Positions 1 to 64,000 of a stretch of DNA of 64,000 nucleotides are shown here, in pieces. Origin of the DNA: Kiloniella litopenaei (GTDB lineage: Bacteria; Pseudomonadota; Alphaproteobacteria; Kiloniellales; Kiloniellaceae). Position numbers and translations under genes: made by a program. The stretch covers positions 124,001 through 188,000 of the forward strand of contig NZ_LANI01000003.1 of NCBI RefSeq assembly GCF_000982415.1. The letters are read 5' to 3'. Each line of letters opens with the position of its first letter. Position 1 is the first letter of the stretch. Below the pieces are notes generated by a model, which worked only from the letters and a program-made list of their open reading frames with translations, ran no database searches and was not told where the DNA came from.

Positions 1-415
1 TCCAGACGCCAGCCTGTTACGACAGAGAGGAAAATGGATGGAATATACGCCACCAAACGGCGAATCTATTCCAACGATCGCGACCTTTGCACCGCATATG
101 CTTTTGAACACACCCAGACAAAAAGCCCTCGCATGGCAAGATTTGCGGGCCATAAAAACAAAATTATCCTAACCCATTCTATAAAATAACAAATTAAGTC
201 ACTTTTCTTCATCATTTAGAAAGAAGAACAGGTTAGTTAAAATTATAGACAAATTTTTGACGCATTTGAGGACTATTGCCCCCATAGCGACAATTAACTA
301 TTTTCTATGACGGCAATATGGGGACATCAGCTGTAATAAGGCAAAAGCCAGCTTGGTAGCTGGCACATGCCTTGGATATTGTGGCTTTGGGGAACTGGGG
401 GACAATCACTTCGTT
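1..415. other. Window edge and upstream region, no gene assigned
   Basis: Two frames stay open at the window edge: a plus-strand frame ending with TAA at 187-189, and a minus-strand frame that could start with ATG at 153 and runs off the edge. Neither translation resembles a family I know and neither has a clear ribosome binding site, so neither is called. From about 180 to 350 the DNA is AT-rich with no usable frame and probably holds the promoter of the transglycosylase gene that follows, though I cannot pick out convincing -35/-10 boxes. Confidence 0.4.
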
Positions 416-2296
416 ATGACGACATTCATGCGCACACGCCAATGGACAGTCAATTTAGCATCAAAGGCCGCAAAACTTGCCGGCCTATTCCTGCTTTGCT
501 CATATACAGCACAGGCAGCGACAAAAATTGAAGAACAACTTCCCAAAACAGATGTAGAGATAACTCAAAGCTTCACGCTACCAGAGATTCTGAGCAATGA
601 AGACGTTAAACGTTACAGCAGAATTTTCGCACGACAGGAACAGGGACGTTGGAAGGATGCTGACAAACTGATTTCCAAGCTTGATAACAAGATACTGCTC
701 GGTCACGTTCAGGCACAGAGATACTTGCACCCAACTGCATACAGATCAAAATACAAGGAACTAAAAACATGGCTTGCGGCCTATGCCGATCATCCCCAGG
801 CCGATACTATATACAAACTTGCCCTACAAAGGCGTCCCAAGAACTACAAATACCCCCAGAAACCTGTTCGCTTCAAAAGCGCCCCCTATCGCGCTTATGG
901 AAAAAATTATAACTATCGATCTAATAAGAAGCTGTCCAAATCTGACAGAATCAAAGCTAATCGCCTGAAAAGCCAACTGCGCAGAAATATCCTGAACACA
1001 CGCCTGTCCATTACCGAAGACGTGCTAAAATCAGCCAAGGCAAAACGGCTTCTTGACCCCATAGAAATTAACGAAACATATGCCAAGCTGGCTGCAGCCT
1101 GGTATTATTATGGGAAAGATAAAAAAGCTTATCAGCTCGCCAAAAAAGCAACTCAATCCAGAAAGTACGTGCCATCGGCCGACTGGATTGCAGGCCTAGC
1201 AGCTTGGCGCCTGAACAAAACAAAAGAAGCTCGTGATCACTTCTCTCATCTTGCCAAAGCATCCCGAAGCAGCAGCTGGATGCGATCATCAGGAGCCTAT
1301 TGGGCCGCCCGGGCAAACTTGAAGCTGAAACAACCTCAAGATGTGAGCAAATACCTCTATCAGGCAGCAGAATATCCACGAACATTTTATGGTATTCTTG
1401 CACGCAGAGCACTTGGTCTGGACCTTACATTTGACTACCAGACAACTCCATTAAATGAAATCACAGCCAAGACATTACAAAGCCACGCACCAAGCAAAAG
1501 GGCACTGGCTCTTATCCAACTGGGACAGACAAAAGAAGCAAAGGCAGAACTAAGCCGTCTGGTTGGCAGCATCGAAGGCAATGAAATACCCGCTTTCTTG
1601 CAGCTTACGGAACACACAGGCATGCCTGAACTAGCTTTCAGGCTGGGCGCCAGACTGGCAGCAGAAGAAAAGCAGGAAAAACAAAACCCCGCAGAAAACC
1701 GGGGCGTGATAGATGCCGCCCTGTACCCAATCCCCAAATGGGAACCAGAAGGCGGTTTTGAAATTGATCGCGCCTTGGTTTTTGCCTTCATGCGCCAGGA
1801 ATCATCATTTAATCCCAACGCAAAAAGCCCGGATGGAGCACGTGGCCTTTTACAACTAATGCCCCAAACTGCAAGCTACATATCACAAGGGCAAAGCTTT
1901 CGCGGTAAAACACGGAATCAACTATACGATCCCTCTTTGAACCTGGCCCTTGGTCAAAAATATTTAGGCTATCTACTCAACCACAACTATGTTGAGGGAG
2001 ACCTGTTTAAATTAGCAACTGCCTATAATGGTGGACCGGGTAATTTAGGAAAATGGGAGCGCAAGATCACCTATAATGATGACCCTTTATTGTTCATAGA
2101 AAGCCTTCCATCGCGTGAAACCCGGCTCTTTATCGAACGCGTTTTGACAAATCTTTGGATTTACCGCGCCCGATTAAATCAATACTCTCCTTCGCTGGAT
2201 ACCCTTGCCGCGGGCCAATGGCCAAGATACGAAGCCCAGGACCGCTATAACAAAACCTCTGAATCGGATGTCGCAGAGAATGCCAAAACTAGATGA
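416..2296 (+). CDS. slt: Soluble lytic murein transglycosylase (Slt family)
   Basis: Periplasmic enzyme that cleaves the MurNAc-GlcNAc bond of peptidoglycan, leaving 1,6-anhydro ends. The start at 416 is preferred because the protein then opens with a basic and hydrophobic signal peptide ending in AQA at about residue 35; an earlier in-frame start at 353 would only add residues before it, and ATG 428 is a close alternative. The middle is an alpha-helical superhelical region typical of Slt70. The C-terminal goose-lysozyme-like domain shows the catalytic glutamate in RQESSF (about residue 462), then GLLQLMP and ATAYNGGPGNL. At about 626 residues it matches the E. coli Slt70 size. Its end overlaps the start of moaB. 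Confidence 0.93.
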   Translation: MTTFMRTRQWTVNLASKAAKLAGLFLLCSYTAQAATKIEEQLPKTDVEITQSFTLPEILSNEDVKRYSRIFARQEQGRWKDADKLISKLDNKILLGHVQAQRYLHPTAYRSKYKELKTWLAAYADHPQADTIYKLALQRRPKNYKYPQKPVRFKSAPYRAYGKNYNYRSNKKLSKSDRIKANRLKSQLRRNILNTRLSITEDVLKSAKAKRLLDPIEINETYAKLAAAWYYYGKDKKAYQLAKKATQSRKYVPSADWIAGLAAWRLNKTKEARDHFSHLAKASRSSSWMRSSGAYWAARANLKLKQPQDVSKYLYQAAEYPRTFYGILARRALGLDLTFDYQTTPLNEITAKTLQSHAPSKRALALIQLGQTKEAKAELSRLVGSIEGNEIPAFLQLTEHTGMPELAFRLGARLAAEEKQEKQNPAENRGVIDAALYPIPKWEPEGGFEIDRALVFAFMRQESSFNPNAKSPDGARGLLQLMPQTASYISQGQSFRGKTRNQLYDPSLNLALGQKYLGYLLNHNYVEGDLFKLATAYNGGPGNLGKWERKITYNDDPLLFIESLPSRETRLFIERVLTNLWIYRARLNQYSPSLDTLAAGQWPRYEAQDRYNKTSESDVAENAKTR

Positions 2297-2825
2297 AACC
2301 CGCCCCTTCCTGTCCGTTAACATTGCGGTCATGACCATTTCAGATTCCCGGACAGAAGCTGATGATAAATCAGGTGATGTTCTGGAAAAAATGATTAAGG
2401 AAGACGGACATAAAGTTTCTGCGCGTTCCATTATCAAGGATGATATCGCTGCCATTACATCACAGCTTCAAAACCACATAAACAATTCGGAAATCGACGT
2501 TGTTATCACCACAGGCGGTACGGGTGTAACGGGCAGAGACACAACACCAGAGGCCTTCAAAGCCGTCATGGAAAAGGAAATTGAAGGCTTTGGCGAACTG
2601 TTCCGCTGGATCAGCTATAGCAAGATCGGCACATCGACAATGCAAAGCAGAGCAATCGGCGGCGTAGCAAAAGGCACCTACCTTTTTGCCCTTCCCGGCT
2701 CACCTTCCGCCTGTAAAGATGGGTGGGGGGAAATTCTACGCTCACAGCTTGATAACCGTCACCGCCCCTGTAATTTGGTAGAATTGATGCCGCGCCTGCA
2801 AGAGCATTTGCCACTAGAAAGCTGA
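2268..2825 (+). CDS. moaB: Molybdenum cofactor biosynthesis protein MoaB
   Basis: MoaB/Mog-type protein acting in the molybdopterin step of molybdenum cofactor synthesis (adenylation of molybdopterin in this family). The MoCF-binding fold is clear from the N-terminal strand NIAVMTISDSRT, the signature VVITTGGTGVTGRDTTPEAF and the C-terminal LFALPGSPSACKD. About 185 residues, normal for MoaB. The start lies inside the end of the transglycosylase gene; ATG 2268 and ATG 2280 are both possible and neither has a strong ribosome binding site, while an upstream frame extension to 2205 looks non-coding. No other moa genes are nearby. MoaB versus Mog cannot be settled from sequence alone. Confidence 0.9.
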   Translation: MSQRMPKLDETRPFLSVNIAVMTISDSRTEADDKSGDVLEKMIKEDGHKVSARSIIKDDIAAITSQLQNHINNSEIDVVITTGGTGVTGRDTTPEAFKAVMEKEIEGFGELFRWISYSKIGTSTMQSRAIGGVAKGTYLFALPGSPSACKDGWGEILRSQLDNRHRPCNLVELMPRLQEHLPLES

Positions 2826-2912
2826 CTGGTCTTAAATCAAACAGATCCAAATCATGTGCTAAGTTAAAACCACTTACCAAGCGCACACTAAACAAGAGTA
2901 CACCAAAATATA

Positions 2913-4385
2913 ATGGAACATCACAGCGGTAGTTTAACAGGTCTGGCAATCGTTGTAGTTGCTGCACTAGCCTGCGGCATTGCTATGCGGAAATTCAAAC
3001 AACCGCCTGTGCTTGGCTATATTCTCGCCGGCGTTTTCCTTGGCCCTTCTGGTCTGGCGCTCGTAGAAGACAGAGACAACATTTCAACGCTTGCTGAGCT
3101 TGGCGTGTTAATGCTGCTTTTTGTCATCGGCATGAACCTGTCCCTGCGCGGCATCAAAGAGGTATGGCAAGTGGCTGTCATAACCACTGCGGCACAGATC
3201 GCTGTGGGTGTCGGCGGCATGTGGTTACTTGGACAGTTCATGGACTGGAGTTTTGAATTAATCCTTTTCTTCGGATTTGTCTTTGCTCTCTCCAGCACAG
3301 CTGTCGCCGTTAAGATGCTTCAGGAAATCAATGAATACGGAACCCGCATTGGTCAGGTAACCATCGGTATTCTAATTGCCCAGGATCTCGCGGTAGTTCC
3401 CATGATGCTTTTTGTCAGCTCTTTTGGCTCTGAAGGCGGCATCGGAACATCAGCCTTTATCAAAGTCGGCATCTCCATAGGTATTCTCATTCTTTTGTTT
3501 ATCTTCCTGAGCAAAAAACGCGGATTACAAATCCCCTTCGCCCGCTCAATCGGTGATAACGAAGACCTCACACCGCTTGCCGGAATGGCTTTTTGTTTTG
3601 GCGCGTCGGCTTTTTCGGGCCTAATCGGCTTATCTGCGGCCTATGGCGCATTTTTAGCAGGGTTGATTTTAGGAAACTCGGCCAGCCACAAAGTCATGTC
3701 CAAGCAAGTCGCCCCAATTCAAAGCATCTTGCTCATGGTGTTTTTCCTCTCCATCGGCATGCTTTTGGACGCCCAATATATCTGGGATAACCTGGGACTT
3801 GTTTTCTTCCTGGTGCTTTTTGTGGCGCTCTTTAAAACGGCCCTCAACATTACTTTGATCAGGTTCCTGGGTGAAACTTGGCCCCGCGCCTTCCTGTCGG
3901 GATCTATACTTGCCCAGCTTGGTGAATTCTCATTCATCCTAGCCGCTCTTGGTATTGGCGCAGGTGTTCTTGATGATGAAAACTATCGGCTGGTTGTTTC
4001 TGTCACGGTGATATCCCTGTTCACCAGCCCCTTTTGGCTTTTTACCGCCAGAAGACTGCATCAGATTACCCAGCTTGGAATTACTTCTGGTGCCGAGACC
4101 ATGCGTCTGACCTACGGCCCAGAAGTTGGTGCGATCATACGGACATCCAGCTTGGCGGAAAAGGTCCTGACAAGAACAGGACAAAGCGTTTTGTTAAAAT
4201 GGTTTCCAAAGCTTCAAGAACGTCTGCTTCGCTGTCGTACCAAAGAAGATACGAATAGCACAGCCCCCACCCAAGATTCGGAAAACATTTCAACCGTCGC
4301 CCAAAGTGCCCCTGAAACGGATGACGATGAGAAACCAACAAAAACTCAAGAAGCCGAAACTTCGACTGCTGGATCCAAAGACTAA
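2913..4385 (+). CDS. CPA2-family cation:proton antiporter (Kef/YbaL-like membrane domain)
   Basis: Inner-membrane monovalent cation/proton antiporter of the CPA2 superfamily (Na_H_Exchanger domain). The first about 390 residues are a series of hydrophobic segments with family-like patches such as QPPVLGYILAGVFLGPSG and LGVLMLLFVIGMNLS, and a later AQLGEFSFILAALG segment. The last about 100 residues are hydrophilic and rich in Thr, Glu and Asp. No nucleotide-binding TrkA-N (RCK) domain follows, so the regulatory module of KefB/KefC/YbaL is missing. Substrate (K+ or Na+) is not readable. It sits 12 bases before rnhB and may be co-transcribed with it. Confidence 0.88.
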   Translation: MEHHSGSLTGLAIVVVAALACGIAMRKFKQPPVLGYILAGVFLGPSGLALVEDRDNISTLAELGVLMLLFVIGMNLSLRGIKEVWQVAVITTAAQIAVGVGGMWLLGQFMDWSFELILFFGFVFALSSTAVAVKMLQEINEYGTRIGQVTIGILIAQDLAVVPMMLFVSSFGSEGGIGTSAFIKVGISIGILILLFIFLSKKRGLQIPFARSIGDNEDLTPLAGMAFCFGASAFSGLIGLSAAYGAFLAGLILGNSASHKVMSKQVAPIQSILLMVFFLSIGMLLDAQYIWDNLGLVFFLVLFVALFKTALNITLIRFLGETWPRAFLSGSILAQLGEFSFILAALGIGAGVLDDENYRLVVSVTVISLFTSPFWLFTARRLHQITQLGITSGAETMRLTYGPEVGAIIRTSSLAEKVLTRTGQSVLLKWFPKLQERLLRCRTKEDTNSTAPTQDSENISTVAQSAPETDDDEKPTKTQEAETSTAGSKD

Positions 4386-4396
4386 AAACAAAACCA

Positions 4397-5024
4397 ATGC
4401 CTGACTTTTCAAGAGAACAAGAACTTGATCAAGAACTCGGTATTAACAACGCCATCATTGTTGGCCTTGACGAAGTCGGGCGTGGTCCGTGGGCCGGCCC
4501 GGTCGTTGCTGGCGCGGCATGGCTGGACCGCAAAAAAATACCACAAGACCTGATCACTAAGCTCGATGATTCGAAGAAGCTTTCAGTCAAAAAACGTGAA
4601 GATATAAACGATCAGCTTTATGATCTACAGCAGAGCGGGATTATCAAACTGGCCTTGGGTGAAGCCAGCTGCGAAGAAATTGACGAATTAAATATCCTTC
4701 AGGCCTCGATGCTTGCAATGCAAAGAGCCGTCTCGAACCTCCCCCTAACACCACAAGCCATTTTGGTTGACGGTAATAAGATACCCAAACTGCCCTACCC
4801 GGCAAAAGCGGTGATCAAAGGCGATAGTATTAGCCTGTCCATCGCGGCAGCATCAGTCATCGCGAAAGTGAATCGTGATCATCAGATGTTTGAACTATCG
4901 ATTCAGTACCCCGGTTATGGCTGGGAAAAGAATCAAGGTTACGGAACAGCTCAACACAAGGCCGCACTACTAGATCTTGGGGTTACCCCAGCCCATCGCC
5001 GCACATTTCGTCCAATCAGAGAGC

Positions 5025-5044
<20 letters not shown>
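4397..5044 (+). CDS. rnhB: Ribonuclease HII
   Basis: Cytoplasmic endonuclease that removes ribonucleotides embedded in DNA and cleaves RNA in RNA:DNA hybrids. The N-terminal signature VGLDEVGRGPWAGPVVAGA carries the catalytic Asp25-Glu26 pair; a further conserved Asp is in ILVDGNKIPKL and the typical SIAAASVIAKVNRD segment follows. The length of 215 residues is normal. The gene lies just before ccrM, and its last codons already contain the first GANTC site of the cluster that fills the gap between the two genes. The rnhB-ccrM neighbourhood is common in alphaproteobacteria. Confidence 0.96.
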
Positions 5045-6215
<1,171 letters not shown>

Positions 6216-6227
6216 AAAATACTCTTT

Positions 6228-6266
6228 AACCACAAAAGCCCGCAGAAGCGGGCTTTTGTGGTTTTA
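6228..6266 (+). terminator. Rho-independent terminator after ccrM
   Basis: A perfect 16-bp stem (6228-6243 with 6248-6263), loop AGAA, followed by a short T run. It is GC-rich at the loop end and A/T-rich at the base, so it can also work on the minus strand for mutY, whose stop is at 6350. Confidence 0.9.
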
Positions 6267-6319
6267 GAAGAGCAAACGATTTGCTTGCGACCATCAGCAT
6301 TGCTTAATGCGACAAGGAT

Positions 6320-6355
6320 CATTCCTAAAAGCTATATCATTCCTAAAAGCTATAT
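6320..6355. repeat. Perfect 18-bp tandem duplication at the 3' end of mutY
   Basis: Two identical copies of an 18-base unit (starting CATTCCTAAAAG) lie head to tail at 6320-6337 and 6338-6355. The mutY stop codon (minus strand, 6350-6352) lies inside the second copy. The duplication looks recent because the copies are identical. Confidence 0.9.
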
Positions 6356-7417
6356 ATAGTCAGCATGACGAAGGATTTTCTTCATAACTGTCGGCAGCGC
6401 CAGACCAGAAAATTCTGTTTTATGTGCCCACGCTCCCTGCACAGCTTCAGCAATTCCATCTAAATTTTGTGAAATTTTGCTCGTCAGAACTGTAATCTCG
6501 AAATGAAAATGTGTGAAGGTATGTTTCACAACACCCTCTAGCTCAGTCCATTGCGCCAGATGGTCAAGCTCAGGGTTACGCACGGCATCACCTTGCTTGA
6601 CCCAATCTCCCGTTGGGACCTCTGTCATCCCCCCGAGCAACCCCTTTTCAGGTCTCCGCCTTAATAGAGCGCCCCTCTCGTCTGATAGAAAAAGATAAGC
6701 ATAGGTACGCCGGGTTGGCTTTTCCTTTTTGGGCGCCTTCTTTGGTAAGCTTTCAGCGATGCCGGATTTTCTGGCAAGACACGCGGTTTGAATTGGGCAA
6801 ATCACACAGCCCGGAGATCTCGGCGTACATATGGTTGCCCCCAGATCCATCATAGCCTGTGCATAATCGCCAGCACGTTCATATGGAGTCTGCTGTTGGG
6901 CGCACTCTTTCATTTGGGGTTTTACACCAGGCAAGGGATCTTCAAGCGCATAGTATCGGGCAATCACTCGCTCCACATTACCGTCGACCACTGTTGCCGG
7001 ACGATCATAGGCTATTGCAGCAATTGCAGCCGCAGTATAGGGACCAACCCCGGGAAGTTTTAACAGCCCCTCTTCTGTATCCGGAAAAACACCACCCAGT
7101 TCATCCGCAACAACCTTCGCACATTTGTGCAGGTTACGCGCTCGAGCATAATACCCAAGACCAGCCCAGGCGCTCAGAACATTATCCAGATCTTCTTTGG
7201 CCAGATCATTTACCGTGGGCCAAGAAGCCAAAAACTTTTCGTAATACCCCTTAACGGTCGCAACCGTAGTCTGCTGGAGCATTATTTCGCTCAGCCACAC
7301 ACGATAAGGATCAGCATAGAGTACGTTAGGATTAGCACGTTTCTGCCTTGGCGACAGACGCCACGGTAGCTCACGGGCATGTTTGTCGTACCACGGCAAG
7401 ATTTCTTCTGCGATCAT
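6350..7417 (-). CDS. mutY: A/G-specific adenine DNA glycosylase MutY
   Basis: Base excision repair glycosylase that removes adenine paired with 8-oxoguanine. The LPWR motif is near the N-terminus, the catalytic Glu is in WLSEIMLQQTTV, the helix-hairpin-helix LPGVGPYTAAAIAAIAY is followed by VDGNVERV with the catalytic Asp, and an iron-sulphur cluster loop of four cysteines is in CTPRSPGCVICPIQTAC. A NUDIX-like C-terminal domain of about 110 residues reads the 8-oxoG strand. ATG at 7417 is preferred over an in-frame TTG three codons upstream. Length 355 is normal. It is divergent from dciA. Confidence 0.96.
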   Translation of the reverse strand: MIAEEILPWYDKHARELPWRLSPRQKRANPNVLYADPYRVWLSEIMLQQTTVATVKGYYEKFLASWPTVNDLAKEDLDNVLSAWAGLGYYARARNLHKCAKVVADELGGVFPDTEEGLLKLPGVGPYTAAAIAAIAYDRPATVVDGNVERVIARYYALEDPLPGVKPQMKECAQQQTPYERAGDYAQAMMDLGATICTPRSPGCVICPIQTACLARKSGIAESLPKKAPKKEKPTRRTYAYLFLSDERGALLRRRPEKGLLGGMTEVPTGDWVKQGDAVRNPELDHLAQWTELEGVVKHTFTHFHFEITVLTSKISQNLDGIAEAVQGAWAHKTEFSGLALPTVMKKILRHADYI

Positions 7418-7641
7418 TTGAACCAAAACAGTAACCTGTATTTCACTTCACTAAACTCAGGACACGAAACTCGGGAAAAAGATGCCCCAAGCTGCTTTTG
7501 CGCCCTTAACTTACGAATCGGTTCTGTTTTTCCCCGACCACTGGGCTATACTCCTTCCCATCCACAATTAGATCAACTAAAGAAGACACCCTCACAACAG
7601 ACAACTTCGCAAACTATGTGATCAAGGCACTTCGACCAGCG

Positions 7642-8199
7642 ATGGCAAAAACCACAAAGCCAAAAAAAACAAAAACTACTCAAAAGAAAGAAACCTCAAT
7701 TCCAGAGGTTTCAAGCCGTCGGCGTAAATCCATGCAACCAATCGCTGCCACACTGCCCAAACTCACTAAAAGAATCACAGGAAAACGTGGCTTTGCCGAA
7801 GCTGGCCTCATCGAAGATTGGGGTATGATTGTCGGGAAAGAGCTGGCGAACCAATGCCTACCTATAAAGTTGCGATATCCTAGCCAAGGCATCAGAAACG
7901 ATGGCACCCTGCTGATTAAGGCTGATCCGGCTTTTGCCTTGGCAATCCAACAACAGACACCTCAAATAATTGAACGCGTCAACAGCCACTTTGGATATCG
8001 GGCAATCGCACGCATATCCCTTCAACAGGGACCTTTATACAAGCCCGAAACAAAAAAAGCCCCTGAACTTCCAAAGTTATCAGGCAAAGAGCAACAAGAT
8101 ATCAGAAATGAATTTTCCAATGTAAAAAACGATGCATTGAGAACATCTTTGGAACGGTTGGCCGCAACAACCCGTGCCAGAAACAAAATCAACAAATAG
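7642..8199 (+). CDS. dciA: DUF721 (DciA-type) protein
   Basis: DUF721 proteins include DciA, which loads the replicative helicase DnaB in bacteria lacking DnaC. A basic Lys/Thr-rich N-terminal tail of about 25 residues precedes the conserved part, including the segment AEAGLIEDWGMIVGKELANQ and a C-terminal pattern LLIKADPAFALAIQQQTPQI. ATG at 7642 is preferred; the frame is open back to GTG 7618. DUF721 is clear; the helicase-loader role is inferred from the family. The position beside mutY and before a DsbA-like gene and smc is a known alphaproteobacterial arrangement. Confidence 0.85.
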   Translation: MAKTTKPKKTKTTQKKETSIPEVSSRRRKSMQPIAATLPKLTKRITGKRGFAEAGLIEDWGMIVGKELANQCLPIKLRYPSQGIRNDGTLLIKADPAFALAIQQQTPQIIERVNSHFGYRAIARISLQQGPLYKPETKKAPELPKLSGKEQQDIRNEFSNVKNDALRTSLERLAATTRARNKINK

Positions 8200-8310
8200 T
8201 GAAGAAGGTACATTGCCCTATTGCCGCCACACTTGTCTCTAGACTAGGTTTAGGACAACTTAATCAAATTTCGTAAAATCAAACTTCGCAGTTCAGGAAT
8301 AATACAGACA

Positions 8311-8928
8311 ATGAACAGACGGCTTTTTATCCGCAACGCAGCGGCTTTTGCGCTCAGCTTTCCACTTGCCGCTTCTCTTACGAACATTTCTTCGGCTCAA
8401 GCCGCTGGCGAAGTAACCGAAAATGACCGTATTCTCGGCGACAAAAATGCGCCTGTAACAATAATAGAATACGCATCCCTTACCTGCCCGCACTGCGCAG
8501 ATTTCCATACTGGTACTCTACCGGAGGTCAAAAAGAACTGGATAGAAACAGGCAAAGCCCGCTTGGTCTATCGCCACATGCCTCTTGATGGTGTTGCCTT
8601 GCGCGGTGCAGCCGTTGCCGAATGCCTGGAAGGGGATCGCTATTTCTCTTTCCTGGATTTACTTTTCCAACAGCAACAGACTTGGGCCTTTGGTGGAGCC
8701 GCAAAAGAAGGACTCCAGAAAATGGCTCTTCTAGCTGGCATGAACAATGAACGCTTTGAAGAATGCTTTAATGACGAAGCCGCTCTGCGACGCATTGTGA
8801 CCCAAGCTCAAGAAGGTAAAACCTCTTTCGGTATCAGCTCAACACCAAGCTTTGTTATTAATGGTGAGGTTTTTGCGGGTGGTCGCGACTATGATGCGAT
8901 GAATGATCTTCTGGAAGATGCTTTGTAA
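8311..8928 (+). CDS. DsbA-family thiol:disulfide protein with Tat-like signal
   Basis: Periplasmic thioredoxin-fold oxidoreductase of the DsbA family (Thioredoxin_4 type, often annotated as disulfide bond formation protein). The active site CPHC is at residues 59-62 in YASLTCPHCADF, and the cis-proline loop is STPSF near residue 170. The N-terminus begins MNRRLFIRN followed by a weakly hydrophobic stretch ending AQA, which matches a twin-arginine signal peptide, so it may be exported folded. At 205 residues it is normal. It lies upstream of smc but is separated from it by a terminator. Confidence 0.9.
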   Translation: MNRRLFIRNAAAFALSFPLAASLTNISSAQAAGEVTENDRILGDKNAPVTIIEYASLTCPHCADFHTGTLPEVKKNWIETGKARLVYRHMPLDGVALRGAAVAECLEGDRYFSFLDLLFQQQQTWAFGGAAKEGLQKMALLAGMNNERFEECFNDEAALRRIVTQAQEGKTSFGISSTPSFVINGEVFAGGRDYDAMNDLLEDAL

Positions 8929-8955
8929 TCAATTAAAAGAATCTCTCTAACGGAT

Positions 8956-8985
8956 AAAGGCCTCATGTTTTTCATGGGGCCTTTT
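8956..8985 (+). terminator. Rho-independent terminator between dsbA-like gene and smc
   Basis: Stem AAAGGCCTCATG (8956-8967) pairs with CATGGGGCCTTT (8973-8984) with one mismatch or wobble around a five-T loop, followed by a short T run. It ends the dsbA-like transcript. Confidence 0.75.
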
Positions 8986-9150
8986 GCATATTGGCGAAGC
9001 AGCTACTGTTGCAGAAGATCATTCATAGAGTTACAGTTTTCCCTATGACATCCGAAAAAACGGTGCTTACTCAAGGGTTCAGGATATTTATTTTCACAAC
9101 TAACCTGACCTTGCGGGGGAACAGCAAACCAAATCAGGGATTCGTGGGCA

Positions 9151-12100
9151 TTGGTTCAGTTTAACAAACTACGGCTCAGCGGATTCAAATCTTTTGTTGA
9201 TCAGACCGAACTTCTGATCTCTTCCGGCATGACCGGAATTGTTGGCCCGAACGGATGCGGGAAATCCAACCTCGTTGAAGCCCTACGTTGGGTTATGGGC
9301 GAAACATCGGCCAAACGCATGCGTGGCAGTGAAATGGATGATGTTATCTTCGCCGGATCAGCCACGCGCCCCGCAAGAAATATCGCCGAAGTATCATTGT
9401 TACTCGACAATCGAGACAGAACAGCCCCTGCTGCTTTTAACGAATACGATGATATCGAGGTGGTTCGGCGGATATCCCGGGGAAGTGGATCTAACTACAA
9501 GGTTAATGGCAAAGACGTACGCGCCCGTGATGTACAACTATTATTTGCCGATGCCGCCAGTGGATCGCAATCAACAGCACTCGTCAGCCAGGGCCGTATT
9601 GGTGAAATCATCAACGCCAAACCGACCAGTAGACGTGGTCTACTGGAAGAAGCCGCAGGTATTACCGGCTTGCATTCCCGCCGGCACGAGGCCGAGTTGC
9701 GATTACGGGCCGCGGAAACAAATCTTGAACGCCTAGAGGATGTCATAACCACACTGGACGCGCAGCTTCAGGGGTTAAAGAAACAGGCAAGACAAGCGAA
9801 TCGTTACCGCAATCTTGCTCAACTTATTCGACAGCACGAAGCAATCTTGCTGCATTACGAATCAGTTGATGCAAAAAAAGCCCAAAGCGAAGCCCTTGAT
9901 ATATTAAAAGCGGCCCAAAAAGACGTTTCAGAAAAAACGGCTATTACAGCGCAAAAATCCCGTGCCCAAGTTGATGTTGCTGCCAGCTTGCCAACCTTGC
10001 GAGAAACAGAAACATCATACTCCTCAAAACACCAAAGATTACTAATTAATCAGGAAAACTTGCAGCGTGAGGAACAACAGGCAGTTGAGGCGCTCAATAA
10101 ATCAACCGAATTATTATCGCAACTCACCAAGGATCGCGAGCGGGCAACAAATATCAATGCTGATACCCTAGAGGCCGAAGAACGGCTAAAACAAGAAAGA
10201 ACTGTTATCCAGGACAAAAACAAGTCGATCCATACAGACCAACAGGCCCTGGAAAGCGATTGCAAAAAACATGCGCAGACGATTTCAGAAATTGATCGTT
10301 CGATTTCTGAAATCAACAGCCAGATTGCAGCCAACGAAGCACAATCAACAGCTCTGAAAAGGCGCCAAAACGAACAGAAAGAGCTGATAAATCGTCAGTC
10401 TTCTCAATTACGCCAACAAGAAGCACAACACAAACACCTTGTCTCACAGCAAGAAAGTCGCGCAAGTCTTATCGAAGCTGAACGGGATTTGAAAGCTGCA
10501 GAGCAAAAACTTAACCAAGCCAAAGAAGCTCTGGATACACAAGAAAAGGATGTTCAGAGCAAACGACAGTCAGAAGAACAGGCCCGTGATGCCAATCAGG
10601 ATGCCCAAAGTGAATTAAATCAAATTTCTGCTGAAATTCGTGCCCTAAATGAACTCTTGCGGGGCACATCATCCTCTGTGTCTCATCCAATCCTCGATGA
10701 GCTCTCGGTCAAGACTGGCTACGAAAAGGCTTTGGGTGCTGCCCTTGGCGAGGATTTAAATGCAGGCTCCGAAGAAGAAGCCGTCGCTCATTGGCATGAC
10801 ATTCCTTTGCGAACAGATCTTCCTGCACTCCCCGACGGGATAATTCCTCTTCTTAATTTTGTGCACGCGCCGGATCGCCTGCATGCTCGCCTGTCTCAAA
10901 TAGGTCTGGTTGAAACACGCACGATTGATGAAGAGCTTTATAGCCAACTAGCACCGGGCCAAAGACTGGTGTCAAAAGAAGGAACACTATGGCGATGGGA
11001 TGGGTTAACCGTCCGGGACGACGCCCCCTCGGCAGCGGCTGTAAGACTGGAATACAAAAACAGACTAAAGGGATTGGAAAAAGATAAAGCAAAAATAGAA
11101 TCCCGCAGTACAAAGGCAAACAACCATTTCATCGCGACAAAACAAGCCCTTGATAAAAGCCTCGAGGCAGAAAAGCTTGCCCGACAAGCACTCGACACTG
11201 CCCACAACGAAGTCTCTTCAGCCAATAATCACCACACAACCCTAGCGCAAAAACACGCTAAACTCGCATCGCAGCTATCGGCTGTTGAAGAGAACCTGCA
11301 ACGCCTCATCCGCGAAAACCTCGAAGCCAACCAGCGACAAAAAGAAACCCTCGCAGAGATTGAAGCCCTACCTGATCAAAAACAAGAAAAAGAACAACTC
11401 GCCAACTTACAAAAAGAGCTATCCAGGGAACGAAATTTGCTCGGATCTCAACGCGGGAAACTTGAACAGATCAAACGAGATGTACAAACCCGTCGCGAAC
11501 GCCTTGTCAGTATCGAGACTGAATTAGGTTCCTGGTCACGCCGTACAAAAGAAGCCAAACAGTATTTAAGTGAAATCGATATCCGGATTAAGCGGACAGA
11601 AGCTGAAATCGAGATATGGAAAACCAAACCACAGGAAATAAAAAAACAAAAACAAGCCTTGGCCATTGTTATCGCGCAGTCGGAAACAGAAAAAAACAAG
11701 GCATCAGAAATATTACGCTCTGCTGAACTGGAACAAGCCGAAGCAGACAGACAGTTGAGAGAATCCGAGCATCTTCTCGCACAAGCCCGGGAAGCCATGA
11801 TCCGAGCAGAATCTACGGTTGAACAAAACAAGCAGACAATGGCGATTTTGATCGACCGCGTACGGGAACGTTTGGGCTGTTCCCTGGAAAAGGCGCTATC
11901 CATTGCAGATATTCAGATCGGCGAGGATCTGCCGCCCCGGGATGACGTCACACGAAAACACGACCGCCTCACGAACGAGCGTAATAACATGGGCCCTGTA
12001 AATCTCCGTGCAGAGCAAGAGGCAGAAGAACTAGACCTGCAAATAAAAGGCATGCTGAACGATAAGGAAGACCTTTTACTTGCCATAGGAAAACTCAGAC

Positions 12101-12624
12101 AGGGCATTGCCAATCTCAACAAAGAAGGACGCGAGCGGCTTTTAAAAGCATTTGATCGCGTCAATGCACACTTTTCCGATCTTTTTGTCAGGCTCTTTGG
12201 CGGGGGTCGCGCGCACCTTACTCTCACCGAGGCAGAGGATCCTTTGCAGGCCGGGTTAGAAATAATGGCGAGCCCCCCGGGAAAACGCCTGCAAGTCATG
12301 TCACTTCTATCGGGTGGCGAACAGGCTTTGACAGCCCTTTCACTTCTGTTTGCCGTTTTCCTGACCAATCCGGCCCCTATTTGCGTCCTGGACGAGGTTG
12401 ATGCACCACTCGACGATGCCAATGTTGATCGGTTTTGCAAACTGGTCGAAGAGCTTGTTCACAGTACTTCAACCCGTTTTCTTATTATCTCGCATCACCG
12501 CATGACCATGGCACGGGTACGGCGCCTGTTTGGCGTCACAATGAGTGAACGGGGGGTTAGTCAACTGGTTTCGGTTAATCTGGAAGCTGCTGATGACTTG
12601 ATGGAAAAGAAACAACAAAGCTAA
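9151..12624 (+). CDS. smc: Chromosome segregation protein SMC
   Basis: Condensin ATPase that organises and helps segregate the chromosome. The N-terminal ATPase head has Walker A GPNGCGKSN at residues 32-40. Two long coiled coils (about 165-500 and 650-990) flank a hinge region centred near residues 505-640. The C-terminal head shows the LSGGEQALTALSLLFAVF signature followed by Walker B CVLDEVDAPLDDANV. Length 1157 is normal for alphaproteobacterial SMC. The start is TTG at 9151, with AGGGA about ten bases upstream and the family-typical beginning VQFNKLRLSGFKSFVD. ScpA and ScpB are not in the window. Confidence 0.96.
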   Translation: MVQFNKLRLSGFKSFVDQTELLISSGMTGIVGPNGCGKSNLVEALRWVMGETSAKRMRGSEMDDVIFAGSATRPARNIAEVSLLLDNRDRTAPAAFNEYDDIEVVRRISRGSGSNYKVNGKDVRARDVQLLFADAASGSQSTALVSQGRIGEIINAKPTSRRGLLEEAAGITGLHSRRHEAELRLRAAETNLERLEDVITTLDAQLQGLKKQARQANRYRNLAQLIRQHEAILLHYESVDAKKAQSEALDILKAAQKDVSEKTAITAQKSRAQVDVAASLPTLRETETSYSSKHQRLLINQENLQREEQQAVEALNKSTELLSQLTKDRERATNINADTLEAEERLKQERTVIQDKNKSIHTDQQALESDCKKHAQTISEIDRSISEINSQIAANEAQSTALKRRQNEQKELINRQSSQLRQQEAQHKHLVSQQESRASLIEAERDLKAAEQKLNQAKEALDTQEKDVQSKRQSEEQARDANQDAQSELNQISAEIRALNELLRGTSSSVSHPILDELSVKTGYEKALGAALGEDLNAGSEEEAVAHWHDIPLRTDLPALPDGIIPLLNFVHAPDRLHARLSQIGLVETRTIDEELYSQLAPGQRLVSKEGTLWRWDGLTVRDDAPSAAAVRLEYKNRLKGLEKDKAKIESRSTKANNHFIATKQALDKSLEAEKLARQALDTAHNEVSSANNHHTTLAQKHAKLASQLSAVEENLQRLIRENLEANQRQKETLAEIEALPDQKQEKEQLANLQKELSRERNLLGSQRGKLEQIKRDVQTRRERLVSIETELGSWSRRTKEAKQYLSEIDIRIKRTEAEIEIWKTKPQEIKKQKQALAIVIAQSETEKNKASEILRSAELEQAEADRQLRESEHLLAQAREAMIRAESTVEQNKQTMAILIDRVRERLGCSLEKALSIADIQIGEDLPPRDDVTRKHDRLTNERNNMGPVNLRAEQEAEELDLQIKGMLNDKEDLLLAIGKLRQGIANLNKEGRERLLKAFDRVNAHFSDLFVRLFGGGRAHLTLTEAEDPLQAGLEIMASPPGKRLQVMSLLSGGEQALTALSLLFAVFLTNPAPICVLDEVDAPLDDANVDRFCKLVEELVHSTSTRFLIISHHRMTMARVRRLFGVTMSERGVSQLVSVNLEAADDLMEKKQQS

Positions 12625-12802
12625 TCCCAGTGATTTGGTCAGTTATTTCACAGTCAGTGTTTTCGCGCATGCACAATAAAGCCATTCTCTTTCAAAATCT
12701 TAAGACAGGCTAACTGCTGACAAAAACCTTGATCCCTTTAGCTCAGAGAGGATATGAACAGGGACCCATTGGAATTAGGTCAAAATCATGGCTGATTCTT
12801 TC

Positions 12803-12832
12803 TTGACATAACTATGATGCTCCACGTATGTT
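12803..12832 (+). promoter_or_regulatory. Predicted sigma-70-type promoter of the F0 operon
   Basis: TTGACA at 12803-12808, an 18-base spacer, then TATGTT at 12827-12832, about 60 bases before the atpI start. This is the best -35/-10 pair in the 270-base gap between smc and atpI; the rest of that gap shows nothing else I can name. Confidence 0.65.
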
Positions 12833-12894
12833 GCGCCCGCGTTTAACAGGTGCTACTTCAGCTCAAATGGTAGCCATCAGGAAGGCTTAACTAA

Positions 12895-13239
12895 ATGCCG
12901 GAACCTGAAGATCGTTCGTCTTTGACGGACCTGGATAAAAGACTGCGCGCGGCTCGCGAGCGTCAAAATCAGGTAAACAAGCCTGAATCCAGTAACCGAG
13001 CTGATGCAGCAAGCGGTATGGCGGTCGGTTTCCGCATATCGGTTGAAATAGTTGCAGCCCTGATAATGGGGTTCGGGATAGGATACTATCTTGATCACTT
13101 ATTGGGGACAAAACCTTGGTTGATGATTGTATTCTTCTTCCTTGGTATCGGGGCAGCCTTTGCCAATGTGGTTCGGGTTGCTAAACAGTTAGAAAACAAA
13201 AAGCGTTTTCGCGAAGATCGCGAAGATCGCGCAGAGTAA
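12895..13239 (+). CDS. atpI: ATP synthase assembly protein AtpI/AtpZ family
   Basis: Small membrane protein that heads F0 operons and assists c-ring assembly in this family. A charged N-terminal region of about 45 residues is followed by two membrane segments, VEIVAALIMGFGIGYYL and LMIVFFFLGIGAAFANVV, joined by the DHLLGTKPW turn typical of the family. The tail REDREDRAE comes from a 9-bp tandem duplication in the DNA. At 114 residues it is normal. It lies 18 bases before atpB and opens the F0 operon. Confidence 0.92.
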   Translation: MPEPEDRSSLTDLDKRLRAARERQNQVNKPESSNRADAASGMAVGFRISVEIVAALIMGFGIGYYLDHLLGTKPWLMIVFFFLGIGAAFANVVRVAKQLENKKRFREDREDRAE

Positions 13240-13257
13240 AATTAGAGGGGAAGGCTC

Positions 13258-13992
13258 GTGGCATCAGGTTCAATCGACCCAATGCACCAGTTTGAGGTAA
13301 CAACTCTTTTACCAATCCAACTAGGTAATTACGATATCTCCTTTACCAACTCAGCACTGTTTATGTCGCTGAGCGTTCTACTCGTAACAATTTTCCTTGT
13401 AGGATCAACACGCGGGCGTGCACTTGTTCCCGGTCGTTGGCAAAGCATGGCGGAAATGAGCTATGAGATGGTTGCGAACCTTCTCCGGGATAACGTCGGC
13501 TCTGCCGGACGTCAGTACTTCCCGTTTGTCTTCACACTGTTCATGTTTATCCTTTTTGGAAACGTAATCGGTCTCGTACCGGGAACCTTTACCTTCACCA
13601 GCCATATTGTCGTTACTTTTGCGATGGCAATGATCATTTTTGTGGCAGTGACTGTAATCGGGTTCGCCCGCCACGGAGCAGGTTTTCTTCGTCTGTTCTT
13701 CCCACATGGTGCGCCATTGTGGACGGCTGTGATCCTCATCCCGATCGAACTGGTTTCTTACCTTTCACGACCCATCAGCCTTTCTGTTCGTTTGTTTGCG
13801 AACATGGTTGTTGGCCACGTTCTTTTGAAGGTCATCGCTGGCTTTGTCATCATGCTCGGTGTATTTGGGTTTATCCCACTCGGCGTGCTTGTTGGTATTA
13901 CAGCTTTGGAATTCCTGGTGGCGGCTTTACAAGCGTATGTCTTCACCATTCTGACTTGTATCTACCTGCATGATGCGATCCATCTGCACTAA
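13258..13992 (+). CDS. atpB: F0 ATP synthase subunit a
   Basis: Membrane stator subunit carrying the proton half-channels of ATP synthase. It has five or more hydrophobic segments; the essential arginine is in the conserved SLSVRLFANMVVGH segment, and the late segment LEFLVAALQAYVFTIL carries the conserved glutamine. GTG start at 13258 with GAGGGGAAGG just upstream. Length 244 fits alphaproteobacterial subunit a. It is second in the F0 operon. Confidence 0.97.
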   Translation: MASGSIDPMHQFEVTTLLPIQLGNYDISFTNSALFMSLSVLLVTIFLVGSTRGRALVPGRWQSMAEMSYEMVANLLRDNVGSAGRQYFPFVFTLFMFILFGNVIGLVPGTFTFTSHIVVTFAMAMIIFVAVTVIGFARHGAGFLRLFFPHGAPLWTAVILIPIELVSYLSRPISLSVRLFANMVVGHVLLKVIAGFVIMLGVFGFIPLGVLVGITALEFLVAALQAYVFTILTCIYLHDAIHLH

Positions 13993-14059
13993 GATCTTTT
14001 CGGAAATCGTAACTTTTTTATCTATCTAACGCACAAGCGTTATAAGGAGCTTGAGAATT

Positions 14060-14287
14060 ATGGAAGCAGAAGCTGCAAAACTGATTGGTGCTGGTCTTGC
14101 TACTCTTGGTATGATTGGTGCAGGTGTTGGTGTTGGTAACGTATGGGCTAGCTACTTCCAGTCCATCGCACGCAACCCAGCGTCTAAAGACGAAATTGGT
14201 GCGAACATCTGGATTGGCTTTGCTGTTACAGAAGCGATCGCACTGTTCTCTCTACTAGTTGCTCTGATCCTTCTGTTCGTAGCTTAA
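14060..14287 (+). CDS. atpE: F0 ATP synthase subunit c
   Basis: Ring-forming proteolipid of ATP synthase: two transmembrane helices joined by the polar loop ARNPAS. The proton-carrying carboxylate is Glu58 in FAVTEAIALF. ATG 14060 is preferred, placing AAGGAG about ten bases upstream and giving the usual 75 residues; an in-frame TTG at 14051 is too close to that site. The second helix lacks the extra polar residues typical of Na+-binding c subunits, which suggests H+ coupling. Confidence 0.97.
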   Translation: MEAEAAKLIGAGLATLGMIGAGVGVGNVWASYFQSIARNPASKDEIGANIWIGFAVTEAIALFSLLVALILLFVA

Positions 14288-14301
14288 TTGGAACAGATTG
14301 T

Positions 14302-14370
14302 TAGGCCGATATTCTCAGATACCCTGTTGGGTGTTTGGTAGTATGTCGGCCTATCAGACTTTTATCTGAT
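14302..14370. other. Structured spacer between atpE and atpF'
   Basis: TAGGCCGA (14302-14309) pairs with TCGGCCTA (14346-14353); inside lies ACCC-TGTT-GGGT (14321-14332), and directly after lies ATCAGA with TCTGAT (14353-14358 and 14365-14370). No long T run follows, so it is not an obvious full terminator. It could limit expression of the b subunits relative to the multi-copy c subunit, by partial termination or mRNA processing. That role is inference. Confidence 0.55.
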
Positions 14371-14404
14371 CCGATTTTGATAACTGAACAAGGCGTGTAG
14401 CACG

Positions 14405-14899
14405 ATGCCACAATTTGAACAAATCGATACGTTCGTAGGCCAAATCTTTTGGCTTATCGTTACCTTCGGTGTGCTCTACTTCCTGATGGCCAAGGTTGCT
14501 TTGCCACGTCTGGCCTCGATTTTGGAAGAGCGCGAAAATAGAGTTTCTGGTGATCTGGAAAAAGCAGAACGCCTGAAGCAAGAAGCGGAAGAAGTCCTTA
14601 CGGACTATCAGAAAGCTATTGCTGATGCGCGTGCTTCTGCTGTTGCCGCTCTGAAAGAATCTGCGGATGAAATCGCAGCCACTAGCGCCAAGCGCCAGGC
14701 TGAATTTGATGCCCAGCTTTCGGAAAAGGTTCAGATTGCCGAAGACAAAATTAATGCTGCTCGTAGCGAAGCTATGGGTCACATTAAGGATGTTGCCAAA
14801 GACGTTGCCGCTGCCGCGACAAGTAAACTGCTTGGTACTGATGTAACCGACGCTAAGCTCAGCAAGGCTGTTGACGAAGCACTAGGGGAGCAGAACTAA
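14405..14899 (+). CDS. atpX: F0 ATP synthase subunit b' (second b-type subunit)
   Basis: Peripheral stalk subunit. One N-terminal membrane segment (about residues 11-30, IFWLIVTFGVLYFLMAKVAL) is followed by a long Glu/Lys/Ala-rich helix that links F0 to F1. Phototrophs and alphaproteobacteria commonly carry two diverged b subunits, with b' before b, as here; elsewhere the gene is also called atpF' or atpG. The next gene begins two bases after its stop, so the pair is tightly coupled. Confidence 0.93.
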   Translation: MPQFEQIDTFVGQIFWLIVTFGVLYFLMAKVALPRLASILEERENRVSGDLEKAERLKQEAEEVLTDYQKAIADARASAVAALKESADEIAATSAKRQAEFDAQLSEKVQIAEDKINAARSEAMGHIKDVAKDVAAAATSKLLGTDVTDAKLSKAVDEALGEQN

Positions 14900-14901
14900 T
14901 C

Positions 14902-15390
14902 ATGGAATTACTTCAAAATCCTACACTTTGGGTTGGCGTTGCCTTTGCTATCTTTATTCTTCTTGTCGTAACAAAAGGCGGGAAGAGTATTGTTGCAGGA
15001 TTAGACGCACGCGGTGAAGCCATTCGCAAGACACTCGAAGAAGCTCAAAATCTTCGTGAAGAAGCGCAAAAAACACTGGCTGAATACAAGCGCAAGCAAC
15101 GTGATGCACTAAAAGAAGCCGAAGAGATCATTGAACATGCGAAGCAAGAAGCAAAGCGTGTTCAAGAAGAAGCTGCGGCTGATTTAGAAGAATCACTAAA
15201 ACGTCGCGAACAACAAGCCATGGACAAAATCGCTCAGGCAGAAACAGCTGCGTTGAACGAAGTTCGTGATCAGGCCGTTGATGTTGCAATCACAGCAACC
15301 AGAAACATTCTGGCTGGCAGCATGACCAAGGCAAAAGCCAAATCATTAATGGATGATTCCATTAGTGCACTTGGTGAGAAGTTTCATTGA
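14902..15390 (+). CDS. atpF: F0 ATP synthase subunit b
   Basis: Peripheral stalk subunit that pairs with b'. A single N-terminal hydrophobic segment (LWVGVAFAIFILLVV, about residues 9-23) is followed by a continuous charged coiled-coil helix. At 162 residues it is normal. It ends the F0 operon and is followed by a terminator; the F1 genes (atpHAGDC) are not here, as is usual for alphaproteobacteria, where F0 and F1 are in separate operons. Confidence 0.95.
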   Translation: MELLQNPTLWVGVAFAIFILLVVTKGGKSIVAGLDARGEAIRKTLEEAQNLREEAQKTLAEYKRKQRDALKEAEEIIEHAKQEAKRVQEEAAADLEESLKRREQQAMDKIAQAETAALNEVRDQAVDVAITATRNILAGSMTKAKAKSLMDDSISALGEKFH

Positions 15391-15413
15391 TCTCTAGCGA
15401 GATTAAGCAAATT

Positions 15414-15443
15414 AAAACCGGCTCTTACGAGCCGGTTTTTTTG
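15414..15443 (+). terminator. Rho-independent terminator of the F0 operon
   Basis: A perfect 11-bp stem AAAACCGGCTC/GAGCCGGTTTT (15414-15424, 15429-15439) with loop TTAC and a T-rich tail. The remaining sequence up to 15604 shows no gene. Confidence 0.92.
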
Positions 15444-15604
15444 TGTCTGTTTTTACCATAGAAAAGATTACGCCTAGCTGGAAAGTTGGTTCCTGCGTTT
15501 TATCGGATAAAACTTAAACAAAAGATCCCCGGTCTAGATACCAGATCTTATCGACACGACAATTCTTCTACCCCTCATACTAAATAACTCATCGTCGTGA
15601 GGTC

Positions 15605-16375
15605 CTAGACCTTAAGAGAAACAATCTCTTTAACATTGGAATTATGCGCGACGAGCACATGCGATGCGGGCACCTTGTTCCACCCTTCTTGATCATCCGT
15701 TAATGGCTCGGAAACGACCACCAGATCGCCGTCTTTATATCGCCAGTACAATGATGGGGCAAAACGATCACTGGAATGCCTGAGGCAATAAAGGCGATCA
15801 CCATCTGTTATCGCCATCGTGCAGCGAAACGGCTCTGTAATGTTTCGTTCAGCCTGTAGTGTCTCCACAGTCTCGACCATCTTGCGAATTGCATTAACCG
15901 GATTTTCTTCTAGGCCAAAGTTAAACAACATATAAAACAGGGCCTCACTGTCTGTTGTCCCCATACGTTTTGTATAGTGTTCATCGGTGATAAATGCCTC
16001 TAGCGGTCGCCTGAACTGTTCATAGCCCCCAACCTGGCCATTATGCATCCCCATCCAATGCTTATAGGAAAAGGGATGACAATTAGCGCGGGATGTTGCG
16101 GTTCCTGTAGAAGCCCTAACATGAGCAAAAAAATGCGATGATCGAATCTGGGATGCCAAGTGCTGTAGGTTACAGTCATTCCAGGCAGGCATTGTTTCTC
16201 TGTACAGACCCGGTTCTTCCCGCTGTCCATACCAACCCACACCGAAACCGTCCCCGTTTGTCGCAACTTTCGCTTCAACAGCATGTTGTGATTGTTCCAC
16301 AAGGGAATGTTGCGGTTTAAAAAGTAACTCTTCCAAGAAAATTTCTTGTCCAGAATAGGCCAGCCAACGGCACAT
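15605..16375 (-). CDS. Class II glutamine amidotransferase (YafJ-like)
   Basis: Ntn-hydrolase-fold glutaminase domain protein. The start is set at 16375, because processing of this Met gives Cys2 as the N-terminal nucleophile in MCRWLAYSG, the hallmark of the class; the frame continues upstream but those residues are not conserved. Other family patches are TNGDGFGVGWYG, the FAHVRASTGT strand, the NCHPFSYKHWMGMHNG segment and GTTDSEALFYML. It is a stand-alone glutaminase domain of 256 residues with no synthase partner nearby, so the acceptor substrate is unknown. Confidence 0.9.
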   Translation of the reverse strand: MCRWLAYSGQEIFLEELLFKPQHSLVEQSQHAVEAKVATNGDGFGVGWYGQREEPGLYRETMPAWNDCNLQHLASQIRSSHFFAHVRASTGTATSRANCHPFSYKHWMGMHNGQVGGYEQFRRPLEAFITDEHYTKRMGTTDSEALFYMLFNFGLEENPVNAIRKMVETVETLQAERNITEPFRCTMAITDGDRLYCLRHSSDRFAPSLYWRYKDGDLVVVSEPLTDDQEGWNKVPASHVLVAHNSNVKEIVSLKV

Positions 16376-16504
16376 TAAGTTTCTCCAAATTACAAAGGGC
16401 AGAGAAAAATTGCTCTTGAGCCCCAACAGAGTATGGGAAATATATCAAAAGAATGACCTTATGTTACCTACATTCAATGTATCAGCAATAGACATCTTGA
16501 TTAT

Positions 16505-16545
16505 TATAAAATAAAAAAAGGAGTTCGTGTTTACACACGAACTCC
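16505..16545 (-). terminator. Rho-independent terminator of the gcv transcript
   Basis: Read on the minus strand, a perfect 11-bp stem GGAGTTCGTGT/ACACGAACTCC (16535-16545 with 16520-16530) with a four-base loop runs straight into seven T residues. It ends both the gcvT-gcvH-gcvP transcript and the structured RNA region before it. Confidence 0.9.
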
Positions 16546-16694
16546 AGTCCCAGCAATGGACGGGAACAGGGTGCGGCCCTATCCCAAGTATGTCAGGCCG
16601 TCCCTTGCCTAACATACACGCCCTATGAGGACGGAGAGATCAGATTTAACGAGACACCCAGCAATGGTCCCATCTGGTCTCTCCGCTATAGCGG
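16512..16694 (-). ncRNA. Structured 3'-UTR or small RNA downstream of gcvP (unclassified)
   Basis: About 180 bases between the gcvP stop and the terminator fold, on the minus strand, into a chain of hairpins. In order: the palindrome CCGCTATAGCGG (16683-16694); a 13-bp stem with one mismatch (16672-16684 with 16633-16645) that encloses a smaller hairpin; an 11-bp stem (16607-16617 with 16588-16598); an 8-bp GGGA/AGGG stem with a bulge (16562-16585); a short hairpin; and the terminator. Two separate hairpins expose the same seven-base loop ATTGCTG closed by CC/GG (loops at 16659-16665 and 16551-16557). No reading frame explains it. I cannot match it to a known RNA family from memory. Confidence 0.6.
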
Positions 16695-16695
16695 C

Positions 16696-19584
16696 CTATT
16701 CAGCCGCATCCCGATAGCTCTCGATTGAAGGGCAAGAGCAAACTAGATTACGATCACCATAAACGTTGTCCACACGTCCAACAGGCGCCCAGTATTTTCC
16801 GTCACGCAAACTTTCTACCGGATAGGCTGCTTCTTCGCGTGTATAGGGGTGATCCCAGTTTTCAGACAACATAGATGCAGCAGTATGCGGTGCATTACAA
16901 AGCATGTTGTCTTCAAGTGGTAATTCACCAGAAGCTACGCGGCCAATTTCTTTACGGATAGAAATCATTGCATCTGCAAGGCGATCAATCTCGTACTTGG
17001 ACTCTGATTCAGTTGGCTCAATCATCAATGTACCAGGTACAGGGAAAGACATTGTCGGGGCATGGAAACCATAATCGATCAAACGCTTGGCGATATCATC
17101 AACTGTAATACCGATGTCGTCTTTAAGTGGGCGAACATCAATAATACATTCATGAGCAACCATCCCGTTCTTGGATGTGTAAAGAACCGGATAGTGATCA
17201 GAAAGACGTTTAGCCAGATAGTTCGCATTCAAGATCGCCATCTGTGTTGCCTTTTTCAGACCAGAGGCCCCCATCAGCTTTAGATAGGTCCATGTGATCG
17301 GAAGAATGCTTGCAGATCCCCAAGGTGCAGAAGTAACAGCACCCTGCCCTGTCTCTGGGCCAGCTTCAGCAACCAGAGAATGATTCGGCAAGAAAGGCGC
17401 CAGGTGTTTACCAACACCGATCGGGCCAACACCCGGTCCCCCACCACCGTGTGGAATGCAGAATGTTTTATGCAGGTTAAGGTGCGAAACATCACCACCG
17501 AACTTACCCGGCTTAGCCAGTCCAACCATAGCATTCATGTTGGCGCCATCGACATAAACCTGTCCGCCAAAGTCATGAACAATGCCACATGTTTTACGAA
17601 CCTCTTCCTCAAACACACCATGTGTTGAAGGATAGGTAATCATGATCGCCGCCAGATTTTCCTGGTGCTTTTCAGCCTTGGCATAGAGATCGTCGTTATC
17701 GATGTAACCTTCGTCATCGCAGTTAACAACGACAACTTTCATGCCTGCCAGGGCAGCGGATGCAGGGTTTGTTCCGTGTGCAGATGCCGGAATCAGACAG
17801 ATATCGCGCTGCGTATCGCCCCGGCTTTCGTGGTACTTGCGAATAGCAAGCAGACCCGCATATTCCCCCTGAGAACCAGAGTTCGGCTGTAGCGACACGG
17901 CGTCGTATCCGGTAACTTCAACCAGCATATCTTCCAGATCTTTGATCAGCTCAAGATAGCCTTCGGCCTGATCAAGAGGAACGAATGGATGAATTTCACC
18001 AAATTCAGGCCATGTAACCGGAATCATCTCTGTGGCAGCATTCAGCTTCATGGTGCAAGAACCCAATGGAATCATTGCACGATCAAGCCCGATATCCTTG
18101 TCACAGAGCTTGCGCAGATAGCGCATCATTTCTGTTTCAGAATGATAACTATTGAATGTAGGATGCGTCAGGAAGTCTGTACGACGAACCGTAGCAGCAG
18201 GAATACTGCTCTCAACTGAATCATCCAGTGCATCAACAGATTGCCCTGAAACGCCGAAGACGCTCCAAAGAGTTTCAACATCACCACGGGTTGTTGTCTC
18301 ATCGATGGAAATACCAAGAGTATCCCCATCAACAACACGAAGGTTCATTTTGTGATCACGAGCTTTAGCGGCGATATCGTTGGCTTTACCAGCAACAGAA
18401 AGTGTCAGAGTGTCAAAGAAGCTGTCATACACAACTTCCACACCACCGGCTTTTAGACCAGCAGCCAGGATAGAGGCCAGACGGTTCACACGACGTGCGA
18501 TCGTCTTCAGGCCTTCAGGACCGTGATAGGTCGCATAGAAGCCAGCCATATTCGCGAGCAACGCCTGTGCTGTACAGATGTTACTGGTCGCTTTTTCACG
18601 GCGGATATGCTGTTCCCGGGTTTGAAGCGCCATGCGAAGAGCTGGCTCGCCATGAGAATCAACAGACATTCCAACAAGACGCGCAGGAATAGAGCGCTTG
18701 AATTTATCATGTGTCGCAAAGTAACCAGCGTGTGGTCCACCAAAACCCATTGGGACACCAAAACGTTGTGCGGAACCAATCGCAAAGTCAGCACCAAGTT
18801 CACCCGGGCTTTTGATAAGTGTTAGCGCAAGGATATCAGCAGCAATGCCGGCAAGACCTTTGTTTTCCTGAACCGCCGCGATCAAATCGCTGTAATCTTC
18901 GATACGACCGGAAGTTCCGGGATACTGGAACAGCGCACCATAAACAGCTGTAGGATCCAGATCTTTGCGCGGATCACCGATAACGACTTCGTAACCCAGA
19001 GCTTCTGCGCGTGTTTTGATAACCGAGATACTTTGAGGCAAGAGATCCTGATCAACAAAGAAAGCCTCTGCTTTACTTTTTGCAACACGACGACAGAACG
19101 TCATGGCTTCAGCAGCGGCAGTACCTTCGTCAAGCATAGAGGAATTCGCCAGTTCCATACCTGTAAGATCACTGATCATTGTCTGATAGTTCAGGATCGC
19201 TTCCAAGCGCCCCTGAGAAATCTCTGCCTGATACGGCGTATAAGATGTATACCAGCCCGGATTTTCCAGAACGTTTCTCAGGATAACTTTAGGAACGTGT
19301 GTTCCATAGTACCCCATACCAATGAAGGATTTGAACACCTTATTTTTGGATGCGAGTGACTTGGCATGAGCAAGAACATCAACTTCTGTCTGACTCTCAG
19401 CCATAGCAAGCGGGGCAGTCTCACGAATTGCTTCCGGCACTGTTTTATCGGAAAGCTCTTCCAAAGAACCAAGACCCAAAAGCGCAAGCATTTCCGTTTG
19501 CTCAGCATCATTAGGCCCGATATGACGGCGAACAAAATCAGTTTTTTGTTCTAGGTCTTTTAGAGACACATTTGTATCAGACAT
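16696..19584 (-). CDS. gcvP: Glycine dehydrogenase (decarboxylating), P protein
   Basis: PLP enzyme of the glycine cleavage system: it decarboxylates glycine and passes the aminomethyl group to lipoyl-GcvH. It is the single-chain form (962 residues) with N- and C-terminal halves fused, not the split GcvPA/GcvPB form. The PLP lysine is Lys706 in [23 protein letters not shown] 19584 ([13 protein letters not shown]) is preferred, with AAGGA upstream; the frame is open to 19641 but that extension is in the gcvH-gcvP spacer. It is last in the gcvT-gcvH-gcvP operon. Confidence 0.97.
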
Positions 19585-19710
19585 GGCGAATTCCTTAATT
19601 AGTAAACCAATGCACAGCTTCCTTGCAGAAGCTGGCATCAATCAAACGTACTTAGCTGAGATTACAAATACTCAGATTTTCCCAACACCCAAAATCAACG
19701 ATTAGAGGTA

Positions 19711-20088
19711 TTATCCCTGACCTTCGATAAAGGCTTTGTAGCCGGCTTCGTCCATCAACTGTTCAAGCTGTGAAGCATCCGTAATCTTCGCTTTGTAGAA
19801 CCAGCCTTCACCCATTGGGTCAGAGTTCACCAGACTTGGCTCATCAGCCAAAGCTTCGTTACCGGCGATCACTTCACCATCACAAATCGCGTAAACTTCA
19901 CTTGCAGCTTTAACAGATTCAACAACCGCAGCTTCGTCACCTTTTTCCAGGTCTTTTCCTTCGTCCGGAACTTCAACGAATACAACGTCACCAAGCTGCT
20001 CTTGAGCAAATTCTGTGATTCCAACGGTACCGACATCACCGTCGACAAGAATCCATTCGTGGTCTTCACTGAATTTAAGTTCGCTCAT
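19711..20088 (-). CDS. gcvH: Glycine cleavage system H protein
   Basis: Lipoyl carrier that shuttles the aminomethyl group between GcvP, GcvT and the lipoamide dehydrogenase. The lipoylated residue is Lys60 in the conserved ESVKAASEVYA turn. At 125 residues it is normal. It lies between gcvT and gcvP with spacers of about 120 bases on each side and no sign of internal terminators. A lipoate ligase or synthase is not in the window. Confidence 0.97.
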   Translation of the reverse strand: MSELKFSEDHEWILVDGDVGTVGITEFAQEQLGDVVFVEVPDEGKDLEKGDEAAVVESVKAASEVYAICDGEVIAGNEALADEPSLVNSDPMGEGWFYKAKITDASQLEQLMDEAGYKAFIEGQG

Positions 20089-20204
20089 AATCCTGATCCT
20101 CTAATAAATTGTTTTTATTTCAGAGCTTCGTAATTGGGACGTTGCTCTGCGTTATCGTGAGTTTTCTCACTATAAATATTTCCCAAGCGCTCTGTTTCCC
20201 AGAA

Positions 20205-21308
20205 CTATCCTCGGAAATAACTCTTCTGTTCAAATGGCATTTTGACCACTTTACACGGCATTTCCTTGCCGCGGACCAGAGCATTCAAAGCTGTATCCGG
20301 TGCCTTGTAATCGGATGCCACGTAAGCAATGGCAATTGGACCGCCAACAGAAGGCCCAAAGCCGCCGCTGGTTACTTTACCAACAACCTCACCATCGGCG
20401 TTTGCAATTTCAACACCTGGACGCAATGGGGCGCGTCCTTCTGGCAAAATACCAACCAAACGTCTTGGGGCACCGTCAGCAATTTGTTTTAGGATGATAT
20501 CATCACCCGGGAAACCACCGTCAGCTCTGCGGCGTTTTTGAATAGCCCACAACAAGCCAGCTTCGATAGGCGTTGTTGTCGTATCAATATCGTTTCCATA
20601 GAGACAAAGACCTGCCTCCATACGTAGCGAATCACGCGCACCAAGGCCTGCGACTTCAACTTCAGGCTCGTCCAGCAAACGGCGAACAATAGCAACGGCC
20701 TTTTCCGCCGGGATTGCAATTTCATAACCATCTTCGCCAGTATAGCCGGAACGACTAACCTGACAGCTCACCCCGTCAATTTCCAGTGTCATGAAAGTCA
20801 TGAATTTCATATCGGCACAGCGGGCATCAAAACGGGCCAATACATCAACAGATTTTGGCCCCTGTAGCGCGATCAAAGCATTGTCATATTCGACTTCTAC
20901 GTCAACTTGATCACCGATTTTCGATTTGATGTGTGCAATATCAGCATCTTTACACGCTGCGTTGATCACCAAACTTAATCCACCCGGTACTTTGGTGATC
21001 ATCAAATCATCAAGGATACCACCTTCGTCATTCGTGAAAAAGCTGTAACGGATTGAGTTTTCGGCAAGATTTTCTAAATCAGCTGGAAGAAGACTTTCCA
21101 GTGCAGGGATCGCATTATCACCCATCAGGCGTACGATGCCCATGTGAGACACATCAAAAATCGCCGCAGAAGCACGTGTATGCTTGTGTTCTGTCATGAT
21201 GCCAGCAGGATACTGAACAGGCATAGAATAACCTGCGAAAGGAACCATTTTGGCACCAAGTTCCACGTGCAGATCATAAAGAGGTGTTTTTTTAAGGTCT
21301 TCCGACAT
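20205..21308 (-). CDS. gcvT: Aminomethyltransferase, T protein of glycine cleavage system
   Basis: Tetrahydrofolate-dependent T protein: it releases ammonia from the aminomethyl-lipoyl GcvH and forms 5,10-methylene-THF. Family patches include KMVPFAGYSMPVQY, the FDVSHMG strand, and a C-terminal domain with KVTSGGFGPSVGGPIAIAYV. The start at 21308 (MSEDLKKTPLYDLH) is chosen because GGAG lies eight bases upstream and the frame beyond it runs back into the riboswitch. About 367 residues. First gene of the glycine-controlled operon. Confidence 0.96.
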   Translation of the reverse strand: MSEDLKKTPLYDLHVELGAKMVPFAGYSMPVQYPAGIMTEHKHTRASAAIFDVSHMGIVRLMGDNAIPALESLLPADLENLAENSIRYSFFTNDEGGILDDLMITKVPGGLSLVINAACKDADIAHIKSKIGDQVDVEVEYDNALIALQGPKSVDVLARFDARCADMKFMTFMTLEIDGVSCQVSRSGYTGEDGYEIAIPAEKAVAIVRRLLDEPEVEVAGLGARDSLRMEAGLCLYGNDIDTTTTPIEAGLLWAIQKRRRADGGFPGDDIILKQIADGAPRRLVGILPEGRAPLRPGVEIANADGEVVGKVTSGGFGPSVGGPIAIAYVASDYKAPDTALNALVRGKEMPCKVVKMPFEQKSYFRG

Positions 21309-21333
21309 AACCAAGCTCCAGAACACATAAGGT

Positions 21334-21358
21334 AAAACACAACGGCAACGAGCCATTG
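21334..21358 (-). promoter_or_regulatory. Candidate expression-platform hairpin of the gcv riboswitch
   Basis: On the minus strand CAATGGC-TCGTT-GCCGTTG (21358-21340) forms a seven-base-pair hairpin with one G-T pair, followed by TGTTTT, lying between the second glycine aptamer and the gcvT ribosome binding site. It looks like a weak terminator that glycine binding could control. This is inference from position and shape. Confidence 0.4.
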
Positions 21359-21361
21359 CAT

Positions 21362-21561
21362 CCCCCTCTGTCTTCGAACCTGAGAGATTCACAAAAGATG
21401 TTTATCACCTTTTGCTTACTCCGTCGGTGTCTCGCAGTACGCAAAACTTTCCAGAGTTGCCTGCCTCTTGCGGTCCATGTGCCTGAGAGTTTCCGGGGCG
21501 GTTGCTCCTTCGGCGCTGCCCGTATTGTTTCGCTTAAGAAACTTTACGGCAATCTCTCCCG
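21362..21561 (-). promoter_or_regulatory. Tandem glycine riboswitch
   Basis: The minus-strand leader of gcvT has both glycine aptamers in tandem. Aptamer 1 shows GGAGAG at about 21560, the core GCCGAAGGAGCAACCGCC and CTCTCAGGCACATGGACCG. Aptamer 2 shows a second ACCGACGGAGTAAGC core and AATCTCTCAGGTTCGAAGAC, then AGAGGGGG. The match to the known consensus and the location before gcvT-gcvH-gcvP make this firm. Expected behaviour is glycine-activated expression of the cleavage operon. Confidence 0.95.
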
Positions 21562-21894
21562 CGAGAGGTATTCCAGCAATAGTCAAATTGTCTTGCAACA
21601 ACCTAACTTAGCTAGAGATTTACCCTCTTCTGAAAAAAAGTCAACCACAGACGACACAAATTCCAGCGAACACGACAAATAACCAGCAATAACAAATAGT
21701 TATTTCCTAAAGGAAATTTTTAACCCTCAGATTCACAAGAGGACACTATCAGAAACGCAACCGATTTAACGATAACGACCCCAATAGTCCCCCACGACAT
21801 TAGCCGCATCTGTTTTTATCGCATGACTTTACGCATAAGGATTTGATGGACTTTGGAATCGAATAAAGCTGAAAGCCTTTTGATCTGAAATCGC
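21562..21894. other. Gene-free spacer between the gcv leader and the lipoprotein gene
   Basis: Holds the upstream side of the riboswitch leader, where the gcv promoter must lie; a TTGACT-like element on the minus strand near 21640 has no convincing -10 partner. I see no reading frame with coding character and no strong hairpin in the rest. Confidence 0.5.
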
Positions 21895-22461
21895 TTATAT
21901 TTTAGTTCGGTTATAATAAAGCTCGCTTCGCGTCAGCTCAAAACCGATGAAGATGATATAATCATCACCTGTTTTACCATTACGCAAAGGTATCGTCGGG
22001 AAAATATTGTCCACCAGGGCAACAGACGTTCTATTTCCCTCGAAAGGAGCAACAAGATCAAAGGATTCACGGCTTAGAATTTTACGGTCATGTGTGGCAA
22101 CCGCAACAAAATAGTTAAACCTTGCGGCACCATCGCTGGCGGGGCCTTGTGTCAACTCAAAACGCACGACAACCTGATTATTCAGATTATTTGTTTCTTC
22201 ATCCAGAACGCAGACATTGGCGAAGTTATTGATCGACGCTTCAAACGCAACATCGGTTAAATCACGCCCCTGCCCTTGAAAACGGGTCATTTCTTCTGCT
22301 TCCTTAAGCACAATAATCTCTGGACATGCAGGGGGTGCTTTTTCAGGCTCGATCAAACCACAACCGGAAAGAACAAGACCAGAAAAAACCAAGGATACTA
22401 TGGAATATGCGCCCGATGGAAAAGGAATGCGCGACACGACGTTGGAGAACAGGCGACCCAT
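21895..22461 (-). CDS. Putative lipoprotein of unknown function
   Basis: The protein begins with a basic stretch and a hydrophobic segment ending in the lipobox LVLSGCG, so the cysteine at about residue 34 should be lipidated and the mature part exported. The mature 155 residues contain a beta-rich pattern with segments such as NNQVVVRFELTQGPA and ARFNYFVAVATHD, which suggests a small beta-sandwich domain. I do not recognise a named family. It is divergent from ispH. Length 188 and codon use look like the neighbours, so it appears to be a real, resident gene. Confidence 0.75.
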   Translation of the reverse strand: MGRLFSNVVSRIPFPSGAYSIVSLVFSGLVLSGCGLIEPEKAPPACPEIIVLKEAEEMTRFQGQGRDLTDVAFEASINNFANVCVLDEETNNLNNQVVVRFELTQGPASDGAARFNYFVAVATHDRKILSRESFDLVAPFEGNRTSVALVDNIFPTIPLRNGKTGDDYIIFIGFELTRSELYYNRTKI

Positions 22462-22601
22462 AAATGTTCTATCCCTTAATCTGACAAGGATTAAAATGAC
22501 TTAAGCGAGCCAATCCACGTGTTCATAGCTCAGCTATAGATGAATATCTTTCGTACGATTACTCCTAAATACAAAGATACCAAGACAGAAGCAAGCATCC
22601 G

Positions 22602-22712
22602 ATGTTTAAGATAACGCTGATTAGCTCTTTTCTCGGCATCAGCACTGTATTAGTTTCGCGGTTATTACAGATGGGCTATTCTCATCAACAGCTGTACGGA
22701 CGGATAATATGA
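22602..22712 (+). CDS. Possible 36-residue leader or membrane peptide before ispH
   Basis: An ATG at 22602 opens a frame of 36 codons whose TGA overlaps the ispH ATG as ATGA, the arrangement of translationally coupled genes. The product starts with a short hydrophobic run ([16 protein letters not shown]). There is no strong ribosome binding site and I know no family. It could be a true upstream peptide that couples translation to ispH, or chance. Confidence 0.3.
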
Positions 22713-23677
22713 ACAAAAACGATCTCACGATACTTCTCGCCAGCCCACGAGGTTTTTGCGCCGGTGTCGATCGTGCCATTGAGATTGTAGAACGTGCCCT
22801 CGTCAAACACGGGGCGCCCGTTTATGTTCGCCATGAAATTGTTCACAACAGGTATGTTGTAGAATCCCTGGAACAAAAGGGTGCTGTTTTTGTCAAAGAA
22901 CTTGATCAGGTTCCCGAAGGTCTTCCTGTTATTTTCTCGGCCCATGGTGTTCCCAAATCCGTACCTGCCGCAGCACAGGCCCGTGAGCTTTTATACTTTG
23001 ACGCCACGTGCCCTCTGGTAAGTAAAGTTCACAGAGAAGCAGAGCGCCATGAAAAAGACGGACGCATGGTCATTCTTATTGGCCACGCCGGGCACCCGGA
23101 AGTTATCGGGACAATGGGACAGCTAGACAAAGGCTCCATTGTGCTTGTCGAAACCGAAGAAGATGCTGAAAACCTGTCAGTAGAAGATCCAAATAATCTT
23201 GCATTTGTCACCCAGACAACCTTGTCAGTTGATGACACTGCTTCCATCGTCAAGATCCTGATGCGACGGTTCCCAAACATGTTAGAACCGAAAAAAGAAG
23301 ATATTTGTTATGCCACTACCAATAGACAGGAAGCTGTAAAGGCAATCGCAACAAGGTGCGACGCGTTGCTGGTAATCGGCGCCCCCAATTCCTCAAATTC
23401 AAAGCGTCTCGTGGAAGTGGCTTACAAACAAGGCTGTGAAAAAGCAGCCTTGGTACAGCGTGCCACAGATATCAAATGGGATGCCCTTGATGGCGTAAAA
23501 ACACTGGGTATAACAGCTGGGGCGTCTGCACCTGAAATCTTGGTTGAAGAAGTAATTGATGCATTTAAAGATCACTACAATGTATCAATTGAAGAAATAA
23601 ATATCAGGGATGAAAACGTTATTTTTAAAGTCCCTAAAACGTTGCTTGATACACCTGCAACAAAAGATATTCGCTAA
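22709..23677 (+). CDS. ispH: 4-hydroxy-3-methylbut-2-enyl diphosphate reductase
   Basis: Last enzyme of the MEP isoprenoid pathway: an iron-sulphur protein that reduces HMBPP to IPP and DMAPP. Three cluster cysteines are seen: Cys17 in SPRGFCAGV, one in [12 protein letters not shown] near residue 100 and one in the [13 protein letters not shown] segment near residue 197, where the TNRQ signature also lies. At 322 residues it is normal. It is followed by thrB and rnhA on the same strand, an order seen in other alphaproteobacteria. Confidence 0.97.
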
Positions 23678-23743
23678 GCACCTGAAAATCAGGTCAAACC
23701 AAGACACGAATTCATCAAGACATCTATTTTCATTGAGACCAGA

Positions 23744-24709
23744 ATGGCCGTTTATACAGAAGTTCCAGATGATGAAGTTGAAAACTTCCTCACCGAATAT
23801 GACATCGGTGATGTCCTCTCTCTCAAAGGTATTGCCGAAGGGGTAGAAAACTCAAACTACATCCTTCATACCACTATGGGGCATTATATTCTCACGCTCT
23901 ATGAAAAACGTGTTGAGAAAGCAGATCTCCCCTTCTTTTTGGGTTACATGCAACACTTGGCTAACAACGGGATCTCTTGCCCTGTTCCGGTAGCTGGTAA
24001 AGATGGCCAAAGTTTAAAAGAACTCTGTGGGCGGCCCGCTGCCATTACGACATTTCTTGATGGTATGTGGCCAAGACGCATCCAGCCCTTTCATTGCCGT
24101 GCGCTTGGAAAAACAATGGCCGAGATGCACCTAGCTGGACAGGATTTTTCATTACAAAGGCCCAACGCCCTGTCTGTAAAAGGCTGGAAGGAAGTTTTAG
24201 ATGCCTGTGAGGGAAAAGGTGAACAGGTTAAAACAGGTCTGACAGATATCCTCAACAAAGAGTACGAGTTCCTTGAAACGGAATGGCCGACGAGCCTTCC
24301 ACAAGGGGTTATTCATGCCGATATGTTCCAGGATAATGTTTTCTTTATTCACGAAAAGCTATCGGGAATAATTGACTTTTATTTCGCCTGTAATGATATC
24401 TTGGCCTACGAACTGGCGATCTGTCTGAATGCTTGGTGTTTTGAACAGGATAATTCCTTTAACATCACAAAAGCTCAACTTATGCTTAGGGCTTATCAAG
24501 AGGTTCGCCCGCTAGAAGAGGATGAAATTAATGCTCTCCCCATACTGGCCCGTGGAGCATCTCTTCGATTTTTACTGACAAGGCTCTATGACTGGGTAAA
24601 TCATCCAGAAGGTGCTTTTGTGAAACCCAAAGACCCTATTGAGTATTTGAACAAGCTGAAATTTCACCAGTCCGTCAAAAGCATTTCTGATTATGGAATA
24701 ACCCTATGA
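23744..24709 (+). CDS. thrB: Homoserine kinase (ThrB, kinase-fold alpha-type)
   Basis: Phosphorylates homoserine for threonine synthesis. It belongs to the aminoglycoside-phosphotransferase-like ThrB found in alphaproteobacteria and pseudomonads, not the GHMP kinase. Support: the N-terminal [13 protein letters not shown] loop, the catalytic-loop motif [13 protein letters not shown] and the following [11 protein letters not shown] metal-binding segment. At 321 residues it is normal. It overlaps rnhA by four bases (ATGA), showing coupling. Its partner threonine synthase, thrC, is encoded at 32.4 kb. Confidence 0.95.
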
Positions 24710-25149
24710 ACCAAAGAACACCTGTAGAAATCTTCACTGACGGGGCTTGTTCTGGTAATCCTGGGCCAGGCGGTTGGGGTGCTTTACTGAGATATAAAGA
24801 CACAGAAAAAGAGCTGTGTGGTGGTGACGCAGAGACGACCAACAATCGCATGGAGCTTCAAGGAGCAATATCAGCGTTGAATGCCCTTAAAAAGCCATCC
24901 TATATCATTCTCACAACCGATAGCGTGTATGTAAAAGACGGCATTACAAAATGGATTTTTAACTGGCAAAAAAACGGATGGAAAACCGCTAACAAGAAAC
25001 CGGTTAAAAACGCTGAACTGTGGCAAGATTTGATTCAAGCCCTCAAACCCCACGACGTAGAATGGCGATGGGTGAAGGGCCACGCAGGGCATCCTGAAAA
25101 CGAGCGTGCAGACGAACTCGCACGCAAAGGCATGGCCGAATTTAAATAG
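24706..25149 (+). CDS. rnhA: Ribonuclease HI
   Basis: Cleaves RNA in RNA:DNA hybrids, including replication primers and R-loops. The four catalytic acidic residues are visible: Asp in [18 protein letters not shown] (residue 12), Glu in [10 protein letters not shown], Asp in TTDSVYV and the last Asp in ENERADELA. At 147 residues it is normal. It overlaps thrB by four bases and its stop lies in the loop of an 11-bp hairpin. With rnhB, the window holds both RNase H types. Confidence 0.97.
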
Positions 25150-25160
25150 GGCCATGCCTT
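25128..25160. terminator. Hairpin overlapping the rnhA stop
   Basis: AAGGCATGGCC (25128-25138) pairs perfectly with GGCCATGCCTT (25150-25160); the rnhA stop lies in the 11-base loop. There is no T run on the plus strand, so this may be a 3'-end stabiliser or a Rho-assisted end of the ispH-thrB-rnhA transcript. A second small palindrome (25180-25197) overlaps the flagellin stop. Confidence 0.45.
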
Positions 25161-25182
25161 AAATCGTGTAACAAGCGAGATT

Positions 25183-25986
25183 CTAGCCTTCTAGAATTTT
25201 AAGTAGTGCTTGCGGATTCTTATTCGCCTGAGCCTGCACAGCAAGCTCTGCTTCATTCAGAACTTTGGAGGTAACCAAGCTGGTTACCTGTGCAGCAATG
25301 TCTGCATCAGCAATGGCTGAATTCGCCGCAGATACATTTTCGATCTGGCTGGCAATGTTTTCACCCGCAACTTCAAAGCGGGAAACAGTTGCGCCAATTT
25401 CTGCTCTGGCGTTGCTGACTTGATTGATCGCGTTATCAATCGCACCAATGGCTGTTGTTGCATTAGCAGCGGTATCTACAGTTAAACCCGATATTCCCAG
25501 GGCCGTTCCCGTGACATCAACGCCATCAAGAGAAATTGTATCCCCGACATCTGTCCCTACAAGGAAATCAGAGCTGTCGGTATTATCCAGAAGTCCACGA
25601 CCATTGAACGTGGTCTGATTCGCAATTTCAGAAACTTCATCTCTGATTTGAACGAACTCAGCATTAATTGCCTGAAGACTGGCAGGATCTTGTGTTCCCC
25701 CCAAAGCTTGCGCTGCAAGCTCCTTCATACGCATTAAACCATCGGATATTCTGGCAAGTCCACCATCTGCAATTTGCCCTATACTGGCGCCTTGCGCAGC
25801 GGTGGCAGCATTTTGATTAAGAACAACAGTATCTGATTGCAAAACAGTTGAAATAGCCAATGAAGCCGCCGCATCGGAAGCCCTTGGAATATTAGAACCA
25901 CTTGCGAGTTTATTAAGACTATTTTGCTGCAAACGTGAATTTTGCAGTGACGCCGCATTAATCGACGCGCCATTAACGGTAGGCAT
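25183..25986 (-). CDS. Flagellin-like protein (short, diverged)
   Basis: Filament protein candidate. The N-terminal helix has flagellin features (LQQNSLNKLASGSNIPRASD, then AAASLAISTVLQSD) and the C-terminal helix is typical (ADADIAAQVTSLVTSKVLNEAELAVQAQA, ending LLKILEG). The middle variable part is short, giving 267 residues. The N-terminus differs from the usual MSLNTN beginning. GGAG precedes the ATG at 25986. No flagellar assembly, chaperone or regulator genes are nearby, so it is an isolated flagellin locus, perhaps one of several paralogues. Confidence 0.82.
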   Translation of the reverse strand: MPTVNGASINAASLQNSRLQQNSLNKLASGSNIPRASDAAASLAISTVLQSDTVVLNQNAATAAQGASIGQIADGGLARISDGLMRMKELAAQALGGTQDPASLQAINAEFVQIRDEVSEIANQTTFNGRGLLDNTDSSDFLVGTDVGDTISLDGVDVTGTALGISGLTVDTAANATTAIGAIDNAINQVSNARAEIGATVSRFEVAGENIASQIENVSAANSAIADADIAAQVTSLVTSKVLNEAELAVQAQANKNPQALLKILEG

Positions 25987-26342
25987 TTGACCGTCTCCAA
26001 TACTTAGAGAATGTTACGCGCATACCTGCGCAGTGCACCAATACTATTCCTGTTATTTTGAGCCCATTGGTCAAAAAAATCAATATTTTACATATTCAAA
26101 GCACATTATATTTTAATAAAATTTTAGCTAATTTCTATATGACTAACAAAAAAGCTATTTTTTCAATTATTTGCTTGGTTAATTCCATCGTTTTTTCCTC
26201 ATACATTTACAATGCAGCCCGGATTTCAACAGAGTCGCAATTTTGTGATTTATTGATATAAACTTGCAAAAATAACAAAAGAACACATCAAATTTTATTA
26301 TGAGGTAAGATATAAAACTCTTTCATAAAGCTCGACATACAC
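25987..26342. other. AT-rich spacer between flagellin and DUF1194 genes
   Basis: A 356-base region much richer in A and T than its neighbours, which must hold the divergent promoters of the flagellin and DUF1194 genes. A 67-codon plus-strand frame at 26058-26261 is rejected as chance. No TTAA-N7-TTAA CtrA site and no clear sigma-28 site was found by eye. Confidence 0.5.
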
Positions 26343-27071
26343 GTGAACACAACTCTGAAAAAGTTCCTAACGCGAATATCAATCCTTGTAACGCTTGTCG
26401 CAACGATAACAGTCACGACAAGCCGCAGCCAGGCACAAAGACTGGCTGTAGATATGGAGTTGATACTAGCTGTGGACTGTTCATACAGTGTCAGTCAAGC
26501 CGAGTACCAATTACAGATGAACGGCTTGGCTCGTGCCCTTCGTTCACCAGCCGTGAACAGGGCAATTCACGCCGGACATTACAAAAGAATATCCATTGCA
26601 TTGATTCAATGGTCAGGGTCAAATAATCAGGTTGTCTCTATTCCCTGGACTGTCATAGGTTCCCCGAACTCGGTTGCAGCACTTTCAGAAAGAATAGGTA
26701 AATTACCCAGGCATGTTGCTATTGGGCCAACGTCGATCTCTGCCGTTATTGCCAAATCACTTCATATGTTCAACAACTCGCCCTATCGCTCGTACAGAAA
26801 AGTGTTAGACATTTCCGGCGATGGGCGAAACAACGATGGCGTTCCCGCCCACTTCTTACGAGATGTTGCCATAAAAAAAGGCATAACGGTTAATGGTCTC
26901 GCAATTATAAACGAAACACCAACTTTACATCATTATTTTCGAAATGCGGTAATCGGTGGGCAGGGAAGCTTTGTTATAAAAGCAAATTCCTATGAAGCTT
27001 ATGAATATGCTATTCAGAAAAAACTCGTACGGGAAATCGCTCCCCTACCCATTGTACAAAACACCTTCTAG
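26343..27071 (+). CDS. DUF1194 (von Willebrand factor A-like) exported protein
   Basis: DUF1194 proteins are alphaproteobacterial exported proteins with a VWA-like fold. A signal peptide ends near AQA at about residue 31. The mature protein starts with a metal-site-like DMELILAVDCSYSVS, which resembles a MIDAS DxSxS motif, and later has LDISGDGRNNDG, matching the acidic loop of the same site. The start is GTG at 26343; no good ribosome binding site is visible. Function unknown. Its stop overlaps that of the peroxiredoxin gene on the other strand at CTAG. Confidence 0.85.
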   Translation: MNTTLKKFLTRISILVTLVATITVTTSRSQAQRLAVDMELILAVDCSYSVSQAEYQLQMNGLARALRSPAVNRAIHAGHYKRISIALIQWSGSNNQVVSIPWTVIGSPNSVAALSERIGKLPRHVAIGPTSISAVIAKSLHMFNNSPYRSYRKVLDISGDGRNNDGVPAHFLRDVAIKKGITVNGLAIINETPTLHHYFRNAVIGGQGSFVIKANSYEAYEYAIQKKLVREIAPLPIVQNTF

Positions 27072-27550
27072 AGGTCCTTTAACAGAACCTCTGCTGCAGA
27101 TGCTTCATACGCACCAGCTTCCTCAACATGAAGGGATGCAACAACGCCATCCTTGATCAGCATAGAAAATCTGGCAGAACGCTGCCCAAGACCAACACCC
27201 GAAGCGTCAATCGTTAGCCCGACACCATTGGCAAGTTCACCCAATCCGTCCGCCAGCATCATGATATCACCTTCTGGATCAAGTAAATCGCCCCATGCTT
27301 TCATGACAAATGGGTCGTTGACGGACATGCAGGCAATAATATCAACGCCCTTATCCTTTAACTTCTGGGCATTATCCTTATAACTTGGAAAATGCTGTTC
27401 CTGACAGGTTGGTGTAAAAGCACCGGGAACAGCGAAAAAAGCAACTGTTTTACCCGCGCAGAATTCAGCAAAATCAATTTTGTCGATACCATCAGCATTC
27501 TTGTTCCATACGGAAGCTGATGGAACTTTATCTCCAACTGAAATCGTCAT
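27068..27550 (-). CDS. Peroxiredoxin of the Prx5 type
   Basis: Thiol peroxidase that reduces hydrogen peroxide and alkyl hydroperoxides. The peroxidatic cysteine is Cys49 in VPGAFTPTCQ, the Prx5 signature, followed by CMSVNDPFVMKAW. ATG 27550 (MTISVGDKVPSAS) is the family-like start; upstream codons belong to the end of the dsbD-like gene frame region. At 160 residues it is normal. It lies 25 bases after a DsbD/ScsB-like gene and is probably co-transcribed, which suggests a shared role in redox defence. Confidence 0.94.
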   Translation of the reverse strand: MTISVGDKVPSASVWNKNADGIDKIDFAEFCAGKTVAFFAVPGAFTPTCQEQHFPSYKDNAQKLKDKGVDIIACMSVNDPFVMKAWGDLLDPEGDIMMLADGLGELANGVGLTIDASGVGLGQRSARFSMLIKDGVVASLHVEEAGAYEASAAEVLLKDL

Positions 27551-27575
27551 GTTATTTCCAATCAATAGGTTAAAT

Positions 27576-29687
27576 TTATTGTTTCGATGCTTGTCCAAAA
27601 GCACTTAACACTTCATCAATGGTTAAAAGCTCTGACAACACTATCCCTTCGGGTGCGCCGGGACCATAGATAATATTAAAAGGAATTCCATAACGGTTAT
27701 AACTTTCCAGATAAGCCGTAATCGTATCACTTGGCAGGGTCCAGTCAGCCTGCATCGGCACGACATTGTCATCTAGCAACAATGCCAAGACCTCATCCTT
27801 TTCCAGAACAAGCTTCTTATTTACCTGACAGGTAATACACCAGTCAGCCGTGACATCTACGAAAACCACGTTGCCTTGGGTCACTTCAGCAACGATTTCT
27901 GCCTGATCAAACGGCGTCCAGTAATCCGCTGCAGGTACCTTTTCAGAAGAAGCTGAAAACTTGTACGGAACTGCCAAAGAGAGGATAGCCAGAAAAGAAA
28001 CAACAATCGCCCGCTTTCCAATTGCAAGCGATTTAACAGCCAAAGCAATCATTCCAAGGATTAAAAGAACCGCAACGAGAGCTGTTGCCAACCAACCGAT
28101 CTGAACCAAGAGTACAGACAAAAGCCAAACAACCGTTCCCAGCAAAAGCAATCCAAGAACACTTTTCAGCCAGATCATCCAGGTTCCTGGCTTGGGGAGG
28201 AAGCTTGCAAGCTTTGGTTTGGCTGCAACAACCAGATAGGGCAGCGACATACCAACACCCAAGAAGGTGAAAATTGCAAAAATCTCCCAAGTTCCCCGCG
28301 ACAAAGCAAACCCCACAGCCGTCCCAAGGAACGGAGCCGAACAGGGTGTCGCCAAAAGCGTGGCAAACATTCCCTTGAGAAAATCACCGCTGATCCCCTG
28401 TTTTTCACTGGCAGTCACTGCACGATTAACAACCCCACCCGGTGCCAGGAACTCAAACCATCCAAACAGGTTTGCCGCAAACAATGATACAATACCGCTC
28501 ATCGCGATAAGAAACAGCGGTTGCTGGAACTGTATACCCCACCCCACAGAAAAACCCGCGACTTTCAATAAAGAGGCCGCAGCAGCCAAAATCCAAAATG
28601 AAGTAAGAATACCAAGACTTGTTGCGAGAAAGCTTTTACGAACACCGTGATGATTGCCTTGTTCATGCTTGATCACCGACATCAGCTTCAAAGACAACAC
28701 AGGCAAAACACAAGGCATCAGATTCAGAATAAATCCGCCTAAAAGGGCCAATCCAAAGATTGGAACAAATGCGAAAAGCCCAGAACTTTTATCCCCGGAA
28801 GTATCTTTGTATCTGGAAACAGTTTTAAGTTCTGCCCCCTTTGTTCCATCAACAAGAGATAGCGTAATCTGCTTACCTTCCAAAACGCCCTTTGTTTCCT
28901 TGTGGGTCGAAACCGGTATTGTAAATTCAGCCTTGGAACCATTCTCGAGCAGAACAACTTCAGGTGCAGAAAATGAAAAACCCGGTGGGCCTTCGACAAT
29001 GACATCAGGTTTTTGAAAGCCATGCCCCATGGCAGATCCATAAACCTTAAGAACCATGTCTTCTCCGCTGCCTTCGAGAAAACTGTCCGTAACATCTAAC
29101 TCAGTTTCTGCACCGAGCCCCGGGACCTGGCGAACATATGTATCGACAAGACCCGCTTCTAATGAGGGAAATGCTTCCCCTGCCGGAAGACGTATCGTCA
29201 CTTCAGCATCAAAGGGAATACATATTTCTTTGCAAAGTAAATAACTGGCCGTGCCCCGCAAGATAACATCTTTTTGCGGGTCTTTCGCCTGTATCTCAAA
29301 TGGGAAAACAACTTCTTTGCTATAACCAAACGTCTGCAAACCAAAAAGCGTAAAGCGATGCGGAACCGGCCAGTAAAACTGCCAAGATTCCAGATTATCA
29401 CTTCCGGTCAGGTCAAGAGAAACGGGAAAGCCAGCATCCCCCGGTGATCGCCAATAGGTCTTCCAGCCTTCTTTCAACTCAAACTGTAGCCCCAGCATTA
29501 CCTTTCCGGCTTCACCGAGTGTTTCCTGTCCTGTTACCAGACGAACACGGGAAAACTCTTCTTCTGACCAAGGGGAAGAGGCACCGTGAGCGGTATAAGA
29601 GGAAGAAAAAAGCATAAAGAAAACAAGCAATATTCTGCCTAGAGAGCTGCACAGATCGCTGTTTGTCTTTTCCCATAAAAACCGCAT
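27576..29687 (-). CDS. DsbD/ScsB-family thiol:disulfide interchange protein
   Basis: Membrane protein that carries electrons from cytoplasmic thioredoxin to the periplasm. It has a signal peptide ending near AHG (residue 35), an N-terminal periplasmic part of about 270 residues with a CKEICIP cysteine pair, a central membrane domain of eight or so helices with paired cysteines in NLMPCVLPVLS and ATPCSAPFLG, and a C-terminal thioredoxin domain with active site ADWCITCQVN. The 703-residue length and long N-terminal domain resemble ScsB more than classic DsbD. Partner is likely the adjacent peroxiredoxin or another periplasmic protein. Confidence 0.9.
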   Translation of the reverse strand: MRFLWEKTNSDLCSSLGRILLVFFMLFSSSYTAHGASSPWSEEEFSRVRLVTGQETLGEAGKVMLGLQFELKEGWKTYWRSPGDAGFPVSLDLTGSDNLESWQFYWPVPHRFTLFGLQTFGYSKEVVFPFEIQAKDPQKDVILRGTASYLLCKEICIPFDAEVTIRLPAGEAFPSLEAGLVDTYVRQVPGLGAETELDVTDSFLEGSGEDMVLKVYGSAMGHGFQKPDVIVEGPPGFSFSAPEVVLLENGSKAEFTIPVSTHKETKGVLEGKQITLSLVDGTKGAELKTVSRYKDTSGDKSSGLFAFVPIFGLALLGGFILNLMPCVLPVLSLKLMSVIKHEQGNHHGVRKSFLATSLGILTSFWILAAAASLLKVAGFSVGWGIQFQQPLFLIAMSGIVSLFAANLFGWFEFLAPGGVVNRAVTASEKQGISGDFLKGMFATLLATPCSAPFLGTAVGFALSRGTWEIFAIFTFLGVGMSLPYLVVAAKPKLASFLPKPGTWMIWLKSVLGLLLLGTVVWLLSVLLVQIGWLATALVAVLLILGMIALAVKSLAIGKRAIVVSFLAILSLAVPYKFSASSEKVPAADYWTPFDQAEIVAEVTQGNVVFVDVTADWCITCQVNKKLVLEKDEVLALLLDDNVVPMQADWTLPSDTITAYLESYNRYGIPFNIIYGPGAPEGIVLSELLTIDEVLSAFGQASKQ

Positions 29688-29820
29688 GTATTCTTAACTT
29701 CCAGCTTGGATCAACATCATAAAATTGATGCTGTATTTTCTATTTTAAATTTTGTCTTTTATAAATATTAAGATGTAAATCTATATACTATATAATAAAT
29801 ATGACGATGTGGCGGAATGC

Positions 29821-29852
29821 CTCGGTCTTAGTAATCACCATAAGACCTTGAG
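29821..29852. other. Hairpin in the leader of the algH gene
   Basis: GGTCTTA (29824-29830) pairs with TAAGACC (29841-29847) around a ten-base loop, extended by CTC/GAG outside. It lies about 50 bases before the algH start in an otherwise AT-rich 216-base spacer. There is no T run. Role unknown; an mRNA leader element or a palindromic protein site are both possible. Confidence 0.45.
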
Positions 29853-29903
29853 AAAACGCAACGATCAACACCTCAATATCTGTACAAGAGGAACAAAATA
29901 TCA

Positions 29904-30476
29904 ATGACAAGCTTTCAGAGTAACGGTTATTTGACCGGTAAGTTACTGATAGCCATGCCACAGATGACAGATTCACGCTTTGTGAAATCAGTCATATACA
30001 TCTGCGCCCACAATGAAGATGGCGCCATGGGCCTTGTTGTTAACCAACTCATTGAAAGCTTTTCTTTTGTCGACCTTCTAGAGCAACTAAAAATCCCCCC
30101 CACAGAAGCATCATCCCAGATCAAGGTTCACTTTGGTGGTCCTGTCGAATCAGGTCGTGGCTTTGTTTTGCATAGTAATGATTACCAGCAAGATGGAACC
30201 ATGCCAGTAGACGAAACAATCTCCATGACCGCAACTGTTGATATTTTAAGCGATCTTGCGAACAACAAAGGTCCGGAAAAGAGCCTGCTTGCTCTTGGAT
30301 ATGCGGGATGGGGCCCCGGACAGCTTAATGACGAACTACACCAAAATGGCTGGCTGGTCGCAGATCAGGATGATGAAATACTCTTTGGGCCAAACTTGAT
30401 GGACAAATGGAACCTCGCTATGTCCAAGATTGGCATCGATCCCGCTTTATTATCAGGGGAAGCCGGGCACGCCTGA
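29904..30476 (+). CDS. YqgE/AlgH family protein (DUF179)
   Basis: Conserved bacterial protein of uncertain biochemical function, called AlgH in Pseudomonas. Family features: GKLLIAMPQMTDSRFVKSV near the N-terminus, the AMGLVVNQ segment, VHFGGPVESGRGFVLHS in the middle and LGYAGWGPGQLNDEL towards the C-terminus. At 190 residues it is normal. AGAGGAA precedes the ATG. It is monocistronic and faces the acetyltransferase gene. Confidence 0.94.
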   Translation: MTSFQSNGYLTGKLLIAMPQMTDSRFVKSVIYICAHNEDGAMGLVVNQLIESFSFVDLLEQLKIPPTEASSQIKVHFGGPVESGRGFVLHSNDYQQDGTMPVDETISMTATVDILSDLANNKGPEKSLLALGYAGWGPGQLNDELHQNGWLVADQDDEILFGPNLMDKWNLAMSKIGIDPALLSGEAGHA

Positions 30477-30524
30477 TGAGTAATTAATATTTACAACACA
30501 TTTTTTCGGGGGCTGAATACCACA

Positions 30525-31160
30525 CTAGGCCTTGACCTCTTTCACAGGTGGTACATTTATCCAGCCACGGCGCGACAAGCGCGGATCATTTTGTAGAAGC
30601 GCAAAGGTTATGTGGTCTTGCCACATTGCATTAATTTTTAAATACCCCCGCGCTTTCCCTTCTTCCTGAAAGCCAACTTTCTTAAGCACCGACTGACTTG
30701 GGCCATTATGTTCCAGACAAGCCGCTTCCAAGCGGTGAAGCCCTAATTCGTCAAAGGCATAGTCAATCAATACTGACAGGATTTCTGTCATATAGCCCTT
30801 GCCTGCATGTGCTTCGCCCATCCAATACCCAATTGTTCCCATATAGGCAGCACCGCGACGTATATTACCCAAGGTAATACCGCCAAGCATGGTATGTTCA
30901 TCACGGGAAAAGGCATAAAAAGTATAGCCCGCGTCATTCCGCCAATCATGCTTGTATGCCCGAAGCTTGTCCCGAAAGGATGATCTGGTCAGATTATCAC
31001 TGCCCCAGGTAGGTTCCCATGGGGATAAAAAATCACGGCTTGCCCGACGTAGATTGGACCACTCTTTCCAGTCACCAGACTGGGGGGCACGCAGGTAAAC
31101 TCGCTCGTTCATCAAGCGCAGTTTCCGCATGTCCCAATGGCTCATTCCACTTAAAAACAT
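30525..31160 (-). CDS. GNAT N-acetyltransferase, RimJ-like
   Basis: Acetyl-CoA-dependent acyltransferase similar to the RimJ/RimL group that modifies ribosomal protein N-termini. The GNAT core is visible as IGYWMGEAHAGKGYMTEILSV followed by LGLHRLEAACLEHN and SQSVLKKVGFQEEG. The start ATG overlaps the stop of the M16 peptidase gene (TAATG), implying coupled translation; internal Met codons at 6, 11 and 17 are alternatives. It is last in the thrC-M16-acetyltransferase group, a conserved alphaproteobacterial order. The true substrate is not known. Confidence 0.92.
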   Translation of the reverse strand: MFLSGMSHWDMRKLRLMNERVYLRAPQSGDWKEWSNLRRASRDFLSPWEPTWGSDNLTRSSFRDKLRAYKHDWRNDAGYTFYAFSRDEHTMLGGITLGNIRRGAAYMGTIGYWMGEAHAGKGYMTEILSVLIDYAFDELGLHRLEAACLEHNGPSQSVLKKVGFQEEGKARGYLKINAMWQDHITFALLQNDPRLSRRGWINVPPVKEVKA

Positions 31161-32419
31161 TAAGCAACAAACCTCTTTTGCAACTGTTCTCTGTTTTCCA
31201 GATTACCAAGAGGCCCCATTGCAGCTAGCGTTATTGGACTTTTTAAGAACTGCTGAGCGAAATCCTGAACCATGCCAACATCAACAGCATCAATTTTAGC
31301 AACCGTTTCCTCAACCGGGATTGCACGATCAAAAATCATAAGCTGCTGCGCAAGCTGTTCACAACGAACACCCGTGCTTTCTCGTCCCATCAAGATAGAT
31401 GCCTTTAACTGTGTTCTCGCTCTGACGATTTCTTCTTCGGTGACCGAAGAAGAAAGTTCCATCAACATATCGGACACAACAGGAACAAGTTCACTGACCT
31501 CTTGCTCTCCTGTACCAGCATAAATACCAAACAGACCATTATCCATAAAGCTCGAGACAAAAGAATAGATGGTATAGACAAGGCCACGCTTTTCACGGAT
31601 TTCCTGGAACAGACGCGAAGACATTCCACCGCCGAACAAAGTCGAGAGAACATTGGCTGCGTAATAATCATCACCCGCAAACTCGGCGCCTTTGAAACCA
31701 AGCAATAGATGGACCTGTTCAAGGTCTCTGTTTTCCCGGAATTCTCCACCAGTGTATTCAGACTGAGGCAAAGGCCCAAGGTTAACTTTGCCAAGGTTAC
31801 CAAATTGTTCTTCGGCCAACGTTACAAAGGTACGATGATCAACATTACCCGATGCGCAGACCACCATAGTATCACTACCATAGTTGCCAGATAAGTAGCT
31901 GCGAAGATCTTCAGAGCTTAACCGACTAACAATATCGCCACGCCCAAGCACTGGGCGCCCAAGAGCTTGAGAACGAAAAGCGGTCTCCTGAAAATGATCA
32001 AAGACGATATCATCCGGCGTATCATTTGCCTGACCAATTTCCTGCAAGACCACATGACGTTCTTTTTTAAGCTCATCTTCGTCAAAAAGTGGCTTCTGTA
32101 GAATATCTGCAACTGTATCCAATGCCAGAGGTACGTCGTCTTTCAGGACCTTAGCATAAAAGGCCGTATTTTCCCGCGACGTATAAGCATTCAGCTGCCC
32201 ACCAACTGCTTCGATCTCTTCAGCAATATCAAAAGAGCTACGTTTTTCAGTCCCTTTGAACACCATATGCTCTAGCAAATGGGCAACACCGTTTACATCT
32301 GCACCTTCATGCCGGGCACCAACGCCAATCCATGCCCCTAAAGAAACAGATTCTACCGCGTCCTGACGATCAGTCGCGACCCGTAAGCCATTAGACAGTG
32401 TCGAAATTTCAATCGTCAT
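31160..32419 (-). CDS. M16 family zinc metallopeptidase (processing-peptidase-like)
   Basis: Zinc peptidase related to the beta subunit of mitochondrial processing peptidase and to pitrilysin. The inverted zinc motif HLLEH is at residues 47-51, with the distal glutamate in the region near LQEIGQANDTPDD. The C-terminal half has the FGGGMSSRLFQEIREKRGLV signature. At 419 residues it is a full-length single-chain M16B protein. It lies two bases after thrC and overlaps the acetyltransferase start, so the three are one operon. Confidence 0.95.
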   Translation of the reverse strand: MTIEISTLSNGLRVATDRQDAVESVSLGAWIGVGARHEGADVNGVAHLLEHMVFKGTEKRSSFDIAEEIEAVGGQLNAYTSRENTAFYAKVLKDDVPLALDTVADILQKPLFDEDELKKERHVVLQEIGQANDTPDDIVFDHFQETAFRSQALGRPVLGRGDIVSRLSSEDLRSYLSGNYGSDTMVVCASGNVDHRTFVTLAEEQFGNLGKVNLGPLPQSEYTGGEFRENRDLEQVHLLLGFKGAEFAGDDYYAANVLSTLFGGGMSSRLFQEIREKRGLVYTIYSFVSSFMDNGLFGIYAGTGEQEVSELVPVVSDMLMELSSSVTEEEIVRARTQLKASILMGRESTGVRCEQLAQQLMIFDRAIPVEETVAKIDAVDVGMVQDFAQQFLKSPITLAAMGPLGNLENREQLQKRFVA

Positions 32420-32421
32420 TT

Positions 32422-33819
32422 CTAACTGTTTCTCCGACGGGACAGCACCATGTCTTTTAGTTTACCCAAATCATTTTCCATAACTTTGTATTGTTCTTCC
32501 CGATCAAAAAGATCCGCCATGTGTTCGGGGAGTTCAGGCGTAACACCGGAAGCTTTGTGAACGGCATCTGGGAACTTGGCTGGATGTGCCGTCGCCATAC
32601 AGGCCATTGCGGGCACATCGTCTCGTACTTTGGCAACAGCCGCAGCAACTGCAATCACAGAATGCGGGTCAAACAATTCACCTGTTTGTCCGTAGTATTT
32701 TTTAATTTCTGCCAATGTCTGATCATCATCCAGGCGATAGGCATCAAATAATCTAAGGGCACGTTGATGACGCGCAGGCTCCAGATCAAAATTCCCCTTT
32801 TCGCGGAACGATGTCAAAGCGGCCTCAACCGCTTGACCATCCTGATCAAGTAAATCAAACAACAGACGTTCAAAGTTACTTGAAACCTGAATATCCATGG
32901 ACGGAGACAAGCTGGGTTCAACCGGGTTCATTGTCATTGAACCTGTTTCAAAGAAACGGGTCAGAATATCGTTGCGGTTCGATCCGACGATCAACTGAGA
33001 AACCGGAAGTCCCATTCTACCTGCTGCATAGGCCGCAAAAACATTACCAAAGTTCCCCGTCGGGACAGAAAAGCCAACTGGACGATCTGGCGCGCCAAGA
33101 GCAACACCTGCGGCAAAATAATAAGCAATCTGGGACATAATCCGTGCCCAGTTGATGGAGTTTACCGCCGAAAGATTAACTGAATCACGGAAATCCTGAT
33201 CATTGAACATTGCCTTCACATGATCCTGGCAATCATCAAACGTCCCCTCAAGCGCAACATTGATAACATTGTGTGATGTTACTGTCGTCATCTGGCGTCG
33301 CTGCACTTCGGAAACCCGGCCATGAGGATGTAGAATGTAAATATCAATCTGGTCCCGATCTCTACATGCTTCAATTGCCGCAGACCCCGTATCACCAGAT
33401 GTCGCCCCAACAATCGTGATTCGCTCACCCCGTTTTTTAAGAACATAGTCAAAAAGACGCCCGAGCATCTGCAAGGCAAAATCTTTAAACGCAAGCGTTG
33501 GTCCGTGGAACAGCTCCATAACCCAGATGCGCCCGTCTATCTGCTTTAGCGGTGCCACAGCCGAATGCCTGAAGGCAGCATAGCTGTCATCAACAATGGC
33601 CTTCAGATCTTGATCAGGGATAACACCAGCAACAAATGGCTTTACAACGCGAAAGACAATTTCCGTATAGGGTTGCCCGGCCATATCGCGGATTTCTTCG
33701 GCAGAAAACTGCGGCCAGCTTTCTGGAAGATAAAGACCACCATCCCGCGCCAGTCCGGCAAGGAGTACGTCGTCAAAGTTAAGGGCTTCTGCTTGCCCAC
33801 GCGTGCTGATGTATTTCAT
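32422..33819 (-). CDS. thrC: Threonine synthase
   Basis: PLP enzyme that converts O-phosphohomoserine into threonine. The PLP lysine is Lys112 in GPTLAFKDFALQMLG, and ATSGDTGSAAIEA is the phosphate-binding loop. The N-terminus MKYISTRGQAEALNFDD is typical of the longer (class I) enzyme of 465 residues. It starts the thrC-M16-acetyltransferase operon. The substrate comes from the homoserine kinase encoded at 23.7 kb. Confidence 0.97.
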   Translation of the reverse strand: MKYISTRGQAEALNFDDVLLAGLARDGGLYLPESWPQFSAEEIRDMAGQPYTEIVFRVVKPFVAGVIPDQDLKAIVDDSYAAFRHSAVAPLKQIDGRIWVMELFHGPTLAFKDFALQMLGRLFDYVLKKRGERITIVGATSGDTGSAAIEACRDRDQIDIYILHPHGRVSEVQRRQMTTVTSHNVINVALEGTFDDCQDHVKAMFNDQDFRDSVNLSAVNSINWARIMSQIAYYFAAGVALGAPDRPVGFSVPTGNFGNVFAAYAAGRMGLPVSQLIVGSNRNDILTRFFETGSMTMNPVEPSLSPSMDIQVSSNFERLLFDLLDQDGQAVEAALTSFREKGNFDLEPARHQRALRLFDAYRLDDDQTLAEIKKYYGQTGELFDPHSVIAVAAAVAKVRDDVPAMACMATAHPAKFPDAVHKASGVTPELPEHMADLFDREEQYKVMENDLGKLKDMVLSRRRNS

Positions 33820-33955
33820 GATTTCCTAAACCGTTACTTTTGCAACGTTACAAGCCCACAGGGCTAAAGCCAAAAACCTTACTGCGCCTTTATCCTGGCA
33901 GCAAGTAAGATCAATTTTACTATGGTTTTCTTCTGACAAGATCAAGTTTCAAGAT

Positions 33956-35449
33956 TTAAACATCAAGATATCTAGACTTCAAATGTGCCTTGAATACCTG
34001 TGGATCCAGCGGATGGCCAGTGACTCTCGTCAATAATTCATCCGTTGAAAGGAAAGAACCCCACGCATGAACATTTTCATTCAGCCAGCCCATAAGTGGC
34101 TTAAAGTTTCCTTGGGCTAATGCTGATGGAATTTCAGGCACGGCCGTTTTTGCAGCGGCGAACAGCTGTGCAGCAGCCATAGCGCCCAAGGTATAGGTTG
34201 GGAAATATCCCCACGCCCCGTCATACCAATGAATGTCCTGAAGGCAGCCAAGAGTATCATTTGGAGGACGAATACCCAGCAACTTCTCTAGACCGTCATT
34301 CCACGCCTGTGGCAGATCTTCAAGCCCCATAGATCCCTTGATCAATTCCTTTTCCAAACGATACCGCAGGATAACATGGGCTGGATAAGTGACTTCATCC
34401 GCATCGACCCGAATGAAATCAGGCTTAACTTTGTTATAGATGCGCTGCATGTTATCCGCTGACCACGCAGCACCCTGTCCAGCGAAAGCACTTTTTGCTT
34501 TTTCTGCCACAAACGAAACAAATTCCTGGCTACGGCTGGCTTGCATTTCAATAATAAGCGACTGGCTTTCATGCATCGTCATACCACGGGCAGCCCCAAC
34601 AGGCTGCAATCGCCATTCTTTTGGCAAGTTCCGCTCATACATCGCATGACCGGTTTCATGAAGAACACCCATCAACGACGTCATAAAATCAGTTTCGTCA
34701 TATCGCGTAGTTATCCGGATATCATCCGGTACACCACCACAGAATGGGTGCAAGCTGACATCAAGACGACCATGGTTAAAATCAAAGCCCACAGCCTTGA
34801 TCATTTCGCGACCGAGTTCCTCTTGCGCTTTCAAAGAAAAGGGGCCATCAGGCATCACAGCTGCGGTTTCTGACGCCTGCTTTTCCAGCACGGCCTGTGT
34901 GAAGTCTGGTAAAAAGGCCGCAAGGTCATCAAAAATCGCATCAATGCGCATTGACTTACCACCGGGTTCAAAGTGATCCAGCAAGGCATCATAGGTATCG
35001 CACTCAAAAAGCTCGGCTTTAATCTTGGCTTCTTGCTGCGTCAGATTAAGAACCTCTTTCATAGCTGGCAGGATCGACGCAAAGTCATTATTTGGACGCG
35101 CTTCACGCCAGATCATCTCACAACGTTTACCAGCCTTGGTCTGTGCCTCAACAAAATCACCGTCAAGTGCCGTCGCATGCCGCCAAATGCGCTGCATCTC
35201 GCGCAGATTGGCTAACTGCCAACTACCAAGATCTCCCTTAGCTTCCAACGCTTGATCAAACAGATCCTTAACTTCACTACTGGTCAAAATTTCATGTTGA
35301 ACACCACTCAAAGCAGCAAGCTGCTCCATTCTGGCTTCAGCACCTCCGGCTGGCATTACTGTGGACATATCCCAGCCAAGAACGCCACTGGCTTCACCGA
35401 TGGCGTTCATACGACGAAATTTTTTCTCAAGAGCTAAGTAAGCTGACAT
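33956..35449 (-). CDS. M32 family carboxypeptidase (Taq-type)
   Basis: Zinc carboxypeptidase of family M32, broad C-terminal amino acid release in the cytoplasm. The HETGH zinc motif is in MGVLHETGHAMYERNLP, followed by a family-typical MHESQSLIIEMQASRS segment about 30 residues later holding the third ligand. Length near 497 is normal. ATG 35449 (MSAYLALEKKF) is preferred; the frame has an alternative ATG four codons upstream. It sits between surf1 and thrC, where many relatives place these genes directly next to each other. Confidence 0.95.
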   Translation of the reverse strand: MSAYLALEKKFRRMNAIGEASGVLGWDMSTVMPAGGAEARMEQLAALSGVQHEILTSSEVKDLFDQALEAKGDLGSWQLANLREMQRIWRHATALDGDFVEAQTKAGKRCEMIWREARPNNDFASILPAMKEVLNLTQQEAKIKAELFECDTYDALLDHFEPGGKSMRIDAIFDDLAAFLPDFTQAVLEKQASETAAVMPDGPFSLKAQEELGREMIKAVGFDFNHGRLDVSLHPFCGGVPDDIRITTRYDETDFMTSLMGVLHETGHAMYERNLPKEWRLQPVGAARGMTMHESQSLIIEMQASRSQEFVSFVAEKAKSAFAGQGAAWSADNMQRIYNKVKPDFIRVDADEVTYPAHVILRYRLEKELIKGSMGLEDLPQAWNDGLEKLLGIRPPNDTLGCLQDIHWYDGAWGYFPTYTLGAMAAAQLFAAAKTAVPEIPSALAQGNFKPLMGWLNENVHAWGSFLSTDELLTRVTGHPLDPQVFKAHLKSRYLDV

Positions 35450-35499
35450 TTCACATTCCAATCAGGCAACAAACCATCCACACGGTGAATGATTATAAT

Positions 35500-36252
35500 T
35501 TAGTCGTCTTCCCGTTTCTCAACAGGCCGATAATGATAGATGAAATAAATCACGGCAAGAATCAACGCCATGGCATACCAGGTTATGACATATTCCAGAT
35601 GGTTATTAACCAGCTCGATCCGGGTCTGCCCACCAAGGGGATAGCCTCCTGGATTTTCGGCAGGTCCAGCATCCAGATAGACGCTCATAACCGGGTTTGA
35701 CAGCCCTGTTTTCTGGCTCATTTCTTTGATGTCTGTATAGAACCAGAAATTATCTTCCGGATCATTCTCGGGTCTAACAAACTCATAGCCTTTCCATCCA
35801 CCAACGCGAAGAAGACCTTCGAGTTTGACTGTCCCCTCAATCTGACCTTCCGGGCGCGCAGCAGGATCTTTTAAGTCAGAAGGAACAAACCCGCGATTAA
35901 TCAAAATTTGCCGCCCATCAGTCATCGCAAAAGGGGTAATGATTTGAACACCCAACTGTCGATCCAGTGATCGTGCGCCCATGATAAGCTCTTTATCGTG
36001 CAGGAACTCACCCTCTACCCAGACGTTGATAAACTCATCCGCCTGTGGGTCAGCAACTTCACCCGGATATGTTTCCGTAAAAGAAACCGCCGCAGCCGAC
36101 GCGCGATCTGTGCGTAACGCAATTTGTTCTTTTTTCCACTCCATACGTGATAGCTGCCAAGTGCCCAAGGCAATGGCAATGATAACAACAGGAATGGTAA
36201 AAATAGTAGGCCAAAAGGTTGGCTGGAAACGGCGTGCACTGCCTTTAGTCAT
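35500..36252 (-). CDS. surf1: SURF1-family cytochrome oxidase assembly protein
   Basis: Inner-membrane assembly factor for aa3-type cytochrome c oxidase, involved in heme a insertion. Two membrane segments flank the periplasmic domain: PTIFTIPVVIIAIALGTWQL near the N-terminus and the C-terminal YVITWYAMALILAVIYFIYHYR. The family patches GTWQLSRMEWKK, ILINRGFVPS and NNHLEYVITWYAMA are present. ATG 36252 is preferred over an in-frame TTG at 36261. At 250 residues it is normal. It follows ctaE after a long hairpin. Confidence 0.94.
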   Translation of the reverse strand: MTKGSARRFQPTFWPTIFTIPVVIIAIALGTWQLSRMEWKKEQIALRTDRASAAAVSFTETYPGEVADPQADEFINVWVEGEFLHDKELIMGARSLDRQLGVQIITPFAMTDGRQILINRGFVPSDLKDPAARPEGQIEGTVKLEGLLRVGGWKGYEFVRPENDPEDNFWFYTDIKEMSQKTGLSNPVMSVYLDAGPAENPGGYPLGGQTRIELVNNHLEYVITWYAMALILAVIYFIYHYRPVEKREDD

Positions 36253-36380
36253 AATTGACAAATCCTGTGTCGCTAGCTGTTAATCATAGTCGAGCGCAAC
36301 CATAAGGCCTTTGTTGGTACAGAGCAAAGCGATTGAGTCTTTTGTAATAAGAAAAATACGGTTTATTTACTGCAAAATGC

Positions 36381-36442
36381 AAAGATGGCCGTGTCTTAAC
36401 CGGGGGACATAACTCCCCCATATTTAAGACACGGCCATCTTT
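36381..36442. other. Long two-tier hairpin between ctaE and surf1
   Basis: A perfect 19-bp stem AAAGATGGCCGTGTCTTAA with its complement (36381-36399 and 36424-36442) encloses a second hairpin GGGGG-ACATAACT-CCCCC-type (36402-36418). It is flanked by short A and T runs on both sides, so it could terminate in either direction. Since surf1 follows on the same strand, partial termination or 3'-end stabilisation of the oxidase mRNA is likely. Confidence 0.75.
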
Positions 36443-36481
36443 AAATTGAAACTGTTTCAGGTTACCCCTGAATGGTTGGAG

Positions 36482-37279
36482 TTAACCACCCCACCAGTAA
36501 ACAGCAGCAAATAGGAACAACCAAACAACGTCCACGAAGTGCCAGTACCAGGCGGCAGCCTCGAAACCAACGTGCGCTTCAGGTGTGAAGTGACCTTTTT
36601 TCGTACGGATCAAACATACAAAAAGGAAGATCGTACCAACAATAACGTGAAAACCGTGGAAACCAGTCGCCATGTAGAAGGTAGAAGAATAGATGTCATC
36701 TGTGAAACCGAATGCAGCATGGCTGTACTCGAAAGCCTGAAGTGCCGTAAAGATAACACCCAAAGCCACAGTAATCATCAAGGCGTGTACAGCCTGTTTT
36801 TGTTCACTGTTCAAAATCGCATGGTGTGCCCATGTTACAGAACAACCGGATAGCAACAGGATCAACGTGTTCAGGAACGGCAGATCAAAGGCATCAAATG
36901 TTTCAACACCCGCAGGCGGCCAAACACCCCCGATAACTTCACTCGGGTAGAAAGCTGCAGTGAAATAGGCCCAGAAGAATGCCACAAAGAACATAACTTC
37001 AGACGCAATGAACAGCACCATGCCGTAACGCAAGCCAATACGAACCACAGGGGTATGCAGGTGACGAACATAAGCTTCGTTCACCACGTCACGCCACCAG
37101 GCATAAGCACAAATAAGAACCGATGCGATACCCGCATAGAGAACCATGTTTGTATAGTCATGCATCATCATGACAAGACCTGTTGCCATCAAGCCGGCAG
37201 CAAAAGCTGTCAGCAAAGGCCAAGGGCTTGGATCAACCAAATGATACGGATGTTTTACTTCGTCGTGCCCTGCACTCAT
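36482..37279 (-). CDS. ctaE: Cytochrome c oxidase subunit III
   Basis: Seven-helix membrane subunit of aa3-type oxidase that stabilises proton uptake. The N-terminus [20 protein letters not shown], the helix [17 protein letters not shown] with its conserved Glu, and the C-terminal [25 protein letters not shown] are diagnostic. At 265 residues it is normal. A strong ribosome binding site AAGAGGG precedes the ATG. It lies 34 bases after ctaG in the oxidase operon. Confidence 0.97.
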
Positions 37280-37313
37280 GATATCCCTCTTAACCAGACG
37301 CTGTTGCGTATTG

Positions 37314-37925
37314 TTAATTGATCTCTACAACCGGTTTATTTCCGGTGTCATTACCCAAATCACCTACATCCATACTATCCTCGTCTTCTGTATCCCGGAA
37401 GAAAGTATAGGACAGAGTGATTGTTTTTACGTCACTGAGATTCGGATCATTCTCTATTTCCGGATCAACATAGAAGGTAACTGGCATGTCAACTTCCTGT
37501 CCCGGTAACAGAGTCTGTTCTGAAAAACAGAAACATTCTACTTTTACGAAATACTGACCGGCCTTTAGCGGCGTTACATTGAATGTAGCAACCCCCTTGA
37601 CCTTATCATCAGACGTATTTTTTGCGCGATAAAACGCAATTCCTTCTTCCCCGACCTTAAGATCAACTGCGCGCTGCGCAGGCTTAAAGTGCCAGGGCAG
37701 ATCCCCGTTTACTGAGGAATCAAACCGAATAGTCACATCGCGGTCTGTCACAACCAGATCATCCGTCGCACCAACTTCGGAAACCTGTGTTGTACCGCCA
37801 TAACCGGTAACCTGACAGAACAGACGATAGAGCGGTACAGACGCAAAAGCCAACGCCACCATTCCACAGACGACACCGCCCAGAATGATTGCAACGCGTG
37901 CATTTTTACCACCAGTAACAGACAT
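37314..37925 (-). CDS. ctaG: Cytochrome c oxidase assembly protein CtaG (Cox11)
   Basis: Membrane-anchored periplasmic copper chaperone that helps build the CuB site in subunit I. One N-terminal membrane segment (about residues 10-30) is followed by an immunoglobulin-like domain with the copper-binding ECFCFSEQ motif and [17 protein letters not shown] near the start. At 203 residues it is normal. Its ATG lies two bases after the stop of the small coxF-like gene. Confidence 0.96.
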
Positions 37926-37927
37926 TC

Positions 37928-38095
37928 TTATTTCAATCCCATCTTCACGATCGTTATGGTGTAAACCAACAGGATAAAACCGATCAAAACACCCAGAATA
38001 GCCCAGTTACGGCGCTTTCTTTGTTTATGGATCTCTTCAGAGTTTTCCACAGTAGGATATTTTGGCGTTTTGTTCTCTGACTCATTTATGGACAT
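37928..38095 (-). CDS. Small CoxF-like membrane protein of the oxidase operon
   Basis: A 55-residue protein, too short for a usual gene-length cut-off. It has a charged N-terminal half with a KQRKRRN cluster, then one membrane helix (WAILGVLIGFILLVYTITIV) ending in KMGLK. The gene starts one base after the ctaB stop and ends two bases before the ctaG start, so it is tightly packed in the operon. Small one-helix proteins at exactly this place (called CoxF or cytochrome oxidase assembly protein) are known in alphaproteobacteria; function is not well defined. Confidence 0.85.
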   Translation of the reverse strand: MSINESENKTPKYPTVENSEEIHKQRKRRNWAILGVLIGFILLVYTITIVKMGLK

Positions 38096-38096
38096 A

Positions 38097-39032
38097 TCAA
38101 CCACCAATCAAACTCATAATACCCGGTGCCCGATCAATGATCAGAACGGCAAAGAGAACAAAGAGATACAAAATTGAATAGAAGAACATCTTGCGGGCAT
38201 GACGGTCTTCTTCAGAACGTAGCACCTTGATGTTCAACCAAAGAAAATATGAACTCGCGATCAGCGCCACAGCCCCATACACCAAGCCTGCAACATTGAA
38301 ATATACAGGGGCCAACACAACCGGGAAAAGGGCAATGGTATAGACCAGCATCTGCCACTTTGTGTTTCTACGCCCGGAAACAACTGGCAGCATCGGCACT
38401 TTAGCGGCTGCATAATCGCCATCTTTATAAAGTGCCAAAGCCCAAAAATGCGGCGGCGTCCACATAAAGATAACAAGGAACAGGACAATAGATTCAATAG
38501 ACACCGTTCCGGTTACTGCCGCCCACCCGATCATCGGAGGAAATGCACCGGCAGCCCCCCCAATGACAATGTTTTGTGGCGTACGACGCTTTAGGAACAT
38601 GGTGTACACAAAAACATAAAAACCGTTGGCCAAAGCCAGAAGTACCGCAGCGGTCCAATTCACTGCCAAGCCCATAATCATTACAGAGAACAGACTTAAA
38701 ATAACCCCAAAGCTCAAGGCAACGTCCGGCGCCATACGACCAGCCGGGATCGGGCGTTTTTTAGTACGTGACATAATCGCGTCAATATCGCGGTCATACC
38801 ACATGTTAATTGCCCCGGCGCCACCGGATGCAATTGCAATACAGAACAGGGCAATAATCCCCAGGAAGGGATGAATAGTGCCCGGAGCAACCATCAAACC
38901 GGAGAATCCGGTGAACACAACAAGGTACATGACACCTGGCTTCATCAAAGCCCAGAAGTCAGCAACCTGCGCAACACCGCTTAAAGAAGCCGTATCCGTT
39001 GTTGTTGTATTTTCCATAGATGTATCGGTCAC
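38097..39032 (-). CDS. ctaB: Protoheme IX farnesyltransferase (heme o synthase)
   Basis: UbiA-superfamily membrane enzyme that farnesylates heme b to heme o, the precursor of heme a. The first Asp-rich motif is NMWYDRDIDAIMSRTKKRP and the other family patches include GAAGAFPPMIGWAAVTG and WTPPHFWALAL. The start is set at GTG 39032, which has AGGAG seven to eight bases upstream; the in-frame TTG before it overlaps that site and the ATG at 39017 is a fallback. About 311 residues, nine hydrophobic segments. Confidence 0.95.
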   Translation of the reverse strand: MTDTSMENTTTTDTASLSGVAQVADFWALMKPGVMYLVVFTGFSGLMVAPGTIHPFLGIIALFCIAIASGGAGAINMWYDRDIDAIMSRTKKRPIPAGRMAPDVALSFGVILSLFSVMIMGLAVNWTAAVLLALANGFYVFVYTMFLKRRTPQNIVIGGAAGAFPPMIGWAAVTGTVSIESIVLFLVIFMWTPPHFWALALYKDGDYAAAKVPMLPVVSGRRNTKWQMLVYTIALFPVVLAPVYFNVAGLVYGAVALIASSYFLWLNIKVLRSEEDRHARKMFFYSILYLFVLFAVLIIDRAPGIMSLIGG

Positions 39033-39108
39033 AAATTTACTCCTGATCAAATCCGGCCATTAACATCGAACATATGATGCAATGGCCGGATCTTATAGCT
39101 AGCTACCG

Positions 39109-40713
<1,605 letters not shown>

Positions 40714-40790
40714 TCATATCCTCATTTCGTTTTTTTGAGCGCTTCTCTTGGCGCTATAACCGATTAAACGGCGAAATCTATCGAAGCTTC

Positions 40791-41624
40791 TCAGTTAAGC
40801 TGAGCAACCTGTACGGAACGATCGTCTTCAATCGCGGCAAACTCTTCTTTGGCGAAATCGACCCACTTGTCGAATTCTTCCTTGGAAACAGCTTTGATCA
40901 TGATCGGCATATAGGAATGACCTGTACCACAAATCTCAGAGCACTGACCGTAGTATGTGCCTTCGGCATTTACTTCGAACCATGTCTCGTTGATACGACC
41001 CGGCACACCATCAAGCTTTAGTCCCATGGATGGCATAGCGAATGAATGGATCACATCATCTGCAGTTACCAAAAGACGAACTTTGGTATTTACAGGAACA
41101 ACAATCGCATTATCGGTTGCCAGCAAACGTGGCTCTCCTGGCTCTAGTTCATCTTCGGCCTTCATATAGGCATCAAATGTAAAGTCGCCTTGATCTGGAT
41201 ACTCATAAGACCAATACCACTGCTTGCCGATCGCTTTAATCGTCATCTCGGTATTGGGATTGCTGTCCGCCGCGTATAGAATCTTGAACGAGGGGATCGC
41301 GATAATCACCAAAATGATTACTGGCACAGCTGTCCAGATGATCTCAAGAAGTGTGTTATGGCTTGTCTTTGATGGCACAGGGTTACGTTTCTCGGAGAAA
41401 CGGAACATCACATAAAGCAATAGAAGCAGAACGACCACACAAACTGCAGTAATGATATAAAGCAGAAGATCGTGAAATTCTTCCAATGCAACAGCTGTCG
41501 GAGAAGCGGCATCTTGCAGACCAAGACCCCATTCAACTGGCTGAGAGGCGTGACCAGTAGCAGCCAAACCGCCGAACAGTGCAACAGCACTAATTAGATA
41601 GGCAATCCGTTTCAGAAACGTCAT
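40791..41624 (-). CDS. ctaC: Cytochrome c oxidase subunit II
   Basis: Subunit that receives electrons from cytochrome c through the CuA centre. A signal peptide ends near GHA (residue 26), two membrane helices follow (about 45-70 and 95-112), and the periplasmic cupredoxin domain has the CuA ligands in the YYGQCSEICGTGHSYMPI segment plus VIHSFAMPSMG. The length of 277 is normal and no c-type heme domain is fused. It is first in the oxidase operon and its leader carries an FNR-type palindrome. Confidence 0.97.
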   Translation of the reverse strand: MTFLKRIAYLISAVALFGGLAATGHASQPVEWGLGLQDAASPTAVALEEFHDLLLYIITAVCVVVLLLLLYVMFRFSEKRNPVPSKTSHNTLLEIIWTAVPVIILVIIAIPSFKILYAADSNPNTEMTIKAIGKQWYWSYEYPDQGDFTFDAYMKAEDELEPGEPRLLATDNAIVVPVNTKVRLLVTADDVIHSFAMPSMGLKLDGVPGRINETWFEVNAEGTYYGQCSEICGTGHSYMPIMIKAVSKEEFDKWVDFAKEEFAAIEDDRSVQVAQLN

Positions 41625-41666
41625 GTACTCAACATCCTGTTTTTTATTTCAACTTTTGTTCCTGAA

Positions 41667-41680
41667 TTGATCAGGATCAA
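41667..41680. promoter_or_regulatory. Perfect FNR/FixK-type box upstream of ctaC
   Basis: TTGATCAGGATCAA is an exact TTGAT-N4-ATCAA palindrome, 43 bases before the ctaC start. This is the consensus for FNR/FixK/CRP-family oxygen regulators. The position so close to the gene suggests that binding represses from within or just after the promoter. The rest of the 331-base gap (41625-41955) holds no gene I can support. Confidence 0.7.
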
Positions 41681-41955
41681 AGTATCTTTCCCGATTCCAT
41701 GACTAATATGCAGAATGGATAATACTGCCACTAGCCGGACTCCAAAGTTATTCTGGCGCAACCTACCCTATTGAAACCCGAGAGGACAAGCCCATATACA
41801 GAAGAATTGCGCATATTAGGTGCTTTAAGCTACCAAAAGATAAACACTAAGCAAACTATAGCCTTTTATGAGGGCCTAGTCCTTGGGCTGCGACCTTATG
41901 ACGCAATAGGATTTTTACCGCATAAATCTTGGCTTTCTTTATTAAATTTGCGGTC

Positions 41956-43296
41956 TCAATTCCGACTTTCTTGCTCAACTATTCTTCGAACACGGCGTAC
42001 CCCCAGCCACAATACCGTCACCACAAACGGGATAGAAATCGCCGCGGCGATAGATGGGTTTATGTCGACTCCGCTTGTCTTGATTCCCTTAGCCAAATAG
42101 TAAAACAAACTAACGACATAATAGCTGATAGCCGCGACTGACAAGCCTTCCACAGTTTCTTGCAATCGCAACTGTATGCTTGCCCTTTTATCCATGGATT
42201 TCAAAAGTGCAGAGTTCTGCTCTTCCAGTTGAATATCAACACGCGTTCTCAACAATTGCCCTGCGCGCGCAACCCTTTTGGATAATGTGTCCAGTCTCAA
42301 CGCCATGGCTTCACAGGTACGCATAGCCGGTGTCAGACGTCGATCAAGAAAGCTTTCCATCCGCTGAAAGCCATCCATGTTACCTTCTTTCAGCTTCAAA
42401 ATTCGCTGTTTAACCAGCTCATGATAGGCTTTTGAAGCCGAAAACCGATAGTTAGTCGCCGCTGCGGCCTGTTCGATTTCCGCTGACAACTCGGTCAGCT
42501 CTCCCAACAGTTCCTTTTCATTATCTACATTACGATGGTCAGTCATACGCGTTGTAATATCCTTAAGGACACGCCCAGCCTTTGCCAGCCGATCACCATA
42601 CTGCTGTGCCAGAGGAAGAGAGAGAAGAGCCATCATCCGATAGGTATCAATTTCAAGCAAACGCTGCACCGCGCGGCCTATTTGCCTTGGCTTGAGACCA
42701 TAATCCTTGATCAGTATCCTGCCATAGCCATCTTCATTGATACTGAAGTCCATCCAGACGGCCGCAAGACCGCCACGAAGCGTGCACGCAGAGAGATTCC
42801 CAGTTGGAAAAAAAGCCACCTGTTCCTGCATTGTGCGTTCCGGCGCATCGTGTCCTTCAAGTTCGAGATGAACACCGACAAGCCTCTGCCCCGGCAAAGC
42901 ATTAAGCCAGTCCTGAGGAACCAGCTCTATAGCCGTTCTCGAGAAAGGTTCGTGATAATCCTTTTTGTTCAGTGGAGTGCTAGGCACCGTATCGTACTGC
43001 TTTCGATCCGGGTCCTTTCTGTTGCGAAAAAAAGTATAGGTGGAGAATTCTGTATGACGTTCCCAAACCACATAAAAATGACCAAGGTCGGCCATAAAAT
43101 GCTTCGTTCCTGGTGCAGGTGCAGCCACATTAAAGCGCTGGCATAACAGCCCAACGTGGGCGCGTTCCTCTTCTGCTTTGTTCTCTCCTGATAACATTCC
43201 TATGTGAGTAATCGTTTCGGGACCAGTAAGCTGGGTAAATGGTCTTGCATGTAACTCGTTACAAAGCTCAACCCGCAAGGGATGATCGCGCAACAT
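41956..43296 (-). CDS. DUF3422 family membrane protein
   Basis: Conserved proteobacterial protein of unknown function. The N-terminus LRDHPLRVELCNELHARPF is the family signature, and FYVVWERHTEFSTYTFF follows. The middle (about residues 230-370) is rich in charged and alanine residues and probably helical. Two membrane segments lie near the C-terminus: VAAISYYVVSLFYYLAKGI and PSIAAAISIPFVVTVLWLG, so it is anchored with the large part in the cytoplasm. At 446 residues it is normal. It is a single gene between ctaC and tldD. Confidence 0.9.
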   Translation of the reverse strand: MLRDHPLRVELCNELHARPFTQLTGPETITHIGMLSGENKAEEERAHVGLLCQRFNVAAPAPGTKHFMADLGHFYVVWERHTEFSTYTFFRNRKDPDRKQYDTVPSTPLNKKDYHEPFSRTAIELVPQDWLNALPGQRLVGVHLELEGHDAPERTMQEQVAFFPTGNLSACTLRGGLAAVWMDFSINEDGYGRILIKDYGLKPRQIGRAVQRLLEIDTYRMMALLSLPLAQQYGDRLAKAGRVLKDITTRMTDHRNVDNEKELLGELTELSAEIEQAAAATNYRFSASKAYHELVKQRILKLKEGNMDGFQRMESFLDRRLTPAMRTCEAMALRLDTLSKRVARAGQLLRTRVDIQLEEQNSALLKSMDKRASIQLRLQETVEGLSVAAISYYVVSLFYYLAKGIKTSGVDINPSIAAAISIPFVVTVLWLGVRRVRRIVEQESRN

Positions 43297-43490
43297 CTTT
43301 GTTCCTTATATCGACCTTATTTCTGTATTTTACAGAGTTCTTTTTATCCGCTTTCTTAGTTTGAAGCGTTTTTTGTCTTTTGACAAAATGGAGTGTGGCA
43401 AGATTCTCTTTAATTTGGAAGCCAAGATCATTGGCCTTCTCATCTTGAGCACCTATATTGTCTGTAAAGGTATAATGAAGGAATCCATTT

Positions 43491-44921
43491 ATGAGCTACA
43501 TTGCCACGACCGACGATCTTTTTTTCAATCGCACCGATCTGGATCAAAAGCGATTGGAAAGCATTGTCAACAACGCCCTAAAAGGTGCCGACGATGGCGA
43601 GCTCTATTTGGAGTACCGTCAATCGGAAGGAATGGTGTTCGACGATGGGCGCCTTAAAAACGCCAGCTTTGATACATCTCAGGGTTTTGGCCTTCGTGCA
43701 ATCGCGGGCGAAAGTGCTGGTTATGCTCACGCAAGCGACCTTAGCGAAGAAGCAATCAAACGCGCAGTGAATACCGTTCAAGCCATTCATAGCGGACACT
43801 CCGGCACAATGGCTGGTTCTCCTCAGGGAACAAATTCGGCCCTCTATACCGAAGACAATCCATTATCTGCCTGTGCTTTCGAGACTAAAATTAAACTGCT
43901 GAGCGATATTGACGCTTATGCACGGGCAAAAGACCCCAGAGTTGTTCAAGTCAGCGCATCAATATCTGGCGAATGGCAAGCTGTACAAATTATCCGTGCC
44001 GATGCCCACAAAGTCGCTGATATCCGGCCACTGGTGCGGTTAAACATTTCCGTAACCGTCGCACAGGGCGATAAAATGGAAAGCGGGTCCTATGGCGGTG
44101 GCGGCCGCTTTGTTTACGATAGCCTGCTTGATCCAGCCTACTGGCAAAAGGGAACAGACGAGGCTATCCGACGGGCACTGGTTAATCTGGATGCGGTTCC
44201 GGCACCCGCCGGTGAAATGCAGGTCATCCTCGGACCGGGTTGGCCCGGTATCCTCCTACACGAAGCTGTTGGTCATGGCCTGGAAGGTGATTTCAACCGC
44301 AAGAAGACATCGACCTTTAGTGATCGTGTCGGCGAACGTGTTGCCTCAAAAGGCGTTACCGTTGTTGATGATGGCACCATCGCGGATCGCCGGGGATCAA
44401 TTTCGGTTGATGACGAAGGAACACCATCACAATGCACAACCCTGATTGAAGACGGCATTCTCGTCGGCTATATGCAAGATCGTCAAAACGCCCGATTGAT
44501 GGGCCAAAATTCAACAGGTAACGGTCGTCGACAAAGCTATGCCCATATTCCAATGCCGCGCATGACAAATACAGTGATGTTAAACGGTGAACATGATCCC
44601 AAAGAAATGCTCAAGTCCGTGAAGGATGGTATTTACGCCGTGAATTTTGGTGGCGGTCAGGTTGATATTACATCCGGTAAATTCGTTTTTGCCTGTACCG
44701 AAGCCTATAAAGTAAAAGACGGTAACGTCGGCGAAGCTGTAAAAGGCGCAACTTTGATTGGAAATGGGCCGGACGCCATGCAAAAAATTTCCATGGTTGG
44801 CAATGATATGGAAATGGATGACGGCGTTGGAACCTGTGGCAAAAATGGTCAGGGCGTTCCCGTTGGCGTTGGACAGCCCACACTTTTAATTGATGGAATT
44901 ACTGTCGGCGGAACGGCCTAA
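43491..44921 (+). CDS. tldD: Metalloprotease TldD
   Basis: Zinc metalloprotease subunit that works with TldE/PmbA to cut small peptides (for example microcin precursors and CcdA). The HEAVGHGLEGD segment contains the HExxxH zinc motif. The N-terminal domain has the typical FDDGRLKNASFDTSQGFGLR pattern and the C-terminal GQGVPVGVGQPTLLIDGITVGG. At 476 residues it is normal. The partner pmbA is encoded about 15 kb downstream at 59.9 kb. Two terminators follow. Confidence 0.96.
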   Translation: MSYIATTDDLFFNRTDLDQKRLESIVNNALKGADDGELYLEYRQSEGMVFDDGRLKNASFDTSQGFGLRAIAGESAGYAHASDLSEEAIKRAVNTVQAIHSGHSGTMAGSPQGTNSALYTEDNPLSACAFETKIKLLSDIDAYARAKDPRVVQVSASISGEWQAVQIIRADAHKVADIRPLVRLNISVTVAQGDKMESGSYGGGGRFVYDSLLDPAYWQKGTDEAIRRALVNLDAVPAPAGEMQVILGPGWPGILLHEAVGHGLEGDFNRKKTSTFSDRVGERVASKGVTVVDDGTIADRRGSISVDDEGTPSQCTTLIEDGILVGYMQDRQNARLMGQNSTGNGRRQSYAHIPMPRMTNTVMLNGEHDPKEMLKSVKDGIYAVNFGGGQVDITSGKFVFACTEAYKVKDGNVGEAVKGATLIGNGPDAMQKISMVGNDMEMDDGVGTCGKNGQGVPVGVGQPTLLIDGITVGGTA

Positions 44922-45023
44922 GTAAGAGAAATACACAGAGTTGTAAATTAACACTTCCTTAATGCAATTCAAAGTAGTATTTTATTTACAACCTCCTATC
45001 GACCCTTGTATCGATATCTTTAT

Positions 45024-45050
45024 ACCCCGGTTTTTACCGGGGTTCTTTTT
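45024..45050 (+). terminator. Rho-independent terminator after tldD
   Basis: ACCCCGG (45024-45030) pairs with CCGGGGT (45037-45043), loop TTTTTA, followed by TCTTTTTT. It is about 100 bases past the tldD stop. Confidence 0.85.
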
Positions 45051-45067
45051 TGGGAATTTTCAAATAA

Positions 45068-45105
45068 AAAAAGCTGATTATTCTCATGAGAATAATCAGC
45101 TTTTT
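45068..45105. terminator. Bidirectional terminator between tldD and gshA
   Basis: A perfect 19-bp inverted repeat centred on CATGAG with A run on one side and T run on the other, so it can end transcripts of tldD (plus strand) and gshA (minus strand, stop at 45170). Confidence 0.9.
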
Positions 45106-45169
45106 AAAATAACGTCACCCTATAAAACTTTTATAAAGCGTATTTTTAGAACCTTGATATAGCCCGTGC

Positions 45170-46534
45170 TTAATAAGCATATTCAACAAAGGCAGGATCA
45201 ACCGATCCATTCCAGCGACCATGATAGGCTTTAAGCTTTTCTTCAGCGGGTGTAATCCCACTTTCGGCAGTTTCCATCAAGGTATTCAGGAAGTGCACTT
45301 CATCCCGCCCCTGCGCATCAGTACGACCTCTGTTTTCCAGACCACTGGCAGCAATTTCAACCACTTGCTTCGCAATATCCTGAAGCTTTTGTCCCCTTAC
45401 AACAGCAGACAACCCTTTTTCAGGAACTTCGGCTCTCAAAAGCTGACGTTCTTCGTCTGTCCAGTCTTTTACAAGATCCCAAGCTGCATCCAACGCAGAC
45501 TGATCATAAAGCAGCCCAACCCACAACGCAGGCAAGGCGCACAACGATTTCCACGGGCCACCATCTGCACCGCGCATTTCCAGAAACTTTTTCATCCGAA
45601 CTTCGGGGAAAGCCGTAGTGATATGGTCATCCCAGTCTTTTAACGTCGGCAATTCACCCGGAAGTATTTTTAATTTGCCCTGCATGAAATCACGGAACGA
45701 TAGGCCGCTGGCATCCAGATATTGACCGTCGCGATACACAAAATACATTGGCACATCGAGCACATAATCCACATAACGCTCAAAGCTCATGCCGTCTTCG
45801 AAAACAAAGGAAAGCATGCCACAGCGATCGGGATCAGTGTCCGTCCAAAGATGACTGCGATAGCTCAAAAATCCGTTTGGCTTCCCATTACTAAAAGGTG
45901 AGTTCGCAAAAAGAGCTGTTGCAATCGGCTGTAATGCCAAGCTGGTGCGGAATTTGTGAATCATGTCCTGTTCACTGGAAAAGTCCAAATTGACCTGTAC
46001 AGTACAGCTTAATGTCATCATATCCAGGCCGAGGTTACCACGCTTGGGCATATATTCGCGCATGATCTTGTATCTGCCCTTTGGCATCCAGTTCACGCCC
46101 TCTTGCCCCCACTTGGGGTTAAAACCCATCCCCAGCATATGAATGCCCAAAGGTTCAGTGATCTCTTTGACCTGATGCAGGTGGGCATGCACTTCACGAC
46201 AGGTATCATGCACGGTTTCCAAAGGCGCACCCGAAAGCTCCAGCTGTCCCCCCGGTTCCAGTGTGACCGACGCACCGCTATCTGTCAGAGCAATGATGTT
46301 GTCGCCCTCGTAACCTGGCGTCCAGCCAAAACGATTGGCAAGCCCCTCAAGGATCATCTTGATTGATTTTTCGCCGTCATATTTCAGCGACTTAAAAGTC
46401 TCGTCACAAAAAGCGAACTTTTCGTGCTCTGTCCCAATACGCCATTGGTCTTTTGGTTTGTTGCCACTTTCCAAATAGGAAATCAGTTGGGCTTTATCCG
46501 TAATTACGGTTGATGAGGAAGAAGCGTCGGACAT
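45170..46534 (-). CDS. gshA: Glutamate-cysteine ligase (plant/alphaproteobacterial type)
   Basis: First enzyme of glutathione synthesis, ligating glutamate and cysteine. It belongs to the GCS2-like class found in alphaproteobacteria and plants, recognisable from [35 protein letters not shown] and [16 protein letters not shown]-like segments, and [19 protein letters not shown]. At 454 residues it is normal. It starts 54 bases after the rsmE stop on the same strand and may be co-transcribed. gshB is not in the window. Confidence 0.96.
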
Positions 46535-46588
46535 GTTTTACATTCCATATATTCGGCCATAAATCCGGCCATAAATTCGATCACGTGT

Positions 46589-47380
46589 TTAGGCAACAGT
46601 AACCGGCGTTGTACCTTTTGGTGGGCGCATACCCCCATCTCCTAAAATTGCCTGCCAGCAAGACAGGGCTGCAACAGCAGCAGTATCAGCCCGAAGAACT
46701 CTTGGGCCAAGACCTATTGGTGTCACATAAGGAAGGCGACGAAGAGCTTCAAGCTCTTCTTCAGCAAAACCACCTTCCGGACCGATTAAAACAGCCCACG
46801 GGCGTTGACCGGCATCTGGTTCTTTAACCAGTATCTCTGTAAGCATCTCTGCAATAGGCTTTGCATCGCCAAATTCCGCACAAACGATCAACCGCCTGTC
46901 ATCAGGCCATTTCTCAATGAGCTTGTCCAACGTGACGGCATCATCAACCGTTGTCACTGACAAGCGCTCACATTGCTCGGCAGATTCTTTTGCATGCGCG
47001 GCAAGTCGGTCACGATTAATTCGCTTCACGTCAGTATAGCGGGTAAAAACAGGTAGGATACGGGAACAGCCAAGTTCCCCGGCTTTCTCGGCAAGGAAAT
47101 CGATTCTTGAACGCTTAATCGGGGCAAAAACAAGCCAAATATCCGGCTCTGGCGTGGGTTTTCGGCGCTGTTCTTCAATTTGTAGTGAACACCACCCCTT
47201 ACCCAAGCCTTCAATAACGCCAAGCCACTCACCGTCTTTTTCATTAAAAAGACCGATTCGTGCGCCCGTGTTAAGTCGCAAGACAGACCGCAGGTAATGC
47301 GCACCCGCGGCATCAAGACCGACGGTCGCCCCTTGGCTCAAGCTATCTTCCACATAGAGTCTGGTTACAACTCGTTCCAT
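46589..47380 (-). CDS. rsmE: 16S rRNA (uracil(1498)-N3)-methyltransferase
   Basis: SPOUT-class methyltransferase acting on U1498 of 16S rRNA. An N-terminal PUA-like domain (HYLRSVLRLNTGARIGLFN) is followed by the knotted SPOUT domain with LIGPEGGFAEEELEAL and LGPRVLRADTAAVAAL, which form the AdoMet site. At 263 residues it is normal. It is divergent from ubiA and heads the rsmE-gshA pair. Confidence 0.95.
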   Translation of the reverse strand: MERVVTRLYVEDSLSQGATVGLDAAGAHYLRSVLRLNTGARIGLFNEKDGEWLGVIEGLGKGWCSLQIEEQRRKPTPEPDIWLVFAPIKRSRIDFLAEKAGELGCSRILPVFTRYTDVKRINRDRLAAHAKESAEQCERLSVTTVDDAVTLDKLIEKWPDDRRLIVCAEFGDAKPIAEMLTEILVKEPDAGQRPWAVLIGPEGGFAEEELEALRRLPYVTPIGLGPRVLRADTAAVAALSCWQAILGDGGMRPPKGTTPVTVA

Positions 47381-47475
47381 CTCTCGAACCTACCTTCACA
47401 AAGTAGTACTTCAGGTGTATCACTCATAATTAAACAAGTAGATAACACCCCCTAAAGAGATAACACAACGCCGAT

Positions 47476-48444
47476 ATGACCAATAATGCCAGCGACAATG
47501 CCAGTGGCAATGCTAGTGACAATGCTAGCGACATCGCGAATGATCGTTTAATCATAAGAATATCCCCCGCATGGACCCGGCCATATCTTCGTCTGGCCAG
47601 ATTGGATCGCCCGATTGGAACCTGGTTATTACTCTTTCCATGCTGGTGGTCGATGCTCTTGGCAACAAGTGCACCAGGTTATCAAATCGGCAGCCCTTTT
47701 GCTCCCCTTTACTTTATAGGGCTCTTTGCAATCGGCGCCTTGGTAATGAGGGGGGCGGGCTGTACGATCAATGATATGGCAGACCGTGAATACGACAAGA
47801 AAGTCGCCCGTACTGCCACACGCCCCCTGGCCAGTGGCGAGTTATCAATGAAACAGGCGACAGTGTTCCTGGGGATTCAGTTAGCTATTGGTTTAGCCGT
47901 CGTCTCACAGTTCAACACCTATACGATTATATTGGCCTCATCCGCCATTTTGCTGGTGATCTGTTATCCCTTTATGAAGCGAATAACCTATTGGCCTCAG
48001 GCATGGCTGGGCCTGACGTTCAACTGGGGAGCCTTGGTCGGATGGGCTGCGATACGCGGAGATCTCAGCCTTCCGCCCCTCTTGATTTATGTCGGCGGGA
48101 TAGCCTGGACACTTGGGTACGACACAATCTATGCGCATCAGGATAAAGAAGATGATGCATTGGTTGGCGTGAAATCCACAGCCTTAAAACTAGGCGAAAA
48201 AACAAAACATTGGCTGGTCTTCTTCTACGGCACTTGCTCTCTCTGTTTTGCTGCTGCGGGATGGTTGATGGGTTTGCAATGGCCTTTTTGGTTTGGCATT
48301 GCCGGTCTCATTTTTCATTTCTTCTGGCAAATTACGACCGTTCGCATTGATGATCCCAACGACTGCCTCAGCAAATTCAAATCAAACAGAAACATCGGCT
48401 GGATCTTCCTTGCTGGGATCTATCTCGCAGCTACGGTTAAGTAA
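47476..48444 (+). CDS. ubiA: 4-hydroxybenzoate polyprenyltransferase
   Basis: Membrane enzyme that attaches the polyprenyl tail to 4-hydroxybenzoate in ubiquinone synthesis. Asp-rich motif one is NDMADREYDKKVARTATRPL near residue 98 and motif two is DTIYAHQDKEDD. About eight hydrophobic segments. The N-terminal 20 residues are an unusual Asn-Ala-Ser repeat encoded by 12-bp tandem units; they are not conserved, and a downstream start cannot be excluded because no strong ribosome binding site marks 47476. Later ubiquinone genes: ubiD at 55.5 kb. Confidence 0.93.
   Translation: MTNNASDNASGNASDNASDIANDRLIIRISPAWTRPYLRLARLDRPIGTWLLLFPCWWSMLLATSAPGYQIGSPFAPLYFIGLFAIGALVMRGAGCTINDMADREYDKKVARTATRPLASGELSMKQATVFLGIQLAIGLAVVSQFNTYTIILASSAILLVICYPFMKRITYWPQAWLGLTFNWGALVGWAAIRGDLSLPPLLIYVGGIAWTLGYDTIYAHQDKEDDALVGVKSTALKLGEKTKHWLVFFYGTCSLCFAAAGWLMGLQWPFWFGIAGLIFHFFWQITTVRIDDPNDCLSKFKSNRNIGWIFLAGIYLAATVK
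47485..47532. repeat. Four 12-bp tandem repeats in the 5' end of ubiA
   Basis: Units AATGCCAGCGAC, AATGCCAGTGGC, AATGCTAGTGAC and AATGCTAGCGAC follow one another and encode NASD, NASG, NASD and NASD. The unit length is a multiple of three, so changes in copy number would alter protein length without shifting the frame. Confidence 0.95.
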
Positions 48445-48472
48445 CCCAACATCAGAAGTATCTCAGTATTTA

Positions 48473-49135
48473 ATGACACAGATATCCGATCCCAAAAGCT
48501 TTATTGTCGAAAATACCAGGCCTGCAGGTACTCCACTTCTCGGCAATAAAATTGAGCTTTATCTGGCCAATGAAGATCTGCCGCTATGGCAACTGGGCGA
48601 GGAAGAACTCAACAATCTACAGCTACCTACACCATTCTGGGCCTTCGCCTGGGCTGGAGGACAGGCTCTTGCACAGTATATCCTTGATAATCCGGATATT
48701 GTACGCGGCAAAAGCGTACTCGACTTTGCCTGTGGATGCGGCATAGAAGCCATTGCCGCGAAGATGTCCGGGGCCAAAACAGTTCTCGCAGCAGATATAG
48801 ATTCTTTTGCCATCACCGCCACAGAGCTAAATGCTAATTTGAATCAGGTAATCCTTACAACCACGACAGAAAATCTGGTGGGGAAAGACAATCAGGGTTG
48901 GGATGTCATTCTGGCGGGTGATGTCTGTTATGAAGGGCCAATGGCCAAAGAAATCACAACTTGGCTTTGGCAACTTTCTGCAACAGGGGTACTCGTTCTA
49001 ATGGGGGACCCTGGCAGAACTTATCTTCCAAAATCCGGTTTGAAAAAGTTAATCGCCTATGGCGTACAAACGTCTTCTGCTTTGGAAGATACGGATGTCA
49101 GAAATGCATGCGTTTGGGAGTTCCATCAAAATTAA
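48473..49135 (+). CDS. Class I SAM-dependent methyltransferase (ETFB lysine methyltransferase-like)
   Basis: Rossmann-fold methyltransferase resembling the METTL20/ETFB lysine methyltransferase group. AdoMet motif one is VLDFACGCGIEAIAA, followed by an acidic loop AADIDSFAI and the post-motif WDVILAGDVCYEGPMA. The N-terminal LPTPFWAFAWAGGQALAQYI is typical of this group. ATG 48473 is chosen because the frame upstream overlaps ubiA out of frame. At 220 residues it matches. The target protein is inferred (electron transfer flavoprotein beta subunit); no etfB is in the window. Confidence 0.82.
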   Translation: MTQISDPKSFIVENTRPAGTPLLGNKIELYLANEDLPLWQLGEEELNNLQLPTPFWAFAWAGGQALAQYILDNPDIVRGKSVLDFACGCGIEAIAAKMSGAKTVLAADIDSFAITATELNANLNQVILTTTTENLVGKDNQGWDVILAGDVCYEGPMAKEITTWLWQLSATGVLVLMGDPGRTYLPKSGLKKLIAYGVQTSSALEDTDVRNACVWEFHQN

Positions 49136-49338
49136 ACAAGCCTAGAAATAAAATGCGTTAAACTTTTCCTTACTACGGTTTTTCATCATAATAAGGCGCG
49201 ATCTGACTGCTGAGAAACTTGAAATGGGATTACATCTTGTTTTTTTGACGATAGCTTCTGACAAGTACGCTTAAAGCTGGACCTTAATGTACCAGCACGC
49301 TAAAGCTCTCTTGCTAAATTGAATCCACTGTTGGCCCG

Positions 49339-51186
49339 ATGAACGAGTACCTACATAAACAAGAGCACCCATTTGTACTGCTGGATGACACTCTTTCCGG
49401 CAAAGGTTCAATCTTGTTCATTAATCCCGGTAAAATCATTAGCTGTGAACGCCCCGAAGAACTACAAGCTACTTTCTCTTTGGTCGAGCAAGAAAGACAG
49501 ACGGGAAAACATCTGGCGGGTTTTTTATCTTATGAACTCGGTTATCTTCTCGAAGACAAACTCACGCCTCTACTACCGTCCAATAAGGATCGTAACGTTC
49601 CTTTGTTATGGTTCGGGTCTTTCGACGACGCAATCACCCTTAATCCGGCTGAGGCCCACAAGTTCCTGGCAAGGCAACGTTCCGGAGATTACAACCTTGC
49701 AAACCTGAAGCCTTCGATGGATGAACAAAGCTATTGCGACGCCATTCATAAAGTTCAGGACTATATTGCAGCCGGCGACACCTATCAGGTCAATTACACT
49801 TTCAAACATCACTTTGACATATCCGGTGACCCCATTGCGTTGTTTCAGGAACTACGGCAGCGGCAAAATGTGAGCAATGGCGCCTATATCGAGACAGGGC
49901 AGCACACTATTCTCTCACTATCACCGGAAATCTTCCTCTCAACCCAAGGAGTTGAAGCCCGAACACGCCCCATGAAAGGAACCGTACAACGTGGGAAAAG
50001 CCCGGCGGAAGATAACGAAAACAAGGTCTGGCTAACCAAAGACGAAAAATCACGTGCGGAAAACCTGATGATCGTTGACCTTTTGCGAAACGACATGGGC
50101 CGTGTATGCGAGGTTGGCAGTGTAAAGGTGACGGAACTCTTCACCGTAGAAACCTATCGGTCGCTGCATCAAATGACCTCGAACATCATCGGAAAACTTC
50201 GATCAGAAATAAACCCCGTTGATCTTATCAAACAGCTTTTTCCCTGCGGCTCAATTACAGGTGCCCCCAAAGTGCGCACCATGGAAATCATCTCTGAACT
50301 AGAAGAACAGCCCCGCGGTGTTTATACCGGAAGTTTAGGACACATTGCCCCCAATGGAGACACGCGCTTCAATGTCGCCATCCGCACCCTGATGGTGGAC
50401 AGAAACGGCAAAGGTGAAATGGGTATCGGCAGCGGTATTGTGTATGATTCCAGTCCCGAGGCTGAATACCAGGAATGCCTCCTCAAGGGACAGTTCCTAT
50501 CTGGCAATCTGGCCGGATACGCAAAACCGCTTTTTGATCTTATCGAAACACTCCGTTGGGAGGAAGGCACGGGATACTTCCTCTTGGAAGAGCACTTGGA
50601 ACGCCTCGAGAACTCCGCAGGTTTCTTTGCCTATCCTTTTGATCGGGAAAGCGTGTGCTCAGCCCTCCAAAACATAGAGCTCGAAGGCACACAACGCGTC
50701 AGACTTTTACTCCACAAAGATGGGACAACAACCGTCACCGCCACACCAATGGAACAACCTGATCCTCAAAAGTCGATTGGTTTTGTTGTTTCGGATAAAA
50801 CTGTCGATAGCAGTGATATTTTCTTCTACCATAAAACAACACGCAGAGAATTTTACGAAGACGAGCTTGCCGAACAAAGTAAGTCAACAGGTTGCACAGA
50901 GGTTCTGTTTACCAACGAACACGGCGAAGTTACAGAAGGCGCACGAACGAACGTCTTTATTGAAATTGAGGGTAAACTTCTCACACCGCCAATTTCAAGC
51001 GGTGTATTGAACGGCACCTTGAGAACACATCTGCTTAAAACAGGTTACAAAGATCTTACCGAAGCCGTTTTAACCCTTGATGATCTCAAAAGAGCAGACG
51101 CCATCTTCTTTGGGAACTCCGTTCGCAATTTAATGCCCGCCCAACTCATTTCGAAAAAACACTATTTAAAAAAGGCTACCAGTTAA
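49339..51186 (+). CDS. pabBC: Fused aminodeoxychorismate synthase component I and lyase (PabB-PabC)
   Basis: Folate pathway enzyme making 4-aminobenzoate. Residues about 1-390 are the chorismate-binding PabB part, with GSITGAPKVRTMEIISELE and YTGSLGHIAPNGDTRFNVAIRT. Residues about 395-615 form the PLP-dependent lyase PabC part, with EGARTNVFIEIEGKLLTPP and GVLNGTLR. The two activities are fused in one 615-residue chain, a known arrangement. The glutaminase PabA is not adjacent. The gene is single. Confidence 0.94.
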   Translation: MNEYLHKQEHPFVLLDDTLSGKGSILFINPGKIISCERPEELQATFSLVEQERQTGKHLAGFLSYELGYLLEDKLTPLLPSNKDRNVPLLWFGSFDDAITLNPAEAHKFLARQRSGDYNLANLKPSMDEQSYCDAIHKVQDYIAAGDTYQVNYTFKHHFDISGDPIALFQELRQRQNVSNGAYIETGQHTILSLSPEIFLSTQGVEARTRPMKGTVQRGKSPAEDNENKVWLTKDEKSRAENLMIVDLLRNDMGRVCEVGSVKVTELFTVETYRSLHQMTSNIIGKLRSEINPVDLIKQLFPCGSITGAPKVRTMEIISELEEQPRGVYTGSLGHIAPNGDTRFNVAIRTLMVDRNGKGEMGIGSGIVYDSSPEAEYQECLLKGQFLSGNLAGYAKPLFDLIETLRWEEGTGYFLLEEHLERLENSAGFFAYPFDRESVCSALQNIELEGTQRVRLLLHKDGTTTVTATPMEQPDPQKSIGFVVSDKTVDSSDIFFYHKTTRREFYEDELAEQSKSTGCTEVLFTNEHGEVTEGARTNVFIEIEGKLLTPPISSGVLNGTLRTHLLKTGYKDLTEAVLTLDDLKRADAIFFGNSVRNLMPAQLISKKHYLKKATS

Positions 51187-51243
51187 TTCTGGCAGCCTTC
51201 ATCTTTAGATCAAACAGATCACTAACAGAAATAATCCGCTAAC

Positions 51244-52092
51244 TTATGCGACCAACTTCTGGACATATCCCGGCAGAGCAAAAGCAGCTCGATGGATCTC
51301 GGGCGTATAGTACCGCGTCTCAATTGCAGCAGCCTTATAACGGGCTTCCAATTGATCCAGAGAAATATCCTTCAATCCCTTTTGATCTGTCCCCCAGCCA
51401 AAAGCCATCGGGCCACCAACATATGTTGGTACTGTTGCCAGATAACATGTGGCCTCGGCAAAGATCGGCTTAAAGAACGTCAATGTCGATTTCAGTTCAT
51501 CAGCCTGTAAAAAGGGTACGCCATTCTGCGTAACGAGAATACCGCCCTCTTCAAGGCATGATTTGCAATCTGTGTAGAAGTTATCTGTAAAGAGAACTTC
51601 ACCAGGGCCAATCGGGTCCGTCGAATCAACAATGATTAGATCATATTTCTCCGAACATTCCTTCATAAAGAGGCAGCCATCCTTGATCACAAGATCTAGT
51701 CGTGGATCTTCAAATGCATTGCCACAAATCATGGGAAGGTGCTTTTTACTGAGCTCAATAACAGTCCGGTCCAGCTCGACCATCGTTACCTTCTCAACAG
51801 TTTGATGTTTTAGCACTTCTTCAAGCATGCCCCCGTCACCACCGCCTACGATCAAAACCTTTTTAACGGCTCCGTGGGCGAAGATCGGAAGATGGGCAAG
51901 CATTTCATGATAAATGAATTCATCCCGTTCCGTAATTTGGGTTACGCCGTCCAGCGCCATGACCCGACCATAGATCTCGTTCTCATAGATCACGAGATTC
52001 TGATGCTCTGTTTTATTATCGAAAAGAACTTCTTTGACACGAAAACTCGAATGAATGTCTGCGTGCAGTTCTTCTGTCACCCAACTCTTCAT
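51244..52092 (-). CDS. speE: Spermidine synthase
   Basis: Aminopropyltransferase making spermidine from putrescine and decarboxylated AdoMet. The motif VLIVGGGDGGMLEEVLKH binds the AdoMet part, and the catalytic Asp is in LIIVDSTDPIGPGEVLF. At 282 residues it is normal. Its ATG overlaps the speD stop by four bases (ATGA), so the two are translationally coupled and together supply the aminopropyl donor and transferase. Confidence 0.96.
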   Translation of the reverse strand: MKSWVTEELHADIHSSFRVKEVLFDNKTEHQNLVIYENEIYGRVMALDGVTQITERDEFIYHEMLAHLPIFAHGAVKKVLIVGGGDGGMLEEVLKHQTVEKVTMVELDRTVIELSKKHLPMICGNAFEDPRLDLVIKDGCLFMKECSEKYDLIIVDSTDPIGPGEVLFTDNFYTDCKSCLEEGGILVTQNGVPFLQADELKSTLTFFKPIFAEATCYLATVPTYVGGPMAFGWGTDQKGLKDISLDQLEARYKAAAIETRYYTPEIHRAAFALPGYVQKLVA

Positions 52093-52646
52093 TCTGTTTC
52101 GGCCTCATCTGTTTCTTCAGCTCCAGCTTCTTTCCCTCTACGAATTTCTTCAACGAGAACTTCATCGGGACCGAAAGCTTTTTTCAGAACATCAATTGAA
52201 TTATGAGGTTCTGAATCACCACACATAAACACATCCAATGCCGCATAACCTTTTTCAGGCCAGGTATGAATGGAAATATGTGATTCAGCCAAAACAGCAA
52301 CACCCGAAACCCCGCCATTAGGGGTAAAGTGATGTAAATGTATGTGCAAAAGCGTCGCCTTGGACTTTTCAACACATTCTATAAGGGTATTTTCGACAAA
52401 CTTTAAATCATCTAACCGGTCTGCCCCTTTGAGATCAATGATCAAATGGGTACCGGCAAACCTCTCACCGTCACGCTCAATGAAGAAATCTTTTTGCTCT
52501 TCATCCAAGCTAACGACATTCGAAGCTTCGACATTTTTAGTTTCAATACCAGTCCGACAAGCGGATCCGTTTTCTTCCGTTTGGGTGGTGCTTGAACCTT
52601 GATTCAAGTCCATCCCCAATTGGAAGAGGGCGTGTGCAGTAGACAC
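52089..52646 (-). CDS. speD: S-adenosylmethionine decarboxylase proenzyme
   Basis: Pyruvoyl enzyme that produces decarboxylated AdoMet for spermidine. Autocleavage should occur between Glu121 and Ser122 in AESHISIHTWPEKGYAALD, with the conserved cysteine downstream in DVFMCGDSEPH. The protein is 185 residues because of an N-terminal extension of about 60 residues starting MSTAHALFQLGMDLNQGSST, a form I have seen described for alphaproteobacterial SpeD. It heads the speD-speE operon. Confidence 0.95.
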   Translation of the reverse strand: MSTAHALFQLGMDLNQGSSTTQTEENGSACRTGIETKNVEASNVVSLDEEQKDFFIERDGERFAGTHLIIDLKGADRLDDLKFVENTLIECVEKSKATLLHIHLHHFTPNGGVSGVAVLAESHISIHTWPEKGYAALDVFMCGDSEPHNSIDVLKKAFGPDEVLVEEIRRGKEAGAEETDEAETE

Positions 52647-52797
52647 TTTGCGTCCTCCCCAACCAGTAGATGACTTTGGCTCAATCGCGGTCTAATGCCG
52701 AATGCAGAAAACCCCTGTAAAGCCACGATGTTGCGCGGTCTTAAAGAACCTGGTTTTCAAATGCAAGGAAAAAACTCACCTGCACTGAATGCGTGTA

Positions 52798-53559
52798 TTA
52801 ACGGGATATACTATAGGAAGGATGAAAAACATCCAATGATTGTTTTCTGACAGCTTCCACAACCTTGCTTCTATATTGTGGCGTTTCGATAGATTTCAAG
52901 ATCGCACGATCAAGGTCTCCATCAACACCATGGCCCACGTGAACCAACTTTAATACCGCTTCTTGCCCAAGATCTTCATATTGCCGATTACGAGCCGGTA
53001 TTGCGCTTAAGGCAACAGGCTTCCCCTGATAATTCAAGGCACCAAACGAGCTTCGATAGACAGCAAGACGTGTGGTATCGGCTGGCAAGTCAAAGCCTTC
53101 GACAGATTCCCATCGACAGGTAATATGTCCATAAGAATAATTACCGCCCGGCAATTCCGTATCATGCATACGGCATAGCTGCTCTTCGGTTAACCATGTC
53201 AGGAAAACCTGAACACTGGTCCCCGGGCAATATACCAACTCGGCAGCAACTGACCCATAACGCGCAACATGCGCAGAATAAACCACGTCGTGGTCATGAA
53301 GCCAGATTGTCGTTAAAGGAATCGGATCTTGCCCTGAAGGATGCCCAACAAACTTTCTGGCGAGCTGTTCCGGCGCACGGTTAGAACCATGCGCAATCAC
53401 AGGCTTTCGATCGGAAAGTTTGATGCCATACTCGGTAACTTTAGCGAAGTCTTCACTGCGCCCATCTACGAATAGATATGACGTCTGTGGGGCAATAAAG
53501 GGATATCCCTTTGCCAAGCGAAGCCTATCACTCTGGTCACGCGGAAGTTCCCAGGGCAT
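52798..53559 (-). CDS. Unknown protein, possibly gamma-glutamylcyclotransferase-like fold
   Basis: I do not recognise a named family with certainty. The segment KPVIAHGSNRAPEQLARKF resembles the YGSNL loop that opens the gamma-glutamylcyclotransferase (GGCT/AIG2-like) fold, and later ELVYCPGTSVQVFLTWLT, MHDTELPGGNYSYGHI and TTRLAVYRSS fit the order of strands and the acidic region of that fold. The first about 55 residues come before this loop and are extra compared with small GGCT proteins. At 253 residues it has no membrane segment or signal. It is 12 bases from the DUF4170 gene and may be co-transcribed. Confidence 0.55.
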   Translation of the reverse strand: MPWELPRDQSDRLRLAKGYPFIAPQTSYLFVDGRSEDFAKVTEYGIKLSDRKPVIAHGSNRAPEQLARKFVGHPSGQDPIPLTTIWLHDHDVVYSAHVARYGSVAAELVYCPGTSVQVFLTWLTEEQLCRMHDTELPGGNYSYGHITCRWESVEGFDLPADTTRLAVYRSSFGALNYQGKPVALSAIPARNRQYEDLGQEAVLKLVHVGHGVDGDLDRAILKSIETPQYRSKVVEAVRKQSLDVFHPSYSISR

Positions 53560-53571
53560 AAGTTACGTTAT

Positions 53572-53787
53572 TTAGTCAGTACAGGGCGGCGGAGCGTCTT
53601 TATCGACTCTCTCAATCCGGAAACGCGTTGTGCACTCATCAACCGTCAGCCACGCTCTGCGTGACCATTCTTTTTTTGCGGATTCATAATCTGCAAACGG
53701 GCCGATCCACTCTTCGTCCCCCCCAACGGCTTCGCAGAAAGAAGTATCTGCATATTCGCCGCCTACCACAAAAAACTGTTGTGCCAT
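53572..53787 (-). CDS. DUF4170 family small protein
   Basis: A 71-residue conserved alphaproteobacterial protein of unknown function. It opens FFVVGGEYADTSF and contains the family patch GPFADYESAKKEWSRRAWLTVDEC, ending with RIERVD. It is soluble. Relatives are often found near lipid A or cysQ genes in alphaproteobacteria, but here it precedes the GGCT-like gene on the minus strand. The start has no rival. Confidence 0.85.
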   Translation of the reverse strand: MAQQFFVVGGEYADTSFCEAVGGDEEWIGPFADYESAKKEWSRRAWLTVDECTTRFRIERVDKDAPPPCTD

Positions 53788-54104
53788 TACTGTTACTCTA
53801 TACTAATCGCCGAAATTGTCTCGGTACATACGCACTTCTGGGTACTATAGGCCCCTTAACAAAAGAGTAATAGAAAAAAATTCAGAAAAATGTGTAAAAA
53901 AAATCCAAAGAGATACCCCCAAGAAAACACTTAAAGCGTGCGGGCCGCATAAAAACACCATAAAACCCACCATAAAACATAGCCTTACGCTTAATTTAAC
54001 CTCTATAAGGTAGCACACACATTTAAGAATTCAGTTTCTGTTTTTTTTCGCTATACTCATCGCACAGGTTGCATAAATTTTAAAAATTCATTCAAGGGGT
54101 TACC
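53788..54104. other. AT-rich spacer between DUF4170 and SPFH genes
   Basis: About 317 bases, A-rich towards the middle, that must contain the divergent promoters of the DUF4170 and SPFH genes. Two CACCATAAAAC copies lie near 53956-53980. I found no convincing -35/-10 pair, RNA element or reading frame. Confidence 0.45.
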
Positions 54105-55076
54105 ATGCTTTCCGCTTTTTCCATTTTTGCTATCGCAGTCGTTGTACTTGCGGTCATACTTGTTCTTATGGGGGTAAAATCCGTACCCCAGGGTACTGAA
54201 TACACAATTGAACGATTTGGTAGATACACAAAAACCCTTAGCCCGGGATTAAACTTGATCGTTCCCATCGTTGATCGTGTCGGTGCCGAACTTAACATGA
54301 TGGAAACCGTAATGGATGTGCCATCACAGGAAGTGATCACCAAAGATAACGCACTTGTTCAGGTCGATGGCGTTGTCTTCTATCAAATTCTTGACGCAGC
54401 TATGGCAGCATACGAAGTCAGGAACCTAGAGCGCGCAATATTAAATCTGACCATGACAAATATCCGTACGGTTATGGGGTCGATGGATTTGGATGAACTT
54501 TTGTCAAAACGTGACAAAATCAATGCCGAGCTTATTACAGTGGTGGATGAAGCAACAGCGCCCTGGGGCGTAAAGGTAACACGTATTGAAATCAAGGATA
54601 TCACGCCCCCTGCTGATCTGGTTGAATCCATGGCGCGTCAGATGAAAGCTGAGCGTGACAAACGTGCGAACATTCTCGAGGCCGAAGGTGTTCGTCAGGC
54701 CCAGATCCTGCGTGCAGAAGGCCTAAAACAATCTGCAATTCTGGAAGCTGAAGGCCGGAAAGAATCGGCCTTCCGTGATGCTGAAGCCCGTGAGCGTGAA
54801 GCCGAAGCCGAAGCAAAGGCTGCTGAATCAGTGTCCAAATCTATTGCCGAAGGTGACATTCAAGCCATCAATTATTTTGTGGCCCAAAAATATGTCGAAG
54901 CTTTTGGCAAGTTCGCAGATTCTCCCAACCAGAAAACCATGATCCTGCCAATGGAAGCGACAGGAATACTTGGCTCGATCGCAGGCGTTGCCGAACTGGC
55001 GAAAACGGCCCTAGGTGATGATACAACAACATCATCCAAATCACCTTGGGGCTCAAACAACAAAGACGGAGCTTAA
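54105..55076 (+). CDS. SPFH/stomatin-like membrane protein (QmcA-like)
   Basis: Membrane-anchored SPFH (band 7) scaffold protein. One N-terminal hydrophobic helix (about residues 3-25) is followed by the SPFH domain: [25 protein letters not shown] and [19 protein letters not shown] long Ala/Glu/Arg helical segment (about 190-255) gives the coiled coil that drives oligomerisation. At 323 residues it fits. It lies six bases before an NfeD-like gene; SPFH-NfeD pairs are a recurrent functional module in membrane quality control. Confidence 0.93.
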
Positions 55077-55081
55077 TTCAG

Positions 55082-55531
55082 ATGGTTGATCTATCTGGTG
55101 TCGAATTTTGGTATTGGTGGGTTTTTGCCCTGTTCTTATTGGCTGTCGAGGTTTTTGCCCCTGGCGCCATTGCCTTGTGGATGGGAATATCCGCGGGAAT
55201 TGTAGGCGGGTTACTCTACATTTTTCCAGACCTTCTCTGGGAAAAACAGATTATTATCTTTGCTGTTCTTTCCGTTGTATCAGTTGCTGTTTGGCGGATT
55301 TATGCGCGCAAGAACCCTCCTGCGTCTGATAATCCAAACCTGAACAAGCGCGGTTCAGACCTGATTGGACATAAACTTGCTCTTACAGCTGATTTGAAAA
55401 ACGGCATGGGTCGGGAAACGGTCAATGGAGTTATCTGGAAAATCAAAGGTAGGGATTTACCTAAGGGCACGAAGGTGAGTATAACCAGCGTTGAAGGCAC
55501 AGCCTTGATCGTTGAACCAGAAGAAGCATGA
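55082..55531 (+). CDS. NfeD-like membrane protein
   Basis: Short NfeD protein: three or so hydrophobic segments (FWYWWVFALFLLAVEVF, an alanine/glycine-rich second helix, QIIIFAVLSVVSVAVW) followed by a C-terminal OB-fold domain (about residues 90-149, with KLALTADLKNGMGRETVNG). ATG 55082 is preferred over an upstream in-frame start at 55046 inside the SPFH gene, giving 149 residues. Partner of the SPFH protein just upstream; no serine protease domain is present. Confidence 0.9.
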   Translation: MVDLSGVEFWYWWVFALFLLAVEVFAPGAIALWMGISAGIVGGLLYIFPDLLWEKQIIIFAVLSVVSVAVWRIYARKNPPASDNPNLNKRGSDLIGHKLALTADLKNGMGRETVNGVIWKIKGRDLPKGTKVSITSVEGTALIVEPEEA

Positions 55532-55540
55532 TTTTTTATA

Positions 55541-57052
55541 ATGCCATACGCCTCGTTACGGGATTTTATCTCTCACCTTGAAAATCAAGGTCGCTTAGTC
55601 AGAGTCTCTCATCCGGTATCTCCTGAACTGGAGATGACCGAGATACAAACAAGGTTATTGGCAGAAGAAGGACCCGCCGTCCTTTTTGAAAACGTCGTGC
55701 ACCAGGACGGAACGCCCTATGGTATGCCCGTCCTGGTCAATCTTTTTGGTACGGTTGAACGTGTTGCCCTTGGGATGGAACGCACCCCCGAACAGCTAAG
55801 AGAAGTCGGCGAAACCCTTGCCTTCCTACGCCAGCCGGAACCGCCCGCAAGCCTGAAAGAAGCCTGGAGCAATTTGCCACTGCTGAAGACAGTGATGGCA
55901 ATGAAGCCCAAGAGCGTATCGTCCGCCCCCTGTCAGGAAGTTGTTCTCACAGGCGATGATATTGATCTATCGAAACTGCCAATCCAGACCTGTTGGCCCG
56001 GAGAACCCGCCCCGCTCATTACTTGGCCGCTTGTGGTAACCAAAGGCCCCGGAGACGAGAAAACAGACGTCTATAATCTTGGCATCTACAGAATGCAGGT
56101 GCTGGGCAAAGACAAAACGCTTATGCGCTGGCTCAAACATCGGGGGGGCGCACAACACTACGCCCGCTGGAAAAACCAAAAACCAGACCCCTTGCCCGCA
56201 GCTGTCGTTCTTGGCTCTGACCCCGGCACAATCATCGCTGCTGTAACGCCAGTCCCTGATACACTTTCTGAATATCAATTTGCGGGCCTGCTCCGCGGAA
56301 AAAAAGTTGAACTGGTTGACTGTAAAACCGTTCCTCTCAAAGTTCCCGCAAATGCAGAGATCATTCTAGAAGGTTTTGTCAGCCTTGATGAATACGGTGA
56401 CGAGGGCCCATACGGTGACCACACGGGATATTACAATTCTGTAGAACCCTTCCCTGTCTTCACCGTAACCGCCATCACCATGCGGAAAAACCCAATCTAT
56501 CTTTCGACCTTTACAGGGCGTCCACCGGATGAGCCATCCGTATTGGGCGAAGCTTTGAACGAAGTCTTTATACCGCTTATCCAACAACAGTTTCCTGAAA
56601 TCACCGACTTCTGGTTACCCCCCGAAGGCTGTAGTTATCGGATTGCCGTTGTATCCATGAAGAAAGCATATCCCGGACATGCCAAGCGTGTCATGCTGGG
56701 CGTATGGTCCTATCTGCGCCAATTCATGTATACAAAATGGGTTATTGTCGTTGATGACGACATTAATGCCCGCGATTGGAAGGATGTGATGTGGGCTGTA
56801 TCCACTAAGATGGATCCGGCGCGGGACATTACGGTGATCGAGGGAACGCCCATTGATTACCTCGACTTCGCCTCTCCCGAAAGTGGTTTGGGATCTAAAA
56901 TTGGTCTGGATGCAACAGATAAATGGGAACCGGAAACCAAACGTGAATGGGGTGAAGAGATTAGAATGGATCAGGATGTGATCGATAAAGTTGATGATAT
57001 GTGGACTAATCTGGGGCTTCCTGGCTCGGGCAAAGCCATCTGGAAGAAATGA
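55541..57052 (+). CDS. ubiD: UbiD-family decarboxylase (ubiquinone biosynthesis)
   Basis: Prenylated-FMN decarboxylase that removes the carboxyl group of 4-hydroxy-3-polyprenylbenzoate. Patches: [19 protein letters not shown] at the N-terminus, the acidic [20 protein letters not shown] segment and the C-terminal [20 protein letters not shown], plus [10 protein letters not shown]. At 503 residues it is normal. It starts ten bases after nfeD, so it may be part of the same transcript. UbiX, which supplies the cofactor, is not in the window. Works after UbiA (47.5 kb). Confidence 0.95.
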
Positions 57053-57084
57053 CGTACTGAAAGTAAATTAAGTGTTTGATCCCC

Positions 57085-57546
57085 ATGTTTGATCCCAAGA
57101 AACTAAAATCTGTTAAAAATTTTGAACTTTATCAATACTGGAACCAACAAAAAGGCGACAAATTGATGCCTGCACGTGCAGACCTTGATCCTGCAGATCT
57201 CGGCCATCTGTTACCAAATATCTTAATTCACGAAGTCCAGGCCGAACCTTTGGATTTCAGATACAGATTGGTTGGTTCAGAAATCGTGCGGCACATAAGC
57301 CAGAACCCCACAGGAACCTGGATGTCACAAATTCCACATCAGAAAAAACCCAGCAAGCTTTGGGGATTTCTGGAAGATGCCGTCATGAACAAACAACCCG
57401 TGATCGCCAATCCACCTTATCTGGGGCAATACAAAGAGTTTAAATTCATCGAAGATATTATTCTGCCGCTGTCAGCCGACGGTAAAAACGTCAATATGCT
57501 TTTCATCGGCGTTGATTTTCTGAAAGACCACAGCAAGTTACACTAA
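57085..57546 (+). CDS. PAS-domain protein (PAS_5 type), single domain
   Basis: A 153-residue protein with a PAS fold, matching the alphaproteobacterial PAS_5 group: LYQYWNQQKGDKLMPARADLDPADLGHLLP, then FRYRLVGSEIVRHI and a C-terminal LPLSADGKNVNMLFIGVDF strand pair. ATG 57085 is preferred over an in-frame TTG at 57076. No output domain is attached, so it is a lone sensor or binding module. The ligand and partner are unknown. It follows ubiD by 32 bases. Confidence 0.8.
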   Translation: MFDPKKLKSVKNFELYQYWNQQKGDKLMPARADLDPADLGHLLPNILIHEVQAEPLDFRYRLVGSEIVRHISQNPTGTWMSQIPHQKKPSKLWGFLEDAVMNKQPVIANPPYLGQYKEFKFIEDIILPLSADGKNVNMLFIGVDFLKDHSKLH

Positions 57547-57650
57547 CCATCTTATTTCGAATTCTTCACTTGACCCGGGATAAAATGCAACGCATCTTAA
57601 TGCCTATGACAAAAAGCGGACAAATTCTGAGCCTCCTAGAGCGACTTATT

Positions 57651-57683
57651 AACCCGGCCTCCTGAATGAGAGAGCCGGGGTTT
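57651..57683 (+). terminator. Weak hairpin after the PAS gene
   Basis: AACCCGGC (57651-57658) pairs with GCCGGGGTT (57674-57682) with one bulged base, then TTATG. A possible terminator of the SPFH-nfeD-ubiD-PAS transcript. Confidence 0.45.
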
Positions 57684-57741
57684 ATGCTATTCGCAGCTCG
57701 GAATTAACTGGAACCGCAAGATGTTTACTTCATCAAAAAAC

Positions 57742-57891
57742 ATGACTAGGTGCCCGCACATGGGCCAGAAAAAATTCATAGCCGAACAATCTCAGCAAAA
57801 GAAGTTAGAGCGCAGTTTTTGCTGCTCACTCCTTAGCACTCTGCGACTTATTGACGATCATCGCGGCCATTAAGCGGCCCTCGGTGATCGT
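57742..57891 (+). promoter_or_regulatory. Candidate leuA leader peptide and attenuator hairpin
   Basis: A plus-strand frame from ATG 57742 (or ATG 57760) ends at TAA 57871. Four of nine consecutive codons at 57829-57849 are leucine (CTC CTT, CTG, CTT), just before a strong hairpin (57854-57868 with 57876-57891) that contains the stop and is followed by a T-rich ATTTATTG. This is the arrangement of leucine attenuation, and leuA begins 100 bases on. No clear ribosome binding site for the peptide. Confidence 0.5.
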
Positions 57892-57992
57892 ATTTATTGC
57901 CGCTAAAACCATAAAATCATTACTATAGAGCTTAATATTCGGATGCTGCGCCCAGCATTGAGAGCGCCCCGACAAAAAGAAAGAACAAAACA

Positions 57993-59666
57993 ATGAACAA
58001 AATGCCATTTGAGCGATACCAGCCATTTGAAACTGTCAAATTAGACAATCGTACTTGGCCCGGAAAAACCATCGAAAAAGCCCCGATCTGGTGCTCGGTT
58101 GACTTGCGTGACGGTAATCAAGCTCTTATCGAGCCAATGGATACCACCCGTAAATTAAAAATGTACAAGCTGCTTTTGGATATGGGTTTCAAGGAAATCG
58201 AAGTCGGCTTCCCATCTGCATCACAAACCGATTATGATTTTCTAAGAACCCTGATCGAAGAAGACATGATCCCCGATGATGTCAGCATTCAGGTTTTGAC
58301 ACAATCAAGAGAGCACTTGATTCGCCGGACATTTGAAAGCATTCGTGGTGCGAAAAATGTCATTGTTCATCTGTACAATTCCACGTCAGAGCTACAGCGT
58401 CGCGTTGTTTTTAGACAAGACAAACAGGGTATCATTGATATCGCCGTTGCAGGGGCAAAACTGATCAAGGAACTGATCCCAACGGTTCCGGACACAAAGA
58501 TTGTCCACCAATACTCACCCGAAAGTTTTACCGGCACTGAAATGCCGTTCGCCCGCGACATCTGCGAAGCTGTCATGGATGTGTGGGAAGCCAGCCCGGA
58601 AAACAAAGTTATCCTGAACTTGCCTGCAACGGTGGAAATGTCCACGCCGAATGTCCATGCTGATCAAATTGAATGGTTCTGTAACAATATCAAAAACCGC
58701 GACTCAGTCATTATTTCCCTGCACCCACACAACGATAGAGGTACGGGCATTGCCGCGACCGAATTAGGCTTGTTGGCTGGCGCTGATCGTGTTGAGGGAA
58801 CACTTTTTGGTAATGGAGAGCGTACAGGCAATGTTGATCTGGTCACACTTGCCGTCAATATGATGACCCAAGGTGTTGATCCCAAGCTTGATATTTCCGA
58901 TATCAACAAGATCAAAGAAACTGCAGAATACTGTAACCAGCTTCCGGTTCACCAGCGGCATCCCTGGGTTGGCGAATTGGTATACACAGCCTTTTCTGGC
59001 TCTCACCAAGACGCCATCAAAAAAGGCATGCTGGCCCTTAAAGCCAATAACTCGAATCAGTGGGAAGTTCCTTACTTGCCAATTGACCCCCAGGATATTG
59101 GCCGTAGTTACGAAGCGATTATCCGAATCAACAGTCAATCAGGTAAGGGTGGTGTCGCCTATATCATGCAGAATGATTACCATATGGATCTGCCACGGGA
59201 TCTGCAGGTAAACTTCTCGAAAAAAATTCAGAACATTGCAGAAACAACAGGCAAGGAAATTACGCCTGAAATCATCTGGGACAGTTTCGAAAAATCTTAT
59301 TTGCGCTCGACGTCTCCGGTGGAGTTCCTGTCGCACACGACTGTACCTGATACCCATGCAGCTGAAATTCGCCACCTAACAGCAAAAATAAATCATTTTG
59401 GCAAAGCTAAAGAAATTTCTGGCAAAGGAAACGGCCCTATTGCTGGTTTTACGGATGCCATTGCCGAAAATCTGGGCGTTCGCCTAAGCGTCGAGGATTA
59501 TCACCAGCATTCTCTGACACATGGATCAGATGCGAAGGCGGTTGCTTATCTGGAATTAAAAACCTCGGAAGGAGAGACCGTTTGGGGAGTTGGTATTGAT
59601 TCCAATACAACAGTGGCCTCAATCAAGGCTATTGTCTCTGCCACAAACCAGATCTTGGAAAACTAA
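57993..59666 (+). CDS. leuA: 2-isopropylmalate synthase (long type)
   Basis: First committed enzyme of leucine synthesis, condensing acetyl-CoA with 2-ketoisovalerate. The N-terminal sequence with WCSVDLRDGNQALIEPMD gives the metal-binding Asp; the HPHNDRG motif and the GNGERTGNVDLV loop are clear. After the TIM barrel and linker, the C-terminal allosteric domain follows (from about residue 430). At 557 residues it is the longer LeuA class (as in Mycobacterium). The 5' leader suggests leucine attenuation. A terminator follows. Confidence 0.96.
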   Translation: MNKMPFERYQPFETVKLDNRTWPGKTIEKAPIWCSVDLRDGNQALIEPMDTTRKLKMYKLLLDMGFKEIEVGFPSASQTDYDFLRTLIEEDMIPDDVSIQVLTQSREHLIRRTFESIRGAKNVIVHLYNSTSELQRRVVFRQDKQGIIDIAVAGAKLIKELIPTVPDTKIVHQYSPESFTGTEMPFARDICEAVMDVWEASPENKVILNLPATVEMSTPNVHADQIEWFCNNIKNRDSVIISLHPHNDRGTGIAATELGLLAGADRVEGTLFGNGERTGNVDLVTLAVNMMTQGVDPKLDISDINKIKETAEYCNQLPVHQRHPWVGELVYTAFSGSHQDAIKKGMLALKANNSNQWEVPYLPIDPQDIGRSYEAIIRINSQSGKGGVAYIMQNDYHMDLPRDLQVNFSKKIQNIAETTGKEITPEIIWDSFEKSYLRSTSPVEFLSHTTVPDTHAAEIRHLTAKINHFGKAKEISGKGNGPIAGFTDAIAENLGVRLSVEDYHQHSLTHGSDAKAVAYLELKTSEGETVWGVGIDSNTTVASIKAIVSATNQILEN

Positions 59667-59691
59667 AGATTCCAACGATATTTAACGCGTC

Positions 59692-59724
59692 AAACAGCGC
59701 CAGATTATCTGGCGCTGTTTTTGT
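59692..59724 (+). terminator. Rho-independent terminator of leuA
   Basis: A perfect 13-bp stem AAACAGCGCCAGA with its complement (59692-59704, 59708-59720), loop TTA and a T-rich tail, 26 bases past the leuA stop. The rest of the 220-base gap to pmbA shows no feature. Confidence 0.92.
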
Positions 59725-59888
59725 TTTCTTAGAATTTTAGTTCAAAAATGTAAGTCCTTCGACGGCCCATTGAGCTCAAAGCAACATTTTTATCTAGGTA
59801 AAACAAAATAATCCAAACTCTGCGGCTTTATCACATCTAGTTCCTAGCCTATATATGTACCCGTAACTTTTCAAAGCTAGGAATATTT

Positions 59889-61235
59889 ATGCCTTCGTCC
59901 AGTGACTCACAGAACCTGTTAGAAGATCTGATCAAAAAAGCTAAAGCGGCCGGTGCGGACGCCGCTGATGCTCTGATGTTCAAGTCAGTATCGGTTTCCC
60001 ATGCGCAGCGTCTTGGGAAGATGGAAAAGCTGGAAAGGGAAGAAAGCAACGATCTGGGCTTGCGGGTATTCATTGGCAAAAGAAATGCCGTTGTTTCTTC
60101 CAGTGACGCGTCGCCAGCTGCCATTGATGAACTGGTAGACCGTGTTGTCTCTATGGCTCGTGTTGTACCGGAGGATCCCTATGCTGGTATTGCGGGCGAA
60201 GAAGAAATTACAAAATCATTCCCGCAGCTGGACATTTATGATGCCGTAGAACCCTCTGCTGATGAGCTTATCAAGCGTGCAAAAGAATGTGAAGAAGCTG
60301 CTCTTAACGTCAAAGGCATAACCAATTCCGGTGGGGCAGAAGCTTCCTGGGGCGAAGCCTCTATCGCTCTTGCCGCCTCCAATGGTTTCTCTGGCGCGTA
60401 CAGATCTTCTGGACACTCTATCTCTGTCTCTGTTCTCGCCGGAGAAAAAGAGACAATGGAAAGAGATTATGACTTCTCAAGCGCCGTTTATGGAAGCGAT
60501 CTGACCTGCGCCGCAGAAATTGGTAAAAATGCCGCTGACAAAGCCATAAAGCGCTTAAATCCCCGGAAACCTGATACTTTGAATAATATCACTGTTGTCT
60601 ATGACCCACGGGTATCATCCAGCATAATGGGGCATATGATTGGGGCCATCACTGGCCCGGCAATTGCCAGGGGCACCAGCTTTCTCAAAGACTCATTGAA
60701 CAAAAAGATCTTTGCAGATGGCATCAATATTGTTGATGACCCACACCTTCACCGTGGCTTACGATCCAAGCCCTTTGACGGCGAAGGCTTAGGAAACAAA
60801 AAGCAAAACATTATCGAAGATGGCGTCTTGTTAACCTGGCTCCTCAGCCTTTCGTCTGCCAGACAGCTTGGGTTACAAAGCACCGGCCATGCATCACGGG
60901 GAACATCAGGAAATCCGTCTCCCTCCCCAACCAACCTCTATATGGAGGCTGGCAAGCTGTCCCCAACTGAATTAATCAAAGACATTAAACAGGGCTTCTT
61001 TGTTACCGAGATGATGGGCTCCAGCGTAAACGGCCTTACAGGTGATTATAGTCGAGGTGCAGGCGGATACTGGATCGAAAATGGGGAAATTGCCTATCCG
61101 GTTTCAGAAGCAACAATTGCAGGTAATCTCAAGGATATGTTCTTGAATCTTACCCCCGCGAATGACCTTGTTTTCCGCTATGGCAGTAACGCCCCGACAA
61201 TTCGTATTGATGGCATGACCGTCGCGGGCAACTAA
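59889..61235 (+). CDS. pmbA: TldE/PmbA, partner subunit of TldD
   Basis: Non-catalytic or regulatory partner of TldD in the TldD/TldE peptidase complex. It has the family N-terminus (LIKKAKAAGADAADALMFKS), GLRVFIGKRNAVVSSSD, the central conserved VYDPRVSSSIMGHMIGAITGPAIARGTSF and the C-terminal GLTGDYSRGAGGYWIENGE. No HExxxH motif, as expected for TldE. At 448 residues it is normal. A two-gene distance of 15 kb separates it from tldD, unlike in organisms where they are adjacent. Confidence 0.95.
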   Translation: MPSSSDSQNLLEDLIKKAKAAGADAADALMFKSVSVSHAQRLGKMEKLEREESNDLGLRVFIGKRNAVVSSSDASPAAIDELVDRVVSMARVVPEDPYAGIAGEEEITKSFPQLDIYDAVEPSADELIKRAKECEEAALNVKGITNSGGAEASWGEASIALAASNGFSGAYRSSGHSISVSVLAGEKETMERDYDFSSAVYGSDLTCAAEIGKNAADKAIKRLNPRKPDTLNNITVVYDPRVSSSIMGHMIGAITGPAIARGTSFLKDSLNKKIFADGINIVDDPHLHRGLRSKPFDGEGLGNKKQNIIEDGVLLTWLLSLSSARQLGLQSTGHASRGTSGNPSPSPTNLYMEAGKLSPTELIKDIKQGFFVTEMMGSSVNGLTGDYSRGAGGYWIENGEIAYPVSEATIAGNLKDMFLNLTPANDLVFRYGSNAPTIRIDGMTVAGN

Positions 61236-61285
61236 CTGATCACTATGTGATTAAGAATGTTCTTCTCAGATTGATACAGGCAAAA

Positions 61286-63094
61286 ATGTCGAGCACAAAA
61301 TCGAACAAAATGAAATTAGGGGATGCCTCCACACAATTTCTAATCAAACGCCTGTTTAGAGATTATGTCTCTGGTCAACTCGTTAAAATCGCCTTCTCTT
61401 TGGTTGCGATGGCTTTTGTTGCAGGTTCGACAGTCATGCTTGCCAAGCAGATGGAACCGATTATCAATGATATTTTCCTGAAACGAGAGGAAGAATTACT
61501 CTTACCAATCGCCTTGGGTGTTGTGGGTATTTTCTTTGTAAAGGGTGCCGCAACATATGCCCAGTCAATGCTGATGCAACACGTTGGTTTAGAAATTATC
61601 GCAACAATTCAGGAACAGCTTTTTAAAAAGCTGATGCGGGCTGATCTTGCCTATTTTCACGAAGAGTCCCCCGGAAATCTAGTTTCCAGATTTATGAATG
61701 ATGCCAATATGCTCAAAGGTGTGGTCTCTAACACCCTGACATCCATTGGTAAGGACACGTTAACCGCCGTCGGGCTTATCGGCATGATGTTTTATCAGGA
61801 TTGGCTTTTGGCTTCCATTGCTTTTGCTGCCTTCCCGACTGCCATTCTGCCAATCGCCAAAACGGGACGCAGAATACGCAAGGTTTCCACGAACACACAG
61901 GAGTCCATGGGTCTTTTGACTACACGGCTGGACGAAGCTTTCCAGGGTATTCGCCATGTAAAAGCCTACAACATGGAAAATCACGAAACCAAACGTGTTT
62001 CCGAGACAATTCTGACAGTTCTACGCCTGAACCTGAAGGCAGCAAGAACCAGTTCTATCCTGTCACCCATCATGGAAACACTCGGTGGTATTGCCATTGC
62101 GATTGTTATTCTTTACGGCGGGAACGAAGTCATACAAGGGACTAAAGATCCGGGATCTTTCTTTGCGTTTATCACGGCGCTTCTTCTGGCCTATGAACCG
62201 ATCAAGAAACTGTCCAAACTGAATGCTAACATGCAAACAGGATTGGCAGCCGCCCACCGTGTCTATTCCATTCTGGATAGCGAACCAAGCATCAAAGATG
62301 TTGCAGAGGACAAAGAGCTGAAAATAACAAAAGGTGATGTTGTCTTCGACAATGTTTACTTCAATTACGATGAAAATACACCAGCACTCGAAGCTATAAA
62401 TCTAACCGCGAAAGCCGGAAAAACAGTTGCTCTTGTTGGGGCTTCCGGTGCGGGAAAAACATCCATTCTCAACCTTATTCCAAGATTCTATGACGTTACC
62501 AAAGGTAAGATTACTTTTGACGGTCAAGATATCCGCGACGTGAGCTTGAGAAGCCTCAGACAGGCAACAGCACTGGTCAGCCAGGAAATTCAACTGTTCG
62601 ACGATACCGTACGGGCCAATATTGCCTATGGGAAACCCGACGCAAGCGACGAAGAAATCATTGCCGCAGCAAAGAATGCCCATGCGCACGATTTCATTCT
62701 TTCCCTGCCGGACGGATATGACACCCAGGTCGGCCCCAGAGGGTCAAGACTATCAGGCGGGCAACGCCAACGTGTGGCTATAGCACGAGCTATGGTAAAG
62801 AACGCGCCTGTTTTACTCTTGGACGAAGCAACCTCTGCCCTAGACACTGAATCAGAGCGTCACGTTCAAACCGCTCTTAATACCCTGATGAAAGGTCGAA
62901 CGACCTTTGTCATTGCTCACCGTCTTTCAACGGTTATCGATGCAGATATGATCTATGTAATGGATAAGGGTAAAATTATCGAAGAAGGCACACATAGCCA
63001 GCTACTGGAAAAATCTGGGACCTATGCAAAACTATATGCGCTACAGTTTGCAGAAGAAGCGCAAACAAACGATGATGTTTCTTTGCCTGCTTAA
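61286..63094 (+). CDS. msbA: MsbA-like ABC exporter (permease-ATPase fusion)
   Basis: Homodimeric ABC exporter, probably lipid A/phospholipid flippase. Six membrane helices span about residues 35-320, followed by the nucleotide-binding domain: Walker A ALVGASGAGKTS, signature LSGGQRQRVAIARAM, Walker B VLLLDEATSALD and the switch His in FVIAHRLSTV. ATG 61286 is preferred over an in-frame GTG at 61247. At about 602 residues it is normal. It heads the group with DUF374 and lpxK, which supports a lipid A role. Confidence 0.9.
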   Translation: MSSTKSNKMKLGDASTQFLIKRLFRDYVSGQLVKIAFSLVAMAFVAGSTVMLAKQMEPIINDIFLKREEELLLPIALGVVGIFFVKGAATYAQSMLMQHVGLEIIATIQEQLFKKLMRADLAYFHEESPGNLVSRFMNDANMLKGVVSNTLTSIGKDTLTAVGLIGMMFYQDWLLASIAFAAFPTAILPIAKTGRRIRKVSTNTQESMGLLTTRLDEAFQGIRHVKAYNMENHETKRVSETILTVLRLNLKAARTSSILSPIMETLGGIAIAIVILYGGNEVIQGTKDPGSFFAFITALLLAYEPIKKLSKLNANMQTGLAAAHRVYSILDSEPSIKDVAEDKELKITKGDVVFDNVYFNYDENTPALEAINLTAKAGKTVALVGASGAGKTSILNLIPRFYDVTKGKITFDGQDIRDVSLRSLRQATALVSQEIQLFDDTVRANIAYGKPDASDEEIIAAAKNAHAHDFILSLPDGYDTQVGPRGSRLSGGQRQRVAIARAMVKNAPVLLLDEATSALDTESERHVQTALNTLMKGRTTFVIAHRLSTVIDADMIYVMDKGKIIEEGTHSQLLEKSGTYAKLYALQFAEEAQTNDDVSLPA

Positions 63095-63142
63095 ACGGCC
63101 ATAAATTAAACGACCTATGAAAAGGTGTGCTTAAAGAATAGT

Positions 63143-63907
63143 ATGAAGCTGTCAAAACGGATACTCCGTTCAACCTTTTTCCAGAACCTGATCGCCAGAT
63201 TGATTTCTAGCTATATCGCGCTTGTGCGTAGCACGGTGCGCTGGCAGGAAATTATCCCCGATGAAACGCGTAAATATCTGGAGGGAGATTCGAACATCAT
63301 TGGATGTTTCTGGCATGCCCGCATGATCATGATGTTCAACGCCTGGAAAGGCAGTGATCGTAGCAAATTCCACATGTTGATCTCTGCCCACAGAGACGGA
63401 CGTGTCATTGCAAAGTCGATCGAAAATCTCGGTTTCAATACAGTGGAAGGCTCCAGCCGCAGAGGCGGGGCCACGGCACTCGTTAACCTTAAGCGTACCC
63501 TTGATAAAGGCGGGGCCATCGGTATCACACCTGACGGTCCCAAAGGCCCCAGAATGCGCGCCAAAACCGGCGCAATCAAAGCAGCACAAATGACCGGGCG
63601 TCCGATACTTCCAGTCACAGGAACCGTTGCAAGGCGTAAAGTCTTTAATTCATGGGATCGTTTTGTCCTGCCCGCGCCCTTTACCAAGGGGGTTATTATC
63701 TGGGGAACACCGATCTATGTTGAAAGGCATGCCTCGAGAGATCAGCAAGAACACTATCGTCTGGAACTGGAAGATCAGCTGAACAAACTAACCCAGATGG
63801 CTGACCGGTCATTCGGACAGAATCTGATCCATCCAGACCCTCTGCCTGCGCCGAAAGCAGCTACATCTCTTAATCAAGCGCCCGAGATCTCAGATGCAAA
63901 CACCTGA
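63143..63907 (+). CDS. DUF374 lysophospholipid acyltransferase-like protein
   Basis: Membrane-associated acyltransferase-like protein. The conserved block GCFWHARMIMM carries the His of the HX4D-like site, and ISAHRDGRVIAKSIENLGF and GITPDGPKGPRMRAKTG are DUF374 signatures. ATG 63143 is preferred over an in-frame GTG at 63125. At 254 residues it is normal. It overlaps lpxK by 14 bases. DUF374 genes next to lipid A genes in relatives suggest a role in lipid A or phospholipid acylation; the substrate is unknown. Confidence 0.87.
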   Translation: MKLSKRILRSTFFQNLIARLISSYIALVRSTVRWQEIIPDETRKYLEGDSNIIGCFWHARMIMMFNAWKGSDRSKFHMLISAHRDGRVIAKSIENLGFNTVEGSSRRGGATALVNLKRTLDKGGAIGITPDGPKGPRMRAKTGAIKAAQMTGRPILPVTGTVARRKVFNSWDRFVLPAPFTKGVIIWGTPIYVERHASRDQQEHYRLELEDQLNKLTQMADRSFGQNLIHPDPLPAPKAATSLNQAPEISDANT

Positions 63908-64000
63908 GTTTTGGAATAATCGCGGTTTTATAAGTACTCTGCTGCTACCACTGTCCGGGTTTTATTATCTCGGCAGTATCCTTCGCCAAAAACTTGCAAC
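63894..64000 (+). CDS. lpxK: Tetraacyldisaccharide 4'-kinase, 5' part
   Basis: The first 35 codons of a gene cut by the window end. The translation begins MQTPEFWNNRGFISTLLLPL, which matches the LpxK N-terminus (a short PxFW motif followed by a membrane helix). It overlaps the end of the DUF374 gene, so it is translationally coupled. LpxK phosphorylates lipid A precursor at the 4' position. The Walker A motif lies beyond the window, so the call rests on the N-terminus and context. Confidence 0.75.
   Translation, partial: MQTPEFWNNRGFISTLLLPLSGFYYLGSILRQKLA

Follow-up and report, generated by a model that had tools for sequence, protein, structure and literature searches.

A conserved structured RNA behind gcvP, at the probable 3′ end of the gcv message in Kiloniella

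The gcv operon and the element behind gcvP

The DNA analysed here, referred to as the window, is a stretch of 64,000 nucleotides from Kiloniella litopenaei. Its minus strand carries, in order, a tandem glycine riboswitch, gcvT, gcvH, gcvP, a structured RNA, a terminator and a gene for a class II glutamine amidotransferase. The gcvP gene was identified by Pfam matches to GDC-P (648.3 bits) and GcvP2_C (197.4 bits), and its frame ends at 16696, with the stop codon at 16698-16696. The riboswitch was recognised by two matches to RF00504 (66.6 and 44.9 bits). The features of the locus are listed below in minus-strand order.

21359-21571, minus strand: tandem glycine riboswitch upstream of gcvT-gcvH-gcvP
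16696-19641, minus strand: gcvP, host gene of the structured RNA
16717-16739, minus strand: hairpin H0, within the last gcvP codons (arms GCUCUU and GAGAGC), predicted in the folds of all nine sequences
16691-16707, minus strand: stop-codon hairpin, GCGGCU-GAAUA-GGCCGC, paired in all nine sequences
16633-16684, minus strand: hairpin H1, a long interrupted stem carrying the first copy of CCATTGCTGGG at 16657-16667
16547-16632, minus strand: core, a three-way junction, from folds of isolated cores and the RNAalifold consensus
16632-16628 with 16551-16547, minus strand: outer closing stem of the core
16623-16619 with 16562-16558, minus strand: inner closing stem of the core
16588-16617, minus strand: hairpin H2 with the invariant loop AAGGGACG (16606-16599)
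16563-16585, minus strand: hairpin H3 with the invariant loop CCGCA (16576-16572)
16513-16545, minus strand: intrinsic terminator from the terminator scan, stem 16545-16520 plus T7

Before the amidotransferase gene lies a promoter-like stretch (16461-16488, minus strand; TTGCTG, 16 bases, TAACAT), which was seen by eye in the alignment and missed by the scan. It has similar letters in the other eight genomes and includes a third ATTGCTG.

Nine genomes were compared: that of the window and eight relatives of the same genus (G001-G008), namely Kiloniella sp. EL199 (G001), two K. laminariae (G002 and G003), K. spongiae (G004), K. majae (G007), an uncultured Kiloniella sp. (G006) and two assemblies named 'Rhodospirillales bacterium' (G005 and G008). 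The structured RNA lies directly behind gcvP in all nine.

The sequence-only reading had placed a multi-hairpin RNA at 16512-16694, between gcvP and its terminator. Folding bears this out: the minimum-energy fold of 16697-16505 contains five hairpins at -87.1 kcal/mol, compared with a mean of -59.8 (sd 4.4) for 200 dinucleotide shuffles, none of which was as good (z -6.18). Structured RNA is thus present over that interval, but the interval proved too short, as the conserved structure begins inside gcvP at about 16739. The element is real, strongly conserved and structured, and it is larger than first reported, with a different core.

The three-way junction of the core is absent from the minimum-energy fold of window interval 16697-16505. 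Its inner closing stem is found in the minimum-energy fold of each of the nine long sequences (16760-16505 and counterparts), and in these long folds the outer closing stem pairs with probabilities of 0.39-0.79 in five genomes and 0.05-0.08 in three others, the window lying between them at 0.24-0.32. Both stems form in every isolated 88-base core that was folded (eight sequences, six of them distinct, G004 being left out; z -2.2 to -5.1), and the RNAalifold consensus contains both. Judged by sequence, the GUCCU linker could pair with GGGAC in the H2 loop as a pseudoknot, and both sides are invariant.

Two hairpins with identical ATTGCTG loops had also been proposed, with the loop as a pairing seed or a protein site. 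The repeat behind this proposal exists and is longer than was noticed, as the 11-base CCATTGCTGGG occurs exactly twice in the structured RNA, at 16657-16667 and 16549-16559. Two matches allowing up to one mismatch are nothing unusual over 64 kb (at least two in 43 of 100 shuffles), whereas shuffling the region 2000 times produced an exact 11-base direct repeat within it just 3 times. The shared loop did not hold up. In the window fold of 16697-16505 the second copy forms a 7-base loop, but the first folds otherwise, with AUU/GGU pairing around a GCUG loop. In long folds the second hairpin with its 7-base loop reaches a pairing probability of 0.54 for the window and 0.14 for G006; for the remaining seven genomes it is 0.00. 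In all eight isolated cores folded (six distinct) the second copy lies within the long-range closing stem. Each copy is changed in some relative: both K. laminariae genomes have CCAAAAGCTGGG at the first, and G006 has CCAATGCTGGG at the second. The second ATTGCTG hairpin is therefore likely, on these predicted folds, to be confined to the window's own genome, and with variable copies, one of them in a closing stem, the proposal of the loop as a seed or protein site finds no support. There is no sign of a dispersed repeat family, as CCATTGCTGGG occurs two to four times per genome in the nine, RNA copies included, and a reversed-pattern control zero to three times.

Conservation across Kiloniella and into the coding end

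Averaged over all pairs of the nine genomes, identity reaches 90.0% in the RNA, compared with 82.7% in the final 201 bases of gcvP and 54.1% in the spacer that follows the T run. When the window is set against K. laminariae, this advantage over the gcvP end disappears (81% for the RNA, 81-82% for the gcvP end), and the spacer behind the T run falls to 37-39%. Non-coding intervals of the window were ranked by their best stretch of up to 140 bases against the syntenic K. laminariae region, with 54 of 55 open reading frames masked (the frame at 21356-21682 on the plus strand, opposite the riboswitch, was left out of the mask). The RNA interval came second of 32 (0.86) and the glycine riboswitch interval fourth (0.79).

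The other two leading intervals in this ranking belong to separate loci. The best conserved, 5045-5144 (0.91), precedes the following gene.

5145-6215, plus strand: DNA methylase gene (N6_N4_Mtase plus RAMA), CcrM-like

Just upstream of it, nine GANTC sites (seven GACTC and two GAGTC) are packed into 113 bases (5025-5137), the first two overlapping the end of the RNase HII gene; GANTC is depleted across the window, with 129 sites found and 248 expected. GANTC is the site of CcrM, and 5025-5137 has the look of a self-methylation control region. The third interval, 41667-41806 (0.80), lies upstream of a minus-strand gene (40791-41624) and contains TTGATCCTGATCAA, which resembles an FNR/FixK box.

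Absence of stem conservation in relatives would have spoken against the element; the alignment instead shows stems kept in the nine genomes, with some compensatory changes. Over the nine helices 69 pairs were named, and 99.4% of the resulting 621 cells in nine genomes hold standard pairs, with four cells unpaired. Cells changed on both sides number 12, where shuffles give 4.5 ± 1.8, and a covariation score of 0.152 stands against 0.118 ± 0.008, neither value being reached in any of 500 shuffles; in these counts the two K. laminariae genomes amount to roughly a single observation. The number of pairs changed on both sides (5) was equalled in 50 of the 500 shuffles, and that of further pair types (25) in 350.

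The two-sided changes fall in H2 (two pairs), H3 (one) and the terminator (two). Support for the closing stems, H0 and H1 consists of invariance or one-sided changes; both closing stems are free of two-sided changes, and H0 lacks covariation because all six of its pairs are invariant in the nine genomes. The sixth pair of the stop-codon hairpin is U-G in six genomes, U-A in two and C-G in one. The H1 stem is mostly kept, with one pair broken in both K. laminariae genomes, and one pair of H2 is broken in two genomes.

Loops differ in how far their letters are fixed. All 8 loop columns of H2 and all 5 of H3 are invariant, next to 15 of 22 and 12 of 18 in their stems, as is the T run of the terminator (7/7), whereas the terminator loop (3/7) and the unpaired apical columns of H1 (8/17) vary. 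Since the invariant loops are those of H2 and H3, while the terminator loop and unpaired H1 are variable, the pattern points to a sequence-specific use of the core.

The structure also extends into the coding sequence. Among 609 overlapping windows of gcvP codons, the one made up of the last 15 degenerate codons ranks first in conservation, by a small margin (mean codon identity 0.68, next best elsewhere 0.65, overall 0.51). This comparison covers 800 codons in eight genomes, G006 being left out because its gcvP is split over contigs. The fully invariant codons of this last window (-14, -13, -8, -7 and -3) all lie in the arms of two predicted hairpins; the first four fill the arms of H0, unvarying in the eight genomes, and codons of the H0 loop and the linker vary. 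Codons -23 and -21, upstream and outside the hairpins of this set, are invariant as well. With these invariant codons in hairpin arms, and no promoter-like site in the scan of the minus strand from 16468 to 18141, we infer that the gcvP end is under selection on RNA structure rather than for a promoter. This suggests that selection on RNA structure may cross the stop codon and fix synonymous codons in hairpin arms.

Known families and distribution

The earlier reading had recognised no known RNA family in the element, and database comparison agrees. No Rfam 15 family reached its gathering score at the element, either in a scan of the whole window or in permissive scans of the element and its eight relatives. 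The best Rfam score for its 3′ part was that of BjrC68 (RF02353), an sRNA of Bradyrhizobiaceae, with 21.4 bits in the window and 24.0, 22.6 and 21.8 bits in three of the eight relatives. Membership was rejected, as the highest of these, 24.0 bits, compares with a gathering score of 39, and the alignment with the window element agrees best over the terminator hairpin. 6S RNA (RF00013), which the earlier reading had set aside, gives one match per genome in all nine, elsewhere (G000:C13:66491-66647) and none at the element. Glycine riboswitch (RF00504) matches in the window lie only at 21359-21571, with none at the element at E up to 10; riboswitch and element share an operon, but the former stands at its 5′ end and the latter at its 3′ end. 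Leu_leader, Thr_leader and similar matches were sub-threshold and fell well away from the RNA, in distal flanking sequence of the loci. A small protein spanning the whole element was rejected too, as no frame on either strand is open from one end of the element to the other in all nine sequences. The suspicion of a structured RNA at the gcv mRNA 3′ end outside known families is thus supported, by its presence in nine genomes, five pairs changed on both sides, invariant loops and the lack of a gathering-level Rfam match.

Two covariance models, R1 for the whole element and R2 for the core, were searched under strict filters, with few candidates scored in any one genome (at most 45 and 73 within the order, 7 and 11 at class and phylum level); the Kiloniella genomes present in each set were recovered. 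R1 found the nine Kiloniella genomes; in the order's 52 others it hit just two places, both weak and unlike the element, and a further 383 genomes of the class gave no match at E ≤ 0.01. With R2, the 52 other order genomes yielded two weak matches, and 397 others from the phylum yielded none at E ≤ 0.01. The R1 matches, in G015 (E 0.001) and G009 (E 0.009), were rejected: they lie behind other genes and by eye do not share the arrangement. Of the R2 matches, that in G050 (E 0.009) was discarded as lying inside a 496-residue open frame, and the other is in G055 (E 0.036). In G009, which belongs to the same family, the stretch is a different hairpin-plus-terminator region (L041, 1500-1630); it holds GCAAGGGACGGC, identical in letters to the region of the invariant H2 loop, but here what looks by eye like part of a stem.

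An exact-pattern scan of a collection of 84,980 species, which misses relatives differing in the pattern, returned nine stretches, eight in Kiloniella-type genomes and one in a Bacillota assembly; the last is, to judge by its sequence alone, a chance match. Inspection by eye of the sequence behind gcvP in 14 genomes from four sister genera showed nothing like the element; several have a plain terminator-like hairpin there, and L056, a short locus of this set that was read from a shifted position, still shows the gcvP stop and a terminator-like hairpin. A mobile origin was rejected, as plasmids gave no match at E 1e-5 and viral contigs none to one exact pattern. By these searches, the structured RNA is specific to the genus Kiloniella among the genomes covered.

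Open-licence literature, searched through titles and the starts of abstracts, described no such RNA for gcvP, for alphaproteobacterial 3′-UTR sRNAs or for Kiloniella among the matches listed, and no match combined Kiloniella, sRNA and transcriptome. The RNA family appears new, but RNAs carried in the 3′ UTR of a message are a known kind.

Origin and possible action of the RNA

The tail of the gcv mRNA probably gives a small regulatory RNA. The specific form that we favour, to which we give about an even chance, is a Kiloniella-specific 3′-end RNA of the gcvT-gcvH-gcvP mRNA that is released and acts in trans as an Hfq-bound sRNA. The arrangement is that of a 3′-UTR-derived sRNA: the element lies downstream of the gcvP stop and shares the intrinsic terminator of the mRNA, in the same way in all nine genomes.

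Related cases are known from Rhodobacter sphaeroides. One report (PMC8625941) gives 16 predicted 3′-UTR sRNAs, with RNase E predicted for eleven 5′ ends and the 3′ ends assigned mainly to terminators and PNPase, seven being unassigned; it also states that RNase E cuts mainly in AU-rich regions. Like SorX, CcsR1-4, PcrX and UdsB-D as described there, the Kiloniella element lies in an mRNA 3′ UTR and ends at an intrinsic terminator (PMC8625941). Further points of likeness are that the sigma-70 consensus scan showed no promoter of its own and that Hfq occurs in the genus. Against those examples, the element has a three-way junction and structure that runs over the stop codon and into the coding region; the comparison is by description, with no known sequence relation, and release is putative here. 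A second point of contact is the sibling sRNAs NgncR_162/163 of Neisseria gonorrhoeae, where sRNA control meets a gcv operon controlled by a glycine riboswitch (PMC13104608). Those sRNAs act on gcv mRNAs, whereas the Kiloniella RNA would come from a gcv mRNA.

In the model that we propose, the structured RNA starts within the last gcvP codons, at about 16739, runs as far as the terminator at 16513 and would form the 3′ end of a gcvT-gcvH-gcvP mRNA. The terminator scan showed no terminator-like site between gcvT and gcvH or between gcvH and gcvP, and the gcv message is proposed to be transcribed through to this terminator. Cleavage by an endonuclease near the linker between the stop-codon hairpin and H1 would then release an sRNA of about 170-180 bases (about 16690 to 16513) that retains the terminator and a U7 tail. 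The 5′ side is densely paired, with a linker of 5-6 bases between the two hairpins, which we count against release by RNase E. The released sRNA would be bound by Hfq, which is encoded in eight of the nine genomes (the ninth, G005, is 77% complete), and would act on other RNAs or a protein via the three-way-junction core and its two invariant loops. Given the tandem glycine riboswitch of the operon, levels of the RNA would follow glycine, and a cis signal would be turned into a trans one. A duplex-energy search with four candidate seeds against 51 of the 55 syntenic window genes, run without a shuffled control, gave no convincing target.

A possible but rather unlikely alternative is that the structure works only in cis, terminating transcription and shielding the gcv mRNA from 3′-to-5′ decay, with no separate RNA; a variant of the same reading has it tune translation termination at the stop codon. 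Continuity with the coding end, enclosure of the stop codon and a very stable fold with a terminator at its end would all suit such a role. A barrier needs no fixed loop sequences, however, yet the H2 and H3 loops are invariant in every column, and nothing similar was seen by eye behind gcvP in the 14 sister-genus genomes.

It is more doubtful that the three-way-junction core is a new functional RNA module, binding a ligand or a protein, that sits at the 3′ end of a riboswitch-controlled operon and is released in trans. If this were true, a single message would begin with a glycine sensor and finish with a second RNA device.

The earlier reading had also allowed for a separate transcript, and we consider a small RNA transcribed independently from its own promoter inside the gcvP 3′ end quite unlikely. 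The synonymous conservation in the last degenerate gcvP codons could also reflect a promoter, and codons -23 and -21, invariant outside the hairpins, would fit one, but the invariant codons of the last window sit in hairpin arms, with loop and linker codons varying. A consensus scan for E. coli sigma-70-type sites found none on the minus strand of 16468-18141. The lack of a sigma-70-like site and the conserved structure running into the gcvP coding end make a separate transcript less likely.

A protein-binding RNA such as a CsrA site is very improbable, although CsrA is encoded in all nine genomes and the invariant H2 loop AAGGGACG holds an ANGGA motif in all nine sequences. Known CsrA decoys of the CsrB/RsmZ type carry many ANGGA motifs in hairpin loops, and a decoy of that type was rejected here, with one ANGGA per sequence (two in G007) and 5-8 GGA per sequence, no clear excess over dinucleotide shuffles of the window copy (4.4 ± 1.5).

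The element is of wider interest as a candidate RNA family, seen in a single genus and without a gathering-level match in Rfam 15, placed where the output of a glycine riboswitch could become a trans-acting RNA. If a discrete RNA exists, the message of a catabolic operon would be making its own small RNA under riboswitch control.
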